Shown: positions 1-39,539, counted from the first letter of the stretch. The stretch: 39,539 bases of DNA from Marinifilum sp. (GCA_020718065.1 DYDE01000020.1:1-39539), one strand, 5' to 3'. Notes: generated from the sequence alone by a model not told the origin. Numbers and translations: made by a program.

Positions 1-116
1 TAAACGACTGTTTTCAAAACAAGAATAACAAAATTATTGGCGTTTTCTTGTTGACACTTAATAGCTCTATTTAAAGTAAATCGTACTTTGTTATCGCCTA
101 TTCATTGTTATAGCTC

Positions 117-1511
117 TTAAGGAATACAATCAACATTTGTATATGTGTCAATTTCAAATTTCCCCACATCTGTAACTTTAAACTTAGCAGCATATTGAGG
201 TGTTGGATTATAACCGATATAAATATTATATTTTACTTCAATATATGCTTGTAATCCTGTTGATGTTAATGGTTGCATCGTTGGGTATTTTGCTTCTAAC
301 AATACAATCAATCCTTCTTTCAATCTAGTATTAAAAGTCTTGGTGTTCTCTTCAATAGATTTTCCTGTAAATGTTCCCAACGAATCTTTCGGATATTTAA
401 TTCCATTGTAAGTGTATGTTCCTGTTCGGTTAACAACTCTAAAATCAAAATTAACACGATAAGCATTTGCACCATACCAATACTCCTCATTCTTGTAATT
501 TTGATTAAAATAGGTACTCTTTTCAGGATCATTTTTTACATAATCACAAATTATTTGATAATCCGAAGCAACCATTGTAAATCTAATAGTTGGATCATAG
601 AACCATGCTTCTCCATTATGTATATATTGATCTAATCTAGTTGCCCTTTCTTTCCATAATGAGCCATCGTAAGTATAAGTTGCTATATGTGTTTGAAGAC
701 CTCCTAAATAAAATTTATAACATAAAACTTTTGTATCATTTGTTTGTGCATAGGGATATTTAATTTTTAAAAAAGCAGGTAAATAATTTTGTGGTAAAAT
801 AGAGGTAGAAAAGTTATCATTAAATCCTGGTTGATTAAAACCTGTACCCATTGCATCGTAATCGGCCATCACAAGAACATAGCTTTTTACAATATCAAGG
901 TTCCATATAGTTCCATTATAAATAAAATAACCATCAACAGAAGAAGTTAAAGAATTTTTATAATTGATAACTAAAAATTGATCTTTAATGGCATTGGGGT
1001 ATATGGTATTTTTAATATAATCAGTAAGTTTTCCCATTTCTGAAACACGAACATAGCCAGAGTCTAGGCCTGCAGCTACATAATCATTTGTAGTTAAAGT
1101 GTATAATTCAACACCTGTTGCAATTGGTAAAGTGGCATTTGCATCTGGTGCTTTTAAGTTATAAGAAGTGCTAAAATCGCTTTGAATATAAACAACAGAG
1201 CCTTTATTTAAAGCTGCGAATTTGTTAGATAGAAATTGATTTGCAGCCGAACTGTAATTAACAATATTTCTATAGGGTCCAAAACTTGTATATGTTTTTA
1301 TTTCTTTTGCAAGCGTGGAGTCCCATTTTGTAATAGCAGTTTTAATTGCCAAAGAACTGAAGGTTGAATAATCAGCTGCTGTCATTGTGTAAGTAATATT
1401 ATCATGATAAGGGGTTTCCATTTTATCAAGATCGTTATAGATGTCTTTATTTGGGTCGCAAGCAGAGAAAAGCAATGTTGCGAATAGGGTAATTAAATAA
1501 AGTTTTTTCAT
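117..1511 (-). CDS. repeat-containing outer-membrane lipoprotein, function unknown
   Basis: The protein has 464 residues. A lipoprotein signal peptide ends in the lipobox LFSAC, so Cys18 is the likely lipidation site. The mature chain appears to be built from repeated modules. Segments starting YTMTAADY (about 41), YTLTTNDY (about 137), YVLVMADY (about 211) and FTMVASDY (about 311) share a T-x-x-DY pattern. Modules end with IYNGTIW (about 197), YTYDGSLW (about 279) or YTYNGIKY (about 366). I do not recognise the family. The gene starts 27 bases downstream of a TonB-dependent receptor gene on the same strand, so the two are probably co-transcribed. A surface lipoprotein that captures substrate or caps the receptor, as in SusD-type pairs, is a reasonable inference, although the sequence does not look like SusD. 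No strong terminator is visible in the 116 bases after the stop. Confidence 0.85.
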   Translation of the reverse strand: MKKLYLITLFATLLFSACDPNKDIYNDLDKMETPYHDNITYTMTAADYSTFSSLAIKTAITKWDSTLAKEIKTYTSFGPYRNIVNYSSAANQFLSNKFAALNKGSVVYIQSDFSTSYNLKAPDANATLPIATGVELYTLTTNDYVAAGLDSGYVRVSEMGKLTDYIKNTIYPNAIKDQFLVINYKNSLTSSVDGYFIYNGTIWNLDIVKSYVLVMADYDAMGTGFNQPGFNDNFSTSILPQNYLPAFLKIKYPYAQTNDTKVLCYKFYLGGLQTHIATYTYDGSLWKERATRLDQYIHNGEAWFYDPTIRFTMVASDYQIICDYVKNDPEKSTYFNQNYKNEEYWYGANAYRVNFDFRVVNRTGTYTYNGIKYPKDSLGTFTGKSIEENTKTFNTRLKEGLIVLLEAKYPTMQPLTSTGLQAYIEVKYNIYIGYNPTPQYAAKFKVTDVGKFEIDTYTNVDCIP

Positions 1512-1538
1512 ATTATAATTATATTAATGTGTGATTAA

Positions 1539-4088
1539 TTAAAAATTTATTTTTAATGAAAGGGTGGCAGTACGTCCAAAACCGTAAAATACAGTTGAAG
1601 TAAATGCATCATGATTTGATCCATCAGTAGCATCAGCTAAATATTCCACATCAAAAATATTATCAACATTTCCTATGAGTGTAGCATCCAATTTGCCAAT
1701 ATTAAAAAGATATTTTACATTTAAATCAAATAAATGATATGCTGGAAGTTTCCAGGCGTCTTTTCCTTTATCTGCAGATGAACTACGACCAGTAATATCA
1801 AAATATGCATAAAGATTAGCTGCATAATTATAATCAAAACCAAGTTTAACTTTAGGAAATATTTCATAATTAAGCGATAGAGATGCGGTAGTTTGGGCTG
1901 CATCTCCAACATGAATCCCATCAGCAAAAATAGAATCAGTACGAACATATACATTGTTTATATCATATATTTCTGCAACTACATCTTTATCCCATCTCCA
2001 GTCTCCAACAGAAGCCATCACAGAAATGTCGAATTTAGGAACAGGGCTTGAATTTAACGAAAGCTCAATTCCTTTGTGTAAAGCATTTAATCCAGTTATG
2101 TTTACCAAATCATTACCATTGGTTCTTGTTAATGCTTTATCAAGCCATGAAGTTTGATAAACTGTTAAATTTGCAGATAGAATCTTTGAACGAAAGCCAT
2201 AACCAGCTTCATACGACATAACTCTTTCTGGTTTAACACCTTCGTTAGTTGCATTTGTAGGATATTTATAAACAAATGAAAAATATGGAGCTCTTAGAAA
2301 ATAACCAGCATTGATAAATATGTTGTGGTTTCTATTTAAATTATAATTAGCTCCACCTTTGAAACTATAACCTAAAAAGTTTTTCTTTTCACTAGCTTGT
2401 CCTTGTTCTGGTGTATATAGGAAATAATCGAATCTTTGATATGTTGTATTAGAAACAGCAGCTGAAAGAAAAACAGAGTATTTATCAACAACATATTCAG
2501 CTTGACCAAACAATCCTTCCCACGTTACTTCGCCAATATAATCCCTATTAGCTTTATCTCCCACTTGCAATGGAGAACCAACAGTCCTGTTTACGTTATT
2601 GGTTACATCAATATAATAATCACCTCCAAGCAAATCCGTAATTTCGGTATAATGATAACCTTTGTAATATCTACCATCAATTCCTGCTGTAATATTGAAA
2701 TTTCCTATCTGTTTATTAAAATTAGATAAAATACCATACCAGTCATGAGAATTCATGTCCATTTGGACTACAGCTTTGGAGCCCACTTGTGATGACTTGT
2801 TAGAATCTAAAACTGCTTCCCAGTTTAAATGCCCGTCATTGGTGATAAGAGTCATATCATACGGTTTGCCATTGCTTTGATATTGTAACCAATTTGCGTT
2901 TGTTCCTCTAATTCTTCTTCCACCACCGCGACCAAATGAAGCATAAACAGCTGTTGATAAATTTGTCTTTTCATTTATAATCCATGTATGGTTGAGTGAC
3001 ATTTGAGGTTTATGGTACTTATTGTATTGTATGGAATATATTTTTCCATTAAGATAACCATAATCTGTGTTTAGTTTTCCTTCTAAAGGACTTTTGCGAT
3101 AGTCTTGAATGGAGTGTTTATAATATCGCTGGTTATGCCATTGAGGAGCACCAAAAACAGTATAAGATAATTGATGTTTTTCATTAATTTTCTTAGCAAC
3201 GTTAAGAAAGTATGACCAACCTTCAAAATTGGTTCCTGTTATATAACCATCTCCTGTTGTATGAGAACCATTTGCTGTTATGGCCCATCCATTTTCCATC
3301 AAACCGGTTGATAAAGTAAAGGCTGTTTTTTGATAATTGTCATTTCCCATACCATAATAAATGGAGCCACCTTTTTTAGCATCAATTGATTTTGTAATAA
3401 TGTTAATAGTTCCACCAACAGAAGACAATGCTAATTTTGAGGCACCTAATCCTCGCTGAACTTGCATAGTTCTTGTTACATCAGAAAGCCCCGCCCAATT
3501 AGACCAATAAACAGTACCGCTTTCCATATCGTTAACAGGAACACCATTAATTAAAACACCTATATTGTTTGAAGAAAAACCTCGTAAATTAATTCTTCCA
3601 TCACCAAATCCACCACCTGTTTTTGTTGCATAAACACTGGGAGTTGACTTTAATATTTCTGGAAATTCACGAGTTCCAAGTTTTTCTTGTATCAACATTG
3701 GATTGATTGTGGAAACTGATATTGGTGTTTTTCTATCAATAGCAAATGAAGCTACAATTTTAATTTCATCCAAACCAATTGCATCATTTTCTAATGTTAT
3801 TGTGCCAAGATCCTTGGTTTCCCCGTTCGAAATAGTTACAGGGATAGATTTTTTAGAATAACCTATAAAGCTGATTTCTAAATTAAATTCACCAGGTTTA
3901 ACTTTAAAAGAAAAACTGCCATCAAGTGCAGAAGTTGTTCCTGTTCCGGATCCTTCTACCATGATAATGGCTCCTATTAATTCCTCATTGGTTTTGGCAT
4001 CAATGATTTTGCCCTTTATTAATGTCTGTGCATAAAGTGATGACAACATTAAAAAGCTAATTACTAAAATAAGTAAAGGTTTTTTCAT
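1539..4088 (-). CDS. TonB-dependent outer-membrane receptor
   Basis: The protein has 849 residues. It starts with a signal peptide (MKKPLLILVISFLMLSSLYA), then a carboxypeptidase-regulatory-like domain at about 26-80 (GKIIDAKTNEELIGA, SFIGY). A plug domain at about 115-235 contains INLRGFSSNNIGVLINGVPV and ends near VGGTINIITK. The rest is a beta-barrel rich in alternating aromatic residues that ends LSLKINF, with the terminal Phe usual for outer-membrane barrels. No N-terminal STN domain is present, so this receptor is unlikely to signal through the FecR protein encoded nearby. It is probably the first gene of a two-gene unit with the lipoprotein gene at 117-1511. The substrate cannot be read from the sequence. 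The length suits a siderophore, cobalamin or small-peptide receptor better than a roughly 1,000-residue SusC protein. Confidence 0.93.
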   Translation of the reverse strand: MKKPLLILVISFLMLSSLYAQTLIKGKIIDAKTNEELIGAIIMVEGSGTGTTSALDGSFSFKVKPGEFNLEISFIGYSKKSIPVTISNGETKDLGTITLENDAIGLDEIKIVASFAIDRKTPISVSTINPMLIQEKLGTREFPEILKSTPSVYATKTGGGFGDGRINLRGFSSNNIGVLINGVPVNDMESGTVYWSNWAGLSDVTRTMQVQRGLGASKLALSSVGGTINIITKSIDAKKGGSIYYGMGNDNYQKTAFTLSTGLMENGWAITANGSHTTGDGYITGTNFEGWSYFLNVAKKINEKHQLSYTVFGAPQWHNQRYYKHSIQDYRKSPLEGKLNTDYGYLNGKIYSIQYNKYHKPQMSLNHTWIINEKTNLSTAVYASFGRGGGRRIRGTNANWLQYQSNGKPYDMTLITNDGHLNWEAVLDSNKSSQVGSKAVVQMDMNSHDWYGILSNFNKQIGNFNITAGIDGRYYKGYHYTEITDLLGGDYYIDVTNNVNRTVGSPLQVGDKANRDYIGEVTWEGLFGQAEYVVDKYSVFLSAAVSNTTYQRFDYFLYTPEQGQASEKKNFLGYSFKGGANYNLNRNHNIFINAGYFLRAPYFSFVYKYPTNATNEGVKPERVMSYEAGYGFRSKILSANLTVYQTSWLDKALTRTNGNDLVNITGLNALHKGIELSLNSSPVPKFDISVMASVGDWRWDKDVVAEIYDINNVYVRTDSIFADGIHVGDAAQTTASLSLNYEIFPKVKLGFDYNYAANLYAYFDITGRSSSADKGKDAWKLPAYHLFDLNVKYLFNIGKLDATLIGNVDNIFDVEYLADATDGSNHDAFTSTVFYGFGRTATLSLKINF

Positions 4089-4225
4089 AAAAATATATGT
4101 TTAGTTTATAAATATATTCTTTTGCAAGATATGTAAAATAATTATTGAACTAAAATATTAATAAGAATTAATGAAAAATTAATATTGATTTTAACCTTCT
4201 GTTTTTTATTACTATTAAAATTCTG

Positions 4226-4233
4226 TATGTTTG
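4226..4233 (+). promoter_or_regulatory. Bacteroidota -7 box (TATGTTTG) upstream of the sigma operon
   Basis: TATGTTTG matches the Bacteroidota -7 consensus TAnnTTTG exactly. No clear TTTG -33 element lies 17-23 bases upstream. The box overlaps the only conventional start codon of the sigma factor gene (TTG at 4231), which bears on where translation really begins. The divergent intergenic region 4089-4230 is AT-rich, and I see no other clear signal in it. Confidence 0.45.
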
Positions 4234-4836
4234 TATTATCAAACATGCATAAATAATTTTATTCTGAATACTGAAGAACAAAATATAATAAATACTCTTG
4301 ATGAAGCTACTTTTCAATTGCTTTTTAAAAGTAATTTTAAAGGGCTTTGTTGGTTTGCTGTAAAATATGTGAAGGACTTGGATACCGCCAAGGAGATTGT
4401 TCAAGATGCGTTTATCGCTTTATGGGAAAAAAGAGAAAGTATTGATTTATCTAAGCCAGTGAAATCGTATCTTTCTACTATGATTTATAATAAAAGTCTT
4501 AATTACTTGCGAGATAACAAAAAGTTCAACAAAGATATACTTAGTTTCGAAAATATTTATCCAGATGCAGGTTATCACCAAACAAACAAGCTTATAGAAG
4601 AGGAAATAAGCAGGAAAATTAAGAGTGCAATTGAAGAATTGCCCGAAAAATGCAGAGAAGTTTTTGTACTAAGTCGTTACGAAAACCTGAAATATCAACA
4701 AATTGCGGATAAACTTCAAATTTCTGTAAAAACAGTGGAGGCTCAAATGTCGAAAGCATTGCAACATATGAGAACAAGGCTGGTTGATTATATAACTATA
4801 ATGATGATTTTTTATAGCATATTTAAAAACAAATAA
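4231..4836 (+). CDS. ECF-type RNA polymerase sigma-70 factor
   Basis: About 200 residues long. Region 2 is visible at about 24-100 (ATFQLLFKSNFKGLCWFAVK, then EIVQDAFIALWEKRE and YLSTMIYNKSLNYLRDN). Region 4 lies at about 132-190 (IEELPEKCREVFVLSRYENL, QQIADKLQISVKTVEAQMSK). This architecture matches the ECF sigma family expanded in Bacteroidota. Such factors are held by a membrane FecR anti-sigma factor and released by a substrate-loaded TonB receptor. The three following genes (FecR, STN-type TonB receptor, DUF4249 lipoprotein) fit that circuit. The start is uncertain. No in-frame ATG lies before region 2, and TTG at 4231 is the only standard alternative. ATT at 4261 and a one-base frameshift linking ATG 4245 to this frame are other possibilities. 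Confidence 0.93.
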   Translation: MYYQTCINNFILNTEEQNIINTLDEATFQLLFKSNFKGLCWFAVKYVKDLDTAKEIVQDAFIALWEKRESIDLSKPVKSYLSTMIYNKSLNYLRDNKKFNKDILSFENIYPDAGYHQTNKLIEEEISRKIKSAIEELPEKCREVFVLSRYENLKYQQIADKLQISVKTVEAQMSKALQHMRTRLVDYITIMMIFYSIFKNK

Positions 4837-4897
4837 AATTATTAAAATGAATAAGGGTAATAACAAACTTGTGTGTATTAGAGTTGTAAGTTAGAAA

Positions 4898-5908
4898 ATG
4901 GAAAACAATTCAACATACTATATAGACCTGATTACAAGGTATTTCACCGCAGAGGCAAGCGAGCAGGAAATGTTTTTGTTAACGGATTGGATAAAAACAA
5001 GTCCCGATAATCAGAAAATATTTGATGAGTATTATAAAACCTGGTTGAATTTAGAAAAAGAAAAAATTGAACAATTTGTTGATGTTGATAAAGAGTGGAT
5101 TAATATTAATAAAGTATTAAAACAAAAAAAACAAACCAAAGTTATTCCATTAAGTCCCAAGCCTAAAACATTTTTCAGAATATTGAAGTATGCTGCTGTT
5201 TTTGTATTTATTGCCGTATCAATTACTACATTATATTATTATTTTAGCAAACCCGGAACACAACAATTACTTGCAAAATCAAATACTATAGAAAGTAAAC
5301 TTCCTGACGGGACTTCTGTAACTTTAAATACAGGTTCATCACTGGAATATCCTGAAAAATTTGAAAAAAATAAAAGGTCTGTTAAACTAAAAGGAGAAGC
5401 TTATTTTAATGTTGCCCATGATGTTAGCAAACCTTTTATTATTGCAGCCGATGACATAATGGTTGAAGTACTTGGAACCTCTTTTTATGTGAATACAGAT
5501 AATTTAAATGGTAAAGTAGAAGTTATTTTAACAAGTGGCAAAGTTGCTGTTTATCATAAAGACAAACCAATTGAAAAGATAATAATGGTTCCCGGTGAGA
5601 AATTAGAGTTATCCAAAAACCAAAATGATTTTTCCAAAACGATAAATGAAGATGATAATTATCTTGCATGGAAAACAAAAAAACTTATATTTACTGATGA
5701 ACCATTAACTAAAATTGTAAAAACATTAAATAAAGTATATCGTTCTAAAATTCAAATAAAAGACAACAATATTGCGAATTGTAAAATAACTGCGACCTTT
5801 GACAATCAATCATTAGATGCAGTACTGAATGTAATAGAAGCTACTGTTGATGTAAATATTAGCAAAACTGCAGATATAATTCAAATTTCAGGGAAAGGAT
5901 GCAATTAA
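4898..5908 (+). CDS. FecR-family anti-sigma factor with C-terminal DUF4974 domain
   Basis: The protein has 336 residues. The N-terminal cytoplasmic part (about 1-90) contains YFTAEASEQEMFLLTDWIK and would bind the sigma factor. One transmembrane helix follows at about 91-113 (KYAAVFVFIAVSITTLYYYF). A periplasmic FecR domain runs from about 125 to 225 (LPDGTSVTLNTGSSLEYPE, VKLKGEAYFNVAHD, VEVLGTSFYVNT). The C-terminal DUF4974 domain (about 260-336) starts LIFTDEPLTKIVKTLNKVY and is an STN-like fold. The gene begins 61 bases after the sigma gene and overlaps the next gene by 10 bases, so translation is probably coupled to the receptor. By analogy with Fec/Pup systems, it relays receptor occupancy across the inner membrane. 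Confidence 0.95.
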   Translation: MENNSTYYIDLITRYFTAEASEQEMFLLTDWIKTSPDNQKIFDEYYKTWLNLEKEKIEQFVDVDKEWININKVLKQKKQTKVIPLSPKPKTFFRILKYAAVFVFIAVSITTLYYYFSKPGTQQLLAKSNTIESKLPDGTSVTLNTGSSLEYPEKFEKNKRSVKLKGEAYFNVAHDVSKPFIIAADDIMVEVLGTSFYVNTDNLNGKVEVILTSGKVAVYHKDKPIEKIIMVPGEKLELSKNQNDFSKTINEDDNYLAWKTKKLIFTDEPLTKIVKTLNKVYRSKIQIKDNNIANCKITATFDNQSLDAVLNVIEATVDVNISKTADIIQISGKGCN

Positions 5909-8583
5909 AACCTGTTTATAAATTCTTATTAAATTTAAAAAAAAACGTATTCTATGGTTTTTTTGTTTTGATATTGCTGTGTCTTACAAATCTTGTTTTT
6001 GCTCAGGATTTGAACAAAAAGATAAGTATCAAAATGAAAGATAAACCATTGAATGAAGTAATAAATGAAATCAGTAAGCAAGGGCAGATTAATTTTTCAT
6101 ACAGTTCACAGATAATTGCTGTTGATAAAAAAGTCAGTATTAAAGCAAAAAACAAATCTGTAAAAGTAATACTTGATGAGGTGTTGGTTAAAAATGGCAT
6201 AGATTATGTGTTGGTTGAAAACCAAATTATTTTAAAACTTCAAAAGAAAGAAATTGTTATTAAACCCGATGACATTTCAAAAGAAAAAACGAAGTTCACA
6301 ATTAGCGGATACTTAAAAGATAAATTAACTGGCGAAATCTTAATTGGTGCTTATGTTTATGCTAAAGGAACTTTTTTTGGCACAACCACAAATGCTTATG
6401 GTTTTTATTCAATTACTCTACCTGAAGGATTTTACCAGATGGTTTTTTCACTAATTGGTTATAAAGGAATTATTCAGGATATTGAGCTGAAAGAAAACAA
6501 AAAAATTTCAGTAGAATTGGAACTTGCTCAATTAAATATAAAAGAAGTTGAGATTATTGCAGATAATAAAGAATCTGAACTTCGCAACAATCAGCTCAGC
6601 GAAATAAGGTTTTCGCTCAAAACTTTAAGTCAATTGCCAGGTTTTGTAGGAGATGTGGATATTATCAAGTCATTACAAGCTGTTCCAGGAATAAGAGCAT
6701 ATGGTGATGGATCTTCGCTTTTTTATGTGAGAGGAGGAAATAGTGATCAAAATATGTTGTTGATAGATGAAGCCCCTATTTACAATCCTTCGCATTTATT
6801 TGGATTCTTTTCGGCTATAGCACCTGATGCCATCAAAGATGTTGAGGCATATAAGGGAGATTTTCCAGCTAATTATGGAGGAAGATTATCATCAGTAATC
6901 GACATTAAAATTAAAGACGGCAATATGAAACGTTTTGGCTTTTCTGGAAGCATTGGTCCTTATACTTCCGATCTTTCGCTTGAGGGACCTATTGTAAGAG
7001 ACAGAAGCTCCTTTTTTGTATCTGCTAGAAAATCTAATATTAATTGGTTATTTAAAAATGAAAAATCAGTAAACATAAATTTTTATGATTTTAATACAAA
7101 ATTAAATTTGAAACTTAATGATAATAATAGATTTTATATTTCTTTATACAGTGGAAAAGATGATATTAGTAGAGATCTCTCACCAAGAAAATTTGGTATT
7201 AGCTGGGATAATACAGTTACTACTTTTCGCTGGAACCATATTTTCAATAGTAAACTTTTTTCTAATACTACTTTTTATACAAGCAAATATAATTATTATC
7301 TCCATATCAGAAAAGACTCGAATGATTACTGGAACTCAACAATATCCCATAGCGCATTTAAAACAGATTTTACATGGTATGCCAATAATAATAATACTGT
7401 AAAAAGTGGAATAGAATTAGGTGCTCACTTTTTTAATCCGGGGAATGTTCATTTTTCTAATAATGAAATTCAGCAAAATACACCGGAAATTTCTAAGTAT
7501 AATTCAAGAGAATATGATTATTACCTTTGCAATGAGCAACAATTAACCAAAAAAATCTCTTTACGTTATGGAATTCGAATTCCGGTTTGGCAAAATATTG
7601 GGGAAACCACAGTTTATCTGTATAATGTAAATTTCCAAGTAATGGATACTATTAAATATGGTGATAAAATACCATATTCAACATATTCAAGTATAGACCC
7701 AAGAATAAATATTAAGTATTCAATTGGCAAGTTATCAGCTATAAAAGCAAGTTACAGCAGAGCTACTCAATTTATTCAATTAATAACTAATTCAACAAGT
7801 CCTTTTACTTCATTGGAAGTATGGATTCCTTGTGGTCCTAATATTAAACCTCAAAAAGCTGATCAATATGCATTGGGGTATTTTACTCAGTTTAGCAAAC
7901 ATAAAATAAATTTTTCAGTTGAAACTTTTTATAAGAAATTTTATAATCAGATAGATTATAAAGATCATGCAAACTTGCTTTTTAACCCTTTAATTGAAGG
8001 AGAACTTAGATTTGGTAAAGCCTGGTCTTATGGTGTGGAGTTTATGTTAAGAAAAACAGAAGGACAATTTACTGGCTGGGTTGGATATACCTATTCAAGA
8101 GCTTTCAAACAAACTGATGGTATTAACAATAGCAATTCTTATCCAACTTCTTATGATAGTCCAAACAATATCTGTTCAAATTTTTCATATGAAACAAAAA
8201 AACATTGGGCTTTTTCTGCAAATTGGATTTATTACACAGGAAGTGCAATTTCTACCCCAATAAGTTTTTATTATTATAATGGATATAATGTTCCTATATA
8301 TGGTGAAAAGAACAATGATAGGCTACCCGATTATCATAGACTTGATGTTTCTGTTACATTTAAATTAAGCAAACCAACCAGAAAATACCAGCACAGTGTT
8401 ATATTTACATTATACAATGCTTATAAAAGGAACAATCCTATTTTAGTTAATTTCAATAAAATTATGGATAATAAAGGCAATTTTGTTATTCCTTCAAATT
8501 TAAATGGTGATTATGAAATAATCCCAACAACTTTATCTGTCGCAGGCAGAATTCCTGCATTAACATATAATTTTAAATTCTGA
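5899..8583 (+). CDS. TonB-dependent receptor with STN signalling domain
   Basis: The protein has 894 residues. The signal peptide extends to about residue 35 (ILLCLTNLVFAQ). An STN (secretin/TonB short N-terminal) domain lies at about 38-115 (KKISIKMKDKPLNEVINEIS). A carboxypeptidase-regulatory-like domain follows at about 133-195 (FTISGYLKDKLTGEILIGAY, FSLIGYKG), then a plug at about 240-350 (VDIIKSLQAVPGIRAYGDG, FYVRGGNSDQNMLLIDEAP, NYGGRLSSVIDI). The barrel ends ALTYNFKF. The STN domain is expected to touch the FecR protein in the periplasm and switch on the ECF sigma factor. The ATG overlaps the fecR stop by 10 bases and is the only start that keeps the signal peptide. Substrate unknown. 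Confidence 0.95.
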   Translation: MQLKPVYKFLLNLKKNVFYGFFVLILLCLTNLVFAQDLNKKISIKMKDKPLNEVINEISKQGQINFSYSSQIIAVDKKVSIKAKNKSVKVILDEVLVKNGIDYVLVENQIILKLQKKEIVIKPDDISKEKTKFTISGYLKDKLTGEILIGAYVYAKGTFFGTTTNAYGFYSITLPEGFYQMVFSLIGYKGIIQDIELKENKKISVELELAQLNIKEVEIIADNKESELRNNQLSEIRFSLKTLSQLPGFVGDVDIIKSLQAVPGIRAYGDGSSLFYVRGGNSDQNMLLIDEAPIYNPSHLFGFFSAIAPDAIKDVEAYKGDFPANYGGRLSSVIDIKIKDGNMKRFGFSGSIGPYTSDLSLEGPIVRDRSSFFVSARKSNINWLFKNEKSVNINFYDFNTKLNLKLNDNNRFYISLYSGKDDISRDLSPRKFGISWDNTVTTFRWNHIFNSKLFSNTTFYTSKYNYYLHIRKDSNDYWNSTISHSAFKTDFTWYANNNNTVKSGIELGAHFFNPGNVHFSNNEIQQNTPEISKYNSREYDYYLCNEQQLTKKISLRYGIRIPVWQNIGETTVYLYNVNFQVMDTIKYGDKIPYSTYSSIDPRINIKYSIGKLSAIKASYSRATQFIQLITNSTSPFTSLEVWIPCGPNIKPQKADQYALGYFTQFSKHKINFSVETFYKKFYNQIDYKDHANLLFNPLIEGELRFGKAWSYGVEFMLRKTEGQFTGWVGYTYSRAFKQTDGINNSNSYPTSYDSPNNICSNFSYETKKHWAFSANWIYYTGSAISTPISFYYYNGYNVPIYGEKNNDRLPDYHRLDVSVTFKLSKPTRKYQHSVIFTLYNAYKRNNPILVNFNKIMDNKGNFVIPSNLNGDYEIIPTTLSVAGRIPALTYNFKF

Positions 8584-9404
8584 TGCGAAAATTATTATAT
8601 TTAATTTTAATTGCATTTTTTTTATCTAGCTGTGAAAAAAAGGTCGAATGGCAGCTTCAAACTGTGAATACAAATTTAATTGTTGTTGACGGAATTATTA
8701 CTAATGAACCAAAGACACATACTATTATTATAAACTATCCGGTTACGCAAATAAATGAAAAACCAGAACCAGTTACTGGAGCAACTGTATTAATAAGTGA
8801 TGGTGATTCTACATATACTTTAACCGAACAGCCCGTTAACACTGGTAGGTATAATACAAACAATAATTTTTCAGGACAAATTAATAAAACATATAGTCTT
8901 TTAATAAATTATAATAACAAAGTATATACAGCTAAAACTTATATGGTAAGGGGTTTGGAAATAAATCCCGGAAATATTTATTTAAAAAACCCGAATAATA
9001 ATCTATATCATTTATGTTGGGTGGCACCTCCATTCAATACACCAAAACCTGCAATGTGGGAAGTTATTATTGATTGGTCTATGTTGCCAGAATATAATAA
9101 TTTTAATCCTGATTCTTGTAAATCCAGATTATTGTTTTATACATTACCAACATTAGATGTAAGTCAAATATTTGCTCCGGAAATTGAAAAAGTTTTTTTT
9201 CCTAAGGGATCTGTAATAAATTTACGAAGATATTCTTTGAATAAAGAACATGCTGAATTTATCAGGTCGTTATTGTTAGAAACCAATTGGCAGGGAGGGG
9301 TTTTTAGCTCTGTTCCTGCTAATGTTTTAACAAATTTAAGTAATGGAGCTATGGGTTACTTTGGAGCTTGTGAAGTAGTTTCAGTTTCTCAAACAGTACA
9401 ATAA
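8583..9404 (+). CDS. DUF4249-type lipoprotein
   Basis: The protein has 273 residues. A lipoprotein signal MRKLLYLILIAFFLSSC gives Cys17 as the lipidation site. The following segment (LIVVDGIITNEPKTHTIIIN, PVTGATVLISDGDSTYTL, YSLLINYNNKVYTA) is typical of DUF4249, a beta-rich family encoded next to STN-type TonB receptors in Bacteroidota. Its ATG shares one base with the receptor stop (TGATG), a tightly coupled last gene of the sigma/FecR/receptor operon. The protein is probably an outer-membrane partner of the receptor. Its biochemical role is unknown. Confidence 0.85.
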   Translation: MRKLLYLILIAFFLSSCEKKVEWQLQTVNTNLIVVDGIITNEPKTHTIIINYPVTQINEKPEPVTGATVLISDGDSTYTLTEQPVNTGRYNTNNNFSGQINKTYSLLINYNNKVYTAKTYMVRGLEINPGNIYLKNPNNNLYHLCWVAPPFNTPKPAMWEVIIDWSMLPEYNNFNPDSCKSRLLFYTLPTLDVSQIFAPEIEKVFFPKGSVINLRRYSLNKEHAEFIRSLLLETNWQGGVFSSVPANVLTNLSNGAMGYFGACEVVSVSQTVQ

Positions 9405-9435
9405 AAAAGGAGCTGAAATTAATCAGCCCCCTTTT
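9405..9435. terminator. bidirectional hairpin terminator between convergent genes
   Basis: GCTGA (9412-9416) pairs with TCAGC (9423-9427) around an AATTAA loop. The stem extends, with a mismatch and a bulged C, through GG/CC and flanking A/T tracts (A run 9403-9408, T run 9432-9435). It lies immediately after the plus-strand DUF4249 stop and 22 bases beyond the minus-strand stop at 9457, so it can serve both genes. Confidence 0.7.
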
Positions 9436-9456
9436 CAATGAAGTTTAACATTCATT

Positions 9457-10467
9457 TTAATTAACCTTCACTGTAACGGTATAAAAGCCAGTATTTCCGG
9501 CATCATAAATAGTTTCGTATATTGAGAGATAAAGCATACCCGAAGAGGTAACTGTACCATTATATTTTGCACCTGCTTTTATTGCTTCACCTGAATCTCC
9601 AATTTTATATACAACATTTCCATAAGATGGATAAGTTGATGTGCTAACATCTTCACCATCATCAACAACATTTTCGCCATCAGTAGCCGAAGTAGTTGAG
9701 CCATTCGGGTAATAAGTATTGCCAGATAAACTTTTTAAAATTACTTTACCAGTTGCGTTTATAGATAATTTTTGTCCAGATTTAACTGTGATACCTGTTT
9801 TTAGCCAGCCACCATTTGTATTTGAGCTAATATGTTTCGTTGCCATGAGTTTAAAAACACTGTTTGAAGCATCAAAATTTGAATACATTACTTCAATGCT
9901 TTTTATTTTTTCTTTAGGGATAATTAAACTACCATATTCTGTTTTCAAGCTAACTTCTTTTAAGGTGTAAGAACCGCCTATTTTATATTCATTATCAAAT
10001 GTTATTATGTCTTTAGATACAAAATCTTCATCAATGCTATATGTTCCTTTTAAATCATTTAATACATTGTCAGGAGTGTATTCATTGCCTTCTATAGATT
10101 CAAGGGTGTTTGAAAAAATAAAATCACTTATCGTAGGAATGGCATTCATTTCCATTTTTGACAATTCTTCATAAGCTGATTTTCTTTGATTTTCATCTGT
10201 AGAATATAATTGTTTCAATAAGGTATTGATTTTGTCAGTTTTGGCTTTGTCAGGTATAATACCAAACTCAATTGAGTTAATAATTTTTACTGGAAAATCT
10301 AGTTTGCCATAATCTGTTTCAAGAAGAACTTTAGAAATAGCAGCACTACCTTTCATTACATTTCCATCTCTTAAGGTTAGGGTGAATTCAATTTTTTCTT
10401 TTGGGTTCTGCGCATTAATTGATAATGCTATAACAGAAGCAATAAATAAACTAATGATTTTTTTCAT
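9457..10467 (-). CDS. secreted protein with duplicated N-terminal modules and a LecA-like C-terminal domain
   Basis: The protein has 336 residues. The signal peptide (MKKIISLFIASVIALSINAQ) has no lipobox. Two related segments, at about 33-69 (GNVMKGSAAISKVLLETDYG, INSIEFG) and 160-193 (YKIGGSYTLKEVSLKTEYGS, IKSIEV), look like an internal duplication. A short helical stretch lies between them (ENQRKSAYEELSKME). The C-terminal part (about 218-336) resembles the galactose lectin LecA/PA-IL: GWLKTGITVKSGQKLSINAT, then GNVVYKIGDSGEAI and MLYLSIYETIYDAGNTGFYT, aligned by eye to LecA GALVMKIGNSG and ITLIYNDVPGTYGNNSGSF. The LecA calcium ligands are only partly kept. It may be a sugar-binding or merely LecA-fold envelope protein. 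It is a single gene, convergent with the sigma operon. Confidence 0.75.
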   Translation of the reverse strand: MKKIISLFIASVIALSINAQNPKEKIEFTLTLRDGNVMKGSAAISKVLLETDYGKLDFPVKIINSIEFGIIPDKAKTDKINTLLKQLYSTDENQRKSAYEELSKMEMNAIPTISDFIFSNTLESIEGNEYTPDNVLNDLKGTYSIDEDFVSKDIITFDNEYKIGGSYTLKEVSLKTEYGSLIIPKEKIKSIEVMYSNFDASNSVFKLMATKHISSNTNGGWLKTGITVKSGQKLSINATGKVILKSLSGNTYYPNGSTTSATDGENVVDDGEDVSTSTYPSYGNVVYKIGDSGEAIKAGAKYNGTVTSSGMLYLSIYETIYDAGNTGFYTVTVKVN

Positions 10468-10685
10468 ATGAGAATAATTTTTTAGTTAGAAATTTCTTGA
10501 TTTTTTTTGTTGTAAAGATACTATTTAAAAAGTCCAAAATTGAAGTTTGATTTAAATATTTTTTTTGTATCGTTTTGTTTTATCAATTAGTTGATACATA
10601 ATAAGTATAGATAGTCAATTATGTTTTTATTATAATTTTTGAACTTAAGATATTGAAATAGAATAAAACATTTAAAATTCATTAT

Positions 10686-10710
10686 ATTTTGTTAATTTTG
10701 TAAACAAAAT
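10686..10710 (+). promoter_or_regulatory. promoter -7 box inside an inverted repeat, upstream of the small lipoprotein
   Basis: TAATTTTG at 10693-10700 matches TAnnTTTG, 17 bases before the ATG at 10718. It sits inside an inverted repeat, ATTTTGTT (10686-10693) and AACAAAAT (10703-10710), which could be an operator or only AT-rich coincidence. No good -33 element is visible. The remaining upstream sequence (10468-10685) is AT-rich, with a minor hairpin TATCAA/TTGATA near 10585 and nothing else clear. Confidence 0.35.
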
Positions 10711-10717
10711 AATACTT

Positions 10718-10876
10718 ATGTCATTAAGAAAAAAAGTAGTATATTTTATAACATTTACAATGTTATTTATATTTTTTTCTTCCTGCGTTTCAAGTAACCA
10801 ACGTAAAAGACCTTTTGATTATAAGAAAACCCAACATTTAAAAAAAACGCACAAAGATTGTGGCTGTCCCTTTTGA
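10718..10876 (+). CDS. tiny lipoprotein (52 residues)
   Basis: Translation from ATG 10718 gives MSLRKKVVYFITFTMLFIFF followed by SSCVSSNQRKRP and ends THKDCGCPF. The signal peptide and the lipobox FFSSC (Cys23) are clear, leaving a mature peptide of about 30 residues. That peptide is very basic (NQRKRPFDYKKTQHLKKTHK) and ends in a CGCPF tail. The stop TGA (10874-10876) lies inside the next gene, which starts at GTG 10860, so the two overlap by 17 bases and are probably translationally coupled. I recall similar tiny lipoproteins with Cys-rich tails in Bacteroidota, but no function. A promoter-like box lies just upstream. Confidence 0.75.
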   Translation: MSLRKKVVYFITFTMLFIFFSSCVSSNQRKRPFDYKKTQHLKKTHKDCGCPF

Positions 10877-11495
10877 TATTTTTAAACCTAAGTATAGGGA
10901 AGTCTTATTACAACATATTCCTGAATCAACTATAGATATTGTTTTAAAATGGATATTTGATAAAACAATTCAGTTGAAAATAACAAATAGCAGACGTTCA
11001 AAGTTAGGTGATTATCGCCCTCCATTAAATAACAAGACACATAGAATAAGTGTAAACGGAGATTTAAATAAATACGCTTTTTTAATAACTTTTTTGCATG
11101 AGTTTGCCCACCTCATTGTATGGGAGAAGTATAAGAATAGAGTTAAACCGCATGGGCAAGAATGGAAAACCGAATACAATAAAATAATTTTACTATTTCT
11201 TAATGAGAATACATTTCCTGCTGATATTATTGAATTACTTAACAAATCACTCAGCAATATTAAATCGTCAACATCTAATAATATTGCTCTATCAAGGGGT
11301 TTAAGCAATTATGACAAACCAAAGAATACTGTTTATATCGAAAAACTTCCTGCAAGAGCTAAGTTTATGCTTTTAGATGGACGGAAATTTATTAAAGCAC
11401 ATAAACTTCGTAAACGATATAAATGTGTTTGTATTGACAATAACAGAATTTATTCGTTTCATCCCTTAGCAGCTGTTGTTCCTATTACAGAATAA
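10860..11495 (+). CDS. SprT-like zinc metalloprotease-domain protein
   Basis: The protein has 211 residues. The zinc motif is HEFAH at 80-84, followed by HGQEW with His98 as the likely third ligand, the spacing seen in SprT/Spartan-like domains. The conserved SprT-type beginning (RSKLGDYRPP, HRISVNGDLN) is also visible. The C-terminal part (YIEKLPARAKFMLLDGRKF, RYKCVCIDNNRIY) resembles the small domain that follows SprT domains in Bacteroidota; it lacks the four-cysteine ribbon of E. coli SprT. The start is GTG at 10860, inside the small lipoprotein gene. The protein is presumably cytoplasmic since no signal peptide is present. SprT-family proteins are DNA-protein-crosslink or general proteases; the substrate here is unknown. 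Confidence 0.85.
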   Translation: MAVPFDIFKPKYREVLLQHIPESTIDIVLKWIFDKTIQLKITNSRRSKLGDYRPPLNNKTHRISVNGDLNKYAFLITFLHEFAHLIVWEKYKNRVKPHGQEWKTEYNKIILLFLNENTFPADIIELLNKSLSNIKSSTSNNIALSRGLSNYDKPKNTVYIEKLPARAKFMLLDGRKFIKAHKLRKRYKCVCIDNNRIYSFHPLAAVVPITE

Positions 11496-11523
11496 AAGTT
11501 TTAAAATATGATTAAGTTTTTTA

Positions 11524-11531
11524 TAAATTTG
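11524..11531 (+). promoter_or_regulatory. promoter -7 box upstream of manC
   Basis: TAAATTTG matches TAnnTTTG and lies 22 bases before the ATG at 11554, giving a short leader. A convincing TTTG -33 box is not seen. The gene may also be read through from the SprT-like gene, which ends at 11495. Confidence 0.4.
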
Positions 11532-11553
11532 CGAACTTAAAAAAAATTATCTG

Positions 11554-12645
11554 ATGAATAAAAATAATTATTGTGTAATAATGGCAGGAGGCATTGGCAC
11601 CCGTTTCTGGCCAATGAGCAAATCTTCACATCCAAAACAATTTATTGATATACTTGGAAGCGGACAAACATTATTACAACAAACATACCATCGTTTTCTT
11701 AATATTTGTCCTAAGGAAAATATATATATAGTAACAAATGAGATATATAAAGCTCTTACTTTATCACAATTATCTGATATTGATGAAAGTCAGGTGATAA
11801 GTGAGCCGTCGAGACGAAATACAGCTCCTTGTATTGCTTATGCTTCATATAAAATTGCAGAAAAAAATCCTAATGCAAATATCGTAGTGGCTCCTTCTGA
11901 TCATATTGTTTTAAAAACAGATGTATTTGAAGAAATTATTAAAACTGCTTTAGAGGTTGTAGATCAAAATGAGTGGCTTGTAACTTTGGGTATTAAGCCA
12001 AGTCGTCCAGACACAGGTTATGGTTATATTCAGTTTAACGATGACATTTTTTTTGAAAACCATAGTTTGTTGAGAAAAGTTAAAACCTTTACAGAGAAAC
12101 CTGCTTTAGAAATGGCCAAATCTTTTTTACAAAGTGGTGATTTTTTATGGAATTCGGGTATTTTTATTTGGTCGGCTTCAAGCATATTAAAAGCTTTTTC
12201 AACATATTTACCTGAGGTTAATGATGTATTTAAAGAAGGTATTGGCAAATATAATAAGCCTGAAGAAGTAAATTTCATTAAGAATGCTTATCCTGTTTGC
12301 AAAAGCATTTCAATAGATTATGGAGTTATGGAAAAAGCAGATAATGTTTTTGTAATGATTTCTGACTTTGGTTGGTCTGATTTGGGAACATGGGGATCGC
12401 TCTACGAAACTCGCAATAAAAATGAAGATGGAAATAGCATTGTTGGCAAAAATGTTTTATTATATGACTCGAAAAATTGTATTATAAATATGCCTAATGA
12501 TAAATTAGTTGTTTTGCAAGGTTTAGACGATTATATTGTAGTTGAATCAGAAAACACCTTGCTTATTTGTCGTAAAACCGAAGAACAGCAAATCAGACAA
12601 TTTGTTAATGATGTGAAAATAGCTAAGGGAGACCAGTTTGTTTAA
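11554..12645 (+). CDS. manC: mannose-1-phosphate guanylyltransferase
   Basis: The protein has 363 residues. It catalyses GTP plus mannose-1-phosphate to GDP-mannose and diphosphate, supplying mannose and fucose donors for surface glycans. The nucleotidyltransferase signature AGGIGTRFWPMSKSSHPKQF is near the N-terminus, followed by SEPSRRNTAPCIAYA, VVAPSDHIV, FTEKP, FLWNSGIFIW and SDFGWSDLGTWGSLYE, all typical of the family. The length fits the single-domain transferase; the C-terminal phosphomannose isomerase domain of bifunctional enzymes is absent. It follows the SprT-like gene by 58 bases, with its own promoter-like box. Confidence 0.96.
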   Translation: MNKNNYCVIMAGGIGTRFWPMSKSSHPKQFIDILGSGQTLLQQTYHRFLNICPKENIYIVTNEIYKALTLSQLSDIDESQVISEPSRRNTAPCIAYASYKIAEKNPNANIVVAPSDHIVLKTDVFEEIIKTALEVVDQNEWLVTLGIKPSRPDTGYGYIQFNDDIFFENHSLLRKVKTFTEKPALEMAKSFLQSGDFLWNSGIFIWSASSILKAFSTYLPEVNDVFKEGIGKYNKPEEVNFIKNAYPVCKSISIDYGVMEKADNVFVMISDFGWSDLGTWGSLYETRNKNEDGNSIVGKNVLLYDSKNCIINMPNDKLVVLQGLDDYIVVESENTLLICRKTEEQQIRQFVNDVKIAKGDQFV

Positions 12646-12747
12646 CAATTAAAAAATGTTTTTTTCTTTTTAACTGATGTTTAAATCATTTTTACTGGCG
12701 ATTCTGTTATTTTACCGATTAGTTTATAATTGCTTATTTGGAATTTT

Positions 12748-12755
12748 TATATTTG
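12748..12755 (+). promoter_or_regulatory. promoter -7 box upstream of the S46 peptidase
   Basis: TATATTTG matches TAnnTTTG exactly. It lies 40 bases before ATG 12796. An in-frame upstream start at 12730 would precede the promoter and would spoil the signal peptide, which supports 12796 as the true start. Confidence 0.45.
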
Positions 12756-12795
12756 CTTTTTCTTAAAATTATTTAAAAACATAAATTTCAATACT

Positions 12796-14973
12796 ATGAT
12801 TAAAAAATATTTTATAATACTGACTTGCTTTATAGCAGTGTTTCATTTAAATGTTAAAGCAGACGAAGGAATGTGGCTGCCAATGTTTATTGAAAAGCTC
12901 AATTATGCTGATATGAAAAAAATGGGGTTGAACCTTACATCTGAGCAAATTTATAGTGTAAACAACTCATGTTTGAAAGATGCTATTGTGCAATTTGGTG
13001 GTGGATGTACCGCAGAGCTTATTTCAAGTCAAGGTTTGCTTATTACAAATCATCATTGTGGATATGGAAATATTCAATCACATAGCACTGTTGACCACGA
13101 TTATTTAACCAATGGATTTTGGGCTAAAAGTAAAAGTGAGGAATTACCAAATGAAGGACTTTCTGTTACTTTTCTTGTAAAGATGGAAGAAGTTACAGCA
13201 AAAGTATTATCGGTTGTTGATAATAAGATGTCCGAAAAGGAAAGAAATGATAAAATTACTGAAAACATTAAAAAACTTACAGATGAAGCAACAAAAGGAA
13301 CTTCATACAAAGCAATAATCAGAAGTTTTTTTGATGGAAATGAATACTATATGTTTATTTATGAAATATATAAAGATGTTCGTTTGGTTGGTGCTCCTCC
13401 TTCATCAATTGGTAAGTATGGTGCAGATACTGATAACTGGATGTGGCCTCGTCATACTGCTGATTTCTCTATGTTTAGGGTTTATACCGGACCTGATGGC
13501 AAACCAGCAGAATATTCAAAAGATAATATTCCAATGGTTCCGAAACATTATTTGCCTGTTTCAATAGCAGGTATAAATAATGGTGATTATGCTATGATTT
13601 TGGGTTATCCGGGAACTACTGATCGTTTTCTTACTTCTTATGGTATCAGTTTGGCTCTTGAAAAATTCAATCCTTCTATTGTTAAGATAAGAGAAAAAAA
13701 ACTAGAGTTAATGAGACTGGATATGGATGCAAGCAGCGAAGTGAGAATTAAATATGCTTCAAAATATGCAGGGATTGCAAATTATTGGAAATATTTTATA
13801 GGTCAGAGCAAGGGTCTTAAACGCCTTAATGTGTTTGATAAGAAAAAAATTATTGAGGATGCTTTTAAGGTGTGGGTAAATGCTGATCAGGAAAGGAAAG
13901 AGAAATATGATTCTGCTCTAATTTATATTTCTGGTGCTTATGATGAAATTACCAAATATACTCTTGCACGTGTTTATTATGGAGAGGCCATATTAAGAGG
14001 TCCCGAAATTATAACTTTTGCCCGTCAAGCAGATAAACTTAATGATTTGCTTACTGCCAAAGAGCAAGATAAAGCTAAAATTGATGAAGCCATTAAGGGT
14101 CTTAAAGAAAATGCACCTAAAGTTTTTAAAGACTACAACGCACCTACTGATAAAAAACTTTATGCTGCCTTGTTTGAAATGTTCTATAAAGATGTTCCAA
14201 CAGAACAACAACCAGAAATGATGACAGAAATTGCAAAAAAATACAAAAACGACTTTACTAAGTATGCAGAATTTGTTTTTACTAAATCAATTTTTTGTGA
14301 TGAAAAGAAGGTGAATGCTTTTTTAAAAAACCCATCTGTTAAAGTTTTGAAAAAAGATCCTGCATTTATAGTTATGCAAGCATTTAATAAAAAAGCTAAA
14401 GAAATTAGTGATAAAACAACTGCTGCATCTTTACAGTTAAGTAGGGGGAATCGCTTATTTGTTGCTGGTTTGAGAGAAATGTATCCAAATACCAAGTTCT
14501 ATCCAAATGCTAACTCTACTATGAGACTTACTTATGGAAAAGTAATGGACTACAATGGTGCAGATGCAATTCATTTCAATTATTTTACAACTTTAGATGG
14601 GGTAATGGAAAAAGAAGATCCAAACAATTGGGAATTCGTTGTTCCAGCAAAACTTAAAGAATTATATAAAAGTAAAGACTATGGTAAATATGCAGATAAT
14701 GGAGTTATGAAAACTTGTTTTATTACAAACAATGATATTACTGGTGGAAATTCTGGTAGTCCTGTTTTAAATGGAAACGGTGAATTAATAGGACTTGCTT
14801 TTGATGGTAATTGGGAAGCTATGAGTGGAAACATAGCTTTTGAACCCGATTTGCAAAGATGTATAAATGTTGACATTCGTTATGTGTTATTTATTATAGA
14901 TAAATATGCAGGGGCAACCAATCTTATAGACGAAATGACTATTGTTGATAAACCAGTTGCACCCAAGAACTGA
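12796..14973 (+). CDS. S46-family dipeptidyl-peptidase (DPP7/DPP11 type)
   Basis: The protein has 725 residues from ATG 12796 (MIKKYFIILTCFIAVFHLNV), which gives a clean signal peptide ending near VKA. The enzyme is periplasmic or outer-membrane associated and removes N-terminal dipeptides during protein catabolism. The S46 serine-protease triad is visible: TNHHCGYG (His87), TADFSMFRVY (Asp223) and TGGNSGSPV (Ser653). DTDNWMWPRH and AFDGNWEAMSGN are strongly conserved family signatures. The residue 18 after the catalytic Ser is Gly671. DPP11 enzymes specific for acidic P1 residues are reported to carry Arg at the equivalent place, so hydrophobic (DPP7-like) specificity is more likely. The length matches the family (about 710-720). 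Confidence 0.95.
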   Translation: MIKKYFIILTCFIAVFHLNVKADEGMWLPMFIEKLNYADMKKMGLNLTSEQIYSVNNSCLKDAIVQFGGGCTAELISSQGLLITNHHCGYGNIQSHSTVDHDYLTNGFWAKSKSEELPNEGLSVTFLVKMEEVTAKVLSVVDNKMSEKERNDKITENIKKLTDEATKGTSYKAIIRSFFDGNEYYMFIYEIYKDVRLVGAPPSSIGKYGADTDNWMWPRHTADFSMFRVYTGPDGKPAEYSKDNIPMVPKHYLPVSIAGINNGDYAMILGYPGTTDRFLTSYGISLALEKFNPSIVKIREKKLELMRLDMDASSEVRIKYASKYAGIANYWKYFIGQSKGLKRLNVFDKKKIIEDAFKVWVNADQERKEKYDSALIYISGAYDEITKYTLARVYYGEAILRGPEIITFARQADKLNDLLTAKEQDKAKIDEAIKGLKENAPKVFKDYNAPTDKKLYAALFEMFYKDVPTEQQPEMMTEIAKKYKNDFTKYAEFVFTKSIFCDEKKVNAFLKNPSVKVLKKDPAFIVMQAFNKKAKEISDKTTAASLQLSRGNRLFVAGLREMYPNTKFYPNANSTMRLTYGKVMDYNGADAIHFNYFTTLDGVMEKEDPNNWEFVVPAKLKELYKSKDYGKYADNGVMKTCFITNNDITGGNSGSPVLNGNGELIGLAFDGNWEAMSGNIAFEPDLQRCINVDIRYVLFIIDKYAGATNLIDEMTIVDKPVAPKN

Positions 14974-14997
14974 TAATTTGAAATACATTTTAATGAG

Positions 14998-15021
14998 AAG
15001 GCTGGGAAACTGGCCTTTTTT
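14998..15021 (+). terminator. Rho-independent terminator of the S46 peptidase gene
   Basis: AAGGC (14998-15002) pairs with GCCTT (15013-15017) around a ten-base loop, followed by a T run to 15021. It lies 24 bases after the stop. The rest of the gap to 15195 holds no gene or clear signal. Confidence 0.65.
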
Positions 15022-15195
15022 GATTTTCTTTTAAAAACGCTTAATTTAAATACTACCGAGTCCAAGTATTACAGTCCCGATTACATGTAACTCCATCTCA
15101 AGGAGATGAACATCAACTTAAAGGTATGTAAACATCTCAGGAGGAATTGTAAAGCTATTTGTTTTTTTCAAATCGCTTTCAATCTTCAAAATATA

Positions 15196-15232
15196 AAAAA
15201 AAAATGAGCTTCTGGTTCACATCAAAAGCTCA
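15196..15232 (-). terminator. Rho-independent terminator of the aldolase gene
   Basis: On the minus strand TGAGCTT (15232-15226) pairs with AAGCTCA (15211-15205), a perfect 7-bp stem, followed by a run of nine T (15204-15196). It begins 28 bases beyond the aldolase stop. Confidence 0.85.
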
Positions 15233-15260
15233 AATAAATAATTAAAAAATCGAAAATTAG

Positions 15261-16232
15261 TTAAACCCTATCATTACTTCCTAAAACATTTATTATTTTA
15301 TGCTTATAAAGTTCCATTAAAGCATCTCTTGCTGGTCCAAGATACTTTCTAGGGTCAAATTCGGAAGGTTTTTCTGCAAAAACTTTACGAATAGCAGCTG
15401 TCATAGCAAGTCGTCCATCCGAATCAATATTAACTTTACATACAGCCGATTTAGCTGCCTTGCGCAATTGTTCTTCCGAAACTCCAGATGTGTTCTCAAG
15501 TTTTCCCCCATACCTATTGATTTCATCAACAATATTTTGTGGAACTGACGACGCACCATGTAATACAATTGCAAAACCGGGGATACGACGCTCCACTTCT
15601 TCCAATATATCAAAACGCAAAGGAGGAGGTAATTCTCCAGCTTTTGGTTTAAATTTAAAAGCACCATGCGAAGTACCTATTGAAATTGCTAAGGAATCGA
15701 CACCAGTTCGTTTAACAAAGTCTTCAACTTCTTCAGGCTTTGTATAATGAGTGTGTTCCGATGAAATTTCATCTTCAATACCTGCTAATACTCCTAATTC
15801 TGCCTCTACTGTTACTTCATGTTTATGAGCAAATTCAACAACTTTTTTAGCCAATAAAATATTCTCTTCATAAGGCAAATGCGAACCATCTATCATAACA
15901 GAAGAAAATCCAGTTTCTATACAAGATTTTGCTAAATCGAACGAATCTCCATGATCAAGATGCAAAGCAATAGGAATTGCACATCCTAATTCTTTAGACA
16001 ATTCAACAGCTCCCTTAGCAAGATATTGTAATAAAGTTTGATTTGCATATTGTCTTGCTCCTTTCGAAACCTGCAAAATAACTGGCGATTTGGTTTGAAC
16101 ACATGCAGTGATAATTGCTTGCAATTGTTCCATATTATTAAAATTAAAAGCAGGAATTGCATAACCCCCTTGCATTGCTTTTTTAAACAACTCTCTCGTG
16201 TTTACTAATCCTAATTCTTTGTAATGTATCAT
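15261..16232 (-). CDS. fba: class II fructose-bisphosphate aldolase
   Basis: The protein has 323 residues. It is a zinc-dependent cytoplasmic enzyme of glycolysis and gluconeogenesis that interconverts fructose-1,6-bisphosphate with DHAP and glyceraldehyde-3-phosphate. Visible signatures are HLDHGDSFD (Asp93 catalytic, His94 zinc), TVEAELG (Glu145), SIGTSHGAFK (His189) and LHGASSVP (His225), with VNIDSDGRLAMTAAIRK for substrate binding. The sequence is of the fba/tagatose-bisphosphate aldolase type. The role assigned is the main FBP aldolase, because no tagatose genes are nearby. The gene has its own promoter-like box and terminator. Confidence 0.95.
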   Translation of the reverse strand: MIHYKELGLVNTRELFKKAMQGGYAIPAFNFNNMEQLQAIITACVQTKSPVILQVSKGARQYANQTLLQYLAKGAVELSKELGCAIPIALHLDHGDSFDLAKSCIETGFSSVMIDGSHLPYEENILLAKKVVEFAHKHEVTVEAELGVLAGIEDEISSEHTHYTKPEEVEDFVKRTGVDSLAISIGTSHGAFKFKPKAGELPPPLRFDILEEVERRIPGFAIVLHGASSVPQNIVDEINRYGGKLENTSGVSEEQLRKAAKSAVCKVNIDSDGRLAMTAAIRKVFAEKPSEFDPRKYLGPARDALMELYKHKIINVLGSNDRV

Positions 16233-16267
16233 ATTTTTATGTTTTATATTATTTCAATTCTATGGTT

Positions 16268-16275
16268 CAAATTTA
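16268..16275 (-). promoter_or_regulatory. promoter -7 box of the aldolase gene
   Basis: On the minus strand this reads TAAATTTG, a match to TAnnTTTG, 35 bases before the aldolase ATG. No TTTG -33 element is evident at the usual spacing. Confidence 0.4.
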
Positions 16276-16356
16276 CGAATTTTAAAAAGAATTTCATTTA
16301 ACTAATTGAAAATTATTAAAAGGGAAAAAGTCTCTTCTTTATATATTTTCAATACT

Positions 16357-17970
16357 TTAGATACTTTTTTTTAGTTTTCTTAAAATAAAATGTATAAACA
16401 ATATTATTATTGACAAATAACTAAGATATTGGCAAAACCTTCCAATATAATCTCCATAGCTCACATAGAAAGTAATGTAATTGTTGGCATTAATACTGTT
16501 TTTCAATGTAGTTGCAGTCCACCATTCTGATTTTTGGATATAATCACCTCTTTGATCAATAAAACATGAAATCCCTGTATTAGCTGAACGGGCAATGCTT
16601 CTTCTTGTTTCAATAGCTCGCAAACAAGCATAATCAAGATGTTGCTTATATCCGGCCGTATTTCCCCACCAGCCATCATTTGTAATTATAAATATAAGGT
16701 TAGCACCATTTCTAACATATTTCGAAACAAACTCTCCATAAGCAGATTCATAGCAAATAACTGGAGCTATTTTATATTTTTGGTCTGCAGAAAATAAAGG
16801 AATACGTTCATTTTGAATTCCATAACTTCCGGTTGAACCACCCATATTTAGAGCAAACTTATCCAAAGATTTCAGATATTGGGAGAAAGGCATTTTTTCT
16901 ACTCCAGGAACTAATTTACTTTTATGGTATAATTGAATATTTTTTGTAGAATCCAAATGTATTGCAGTATTATATGCATCATAAAAATAATTAGTTATAA
17001 GAGGGTATGGGCGGGCAGTTATTGTTTTTCCTATTCCATTTATGTACATTCTATATGATGATAAACCTATCACCACATTCATTTGTGGAAATGAATCTAT
17101 TAATTTATTCAAACTATCAATACACCATGCTTCATTAATTTTATTTTCCCAAAAACCTTCCGGAATTGCAGTTTCAGGACCAATAAGATAATTCGTATTT
17201 TTATCAATTTGTGTCTTTGCAAGATTTATAATCTTTTCCAGTTGGTCAACTGGTTCCATTGTCCCAAACTTTTCTTTATAAGGATCAATATTCGGTTGAA
17301 TAACAACAATGGAAACCGGAACGGCTTTTTCTTTGTAAGAATAGTAAATTATTAAGGAAGTGATTACCGGGATCAATAATAGCAAAATACTTGCTATTTT
17401 TAATTGTTTTTTAATAGTTGCTCTTTTAATAAAATCTTTTATTATGAAAAAGAACAATATGTTTAATATTAATACCCATAAAGTTCCTCCAAGGCAACCT
17501 GTGTATTCATACCATTGAACCAATTTCGGATAGGCCGCAAATCCATTACCTATATTTAACCAAGGCCAGGATAAATCCCAGTCTAAAATCAAATATTCAA
17601 ATGTTATCCAATAAAAAATTAAACTTATGTAACTCTCTTTCCTGTTAAATCTCCGTTTTGTAATATGAAACAAGAAAAAAGGAATAACAAGAAAAAAAGG
17701 ATTCACAAGCATAGCTGAAAGTCCGCCAAACAAAGTTGATTTGTATATCCACCATGTTGTAGTACCATTCCATATAAAGAATGCAATGTATGAATATAAA
17801 AAAACACTTGCTTTGGAATATTTTTCTTTTTTAGAACATAATTCTTCTTCAACTATTAATATTGGAACAAAGCCAAAGAATAACAAAACCGGAAATCCAT
17901 ATGGAGGCCAACTCAGAAAAAAAATAATACCAGATAAAATAGAGAGTAAAAATAGTTGTTGTTTCTTCAT
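16357..17970 (-). CDS. lnt: apolipoprotein N-acyltransferase
   Basis: The protein has 537 residues. It transfers an acyl chain to the N-terminal cysteine of lipoproteins in the inner membrane, the last step of lipoprotein maturation. Several hydrophobic helices fill about 1-210 (LFLLSILSGIIFFLSWPPYG; SLIFYWITFEYLILDWDLSW). A periplasmic carbon-nitrogen hydrolase domain covers about 215-500 with the triad Glu266 (LIGPETAIPEG), Lys352 (HKSKLVPGVEKMPF) and Cys406 (PVICYESAYGEF). A final helix (YLSIIILFIHFILRK) closes the protein. The order and spacing match E. coli Lnt. The gene starts 13 bases after the serine hydrolase stop, so they form one operon. Confidence 0.95.
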   Translation of the reverse strand: MKKQQLFLLSILSGIIFFLSWPPYGFPVLLFFGFVPILIVEEELCSKKEKYSKASVFLYSYIAFFIWNGTTTWWIYKSTLFGGLSAMLVNPFFLVIPFFLFHITKRRFNRKESYISLIFYWITFEYLILDWDLSWPWLNIGNGFAAYPKLVQWYEYTGCLGGTLWVLILNILFFFIIKDFIKRATIKKQLKIASILLLLIPVITSLIIYYSYKEKAVPVSIVVIQPNIDPYKEKFGTMEPVDQLEKIINLAKTQIDKNTNYLIGPETAIPEGFWENKINEAWCIDSLNKLIDSFPQMNVVIGLSSYRMYINGIGKTITARPYPLITNYFYDAYNTAIHLDSTKNIQLYHKSKLVPGVEKMPFSQYLKSLDKFALNMGGSTGSYGIQNERIPLFSADQKYKIAPVICYESAYGEFVSKYVRNGANLIFIITNDGWWGNTAGYKQHLDYACLRAIETRRSIARSANTGISCFIDQRGDYIQKSEWWTATTLKNSINANNYITFYVSYGDYIGRFCQYLSYLSIIILFIHFILRKLKKSI

Positions 17971-17983
17971 TAATTTATTTTAA

Positions 17984-19513
17984 TCATTGCTTTACAAATT
18001 CATAGGTAGTAAATTCAACAAAATCGGCAACATATAAGGTAAAAGATTTTATTTTATTATTTTCTATTTTAAAAGGAATCACCTTAATACCAAAACAAGG
18101 ATCGTTATAAGTACAAAGAAAGCGATTATTTCCAATATATTCAAGAGTACCTTTTAATTTCGAATGATGTTCGAAACTCATAATTAATTTATTCTTATCT
18201 TTTGATATACTTATATTACCATAAGCTTTATTGGTATATTTACCCTTAAACGCATCCAGTTCAACTATTGGTTTTACATTCATTTTCACAGAATCTCGCC
18301 ATACATTTACCATATTGTTTTCTTCATCCATATTGCCTTTAAAATAATTATAATACAATTTGCTATAATTGCGATATGGTAAATTAAGATAAGAATCAAT
18401 TACTTCCCATTTTAATGCTTCATAAAATGCATTTTGATCTGTATTTGTTAATACAACAATTCCAAGATTTTCTTCTGGTAGTAAAGTAACCGAAGTTACA
18501 AACCCATTAACACCACCAGTATGCGATACAATTTCTTTACCTTCATAGTCACATAACTCCCAACCAAGAGCATAAAGTTCGTAATGTGAAGTATTAAAAG
18601 GAGTTCTTTTTCTTCCTACAATTGATTGAGGGTATCTCGTTTTTTTAATAACAGCAGAAGAAATAACTTGTTTTCCTTCATATTTCCCATTATTTAATTG
18701 ACAAAGAAGCCAATGACTCATATCGTTTACAGACGAGAAAATGCTTGCAGCTGGAGCTAAATTGTCAATATTAGCATAAGGAATTACAATTACAGAACCT
18801 GAAACCATTGTATGGGCTGTAGCAATATTTTGTTGTTTCGACATATCAATAGTTAGAGCAATTGTCCGTTTCATATCCAATGGTTCAAAAATATTCTTTT
18901 TAACAAAATCTGCCCAAGTATCGCCACTTATGCTTTTTATACATTCGCCTGCAATTAAGAAACCTGCATTCGTATAACCCCATTTTGTTCTAAAATCATA
19001 CATTGGTGTTAACAATCCAAACTTTTTAATTACTTCTTTGCTTGTCAAATCCGATGACCAGTACATAAAATCACCCTGAAAAGTTTCCATGCCTATTCTA
19101 TGGCAAAGTATATCTGTTAACGAAAGTTCTTTTGCAACCCAAGAATCTTTCATTGTAAAATCAGGAATCCATTTCACAACCTTATCATTCAAAGAACATT
19201 TCTTATCATTTTCGAGCATAGCCATTGCTGTTCCTGTAAATGCCTTGGTATTTGATCCAATAAGAAATAAAGTATTTTCATCAACTTTGTCAGTTTTGTT
19301 AAGTTCTTTAACTCCATATCCTTTCATCAAAACAACTTTACCATCTTTTACAATACAAATAGCTACACCGGGAATTTGCCAGGTTTTTAAAGAATTCTCT
19401 ACATAAACATCAATGCTGTCTTTTATAAAAGAAGGCTGTTTTTCTGTTGACTGAGAAAAGAGAATATTGTTGCCTACAAAAATAAACAACAATATCAATA
19501 ACTTTGTTTTCAT
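17984..19513 (-). CDS. secreted serine hydrolase of the class C beta-lactamase family
   Basis: The protein has 509 residues. The signal peptide ends near NNILFSQS. The beta-lactamase/transpeptidase fold at about 30-380 has all three motifs: Ser87-Asn-Thr-Lys90 (SxxK), Tyr180-Thr-Asn182 (YxN) and His331-Thr-Gly-Gly. The C-terminal part (about 415-509; LDAFKGKYTNKAYGNISISK, YIGNNRFLCTYND) resembles DUF3471, a lipocalin-like tail common in these esterase/peptidase homologues. Likely roles are D-aminopeptidase, esterase or peptidoglycan-related hydrolase; antibiotic hydrolysis cannot be inferred. It is the first gene of an operon with lnt and has one of the best promoters in the window. Confidence 0.9.
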   Translation of the reverse strand: MKTKLLILLFIFVGNNILFSQSTEKQPSFIKDSIDVYVENSLKTWQIPGVAICIVKDGKVVLMKGYGVKELNKTDKVDENTLFLIGSNTKAFTGTAMAMLENDKKCSLNDKVVKWIPDFTMKDSWVAKELSLTDILCHRIGMETFQGDFMYWSSDLTSKEVIKKFGLLTPMYDFRTKWGYTNAGFLIAGECIKSISGDTWADFVKKNIFEPLDMKRTIALTIDMSKQQNIATAHTMVSGSVIVIPYANIDNLAPAASIFSSVNDMSHWLLCQLNNGKYEGKQVISSAVIKKTRYPQSIVGRKRTPFNTSHYELYALGWELCDYEGKEIVSHTGGVNGFVTSVTLLPEENLGIVVLTNTDQNAFYEALKWEVIDSYLNLPYRNYSKLYYNYFKGNMDEENNMVNVWRDSVKMNVKPIVELDAFKGKYTNKAYGNISISKDKNKLIMSFEHHSKLKGTLEYIGNNRFLCTYNDPCFGIKVIPFKIENNKIKSFTLYVADFVEFTTYEFVKQ

Positions 19514-19584
19514 ATACGTTAAAGATTAAAAATGGATTAGTAATTAAAAGAATTCAATATTTAATTTATTGGTTTTTTGATAAG

Positions 19585-19616
19585 CAAACCTACATAATTT
19601 TTAAGAAACACACAAA
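19585..19616 (-). promoter_or_regulatory. complete Bacteroidota promoter for the serine hydrolase-lnt operon
   Basis: On the minus strand TTTG (19616-19613) is separated by 20 bases from TAGGTTTG (19592-19585), matching both the -33 and the -7 elements at the expected spacing. Transcription would start near 19579, giving a leader of about 65 bases before the ATG at 19513. Confidence 0.7.
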
Positions 19617-19697
19617 ACCAAATAACTAAACTTAGCAAAAAATAAATATTTTGCTGTTTTAAGCACAAGCATTACATTTACATAAAATTTAATTATT

Positions 19698-20459
19698 TTG
19701 AAGGTTACAATATTAGGAAGCGGAACATCACAGGGGGTCCCCATCATTGCTTGTAATTGCGAAGTTTGTCAATCATCAGATATTAAAGATAAACGTTTAC
19801 GTTCTTCTATTATGATAGAAGAAGAAAATTCTGTCTTTGTTATAGATACAGGTCCAGATTTTAGACAGCAAATGCTTCGAGAAAACGTTAAAAAGATTGA
19901 TGCAATTATTATTACACATGGTCATAAAGACCATATTGGTGGTTTAGATGATATCAGAGCGTTTAATTTTGTTTTAAAACGCCCTATTGACGTGTACTCA
20001 AGATTAAGCGTTCAGAAATTTATCAAGAATGATTTCTATTATGCTTTTGCAAAAGATAAATACCCCGGAGTTCCAGAAATGAATTTACATTCAATAAATA
20101 AAAAACCATTTAAAATTAACAATATTAAAATTATACCAATAGATGTGATGCATTTTCATTTACCAGTATTTGGATATCGTATTGGAAATTTTACTTATAT
20201 TACAGATGCAAGTTCTATTTCTGAAGCTGAAAAAGAAAAAATAAAAGGATCGAAAGTAATTGTATTAAATGCTTTAAGAAAAAAGCCTCATTACTCTCAT
20301 TTCAATCTTGAACAAGCTGTTAAAATTTTAAAAGAACTTAAACCAGAAGCAGCATATTTAACACATATCAGTCATATGATGGGATTCCATGCTGATGTTG
20401 AAAAAGAGCTGCCAAACTTTATTAAGTTAGCTTATGATGGATTAAAAATAAGCATTTAA
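19698..20459 (+). CDS. PhnP-like metallo-beta-lactamase-fold hydrolase
   Basis: The protein has 253 residues, starting at TTG 19698 (MKVTILGSGTSQGVPIIAC). The start is supported because the first beta strand and the GSGTSQG loop begin right there. The di-metal motif THGHKDHIGGLDD gives His74, His76, Asp78 and His79. A cysteine cluster CNCEVC (Cys19, Cys21, Cys24) resembles the structural zinc site of PhnP. Later ligands are probably in IDVMHFHLP, ITDASS and LTHISHMMGF. PhnP is a cyclic phosphodiesterase of phosphonate metabolism, but no phn genes are nearby. In Bacteroidota such stand-alone homologues are common, and the substrate is uncertain (a cyclic nucleotide or other phosphodiester). 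Confidence 0.88.
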   Translation: MKVTILGSGTSQGVPIIACNCEVCQSSDIKDKRLRSSIMIEEENSVFVIDTGPDFRQQMLRENVKKIDAIIITHGHKDHIGGLDDIRAFNFVLKRPIDVYSRLSVQKFIKNDFYYAFAKDKYPGVPEMNLHSINKKPFKINNIKIIPIDVMHFHLPVFGYRIGNFTYITDASSISEAEKEKIKGSKVIVLNALRKKPHYSHFNLEQAVKILKELKPEAAYLTHISHMMGFHADVEKELPNFIKLAYDGLKISI

Positions 20460-20472
20460 AAATAAAGCTTCC

Positions 20473-21534
20473 CTATTTCTTATAGAAATTCGAAAGATTG
20501 GTTGTTATTGTGATGTTGTTAGGCGATCCATATAAATGATACTTAGCACGAGCAAAACTTAATTGAAAATGAGAAATTCTGATACCAAAACCCCAGGAAA
20601 AACCAACAGTAGAACCTTTTGATTCTATGCGCATTTCTTTTCTTCTTTGATAATTATAACCTAAGCGAACATTTAAATTTTTAGAAATTAATAATTCGCC
20701 ACCCAAAACAATATGTCTCGCCACTTTATCAGCAAAATCACCAACTTTTTTAGGATTTGAAGGTTCGTTTGTTAATGGATCTACAGAAGGATCTGCTCCC
20801 ACAGGACTGTCATAAGTTAAATCAAACTTTTCAAGATGAGTTGCAACAAGTGATAATCGAAATGGAACATGTTTCAATTTCTTCGATAATCCAATTTGTA
20901 TTTCAAAAGGCAATCGTTCATAATTACCATCAGTATATGGTTTAATTTGTCTGCCAATATTTGAAAAAAGAAGACTTGCAGTGAAATCGTTTGCTGGATT
21001 ATTGTATGTTCCCGCTACATCAACTGCTATACCAGAAGAAGTATAACTTTCTAAAGTAGAGTAAATTCCTTTCAGATTTGCTCCAATTGAAAAAGAAGAA
21101 TCTAGAGGCTTACCCCAACCAATATTCATACAATAATCTGCTGCTTTAAAATTTCCTAAATTCTGACCCGTTTCATCTGCAAGTACAAAACTTCCGTAAT
21201 TAAGATATTGTGCACCACCTGTAAAACTTCCGTATTTTTTAAAAGTTTTAGAATATAAGGCGTATCCATAACTAATATCAGAAAAATAATCAACAAAACT
21301 TAATGATAGGTGGTTATTCATATTTTCATTAATTAGTGAGGGATTAACCAAAGCTAAATTAATATCGTTGTCTTGAATTGCAAATGCATGCCCACCCATA
21401 GCAGTGATACGAGCAGAATTAGATAAATTTAGAAAGCTATAAGTACCATTGCCTCCAACTTGAGCTTGCGCTTCTATACCAACAAGTATAGTAACTATAA
21501 GAATTAGTGCTGAAATAAATGATGTGTTTTTCAC
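20473..21534 (-). CDS. porQ: type IX secretion system protein PorQ
   Basis: The protein has 353 residues. The signal peptide (MKNTSFISALILIVTILVGI...AQAQ) is followed by the family pattern GGNGTYSFLNLSNSARITAM and GGHAFAIQDNDINLALVNPS, then beta-rich outer-membrane barrel sequence ending LSNFYKK. PorQ belongs to the T9SS with PorU/V/Z and takes part in the outer-membrane attachment of cargo. Its presence implies a type IX secretion system elsewhere in the genome. No protein in this window has an obvious T9SS C-terminal sorting domain. The gene is convergent with the PhnP-like gene, only 13 bases apart, and I saw no clear hairpin between them. Confidence 0.88.
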   Translation of the reverse strand: MKNTSFISALILIVTILVGIEAQAQVGGNGTYSFLNLSNSARITAMGGHAFAIQDNDINLALVNPSLINENMNNHLSLSFVDYFSDISYGYALYSKTFKKYGSFTGGAQYLNYGSFVLADETGQNLGNFKAADYCMNIGWGKPLDSSFSIGANLKGIYSTLESYTSSGIAVDVAGTYNNPANDFTASLLFSNIGRQIKPYTDGNYERLPFEIQIGLSKKLKHVPFRLSLVATHLEKFDLTYDSPVGADPSVDPLTNEPSNPKKVGDFADKVARHIVLGGELLISKNLNVRLGYNYQRRKEMRIESKGSTVGFSWGFGIRISHFQLSFARAKYHLYGSPNNITITTNLSNFYKK

Positions 21535-21625
21535 GTTTTAAAAATTTAAGATTATACAAAGGAACTAATTATTTTTATGCTAAACGAAAAAATAGCTAGC
21601 TTATTGTAGTTTTGAAAAAATAATT

Positions 21626-22660
21626 TTATAAAAATTTTAATATCGTTTTATTTATTTTTTTTACAAGAAAAGGTCCTTCATAAATAAAACCAGTGTAAAC
21701 CTGAATTAATGCTGCTCCTGCATTTATTTTTTCAATTGCATCCTGAACAGAATGAATTCCTCCAACTCCTATAATAGGAAATGCTTTATTGGATTTTTCA
21801 GAAATATATTTAATAACTTCAGTTGATCTATTAGTTAATGGTTTTCCACTTAACCCTCCATTGCCAATTTTTTCAATAGTTGTTTCTGCTGTCTTTAGAT
21901 TGTTTCTTCCTGTTGTGGTATTAGTAGCAATTACTCCATCAATTTTAAGTGAAATAACCAAATCGATAATATCATCTAATTGATTGTTTGATAAATCGGG
22001 CGATATTTTTAATAAGATGGGTTTTTGTTTAGGCTTTTGAGAGTTTATTTCCTTTAATCTGATAAGAATTTTGCCCAAATAATCTTTATCCTGGAGTTTA
22101 CTAAGATTTGCAATATTCGGACAACTAACATTTACAGCAAAATAATCTACCTGCTCATAAAGAGTTTCAAAGCAATTAGCATAATCGTTTATTGCGTCTT
22201 CATTTGATGTACTGGTGTTTTTGCCAATATTTCCACCAACTATAACTTTATGTTTTTTCTTTTTTAGGTTTTTGATGACTTTTTCTGCTCCATAATTGTT
22301 GAACCCCATTCTATTGATAAGTCCATTATCTTTTTTTAACCTGAATGATCTTGGTTTGGGATTCCCATCTTGTGCTTTAGGAGTAACTGTCCCTATTTCT
22401 ATATGGCTAAATCCAAAGTTTGCAAGTTCATTAAAAACTTCGGCATTTTTATCGAAACCCGCTGCAAAACCCACAGGATTTTTGAATGTAATTCCAAATA
22501 AAGTTCTTTCTAATTTGGAATCATTTACGCTGAAAATTCTTTTTACAATTAATGAAACAAAAGGAATTGCAAAGACAACTTTTAACATAGCAACAATAAA
22601 ATGGTGAATGGTTTCTGGAGAAAACAAAAAGAGGAGCGGTCTTAGAAATGCTTTATACAT
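21626..22660 (-). CDS. pyrD: quinone-dependent dihydroorotate dehydrogenase (class 2)
   Basis: The protein has 344 residues. It oxidises dihydroorotate to orotate in pyrimidine synthesis, passing electrons to quinone. The N-terminal membrane-binding helix motif [18 protein letters not shown] marks class 2. FMN and substrate motifs follow: [72 protein letters not shown] and IGVGGI. The residue at the catalytic-base position is Cys180 (NVSCPN), where E. coli PyrD has Ser175 (NISSPN); Cys at this place is typical of class 1 enzymes. A perfect terminator separates it from the upstream DUF5606 gene, so it needs its own promoter. Confidence 0.95.
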
Positions 22661-22688
22661 TATTATTAATTTTCTTTTATTTGTTTAT

Positions 22689-22714
22689 AAAAAAAGTCCG
22701 GAAAACCGGACTTT
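22689..22714 (-). terminator. Rho-independent terminator of the DUF5606 gene
   Basis: A perfect 9-bp stem is seen, AAAGTCCGG (22693-22701) with CCGGACTTT (22706-22714), loop AAAA on the plus strand. On the minus strand it is followed by a T tract. It lies only 3 bases beyond the DUF5606 stop and before pyrD. Confidence 0.92.
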
Positions 22715-22717
22715 AAA

Positions 22718-23290
22718 TTATTCTTTAATTTTTTTTGGTTTCTTTTCAGCAGGCTTTGTTTCTTTCTTAGTTTTAGGTTCTTCTTTCTTTTCTGTTTTTT
22801 TAGGCGTTTTTTCTTTTACTTCCTTTTTCACCTCTGTTTTCACTTCACTTTTAACTTCTTCTTTAGGTTCCTCTTGGATTGGAGTTTCTTCTTTAGCTTC
22901 TTCTTCTTTAAATTCCAACATTTTTAAGCTTTGAAGTAAATTGTACCAAGAAATCATCTTTCTGATATGTGAAGTATAAACCCTATTTTTATCGTATTCA
23001 GGAAGCGCTTTTTCAAAATACTCTTTTAATTTTTTATCATCAGATTTGCTATCAATAGCAGGACCATTATTTTCCATTTCGAAAATCTTTTTTAAAACAG
23101 CTTTCAATGGCAAGTCCTCATTGGTAGTAAAAACACTTATATCTTCCAATGATGTTGTTTGATGAGATGCAAAAACTGGAAATCTTTTTTTATCAATTAA
23201 AGATTCTACGACTAAACTATTTTGGGTTTTGCTTATTACTTTATACAAACCCGGCATTCCTGTGATTGAAACAATGCTTGATAAATCCAT
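22718..23290 (-). CDS. DUF5606-family protein with Lys/Glu-rich tail
   Basis: The protein has 190 residues. The N-terminal part (about 1-125: LSSIVSITGMPGLYKVISKT, DKKRFPVFASHQTTSLEDIS, KNRVYTSHIRKMISWYNLLQ) matches the small, conserved DUF5606 proteins of Bacteroidota. The tail from about 126 to 190 is a low-complexity run of E, K, P and T (KEETPIQEEPKEEV and similar), probably disordered. There is no signal peptide, so it is cytoplasmic. The SH3-like N-terminal pattern suggests a nucleic-acid or ribosome-related role, but this is a guess and the function is unknown. It is followed at once by a strong terminator. Confidence 0.85.
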   Translation of the reverse strand: MDLSSIVSITGMPGLYKVISKTQNSLVVESLIDKKRFPVFASHQTTSLEDISVFTTNEDLPLKAVLKKIFEMENNGPAIDSKSDDKKLKEYFEKALPEYDKNRVYTSHIRKMISWYNLLQSLKMLEFKEEEAKEETPIQEEPKEEVKSEVKTEVKKEVKEKTPKKTEKKEEPKTKKETKPAEKKPKKIKE

Positions 23291-23324
23291 ATGTTTATTT
23301 TAAATTATTTGTTTAATTCTTTGA

Positions 23325-23332
23325 CAAAAATA
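23325..23332 (-). promoter_or_regulatory. promoter -7 box of the DUF5606 gene
   Basis: On the minus strand this reads TATTTTTG, matching TAnnTTTG, 34 bases before the DUF5606 ATG. No matching -33 box was found. Confidence 0.4.
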
Positions 23333-23392
23333 ATACCAATACTAATAATATTTATTCTTTTTCTTTATTTTTATAATGTTTTCTTTCAAAAA

Positions 23393-25216
23393 CTATGAAA
23401 ACGACTGCATATCATATAGTTTTCTATAAACTCCATTTTGTTCAATCAGCAAATTATGTTTTCCTCTTTCAACAATCTCTCCTTTCTGTAAAACAATAAT
23501 TTCATCGGCATGCTGTATAGTAGATAGTCGATGAGCAATAACAATCGTAGTTCTATTTTTCATGAGATTATTAAGTGCCTCCTGTACAAGCTTTTCTGAT
23601 TCAGTATCTAATGCAGAAGTTGCTTCATCAAGAAGTAAGATAGGAGGATTTTTCAAAACAGCTCTTGCAATAGTAAGTCTTTGCTTTTGTCCGCCAGAAA
23701 GTTTTGTTCCTCTATCACCGATAATAAAATCATAGCCTTCTTTGTTTTCCATTATGAAATTATGGGCATTGGCAACCTTGGCTGCTGCTATAATTTTATC
23801 TAATGGAACATCAGTGTTGCCAAATGCAATATTGTTAGCAAATGTGTCATTAAACAAAATTGATTCTTGTGTTACTATTCCCATAAGCTTTCTTAAGTCT
23901 GGGATTTTATAATTTTTGATAGGTATTCCATCTAACAAAATATCACCACCAAGAATATCGTAAAATCGAGGTAATAAATCAATCATGGTTGATTTACCAG
24001 CACCAGAAGGACCTACTATTGCTATCGTTTTTCCTTTTTCAACAAGCAGGTTAATATTGTTTAAAACTGGTTCGTTTTCATAAGAGAAATTTACATTTTT
24101 AAATTCTATTTTATTATTAAAGGTATTGACGGATTGAGCATTGGGAATTTCGTGTATTTTTATTTCTTCGTTTAAAATAGAGTTGATACGATCTATTGAA
24201 GCTTTGCCTTTTTGTATATTATAATACCCGGTTGAAAACGATTTTGCAGGAGCAATAATTTGCGAAAATATAGCAATATAGCCAATAAACATATCCGCTC
24301 CTATATTACCTCCTAAAACAAGTTTACCTCCAAACCAAATAACAATACAAACAACAGTAATGCTCAAAAATTCACTTAAGGGTGAAGATAAATCGCGTTT
24401 ACGGGTCATACGGGTAAAAATGGTCATGTAGGAATCGTTGGTGCTTTTAAATTTATCATTGCAAAATTGGTGGGCACTAAAGGCTTTAATAATCCGTAAC
24501 CCAGAAAGGGTTTCTTCTATAATGGATAACATGTGCCCCATTTTTATCTGGCCTTTTACAGAGGTTCTTTTCAGACTTCTACCAATTCTTCCAATGATAA
24601 AACCTGTGACTGGTAATAAAATAAAGACAAATAACGAAAGTTGCCAACTCATAAAGATCATTACAATTAATGAAAACAAAATGGTAAGTGGTTCTCTGAA
24701 TATTATTGTTACGGAACTCATCACCGCCCATTCTACTTCCTGCACGTCGTTGGTCATTCGAGAAATGATATCTCCTTTCTTTTTTTCTGAAAAATAAAGT
24801 AAAGGCAATTGTATAATCCTGCCATATAAATCTTTTCTAATATCTCTCATAACACCGCTTCTAACTGGTGCTATGTAATATTGAGACAAATAGAGAAAGG
24901 CGTTTTTTAAAAAGATGGATATCAATACCATTATACAAATAAATGCCAAAGCGTACTCTTTGCTATTATTAATAATCATTTGGCTGATATAATAATTAAC
25001 TGTTCCCGTCAGAGATTCTACATTGAGAGCAAAAGCTGGTTTTACATAAATCAGTTTATCAGTTCCCACAAAAAGCAATTTTAGAAATGGAATTACCATT
25101 ACTAAGGAAAAAATATTAAAAAAAACAGAAACAAAAACAGTAGAGATATGTCCAAAAACATAACGTTTATAGTTTTTTACATATTTTAAAATTGTAAAGA
25201 GCTTATTTTCTTTCAT
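23393..25216 (-). CDS. MsbA-like ABC exporter (fused permease and ATPase)
   Basis: The protein has 607 residues. A six-helix exporter domain occupies about 15-340 (HISTVFVSVFFNIFSLVMVI; YALAFICIMVLISIFLKNAF; QLSLFVFILLPVTGFIIGRI; SITVVCIVIWFGGKLVLGG). The ATPase domain at about 370-605 has Walker A GPSGAGKST (402-410), Q-loop GIVTQES, signature LSGGQKQR (506-513), Walker B ILLLDEATSALD (from 526) and switch His562 (AHRLSTI). This half-transporter works as a homodimer in the inner membrane. The lipid-A/lipid flippase MsbA is the most similar type, but drug or glycolipid export is not excluded. Its start is 17 bases after the purB stop, so it is probably in the purB operon. Confidence 0.93.
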   Translation of the reverse strand: MKENKLFTILKYVKNYKRYVFGHISTVFVSVFFNIFSLVMVIPFLKLLFVGTDKLIYVKPAFALNVESLTGTVNYYISQMIINNSKEYALAFICIMVLISIFLKNAFLYLSQYYIAPVRSGVMRDIRKDLYGRIIQLPLLYFSEKKKGDIISRMTNDVQEVEWAVMSSVTIIFREPLTILFSLIVMIFMSWQLSLFVFILLPVTGFIIGRIGRSLKRTSVKGQIKMGHMLSIIEETLSGLRIIKAFSAHQFCNDKFKSTNDSYMTIFTRMTRKRDLSSPLSEFLSITVVCIVIWFGGKLVLGGNIGADMFIGYIAIFSQIIAPAKSFSTGYYNIQKGKASIDRINSILNEEIKIHEIPNAQSVNTFNNKIEFKNVNFSYENEPVLNNINLLVEKGKTIAIVGPSGAGKSTMIDLLPRFYDILGGDILLDGIPIKNYKIPDLRKLMGIVTQESILFNDTFANNIAFGNTDVPLDKIIAAAKVANAHNFIMENKEGYDFIIGDRGTKLSGGQKQRLTIARAVLKNPPILLLDEATSALDTESEKLVQEALNNLMKNRTTIVIAHRLSTIQHADEIIVLQKGEIVERGKHNLLIEQNGVYRKLYDMQSFS

Positions 25217-25233
25217 GCTTTATTTTTATGGTA

Positions 25234-26580
25234 TTAAAAAATGCCTGTATAATTAAATGGTGTGATTTTTCGCAGTTCAGTTTTAACATCATCATTAACA
25301 TTTAGTGTTTCAATAAACTCTAATATGCTTTCTTTTGTGATATGTGTTTGTTTTCTTGTTAAATCTTTTAATGCTTCGTATGGTTTTGGATAACCTTCGC
25401 GTCGTAATATTGTTTGAATAGCTTCTGATATAACTGCCCAGTTATTTTCCAAATCATTGTGAATGGCTTGTGTGTTTATCATCAATTTATTAAGCCCTTT
25501 GATCAGTGATTTGAAGGCAATTACAGTATGTGCAAGAGGGACCCCTATGTTTCTTAATACTGTGGAATCTGTTAAATCTCTTTGTAGTCTTGAAACAGGC
25601 AATTTTGCTGAGAGGAATTCAAATATTGCATTTGCAAAACCAAGGTTTCCTTCTGCATTTTCGAAATCAATAGGATTTACTTTGTGAGGCATTGTTGAGG
25701 AACCTACTTCGCCTTCTTTTATTTGTTGTTTGAAATATTCCATAGATATGTATGTCCACATATCGCGGTTTAAATCAATAAGTATAGTATTTATTCTTTT
25801 GAGGTTATCGCAAAGTGCAGCCAGGTTGTCGTAATGTTCTATTTGTGTTGTAGTCTGTAAGCGAACCAACCCTAATTGTTCTTTAATAAAATTATTAGAG
25901 AAGTCTGCCCAGTTTATTTCTGGATAAGCAACATGGTGTGCATTAAAATTGCCAGTAGCTCCACCAAATTTAGCAGAATAAGGAATTTGTTCCATCAGTT
26001 CAACCTGGTTTGTCAACCTTTCTGCAAAAACACAAATCTCCTTACCAAGTTTGGTTGGCGATGCCGGTTGGCCATGTGTATGAGCCAGCAATGGTATCTT
26101 TTGCCATTCTTCTGCTCTATTGAGTAAGGTGTTTAGTAATTCGGAATAAAGAGGGAGGTATTTCTGGTGTATAAAGTCTTTTATGCTAAGCGGAATGGCT
26201 GTATTGTTTATATCTTGTGAGGTTAAACCAAAGTGAATGAATTCTATATGTTTAGCCAGCCCTAATTCAGAGAATTTATCTTTCAGATAATATTCAACTG
26301 CTTTAACATCGTGGTTGGTAGTTTGTTCTATTGATTTAACAATTTGAGCATCATCAACTGAAAAGTTTTTGTATAGGTTGCGTAGTTTTTCGAAAATAGC
26401 TTCATCCACAGATTTAAGTTGGGGAAGTGGAAGTTCGCAAAGTGCAATAAAATATTCAACTTCAACTAATATCCTGTACCTAATGAGGGCTGCTTCGGAG
26501 AAATAATCAGCAAGAATCTCGGTGGTTTTTCTGTATCTTCCGTCAACCGGTGAAATGGCAGTTAGGGGTGATAAATTCAT
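25234..26580 (-). CDS. purB: adenylosuccinate lyase
   Basis: The protein has 448 residues. It catalyses two fumarate-releasing steps of purine synthesis (SAICAR to AICAR and adenylosuccinate to AMP). Family motifs are SPVDGRYR at the N-terminus, TTNHDVKAVEYYLK, FGLTSQDINNTA, AHTHGQPASPT (His169 region), KFGGATGNFNAH and the fumarase/lyase signature GSSTMPHKVNPIDFENAEGN with catalytic Ser294/295. Length and motifs match the E. coli PurB type. It is the first gene of a likely purB-ABC exporter operon. The accessory, repeat-rich region begins about 180 bases upstream of its start. Confidence 0.97.
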   Translation of the reverse strand: MNLSPLTAISPVDGRYRKTTEILADYFSEAALIRYRILVEVEYFIALCELPLPQLKSVDEAIFEKLRNLYKNFSVDDAQIVKSIEQTTNHDVKAVEYYLKDKFSELGLAKHIEFIHFGLTSQDINNTAIPLSIKDFIHQKYLPLYSELLNTLLNRAEEWQKIPLLAHTHGQPASPTKLGKEICVFAERLTNQVELMEQIPYSAKFGGATGNFNAHHVAYPEINWADFSNNFIKEQLGLVRLQTTTQIEHYDNLAALCDNLKRINTILIDLNRDMWTYISMEYFKQQIKEGEVGSSTMPHKVNPIDFENAEGNLGFANAIFEFLSAKLPVSRLQRDLTDSTVLRNIGVPLAHTVIAFKSLIKGLNKLMINTQAIHNDLENNWAVISEAIQTILRREGYPKPYEALKDLTRKQTHITKESILEFIETLNVNDDVKTELRKITPFNYTGIF

Positions 26581-26772
26581 TTGGTTAATTTATTTTGGTA
26601 CGAAATTAACTAATTTATAATTATCTTTTTTATTTATGGTTGTAAAAATATAAGAGAGGGTTTTGAGGGTTTGAACAATTATATTTATAAAATACAGTTT
26701 TGGCAATAAAAGTTATGGTTTTTAGTTTAAGTTTTGAGGATTGAAGGCATCGGGAGCGTGTCGGAGCATGAA

Positions 26773-27104
26773 GAAATCGATCCGGAGCATGAGGAAATCG
26801 ATCCGGAGCGGAAATAGGTTCGGAAGGAGAGGAAATAGGTTCGGAAGAGGAGGAAATCGATCTGGAGCATGAAGAAATAGGTTCGGAAGAGGAGGAAATG
26901 GGTTCGGAAGTGGAAGAAATTGGGTCGGAAGGTAAGGAAATAGGTTCGGAAGGAAAGGAAATTAATTCGGAAGGAGAAGAAATAGGTTCGGAAGGAGAGG
27001 AAATAGGTTCGGAAGAGGAAGAAATTGATTCGGAAGAGGAGGAAATTGATCCGGAGCAAGAGGAAATTGATTCGGAAGAGGAGGAAATAGATTTGAAGGA
27101 GAAG
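26773..27104 (+). repeat. 21-bp tandem repeat (about 16 units)
   Basis: Sixteen consecutive units begin GAAAT, with the typical form GAAATAGGTTCGGAAGAGGA plus one G. All are 21 bases except the second (26794-26810, 17 bases). Single-base variation is spread through the array (GAAATCGATCCGGAGCATGA in some units). A partial unit precedes it from 26761. Read on the plus strand from 26898 it gives a heptapeptide pattern such as EIGSEEE, and on the minus strand a FRTYFLS pattern. The 17-base unit breaks the reading frame and no promoter is seen, so I treat this as a minisatellite rather than a gene. The gap 26581-26760 holds nothing recognisable. Confidence 0.9.
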
Positions 27105-27311
27105 AAATTGGATTGGAAGGAGAGGATTCTTATTTACGATTTACGATTTTGGATTTACGATTATACGCATTAGAAGTTTTGGATTTGTGGTTTTTTTGGA
27201 ACACAGAGAAATTGGATTGGAAGAGGAGGATTCTTATTTACGATTTACGATTTTGGATTTACGATTACACTTACTAGAAGTTTTGGATTTACGGTCTTTT
27301 TGGAACACAGA
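27103..27311. repeat. 104-bp tandem duplication of a dispersed repeat
   Basis: Unit 1 (27103-27206) and unit 2 (27207-27311) are near-identical direct copies. Each contains AGAAATTGGATTGGAAG, then ATTCTTATTTACGATTTACG, TTTTGGATTTACGATTA, a TAGAAGTTTTGGATTT segment and TTTTTTGGAACACAGAG. The first unit grows out of the end of the 21-bp array. The second runs into TTACACAAAGTTTAGACACT and GAGTTACACAGAGGAATTTT to about 27365. The same modules recur at 34120-34960. Confidence 0.85.
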
Positions 27312-27377
27312 GTTACACAAAGTTTAGACACTGAGTTACACAGAGGAATTTTGGATTTACGATTTAAAAAGTATATA

Positions 27378-27421
27378 CAGGCTAAGCCTGCTATTATAAA
27401 ACGACGGCGGTACAACCGCCG
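27378..27421. repeat. pair of perfect short palindromes
   Basis: CAGGCT-A-AGCCTG (27378-27390) is followed 14 bases later by CGGCGGT-ACA-ACCGCCG (27405-27421). The second is GC-rich in a very AT-rich setting. Both could fold into hairpins. There is no T tract, so they are not typical terminators; they resemble REP-like or MITE-end palindromes. The rest of the gap 27422-27726 has no supported gene. Confidence 0.75.
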
Positions 27422-27611
27422 CCGAACATACTTTTGCCTTATTAATTAACCTCATCTGAATGGGGGAATAATGTGTTTCTATTGATATTATTACTCTGGT
27501 TGGGAAATGACAACAACAAATTGCTTATGCACAAACCGATGCAAAACTTCAAAAAATTTACCAGATAAAATTTTCTGTTCACTGCAAAATCTCCGAATAC
27601 TAAAAAATATT

Positions 27612-27619
27612 TATATTTG
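27612..27619 (+). promoter_or_regulatory. possible promoter -7 box for the paralogue pair
   Basis: TATATTTG matches TAnnTTTG. It lies 107 bases before the ATG at 27727, giving a leader of about 100 bases. No good -33 element is present, so the evidence is moderate at best. Confidence 0.3.
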
Positions 27620-27726
27620 AAAAAATAATAATAACCCACAGAATTATTTTTAAGCATACCTACAATAAAATAAAAAAATAAACGTTTAAAAGGTTTGAAT
27701 TTTTATTTTCATAAATATATAATAAA

Positions 27727-28806
27727 ATGAAGGTAGTACTTTACAGTCGATCAAAACTTGATACAAAGGTCGATACTGCAACTGAAGAAGTTTGTCCACG
27801 TATCGCCCTTATTTACGCAGAAAGGTTTTCTGTGAGCAATTTCTATTCAGAAATATTATTATTGTGGCGAGACAGGGATAAATTGGGTGATCGGTTTTAT
27901 TGTTATTTGTTCGATGCTTTCTATTGTAAAGGTGAACCTAATAGCGATTTCGAAAAAGGTTCGTGTATTAAGTTTTATAATGATTTAAAAGACCTGAGAA
28001 AAATAAAACACAAGGACAAAACAATATTAGTTGCTTTGCAACAATTGGAACACTTGCTAAAAAATATTATAACTGATGTTAACAATTGGTTTGAGAGCAA
28101 TCTGAATGCACGCAGGTTGATGCCTCTGATACCCTTTGAGAAAGAAGAAGATGTATTTGTCCTCATGCCAAATGATAGATATTTGGAGGATTCAAAAGGC
28201 GAAGACCATCTGATAAAGTATATTATCGAAAGTTTTTCTGATTACGATGAGGAACTGATTTTTGATCAGGTGATTGTAGAAATGGTTCCCAATGTGCGTC
28301 TTAATGAAAAAGCTGAAATTAATACAAAAGCGAAAAATCCGTTTTTCTTTTCCATGCCATTATTCTCTTTTCCTCTTATGATCGATCTCAACCACCCTCA
28401 GTTGGCAAATGTCCGTAATGAACTGAATCCAGTCTTTGTGCCTTTTAATGAAGATTACGACCTGTTGAAAGAGGAACTTGCTTCTGTTGTTTTTGAAAAA
28501 GAACAGGGGCGGATTCAGCCCTTACTCAAAAAACATATTGTACCGCATCTGGTAGAAATTCAGAAAAACATAGATAAAAACATTTACATTCAACAGGAAA
28601 AAAACCGTTATAGCGCCAACTATCAGATAAAAGTAATGATAGGTGTTACAAGTATTGAAAATCAGATACGGTTGCTCGAAAAGGAAGAAATTATCAAGCC
28701 CTTTGTAGCCGCAGCTATTATTGAAAAACTGGCGAAAAATTTTGATATTAAAACCTGCGTACCCTTCATTTATCATATTTATCCAAAAACAAACATAACA
28801 TCATGA
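27727..28806 (+). CDS. unrecognised protein, first of two paralogues
   Basis: The protein has 359 residues with no signal peptide, no clear transmembrane segment and no motif I can name. Long charged helices (LRKIKHKDKTILVALQQLEH, LKKHIVPHLVEIQKNIDKNI) alternate with a hydrophobic central block (NPFFFSMPLFSFPLMIDLNH). It is clearly related along its length to the next protein. Matching segments are RKIKHKDK / RTIKHKDK, MPLFSFPLMIDL / IPLWEFPPFIGLDY, FVPFNEDYDLLKEELASVVF / LAPFKTMLKELSEQLF, IQKNIDKNIYI / VQKSIDESIYL, and KPFVAAAIIEKLAKNFDIK / LPYVAAEIKQQISKHIDLK. Its stop overlaps the next start by four bases (ATGA), so the pair is translationally coupled and may form a heteromer. Function unknown. 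Confidence 0.85.
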   Translation: MKVVLYSRSKLDTKVDTATEEVCPRIALIYAERFSVSNFYSEILLLWRDRDKLGDRFYCYLFDAFYCKGEPNSDFEKGSCIKFYNDLKDLRKIKHKDKTILVALQQLEHLLKNIITDVNNWFESNLNARRLMPLIPFEKEEDVFVLMPNDRYLEDSKGEDHLIKYIIESFSDYDEELIFDQVIVEMVPNVRLNEKAEINTKAKNPFFFSMPLFSFPLMIDLNHPQLANVRNELNPVFVPFNEDYDLLKEELASVVFEKEQGRIQPLLKKHIVPHLVEIQKNIDKNIYIQQEKNRYSANYQIKVMIGVTSIENQIRLLEKEEIIKPFVAAAIIEKLAKNFDIKTCVPFIYHIYPKTNITS

Positions 28807-29864
28807 AAATAAATTTTTATAACAGGGAACCATCAAAAATCCCACACGACTACGAAAGATATTGTCTTCATCCGCTTATTATACTTGCCGACAGGGTAAT
28901 GTATTGCTCAATAAGTGGATGTTTAATGTTTGTTTATCTTGATATTGAAACATGGACGGATGAAATGATTTTCACTGCTTTCGGAAATACTTTTAAAGAC
29001 GATCCGGAAGATGTGAAGATAGCGGAGGATGTTAAAGTCCTTTATCTTTTAGTTAAAAAAATAAGAACAATAAAGCATAAAGATAAGGGAGCCATGTTAA
29101 TTCTTGGTAACTTCAATTCAATCATTAGGACTTTCAAAAAAGCACTTATAGCGTTTCAAGTAGAACAACTTGAAGATCACTCATTATTAGAATTGGTACC
29201 TTTTGTGGCTGATGAGGTGTTAAAATTACGACCCTTGTATTTTATAGAAGATACTACAAAGGAAGATGAGTTTATTCAGGAGATTTCAAATACGTTAACC
29301 GAACGCAAAAATATTTTAGCTTTAGATTTTATGGTGGATGGAATATTTCGCTTTACAACACTTGATTTAAAGGAAAAAAAGGCAAGTGATTTTATAAAAA
29401 TTCCTTTATGGGAATTTCCTCCGTTCATAGGCTTAGATTATGCCAAGATAAAATACACGCGGGAAAATCTGATTTTGCCACTCGCTCCTTTTAAAACAAT
29501 GCTTAAAGAACTATCGGAGCAACTCTTCGGCATACGGTTTTTGCCCGAAAATATGTTAAAAATAAAACAATTATGCAATGATAAATTATCATTGCTCATT
29601 GCTCCTGTGCAAAAATCAATAGACGAAAGTATTTATTTAAGCCAATTGAAAAATAATCTGCCTGATAAATTCAACATGAAATTCTGCCTGGGAATTGCTT
29701 CTGCTGAAACTATTGTGAACTACTACGAAAAAATAGATGTTATATTACCTTATGTGGCTGCCGAAATAAAACAACAAATCAGTAAGCATATTGATCTGAA
29801 AGCAACTTATGTATTTACCTACTTCGAGTTAAACTCTCCAGAAAAGGATAATCATTTATTATAG
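28803..29864 (+). CDS. unrecognised protein, second of two paralogues
   Basis: The protein has 353 residues. The start ATG overlaps the stop of its paralogue (ATGA at 28803-28806). It shares the same block order: VKKIRTIKHKDKGAMLILGN, a PLWEFPPFIGLDYAKIKYTR block at about 200, then PVQKSIDESIYLSQLKNN and LPYVAAEIKQQISKHIDLKA near the C-terminus. Identity by eye is low to moderate, so the duplication is old. Having two diverged copies kept in a coupled arrangement suggests that both are needed, perhaps as two subunits of one complex. No catalytic motif is evident. The stop codon lies at the very edge of a 14-bp tandem repeat array. Confidence 0.85.
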   Translation: MKINFYNREPSKIPHDYERYCLHPLIILADRVMYCSISGCLMFVYLDIETWTDEMIFTAFGNTFKDDPEDVKIAEDVKVLYLLVKKIRTIKHKDKGAMLILGNFNSIIRTFKKALIAFQVEQLEDHSLLELVPFVADEVLKLRPLYFIEDTTKEDEFIQEISNTLTERKNILALDFMVDGIFRFTTLDLKEKKASDFIKIPLWEFPPFIGLDYAKIKYTRENLILPLAPFKTMLKELSEQLFGIRFLPENMLKIKQLCNDKLSLLIAPVQKSIDESIYLSQLKNNLPDKFNMKFCLGIASAETIVNYYEKIDVILPYVAAEIKQQISKHIDLKATYVFTYFELNSPEKDNHLL

Positions 29865-29965
29865 GTATAGGGTATAAGGTATAGGGTATAAGGTATAGGG
29901 TATAAGTTATAGGGTATAAGGTGTAGGGAAATAAGATATAGGGTATAAAGGTATAGGGTATATGG
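29864..29965 (+). repeat. 14-bp tandem repeat array (7 units)
   Basis: Seven units of GGTATAGGGTATAA run from 29864. The first three are identical, the fourth has GTTATA, the fifth and sixth are 15 bases long, and the last ends TATAT followed by GG. The array begins with the last base of the upstream stop codon. It fills much of the 244-base gap before the nuclease gene; the rest is an AT-rich spacer and inverted copies at 30007-30053. Confidence 0.92.
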
Positions 29966-30006
29966 AAAAAATAATAGAAAATGATATATTAAATCTCTCA
30001 AAACAT

Positions 30007-30053
30007 CTATACCTTTATACCTCTATATCGTTATACCTATACACCCTTATACC
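30007..30053 (-). repeat. inverted, degenerate copies of the 14-bp array
   Basis: The complement strand reads GGTATAAGGGTGTATA, GGTATAACGATATAGA, GGTATAAAGGTATAG, about three units of roughly 15-16 bases related to the array at 29864-29965 in opposite orientation. The two blocks, separated by about 40 bases, could form an extended imperfect hairpin in the gap between the paralogue pair and the nuclease gene. Confidence 0.75.
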
Positions 30054-30108
30054 TAAAAAGTAACAAATAAATTCATAAAACGTATCATAAATATAAACTC
30101 AAACTATT

Positions 30109-31560
30109 ATGGCACACACAAGCAAATACGAATACATCGAAATTGAAGACAACCCCGAATACAAATCATTGCGGGTAAAAAACATCAAAGGATTTATTAA
30201 AATGGTTCAGGAATATGAAATAAAATTTATTTTTCTAACCGAAAAAAATACTGAAAAAAATGCTGAAAGCGATTTCATTTTCATTAAGGATGAACTTCTT
30301 TATCGAATTAGCGCCAATAACTTCAAAACACTCGAAGATTATGAGGATGCAGCCAAAGCCGAATTTCCCGATGCCGAAACTTTCTACGATGCAATAAAAG
30401 CCGGGATAACTACTTTTAAAGATTATCAGAATTGCAAAAAGACAGGGGTGGTTGATAAGGCAGCCTATCTTAAAACCCAGCGGCTCGGATTTCTTGATTC
30501 TTTTGAAAGGTTCAGGGATCGCTGCGAAAAAAACAAGGGACTTATTTCGCCGGATTTTGATATGGGCAATATGGATACTCCTATTAAGCTTTGCGAGTTT
30601 GCTACATCAAAAGGATTTAAGGACTACGGCGATTTCGATAAAGCATTTTTCCTGGGTTTTTTGGATAAGATCACTTATGACGAAGCAAAATTAAAAGGAT
30701 TTACTTACGCAGAAGATTACATCAATGCAGTGAAGATGGGTTTCGACCAGATTAAAGAATATCAGGAGGCAAAACACCTTAAAATTCAAAGTAAATACGA
30801 ATATAATATTTATGCTAAAATTAAAAAATTATCAAAAGGTATATACAGTGCAGATCAGGTAGTACTAATGAACGCTCTGAAAAATACCGATAACGGAAAA
30901 AAACTTTCACTTAAAAAACTTAAGGAACTTCTCATTGAAAAGGAAGAGGACCTTAAGTTCGTTGTCGGCGTAAATGGTATCCGGTCTTTCCCTGAATGGT
31001 ACGCAAAAAAAATGAAAACCGAAGATGAAATCCGCTCTTTTTTAACACAGGGAAGTGATATCAGACAATATGGTATTTTTGATAAGGACGGAGAATATTT
31101 TGAGGTATGGAAAATATCTAATCAAAAAATATATGTTGATGGCAATAATGTTGCTTACGAAAATAACAGACGAAGAGAAAATCCGAATGCAGACGATAAA
31201 CCCCATTGCAGCAATATAAAGATGATAGTTGATGAATTGCTTCACCTGCGTTTTGAAGAAATAATTGTTATTGCTGACTATGGACTGAAAAGGAAATCGC
31301 CCGATATGAACATTTTAAACAAGATGATAACCGATAAACAAATCAGCTTTCATGAAGCTCCTTCATTGACTGAAGCTGATGAATTTTTTATTAAAAACGC
31401 TAAAACTGATAAATGTTGCATTATCACCAATGACACTTTCAGAGATTGGAAAATGAAAGATTCGTGGATTGCTGAAAACATAGACAGGATTCGTATTCCA
31501 TTTATGATTGAAGGCGATAAAGTAACATTTTCGGGTATAGAAAAAATAATTGCGAAATAA
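30109..31560 (+). CDS. NYN/Zc3h12a-type ribonuclease-domain protein with N-terminal short repeats
   Basis: The protein has 483 residues. The C-terminal domain (about 338-483) fits the NYN/PIN nuclease fold of the Zc3h12a (Regnase) type. Four acidic positions are in the expected places: Asp344 (IYVDGNNVAY), Asp390 (VIADYGLK), Asp424 (LTEADEFFIK) and Asp442 (IITNDTFRDW). These would bind Mg2+ for RNA cleavage. Residues about 72-226 hold about ten degenerate repeats of 14-15 residues with the pattern Y-x-x-A-x-x-x-G-F, for example TFYDAIKAGIT, TYDEAKLKGFT, DYINAVKMGFD; these probably form a helical solenoid for RNA or protein binding. The extreme N-terminus (EYIEIEDNPEYKSLRVKNIK) is unassigned. 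The protein is cytoplasmic. It follows the paralogue pair in the same direction after a repeat-filled gap; a functional link is unproven. Confidence 0.85.
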   Translation: MAHTSKYEYIEIEDNPEYKSLRVKNIKGFIKMVQEYEIKFIFLTEKNTEKNAESDFIFIKDELLYRISANNFKTLEDYEDAAKAEFPDAETFYDAIKAGITTFKDYQNCKKTGVVDKAAYLKTQRLGFLDSFERFRDRCEKNKGLISPDFDMGNMDTPIKLCEFATSKGFKDYGDFDKAFFLGFLDKITYDEAKLKGFTYAEDYINAVKMGFDQIKEYQEAKHLKIQSKYEYNIYAKIKKLSKGIYSADQVVLMNALKNTDNGKKLSLKKLKELLIEKEEDLKFVVGVNGIRSFPEWYAKKMKTEDEIRSFLTQGSDIRQYGIFDKDGEYFEVWKISNQKIYVDGNNVAYENNRRRENPNADDKPHCSNIKMIVDELLHLRFEEIIVIADYGLKRKSPDMNILNKMITDKQISFHEAPSLTEADEFFIKNAKTDKCCIITNDTFRDWKMKDSWIAENIDRIRIPFMIEGDKVTFSGIEKIIAK

Positions 31561-32013
31561 ACCTCATGGGTAAACAAGTTGACGGGTTGACGAGTGAAAG
31601 AAAAGGGAGATGGAAATAATTTGATACTCACCACGAGAGACACGGAGAACATAGAGAAACACGGAGAAAGAGTTGATAAGTTGACTAGTAAATGGGTTGA
31701 CCAGTAGACTGGTGGCAAGTAATAAGACCTGTGGTCTGAGGCGAGAGTGGAAACTTTGCGGGTTTCTTGACACATATCCTAAAGATGATGTCTAAAAGTT
31801 TTAAATAGGTTAATTTATCTTTATTTTTACTCTTTCATTGTTTTGTAAGTTGCAGAGATTCAGGTATTTTTTTAACCACAAAGGACACAAAGGGTTTTCA
31901 CAAAGGAACACAAAGGACTTTTTAGATAGCCTCATCGTTTTTAAGCAAATTAACTAAATACTGATTATCAAATCGAATTTTAAGAATTGCCAAAAATTTA
32001 AATATACTATTTC
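31561..32013. repeat. gene-free gap filled with dispersed repeats
   Basis: No supported gene lies here. It contains short GTTGAC-type direct repeats (31577-31595 and 31673-31712, e.g. GTTGACGGGTTGACGAG). There is an ACCACGAGAGACACGGAGAA block at 31631-31673, and an AACCACAAAGGACACAAAGG copy with a CACAAAGGAACACAAAGGAC tail at 31874-31918. The last two belong to the repeat family also present at 34120-34960. Apparent minus-strand reading frames across 31350-31775 are by-products of these repeats and the nuclease gene. Confidence 0.75.
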
Positions 32014-32021
32014 TATATTTG
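32014..32021 (+). promoter_or_regulatory. promoter -7 box for the 204-residue protein
   Basis: TATATTTG matches TAnnTTTG, 52 bases before the ATG at 32074. An ATTG at 31986-31989 is a possible -33 element, but the spacing (24 bases) is slightly long. Confidence 0.45.
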
Positions 32022-32073
32022 TGTAAAAATTGCCGTTATAGTTTACTGAATATTAAAATAAAACTTCAGGATT

Positions 32074-32688
32074 ATGCTTGTACCATCCATGACATTGCAG
32101 GAAATACGCAAGGAGTTTGAAAAAGATTATCCTATTCTGCGGCGAAAAATACAATATGTAACCCATGACCTGACGAAAAAGCTTAACAGGTACACCAAAA
32201 GCCAAGGATTTATAAATATTTATGATTATTATTCCAAAAATAAAAATCATTGGTTATATCGCTTAAACATATCCGATAAGGATAAAAAACAATCGGTTAT
32301 GATGCTTTACCACAATGGCAAGGGAAATGTTGCCATCAGTATTTTGGGAAACCTTCAAATGGTTTACCATACCGGACACTTTTTTGAACGTTACAACGAA
32401 AGGAATAATCTGGGGCTTAGTACATTTAAGGATATCGTGAAGGCCTATATGAACGAAACTTTTGTAATTGATTTTAAAACCCTTGATGAAATTGCGCCAG
32501 GTATTTTTAAAGTGTTTTGTATAATACCTTCGGGTGTTGCCCTGGGTATGTTTAACGAAAAAATAAACATGGTGAAAACCAATACTTTTCTTACAAACAG
32601 TATGCTATCTCAAAACCAGCTTAAATTGAAAGAGGAGCTAAAAAATGAGCTTGATAAATATGAACATAGCTCAGATAGGTTGGAATAA
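32074..32688 (+). CDS. unrecognised protein with HFFERYNER motif
   Basis: The protein has 204 residues with no signal peptide or membrane segment. The N-terminal half is charged and helical (LQEIRKEFEKDYPILRRKIQ). The middle is strand-rich: HWLYRLNISDKDKKQSVMML, then GNVAISILGNLQMVYHTGH. The most striking feature is H99-T-G-H102-F-F-E-R106-Y-N-E-R110, a compact cluster of His, Arg and Glu that could be a catalytic site. A following hydrophobic segment reads IFKVFCIIPSGVALGMF. His/Arg/Glu clusters of this type occur in some small nucleases and toxins of the barnase/RelE-like (BECR) fold, but the resemblance is only a suggestion. It stands alone between repeat blocks with its own promoter-like box. 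Confidence 0.8.
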   Translation: MLVPSMTLQEIRKEFEKDYPILRRKIQYVTHDLTKKLNRYTKSQGFINIYDYYSKNKNHWLYRLNISDKDKKQSVMMLYHNGKGNVAISILGNLQMVYHTGHFFERYNERNNLGLSTFKDIVKAYMNETFVIDFKTLDEIAPGIFKVFCIIPSGVALGMFNEKINMVKTNTFLTNSMLSQNQLKLKEELKNELDKYEHSSDRLE

Positions 32689-32696
32689 TAGGACTT

Positions 32697-32773
32697 CTAT
32701 TCTAAATCCTTTCCCCAAAGAAGAAAGGACTTTAACGGTTGTTGAGGTTTTAGAAGAATGTTGTTACTAATGA
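32697..32773. repeat. dispersed repeat, copy A (second copy at 34638-34713)
   Basis: CTATTCTAAATCCTTTCCCC followed by AAAGAAGAAAGGACTTT (32697-32733) recurs as CTATCCTAAATCCTTTCCCC plus AAAGGAGAAAGGACTTT at 34638-34674. Weaker similarity extends through a GGTTGTTG region. The core can fold as a CCTTTC/GAAAGG hairpin. Confidence 0.8.
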
Positions 32774-32795
32774 AAATTATAAATTTTCAAGTGTT

Positions 32796-32822
32796 CAAAG
32801 CGGCATTACAAATGCCGCTTTG
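32796..32822. repeat. perfect 12-bp palindrome with ACA loop
   Basis: CAAAGCGGCATT (32796-32807), ACA, AATGCCGCTTTG (32811-32822) is a perfect inverted repeat. There is no T tract, so it is a weak terminator candidate for the 204-residue protein gene. It shares the ACA loop with the palindrome at 27405-27421. Confidence 0.85.
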
Positions 32823-32843
32823 CGGAGAAAGACCTCTCCCTGA

Positions 32844-32862
32844 CCCTCTCCAAAGGAGAGGG
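32844..32862. repeat. hairpin repeat CCCTCTCC-AAA-GGAGAGGG
   Basis: A perfect 8-bp inverted repeat lies within GACCTCTCCCTGACCCTCTC followed by CAAAGGAGAGGGAATAGGG (32831-32869). This sequence type is a familiar dispersed intergenic repeat in many environmental genomes. It has no gene association here. Confidence 0.75.
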
Positions 32863-32930
32863 AATAGGGTTGTCGAGAATGTAGGCTTTTTATGATATAA
32901 TAATTGCTGAAATTGTTGTGGTGAAAAATA

Positions 32931-32960
32931 AAAAACCCCCGTGTTCTCACAACAGGGGGG
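32931..32960 (-). terminator. Rho-independent terminator of the gene at 33005
   Basis: On the minus strand CCCCC then TGTT pairs with AACA then GGGGG, with one bulged C and a GTGAG loop, followed by six T (32935-32930). It lies about 45 bases beyond the stop at 33005. Confidence 0.8.
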
Positions 32961-33004
32961 AGGTAATTAATAGGAGCTCAAAACAATGAATAAACATTTA
33001 GATC

Positions 33005-33955
33005 TTATGAAATATCGGCATCGAGTGAAATGTCAAATAAGAGTTCGTCGCCGGGAGAAACGCTGATCTCGGCGGTTTGTTTTGTTATATATGTTTCTTG
33101 TGACACCCTGAAGGTGTATTTTCCGGCAGGTACTTCTTCGAAATAGGCTTCGGCATTTTCATCCACATCTACAGAAGCAACAACTGTGTTGTTTGCAATC
33201 ATATCTACAACTGCACCTTCGAGTGGGCTTGCATCGATGGTGGCAGTAACATTTAATGAAACTATTCCTATGCCTTCTTCGATAAGTTGTTTGCGCGACT
33301 TGCCACGACGATCGTAGATGTTTCGTGCATTAATATACAGACTATAAAATTTAGGGTGTTCGTCGGAAAGAACAAACATTAATGGGTCGATCTCGTTTGT
33401 GAGAATGTCATTGGTGGTCGTAAATTGTTCTTCTAATAATTCGGTGTAGTATTTTGCACGTTCGATGGCAAGTGTAGGTGTATTGTAATTGTTTTCGAAA
33501 TCTTCAAGTGTTATGCCCAGCGTGATGAGTTCGGAAGCATCAATATCGTATTCGAAGAGGGTTAAAGCATAGAAATTTGCTTTTGAGAGGATCATGTTTG
33601 CTTTTTCGATAAGCAAAATGTCAGTTAATTTATTAAGCCTGTTTTGAGAAAAACTAATTTCGCTTTTGAGCTCGAGGTTTTTGTTCTTGTGAGCATATGC
33701 ACTGAGTGCTGCGGCAGTAATTGCTGATATGTGAATGAGGTTGTTGCGAAGCACATGTTTAGATTTGGTGATACCAGAGATTTCGGATTCTTTGTTAATG
33801 ATGGTGGTTTTGATATTGCCAACACCGGTTTTGAATCTGTTAATGGAATCTTTGAGTTGGAGTTTGGTTGCAATGATCAAGGCATTGTCTTTGTCGTCGA
33901 AGATTGATATGACATTGTTGTCCATATTCAATCGGTTTTCTTGAGAAGTTCTCAT
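33005..33955 (-). CDS. unrecognised helical protein with C-terminal regulatory-like beta domain
   Basis: The protein has 316 residues. No signal peptide is visible. The start may be ATG 33955 (MRTSQENRLN) or the Met at residue 11 (MDNNVISIFDD). Residues about 20-225 are helical and charged, with a four-helix feel (IATKLQLKDSINRFKTGVGN, LDILLIEKA-like and AIERAKYYTELLEEQFTTTN segments). A loop DRRGKSRKQLIEEGIG leads into about 232-316, which reads like a carboxypeptidase-regulatory/CnaB-type beta-sandwich (PLEGAVVDMIANNTVVASVD, VPAGKYTFRVSQETY). Such domains are normally extracytoplasmic, so their presence in a protein without a signal peptide is odd. The gene is richer in G and C than its neighbours and is flanked by repeats on both sides. 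I do not recognise the family. Confidence 0.8.
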   Translation of the reverse strand: MRTSQENRLNMDNNVISIFDDKDNALIIATKLQLKDSINRFKTGVGNIKTTIINKESEISGITKSKHVLRNNLIHISAITAAALSAYAHKNKNLELKSEISFSQNRLNKLTDILLIEKANMILSKANFYALTLFEYDIDASELITLGITLEDFENNYNTPTLAIERAKYYTELLEEQFTTTNDILTNEIDPLMFVLSDEHPKFYSLYINARNIYDRRGKSRKQLIEEGIGIVSLNVTATIDASPLEGAVVDMIANNTVVASVDVDENAEAYFEEVPAGKYTFRVSQETYITKQTAEISVSPGDELLFDISLDADIS

Positions 33956-34119
33956 AAATTTAAGATTTAAAAGTTAAACAAAAAATTAAGATTTACGGTT
34001 AACGATTTTTGTAAAATGAAAAAGAACTTTTGTTTATTTAATTTTAAAGATATGAAAAATAAATATAGGGTTTTGAATTATTTTATTAACGGTATTGTAA
34101 ATTAATTTAACGGTAAATT

Positions 34120-34960
34120 ATTTACGATTTTGGATTTTTGATTAACGATCTTTTTAACGCAGAGAGAGCAAAGAAGACACAAGGAGCCGCAAAGTTATTT
34201 ACAATTTATGATTTTGGATTTTCGATTCTTTAATGTATTTAGCTACAAATGGATTTGCGATTTACGATTTTGGGATTGCAACTTATAATTGCTATTTTAT
34301 GACAATAATTTTTAACCACTAAGTTCACAAAGGGTTTATACGAAGTACACAAAGGGATTTACGATTTGCGATTTTGGATTTACGATTACTCTCACTGGAA
34401 GTTTAGGGTTTGCGGTTGTTTTTAACCATTAAGGTAACGAAGGGTTCTAAAGAAGGCACACAAAGGACTTTTTGGTTTTTGATTTGTGATTTTTTAATGC
34501 TGAGAACGCAAAGGATACGCAGAGAGTCTCGAAAAAATTTACGATTTACGATTTTGGATTTACAATTTTATTGTTATCACGGAGTTACTCAAAGTTGGAG
34601 TACAAAGTTACACGGAGGAATTTACGATTTATGACCCCTATCCTAAATCCTTTCCCCAAAGGAGAAAGGACTTTGGCAGTAGTCTTAGTTTGAAAGGTTG
34701 TTGTTGCTAATTTGTTTTTTTATTGATTTAAGAACAAGGATTAACGATTTTTGATTTACGATTACTCTCGGTGGAAGTTTGGGAACTGCAATTTTTTGGA
34801 GCACAGCGTTGCACAAAGTTGGGGCACAAAGTTACACGGAGGAATTTACGATTATACTCACCAGATGTTTTGGATTTGCGGTTATTTTTTACCACGAAGG
34901 AGCACAAAGGGTCTTCACGAAGGCACACAAAGGATTTTTGATTTCTTTTTGCAAATAGAC
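34120..34960. repeat. mosaic array of dispersed intergenic repeats
   Basis: The 1.1-kb gap 33956-35094 has no supported gene. It is built from recurring modules. (a) TTTACGATTTTGGATTTACG-type units occur near 34122, 34199, 34256, 34358, 34538 and 34739. (b) ACCACGAAGGnnnACAAAGG with an AAGGCACACAAAGGA tail occurs at 34314-34357, 34424-34468 and 34891-34933. (c) GTTACACAAAGTTGGGGCAC-type units with a GTTACACGGAGGAATTT tail occur at 34581-34624 and 34801-34844. (d) CTCACTGGAAGTTTAGGGTT-like linkers occur near 34391, 34767 and 34858. A copy of the 32697 repeat is at 34638-34713. Modules a, c and d also form the 27103-27365 block, and b recurs at 31874. No transposase is present. Confidence 0.85.
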
Positions 34961-35094
34961 AGGAAATTGTAAATGCACAAAGTTTTACAGGATAATAATA
35001 AATTTGAATAGAAACAAAATCTCCCAATAAAATTTGTTATCTTTACAGATTCTAAATAGATGATATTTTTATTATTAAATTTAAATATATTAAC

Positions 35095-36720
35095 ATGAAT
35101 AACGCAATATATAATTTCAAAGAACCTATTAACGAATCTATTACGAGCTATATGCCCGGAAGTAAAGAAAGAGAATTGTTGTTACAGGAGTTGGAAAGGC
35201 AAAGTAAAATAGAAATCGACATTCCATTAATCATTGGAGGGAAAGAAATAAGAACCGGAAAAATTGGTAAAGTTGTTATGCCTCATAACCATCAGCATGT
35301 ATTGGCAAGCTATCATATGGCAACAGAAAAGGAAGCAAAACTTGCCATTGAGGAAGCATTAAAAGCGAAAGAATGCTGGATGAACCTTTCGTGGTTGGAG
35401 AGAGCTGCAATAATGCTGAAAGCTGCTGAATTGCTTTCGCATAAATATCGTTACCTTATTAATGCTGCAACTATGCTTGGGCAGGGAAAAAATGTTTTTC
35501 AGGCTGAAATAGATGCTGCATGCGAAGTAATAGATTACCTTCGTTTTAATGTGCATTATGCTTCATTGATTTATAGGGAGCAGCCAACATCCGGTACTGA
35601 AAGTATCAACCGTTTGGAGTATCGTCCGCTCGAAGGTTTTGTTTATACTATTACTCCTTTTAATTTCACAGCTATTGCATCTAACTTGAATACTTCAGTA
35701 GTTCTGTTGGGTAATACAACTGTATGGAAACCCGCTACTACTTCACTACTTTCAAACTATTATCTTATGAAAGTTTTTAAGGAAGCTGGTCTGCCGGATG
35801 GAGTAATTAATTTTGTTCCCGGATCGGGAGCCTTAATTAGTAAAGAAGTTTTAAAACACCGAGATTTGGCCGGAATACATTTTACAGGGTCCAATGCTAC
35901 TTTTAATGAATTGTGGAGGCAGGTTTGCACCAATCTTCCTCATTACAAATCTTATCCAAAACTTGTAGGAGAGACAGGGGGTAAGGATTTTATCTTTGCA
36001 CATCATTCGGCAAATTCCAGAGAACTGGCAACAGCTATTGTGCGTGGTGCATTTGAATATCAGGGACAAAAATGTTCTGCTGCCTCACGGGCATATATTC
36101 CTGAGTCGTTGTGGAATGAGACTAAACAGCATATACTGCAAATGACCTCTGAAATGAAGATGGGAGATGTTAGTGAAATGAATAATTTTATTAATGCCGT
36201 GATCGATGAGAAATCATTTGATAATATTATGAATTACATTGATAAAGTAAAAAATTCGGAGGAAGCAGAAATAATTTGTGGAGGTAAAGGTGATAAAAGC
36301 AAGGGTTATTTTGTAGAACCAACAGTAATTGTAACCCAAAATCCACATTTTATAACAATGGAAGAAGAGATATTCGGACCAGTGATGACCATTTATGTTT
36401 ATAAAGATGAAGATTTTGAACAGACATTGAAATTGTGCGATGAAACATCGCCTTATGCTCTGACGGGAGCTATTTTCAGCAATGATAAACAAGCGATGGT
36501 ACATGTATGCAGATATTTAAGGTATGCTGCTGGTAATTTCTATATCAATGATAAGCCAAGTGGAGCTATGGTTGGGCAACAGCCATTTGGAGGTGCAAGA
36601 GGTTCAGGAACAAACGATAAAGCAGGTAGTCATTTGAATTTACTACGCTGGGTAAGCCCTAGAACAATAAAGGAAACTTTGATGCCGGCAACGGATTTTA
36701 AATATCCTTATATGAGTTAA
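35095..36720 (+). CDS. pruA: L-glutamate gamma-semialdehyde (1-pyrroline-5-carboxylate) dehydrogenase
   Basis: The protein has 541 residues. It oxidises glutamate semialdehyde to glutamate with NAD+, the second step of proline breakdown. The aldehyde dehydrogenase fold is evident: cofactor-binding PFNFTAIASNLNTS and GNTTVWKPATTS, VPGSGALIS, catalytic Glu293 in VGETGGKDF and catalytic Cys327 in GQKCSAASRAY, then EEEIFGPVMTIYVY and GGARGSGTNDKAG. Length and motifs fit the single-domain (not PutA-fused) type found in Bacteroidota. No proline dehydrogenase gene is in the window. TATCTTTA at 35038-35045 is a near-match to the -7 consensus. No terminator is obvious after it; a palindromic element follows. 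Confidence 0.95.
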   Translation: MNNAIYNFKEPINESITSYMPGSKERELLLQELERQSKIEIDIPLIIGGKEIRTGKIGKVVMPHNHQHVLASYHMATEKEAKLAIEEALKAKECWMNLSWLERAAIMLKAAELLSHKYRYLINAATMLGQGKNVFQAEIDAACEVIDYLRFNVHYASLIYREQPTSGTESINRLEYRPLEGFVYTITPFNFTAIASNLNTSVVLLGNTTVWKPATTSLLSNYYLMKVFKEAGLPDGVINFVPGSGALISKEVLKHRDLAGIHFTGSNATFNELWRQVCTNLPHYKSYPKLVGETGGKDFIFAHHSANSRELATAIVRGAFEYQGQKCSAASRAYIPESLWNETKQHILQMTSEMKMGDVSEMNNFINAVIDEKSFDNIMNYIDKVKNSEEAEIICGGKGDKSKGYFVEPTVIVTQNPHFITMEEEIFGPVMTIYVYKDEDFEQTLKLCDETSPYALTGAIFSNDKQAMVHVCRYLRYAAGNFYINDKPSGAMVGQQPFGGARGSGTNDKAGSHLNLLRWVSPRTIKETLMPATDFKYPYMS

Positions 36721-36776
36721 TAAAGGATTTTGCTTATGAACAAAATATTGAAGTAAAACAAGTAAATGTCTTAATG

Positions 36777-36933
36777 TGGCTAAAGCCATATTGTTTTTCT
36801 CTCTTTATTTTCAGTCAGTTAAAACTGACTGAAATAGATTTCATTGATTTTCAATTTTTTCTCAATTTATCTATTATAGTTTGGCTTTAGCCACTGATTA
36901 TAAATAACAACGTCAAATTTTGCTTTAGCAAAA
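36777..36933. repeat. REPIN/MITE-like palindromic element
   Basis: TGGCTAAAGCCA (36777-36788) and TGGCTTTAGCCA (36882-36893) are exact reverse complements of each other, and each is nearly self-complementary. Between them is a perfect hairpin CAGTCAGTT-AA-AACTGACTG (36812-36831). Just outside is TTTTGC-TTTA-GCAAAA (36918-36933). The layout, two inverted palindromes bracketing a hairpin, is like REPIN or small non-autonomous elements. The remaining sequence of the 36721-37070 gap shows no gene. Confidence 0.75.
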
Positions 36934-37025
36934 CAATCACTTACAGCAATTATAAAATAAATAAAATATTTTTCTTAAATAATCTGTTTATACAAGGATT
37001 CTTTTTTCTATTTGAATAGAATTCA

Positions 37026-37063
37026 TATTTTTGTGCTGTTAAAAAACAAAATTAATAAGGAGG
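37026..37063 (+). promoter_or_regulatory. -7 box and strong Shine-Dalgarno for the AOR gene
   Basis: TATTTTTG (37026-37033) matches TAnnTTTG. AAGGAGG (37057-37063) lies 7 bases before ATG 37071, a full anti-16S match. Bacteroidota genes usually lack such a site, and I saw none this strong before other genes in the window, so this start is well supported and translation may be unusually efficient. Confidence 0.65.
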
Positions 37064-37070
37064 CAAATTA

Positions 37071-39227
37071 ATGAATATTGAAGAACTTAAAAGCAAGCAT
37101 AAACTACTTAAGGAATATAGTTACAAGCTTGCTCCCATTGATAAAGGGTACAATAATCGTACTTTATATATCAATGTATCAGACAACACAGTTAAAGAAA
37201 AACCGGTTACCCAATTTATGAAAGATAAATTTGTTGGTGGCAGGGGATTCGGATTGAAGTTATTGTGGGATGGGACTAAACCAACAACAAAATGGAATGA
37301 TCCCGAAAATGAAATCATCATTTCTGGTGGTCCTATTTGTGGAATTACTCAATATTCCGGGACTGGTAAAGCGATTGTGGTTTCAATTTCTCCACAAACC
37401 GACAGTGTGATCGACAGCAATGTAGGTGGTTTTTTTGGTCCTTTTTCAAAGTTTGCCGGTTTTGATGCTATTGAAATACAGGGCAAGGCAAGCAATGAAA
37501 TAATCATTTATATAAATGGAGTAACAGGAAAAGTAGAAATATTTGAAGCACCTCTTGAAGCAATAGATAGTCATGTGTTGGGAGAACAATTAACAGAAAT
37601 GTTTGCTGATGATGAAAAAGACAAAAAAAACATAGCTGTTGTATCTGCAGGAACTGCTGCTGATCATTCTCTAATTGGAATGTTGAACTTTACTTTCTAT
37701 GATATGAAAAGAAAGGTGGTTCGTTTGAAACAAGCCGGAAGAGGTGGTATTGGAACAGTATTCAGAGATAAAAAAATTAAAGCAATTGTTGCAAAGATTG
37801 ATGGTGTTAAAGGAAACCTCAATAATGTAGTGAACCTTGAAGCAATAATGGAAAGAGGCAGACGTTTTAATAAAGAAATGAAAGAATTGGATGACAGTCA
37901 ATGTCAGATGCGTAAAATTGGGACAGCTCACCTTACCAATGTGATGAATGCATACGATCTGTTCCCTACTCATAATTTCAAATTTGGTAATCACCCAGAT
38001 GCAGATAATGTTCACTCCACTGTTTATGAGAAAAGATTTACACAGAATGTGCCAGATGGTTGCTGGATAGGCTGTAATATGTCTTGTGCAAAAGGTGTTG
38101 ACAATTATGAATTAAGATCGGGTCCTTATCAAGGACAAAAGGTAATAGTTGATGGTCCTGAATATGAAACTGCTGCTTCTTTGGGTTCTAATGCTGGTAT
38201 TTTTAATCCAGATTTTACGATTGAAGCTAATTTTTATTGCGATACTTATGGTATTTGTACCATCAGTTGGGGAACCATTTTAGGTTTTGTGATGGAATGT
38301 TACGAAAATGGAATTATCAATGATGAGCGCACAGGTGGTTTAAAATTGAATTTTGGCAATGCCACAGATGCAATGGAATTGTTGCATCAGGTTGCAAGAG
38401 GTGAAGGATTTGGGTTGATAGCCGGTTTGGGTGTTAGAAAAATGAAAGAAATGTTCATTGAAAAAGCTTGGGGCGATAAACAATTTATCATAGACATTGC
38501 TATGGAAAACAAAGGGCTTGAATATTCACAATATGTTTCTAAAGAATCTTTGGCACAACAAGGTGGGTATGCAATGACCAACAAAGGACCACAACATGAT
38601 GAAGCCTGGTTGATATTTATGGATATGGTGAACAATCATATTCCCACATTTGAAGACAAAGCAGAAGCATTGTATTATTTTCCTATGTTCAGAACCTGGT
38701 TCGGACTAAATGGTCTTTGTAAATTGCCATGGAACGACGTAGAACCTGCAGATAATCATCTTACATCTGAACCTGCAAAAGTTCCTGAACATGTGGATAA
38801 TTATGTTACCATATACAATGCCGTTACAGGACAAAATATAGATAAATTTGAAATTATCCGTCAATCGGAAAGAGTTTATCAGTTCCAAAGAATCTTTAAT
38901 TTAAGAAGAGGTTATGGACTTAGAATTCATGACGCTCAGCCTTATCGTGCAGCAGGACCTGTTACCATTGAGGAATATGAATCAAGGGTAGAACGTTACG
39001 ATAAACAAATGAAAGAAAAAATAGGTATTGAACCTATTGGTAAATCTACTAAAGAAAAAGTAGCAATTACCAGAAAATTCAGAGAAGAACAGTATGAAAA
39101 ATTGTTAGATGCTGTTTATAAACGTCGTGGCTGGACAAAGAATGGTATTCCTAAAATAGAACGTTTGAAAGATTTGGGAATGGATTTGCCAGAATTGGTA
39201 GAACTTGTGAAACCATATCAGGAATAA
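37071..39227 (+). CDS. aldehyde ferredoxin oxidoreductase family protein (tungstopterin type)
   Basis: The protein has 718 residues, longer than the roughly 600-residue archaeal AORs. AOR enzymes use a tungsten bis-pyranopterin and a 4Fe-4S cluster to oxidise aldehydes to acids with ferredoxin, or the reverse. Family features are DKFVGGRGFGLKLLWDG, EIIISGGPICGITQYSGTGK, GGFFGPFSKFAGFDAIEIQG and RLKQAGRGGIGTVFRDKKIK. The cluster cysteines appear to be Cys331, Cys335 and Cys339 (GCWIGCNMSCAKG) with Cys550 (GLNGLCKLPW). This gives CxxxCxxxC spacing instead of the CxxCxxxC of Pyrococcus AOR. There is no signal peptide, so it is cytoplasmic. Substrate unknown. It has a strong Shine-Dalgarno and a terminator and looks monocistronic. 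Confidence 0.92.
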   Translation: MNIEELKSKHKLLKEYSYKLAPIDKGYNNRTLYINVSDNTVKEKPVTQFMKDKFVGGRGFGLKLLWDGTKPTTKWNDPENEIIISGGPICGITQYSGTGKAIVVSISPQTDSVIDSNVGGFFGPFSKFAGFDAIEIQGKASNEIIIYINGVTGKVEIFEAPLEAIDSHVLGEQLTEMFADDEKDKKNIAVVSAGTAADHSLIGMLNFTFYDMKRKVVRLKQAGRGGIGTVFRDKKIKAIVAKIDGVKGNLNNVVNLEAIMERGRRFNKEMKELDDSQCQMRKIGTAHLTNVMNAYDLFPTHNFKFGNHPDADNVHSTVYEKRFTQNVPDGCWIGCNMSCAKGVDNYELRSGPYQGQKVIVDGPEYETAASLGSNAGIFNPDFTIEANFYCDTYGICTISWGTILGFVMECYENGIINDERTGGLKLNFGNATDAMELLHQVARGEGFGLIAGLGVRKMKEMFIEKAWGDKQFIIDIAMENKGLEYSQYVSKESLAQQGGYAMTNKGPQHDEAWLIFMDMVNNHIPTFEDKAEALYYFPMFRTWFGLNGLCKLPWNDVEPADNHLTSEPAKVPEHVDNYVTIYNAVTGQNIDKFEIIRQSERVYQFQRIFNLRRGYGLRIHDAQPYRAAGPVTIEEYESRVERYDKQMKEKIGIEPIGKSTKEKVAITRKFREEQYEKLLDAVYKRRGWTKNGIPKIERLKDLGMDLPELVELVKPYQE

Positions 39228-39252
39228 CAAATAAACTTAATGGGTTATTTGT

Positions 39253-39280
39253 AATCCGCTCTCATGGGGGCGGATTTTTT
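39253..39280 (+). terminator. Rho-independent terminator of the AOR gene
   Basis: AATCCGC (39253-39259) pairs perfectly with GCGGATT (39270-39276) around a ten-base loop, followed by a T run to 39280. It starts 25 bases after the stop. Confidence 0.88.
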
Positions 39281-39539
39281 ATTAAGAAATGATTAGTTTT
39301 TGAGTAATTTGTAATAGATTCTTCGCTTTACTCAGAATGACGATCCATTTCTATGGCTTATAGAGAGGATGGGCTTGTCATTCAGAGTTGTAACATTATG
39401 CTAAAATGTTTGAAGAAAAATGACAATATTATTTTAAAACCTTATATATGGAATGATTTGTATAATAATGGCAGGATAGAAGTTCTGAATGTTGCGAAAT
39501 TCGACATGAAGAATAAGAATTTAGAAGGAGATTCCTCAC
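39281..39539. other. window-end intergenic sequence with dispersed-repeat fragments
   Basis: GATTCTTCGCTTTACTCAGA plus ATGAC (39318-39342) is a familiar dispersed repeat of bacterial genomes, and the last bases (GGAGATTCCTCAC) look like the start of another member. A frame from ATG 39398 (MLKCLKKNDNIILKPYIWND) stays open to the window end for 47 codons, but its end runs into the repeat-like sequence and no promoter is seen, so I do not call it as a gene. Confidence 0.5.

Follow-up and report, generated by a model that had tools for sequence, protein, structure and literature searches.

A single-copy Regnase-type NYN protein and a multi-copy partner family that occur together in some Bacteroidota genomes

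In a stretch of 39,539 nucleotides from Marinifilum sp. (GCA_020718065.1 DYDE01000020.1:1-39539; the whole stretch is called the window in the following) two neighboring paralogous genes, A and B, precede a gene for a NYN protein with intact catalytic residues, and the two protein families recur together in other genomes. The explanation we favor, and hold with about even confidence, is a two-component trans-acting RNA system: a single-copy, constrained NYN endoribonuclease similar to Regnase and KHNYN, and multi-copy, fast-evolving and apparently non-enzymatic partners.

An earlier note made from the sequence alone had described three ORFs of the same direction in a repeat-rich island between purB and pruA. 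The coordinates of the ORFs proved exact, with all three on the + strand, the identities of purB and pruA were confirmed, and the repeats include the 21-bp tandem array listed in Table 1 as well as a 104-bp direct repeat (27103-27312). The proposed paralogy of A and B is evident from BLASTP (27% identity and 47% positives over 353 columns, E = 3e-28), their four-base overlap consists of ATGA at 28803-28806, and the NYN-type ribonuclease domain suspected in the third protein was recovered as RNase_Zc3h12a (E = 1.1e-16). The statement that the set matches no known system was borne out for A and B: in Pfam and NCBIfam nothing passed the curated thresholds, searches of PADLOC and PHROGs gave no meaningful match, and the best E-value among PDB sequences was not below 0.06. 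A search of the region against Rfam detected no known RNA family.

Table 1. Positions of the genes, repeats and sequence elements discussed in the text.
Feature	Position	Strand	Basis or remark
21-bp tandem array, ~15 units	26763..27140	.	Upstream of gene A by ~600 bp; belongs to a genome-wide class of 21-bp minisatellites
Candidate promoter element TATATTTG (TAnnTTTG)	27612..27619	+	115 bp before gene A; consensus match only
Partner paralogue A, 359 aa	27727..28806	+	ORF; no known family
Partner paralogue B, 353 aa	28803..29864	+	ORF; clade other than that of A
14-bp array, AGGTATAGGGTATA x7	29863-29962		B-to-NYN gap of 244 bases
Stretch partly complementary to the 14-bp array	30006-30054		B-to-NYN gap
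NYN ribonuclease gene, 483 aa	30109..31560	+	ORF; Pfam RNase_Zc3h12a
Catalytic codons D344, N347, D424, E425, D442, D446 of the NYN domain	31138..31446	+	Invariance in homologues
Layout of the NYN protein	residues ~1-72; ~75-240; middle region; ~337-480		N-terminal beta/alpha domain; short helical repeats; middle region; Regnase-type NYN

The Pfam match of the third protein (PF11977) covers residues 339-473 and, at 61.4 bits, passes the gathering threshold of 23. In the AlphaFold2 model of the protein, which is confident (pLDDT 82), the helical repeats are made of short helices, one per ~14 residues. The best structural match in the PDB is MCPIP1/Regnase-1 (3v34) with a Z of 17.1 and an rmsd of 2.2 A over 137 residues, and further matches of the NYN domain are ZC3H12C and KHNYN (Z 16.7). 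When homologues were aligned, D344, N347, D424, E425 and D442 were unchanged in 9 of them and D446 in 6; we take these invariant residues to correspond to the catalytic acids of Regnase-1. The domain belongs to the Regnase-type NYN family: the PIN/NYN fold carries the catalytic acid set, and the catalytic residues are intact. The protein would be expected to cleave RNA. Its identity between genomes ranges from 35 to 76%, the near-identical pair G155/G297 aside, and is at least 35% even across classes. For G155/G297 a dN/dS of 0.02 was obtained, and the gene is present once per genome in six genomes of the order. Judged from these comparisons of sequences, the nuclease is a single-copy protein under strong constraint.

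The partner family behaves differently in copy number and in constraint. Using paralogue A as query we found relatives in few genomes, often with several copies each, and 13 of these relatives were used to build a profile (A1), which A, itself within the profile, matches with E = 4.9e-114. In the six genomes of the order the profile counts 2 (the window's genome), 9, 15, 1, 1 and 12 copies, fragments included. Overall partners are dispersed in 1 to 15 copies per genome and stand singly or in tandem groups of 2 to 4. One further genome gave a weak match to a single paralogue query (E 6e-4), which was not confirmed by the profile. Mean identity between partners is 23%. Only three residues are nearly invariant in a 27-member alignment, which argues against an enzyme; from the alignment the partners are apparently non-enzymatic. 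Their dN/dS, determined for orthologous and tandem pairs, is 0.07-0.40, indicating that they are kept intact under selection but under much weaker constraint than the nuclease. With a median pI of 5.4 the partners are acidic, which does not suggest that they bind RNA directly. The model of B is poor (pLDDT 53) and too poor for fold matching; Foldseek returned no match of this model to PDB structures at E below 1, and the best VIA Z was 5.4.

The tree of the partner family shows lineage-specific expansions: 8 of the 9 copies of G002 lie together, and groups are also seen in G043 and G155. Some copies are fragmentary or broken, one of them with five internal stops, and these remnants together with the expansions point to birth and death of copies. 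A and B fall into separate clades, A with copies of G298, G299 and G552, and B with copies of G043. The reading of the two paralogues as subunits of a fixed pair, suggested by the earlier note, therefore did not hold, since the copy number varies between 1 and 15, single copies are frequent and the two paralogues of the window lie in different clades. A fixed A-B heterodimer as a general rule is ruled out by the tree and the copy numbers.

Among 295 genomes of the order, the paralogues and the NYN protein are present in the same six (6/6). When the NYN protein was searched independently in these 295 genomes, one copy each was found in exactly these six. The hypergeometric probability of this concordance is 1e-12 if genomes are treated as independent, which phylogenetically they are not; genomes of the same families without either NYN protein or partners exist in this set. 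Of 395 genomes of the phylum, full-length copies of both were found only in the window's genome (G000) and in G552, which belongs to another class. A scan of a genome collection yielded eight NYN loci, three of them from new genomes, and these three carry 3 to 13 partners. Both families are thus present in 10 of 10 genomes examined, one of them of another class; nine more NYN-positive genomes of the class, obtained in a later search, come in addition to these ten. The match in G380 was restricted to 65 positions within the NYN domain, and the genome was not counted as having a homologue. The carriers are some freshwater and cave Bacteroidota, several positives being lake MAGs by their names.

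A paralogue is located directly upstream of the NYN gene on the same strand in four genomes, at a distance of 244 bp in G000, 75 bp in G002 and 14 bp in G552 (the other class), and with a 7-base overlap in G111. In G043, G061, G298 and G299 the NYN gene is unlinked to a partner, and in G155 and G297 the locus ends at a contig edge. It had been proposed that homologues which are never adjacent to the NYN gene would speak against a joint system; with four adjacent, four not and two at contig edges, adjacency does occur and is not the rule. These data bear on the explanation that there is no functional link at all, both families marking a lifestyle or lineage of repeat-rich freshwater Bacteroidota and their adjacency being incidental. 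The four unlinked genomes, the co-occurrence of both families with genome-wide 21-bp arrays and the lake names of several positives agree with it. However, the genes abut or overlap in different families and even in another class, and the six-genome concordance among 295 includes joint absence from genomes of the same families, so that we give this explanation little probability.

TAnnTTTG is the consensus of the Bacteroidota promoter element. Within 250 bp upstream it was found for none of the 4 linked NYN genes, whereas 15 of the 24 genes that are first or unlinked have it (p = 0.035; the background in shuffled sequence is 15%). Among first paralogue genes, 11 of 18 are preceded by it, and four unlinked NYN genes have it within ~65 bp. 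In the window the 250 bp preceding the NYN gene, which include the whole 244-bp gap, contain no such motif. The lack of the motif before linked NYN genes and its presence before gene A support one transcript, as far as a consensus match can tell. The 14-bp array in the gap and the stretch complementary to it (29863..30054) fold as a long imperfect RNA hairpin (-61.8 kcal/mol, z = -3.8), which could weaken read-through from B to the NYN gene. As a conserved regulatory element before NYN genes the hairpin was rejected: it is strong only in the window and is not shared by the other linked loci tested. Taken together, the co-occurrence in 6/6 and 10/10 genomes, the adjacency in four and the lack of an own promoter motif support the idea of the earlier note that paralogue and NYN ribonuclease form one system.

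The order of the genes is compatible with a type II toxin-antitoxin module, as far as order goes. Partners could accordingly be inhibitors, similar to antitoxins or immunity proteins, which restrain a NYN ribonuclease harmful when free, the extra copies being spares or decoys. An upstream gene overlapping or abutting the nuclease, as seen in G111 and G552, would be typical of antitoxins, and the acidic, fast-evolving and apparently non-enzymatic character of the partners fits as well. Against this, the nuclease is single-copy with a dN/dS of 0.02 and resides mostly among housekeeping genes, unlike mobile toxins, up to 15 partners per nuclease make an odd stoichiometry, and in four genomes the nuclease is apart from any partner. 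We regard inhibition as improbable, but as the strongest of the competing explanations.

A single conserved ribonuclease whose catalytic residues are intact, alongside many diverging and apparently non-enzymatic partners, is best explained if the latter serve as adaptors or regulators of a shared nuclease. For this two-component system the ancestral unit was probably a paralogue-NYN operon, which would have been retained in the window, while the partner gene was presumably multiplied and dispersed later in some genomes. Most likely the partners would act as interchangeable adaptors or regulators, binding the common ribonuclease, perhaps via its N-terminal or helical-repeat region, and determining which RNAs are cut, and when. 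We infer both the physical interaction between NYN protein and partners and the adaptor role of the latter.

A single effector with diversifying partners and a patchy distribution across families could likewise belong to an RNA-targeting system against phages or mobile elements, in which the partners would be sensors of invaders in an arms race, comparable to ZAP and KHNYN; the RNA endonuclease KHNYN works together with a distinct protein for recognition (PMC11685948). A defence-type module had been suggested before and is not supported here. A, B and the NYN protein had no match to PADLOC 2.0 defence profiles at E up to 1, none of the five island proteins was matched by PADLOC, with weak partial matches elsewhere in the window, and the neighbors are mostly housekeeping or unknown genes, those of the NYN gene that could be named being Clp ATPase, metabolic and helicase genes. 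In addition, the few pairs measured show no sign of positive selection (dN/dS 0.07-0.40), and the NYN protein was not found in the viral contigs searched. We therefore consider defence a rather unlikely function. A phage origin was also considered and is unsupported by viral-contig or PHROG searches.

The 21-bp arrays constitute a second lead, since strictly 21-bp arrays mark the same genomes. At many of the NYN and partner loci Tandem Repeats Finder reported units of exactly 21 bp, and multiples of 42 and 63 were present too. A typical array has ~10 units and is near 220 bp long, an apparent length that may be set by assembly limits. In regions picked by contig number and not by content we counted 15 arrays in 317 kb of system-positive genomes versus 0 in 896 kb of system-negative genomes; of the latter, 273 kb come from the window's own family and 193 kb from genomes related to G552. 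Among the 15, two arrays of G002 have a period of 20 bp, and a contig end may have split a single array of G552 into two of those counted. Arrays were found in 6 of 7 system-positive genomes, G061 being the exception, and in none of 36 negative ones. The unit sequence is private to each array and unrelated between arrays. Neither a coding function nor a general role as palindromic hairpins or binding sites could be maintained: no consistent open frame exists, and significant palindromy was seen in 5 of 43 units, with a median p of 0.51.

Of 44 partner or NYN clusters, 16 had an array upstream within 1.5 kb and 2 had one downstream, whereas control genes showed no such bias (37 upstream versus 38 downstream of 275). 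Contig ends within 1.5 kb are distributed similarly, with 15 upstream and 1 downstream of clusters. A conserved third protein was not obtained: the helical-plus-beta genes adjacent to arrays share almost no similarity and no family could be built from them. At the genome level, habitat, common ancestry and small numbers could account for the link, and we treat the array association as a lead outside the demonstrated system. That NYN ribonuclease, partners and genome-wide arrays form one repeat-linked RNA system, the arrays being transcribed or recognized and handled by partner-NYN complexes, seems to us a long shot. Literature searches yielded no report of genome-wide 21-bp arrays from Bacteroidota.

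If the two-component explanation is true, this would be an undescribed bacterial arrangement, a conserved RNA-cutting enzyme served by a large and rapidly diversifying set of partners from a family that matches no known one. Regnase-1/MCPIP1 and ZC3H12B/C (PF11977) are closest by domain: the NYN domain exceeds the Pfam threshold, structural matches reach Z 16-17, and the catalytic acids and the NVA motif are conserved. In contrast to these proteins, the window protein contains no CCCH zinc finger recognized in the Pfam scan, its NYN domain runs to the C-terminus, and it has a bacterial N-terminal domain, short helical repeats and a bacterial partner family. Lacking the zinc finger, the protein as a whole is not a ZC3H12 protein. 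PRORP, the protein-only RNase P, also combines helical repeats with a following NYN nuclease, but the alignment (Z 10-14) is confined to the nuclease part, and repeats of ~14 residues per helix differ from 35-residue PPR units. Rae1/YacP, a ribosome-dependent mRNA endonuclease, shares the bacterial NYN fold (Z 8.3, fold similarity only); it is far more distant than Regnase, and the 174-residue Rae1 chain is without extra domains. We know of no partner family for Rae1/YacP.

Another Bacteroidota NYN ribonuclease, associated with type III CRISPR in Bacteroides fragilis, cleaves ssRNA in a sequence-nonspecific and Mn2+-dependent manner (PMC11346440). The window protein differs from it by its long N-terminal region and by a partner family in place of Cmr proteins; near the window copy we saw no cas genes or CRISPR array, with no PADLOC match in five island ORFs and no Cas among the named neighbors. 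KHNYN is a NYN endonuclease that cuts RNA directed by a separate partner protein (PMC11685948). By analogy and by its structural similarity (Z 16.7) the window protein may work like KHNYN, which would be a similarity of working and not membership: the window system has no recognized KH domain and no ZAP or TRIM25 homologue, and its partners are an unrelated, multi-copy family. The favored explanation would parallel animal NYN nucleases, which take their specificity from separate recognition proteins. As to the repeats, TAACTGA heptamers are known from Beggiatoaceae, Cyanobacteria and some Bacteroidetes as intergenic elements, many per genome, with a proposed regulatory role (PMC4679880). They consist of one fixed heptamer, whereas the 21-bp arrays have a fixed period and a different unit at each site; both are intergenic direct repeats.

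Minisatellite arrays with a period of strictly 21 bp are spread genome-wide in the genomes that carry both the NYN protein, a predicted Regnase-type ribonuclease, and its partners, the multi-copy family of the paralogues A and B. The arrays typically comprise about 10 units, and the unit sequence is private to its site. Comparing genomes with and without this system, we found the arrays confined to system-positive genomes. With respect to the partner genes they favour the upstream side. The arrays tabulated here are examples; others exist.

21-bp arrays and array-adjacent genes in the window and at loci outside it (L numbers)
Feature	Location	Coordinates	Strand
21-bp array	window	26763-27140	
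21-bp array	L042	10624-10865	
21-bp array	L119	6622-6794	
21-bp array	L082	5965-6191	
Array-adjacent gene	window	33005-33955	-
Array-adjacent gene	L115	6172-6816	
Array-adjacent gene	L118	4929-5582	
Array-adjacent gene	L119	6886-7638	
Array-adjacent gene	L145	17324-18055	
Array-adjacent gene	L032	6716-7684	
Array-adjacent gene	L035	7837-8799	

Genes beside the arrays encode about 210-320 residues with almost no mutual sequence similarity. Judged by eye, a helical N-terminal part is followed by a beta C-terminal part resembling Ig/FnIII or CarboxypepD_reg. The L032 and L035 genes, from the same genome, are mutually related (E about 1e-19); they lie divergent from an unlinked NYN gene and from a partner pair, with an array between. 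Upstream of the window's array-adjacent gene, imperfect repeats are dense (33986-34940; GATTTACGATTT..., ACACAGAGTTACACAAAG...) and recur at 27130-27360.

Searching with the NYN protein, we found it in nine more genomes of the class (G727, G761, G765, G788, G800, G820, G828, G943, G944). Locus L085 (DYQK01000063.1) belongs to a MAG named SulCav_GS10 and labelled Rikenella microfusus; the label is probably a naming error, and the MAG probably originates from a cave sample.

Downstream of the window's NYN gene, on the same strand, a 204-aa ORF (32074-32688) matched no family. Between B and the NYN gene (29863-30054) lie a 14-bp array and a partly complementary stretch. As RNA, the two are predicted to pair in a hairpin that is long but imperfect (z = -3.8) and that may be a control element particular to the window.
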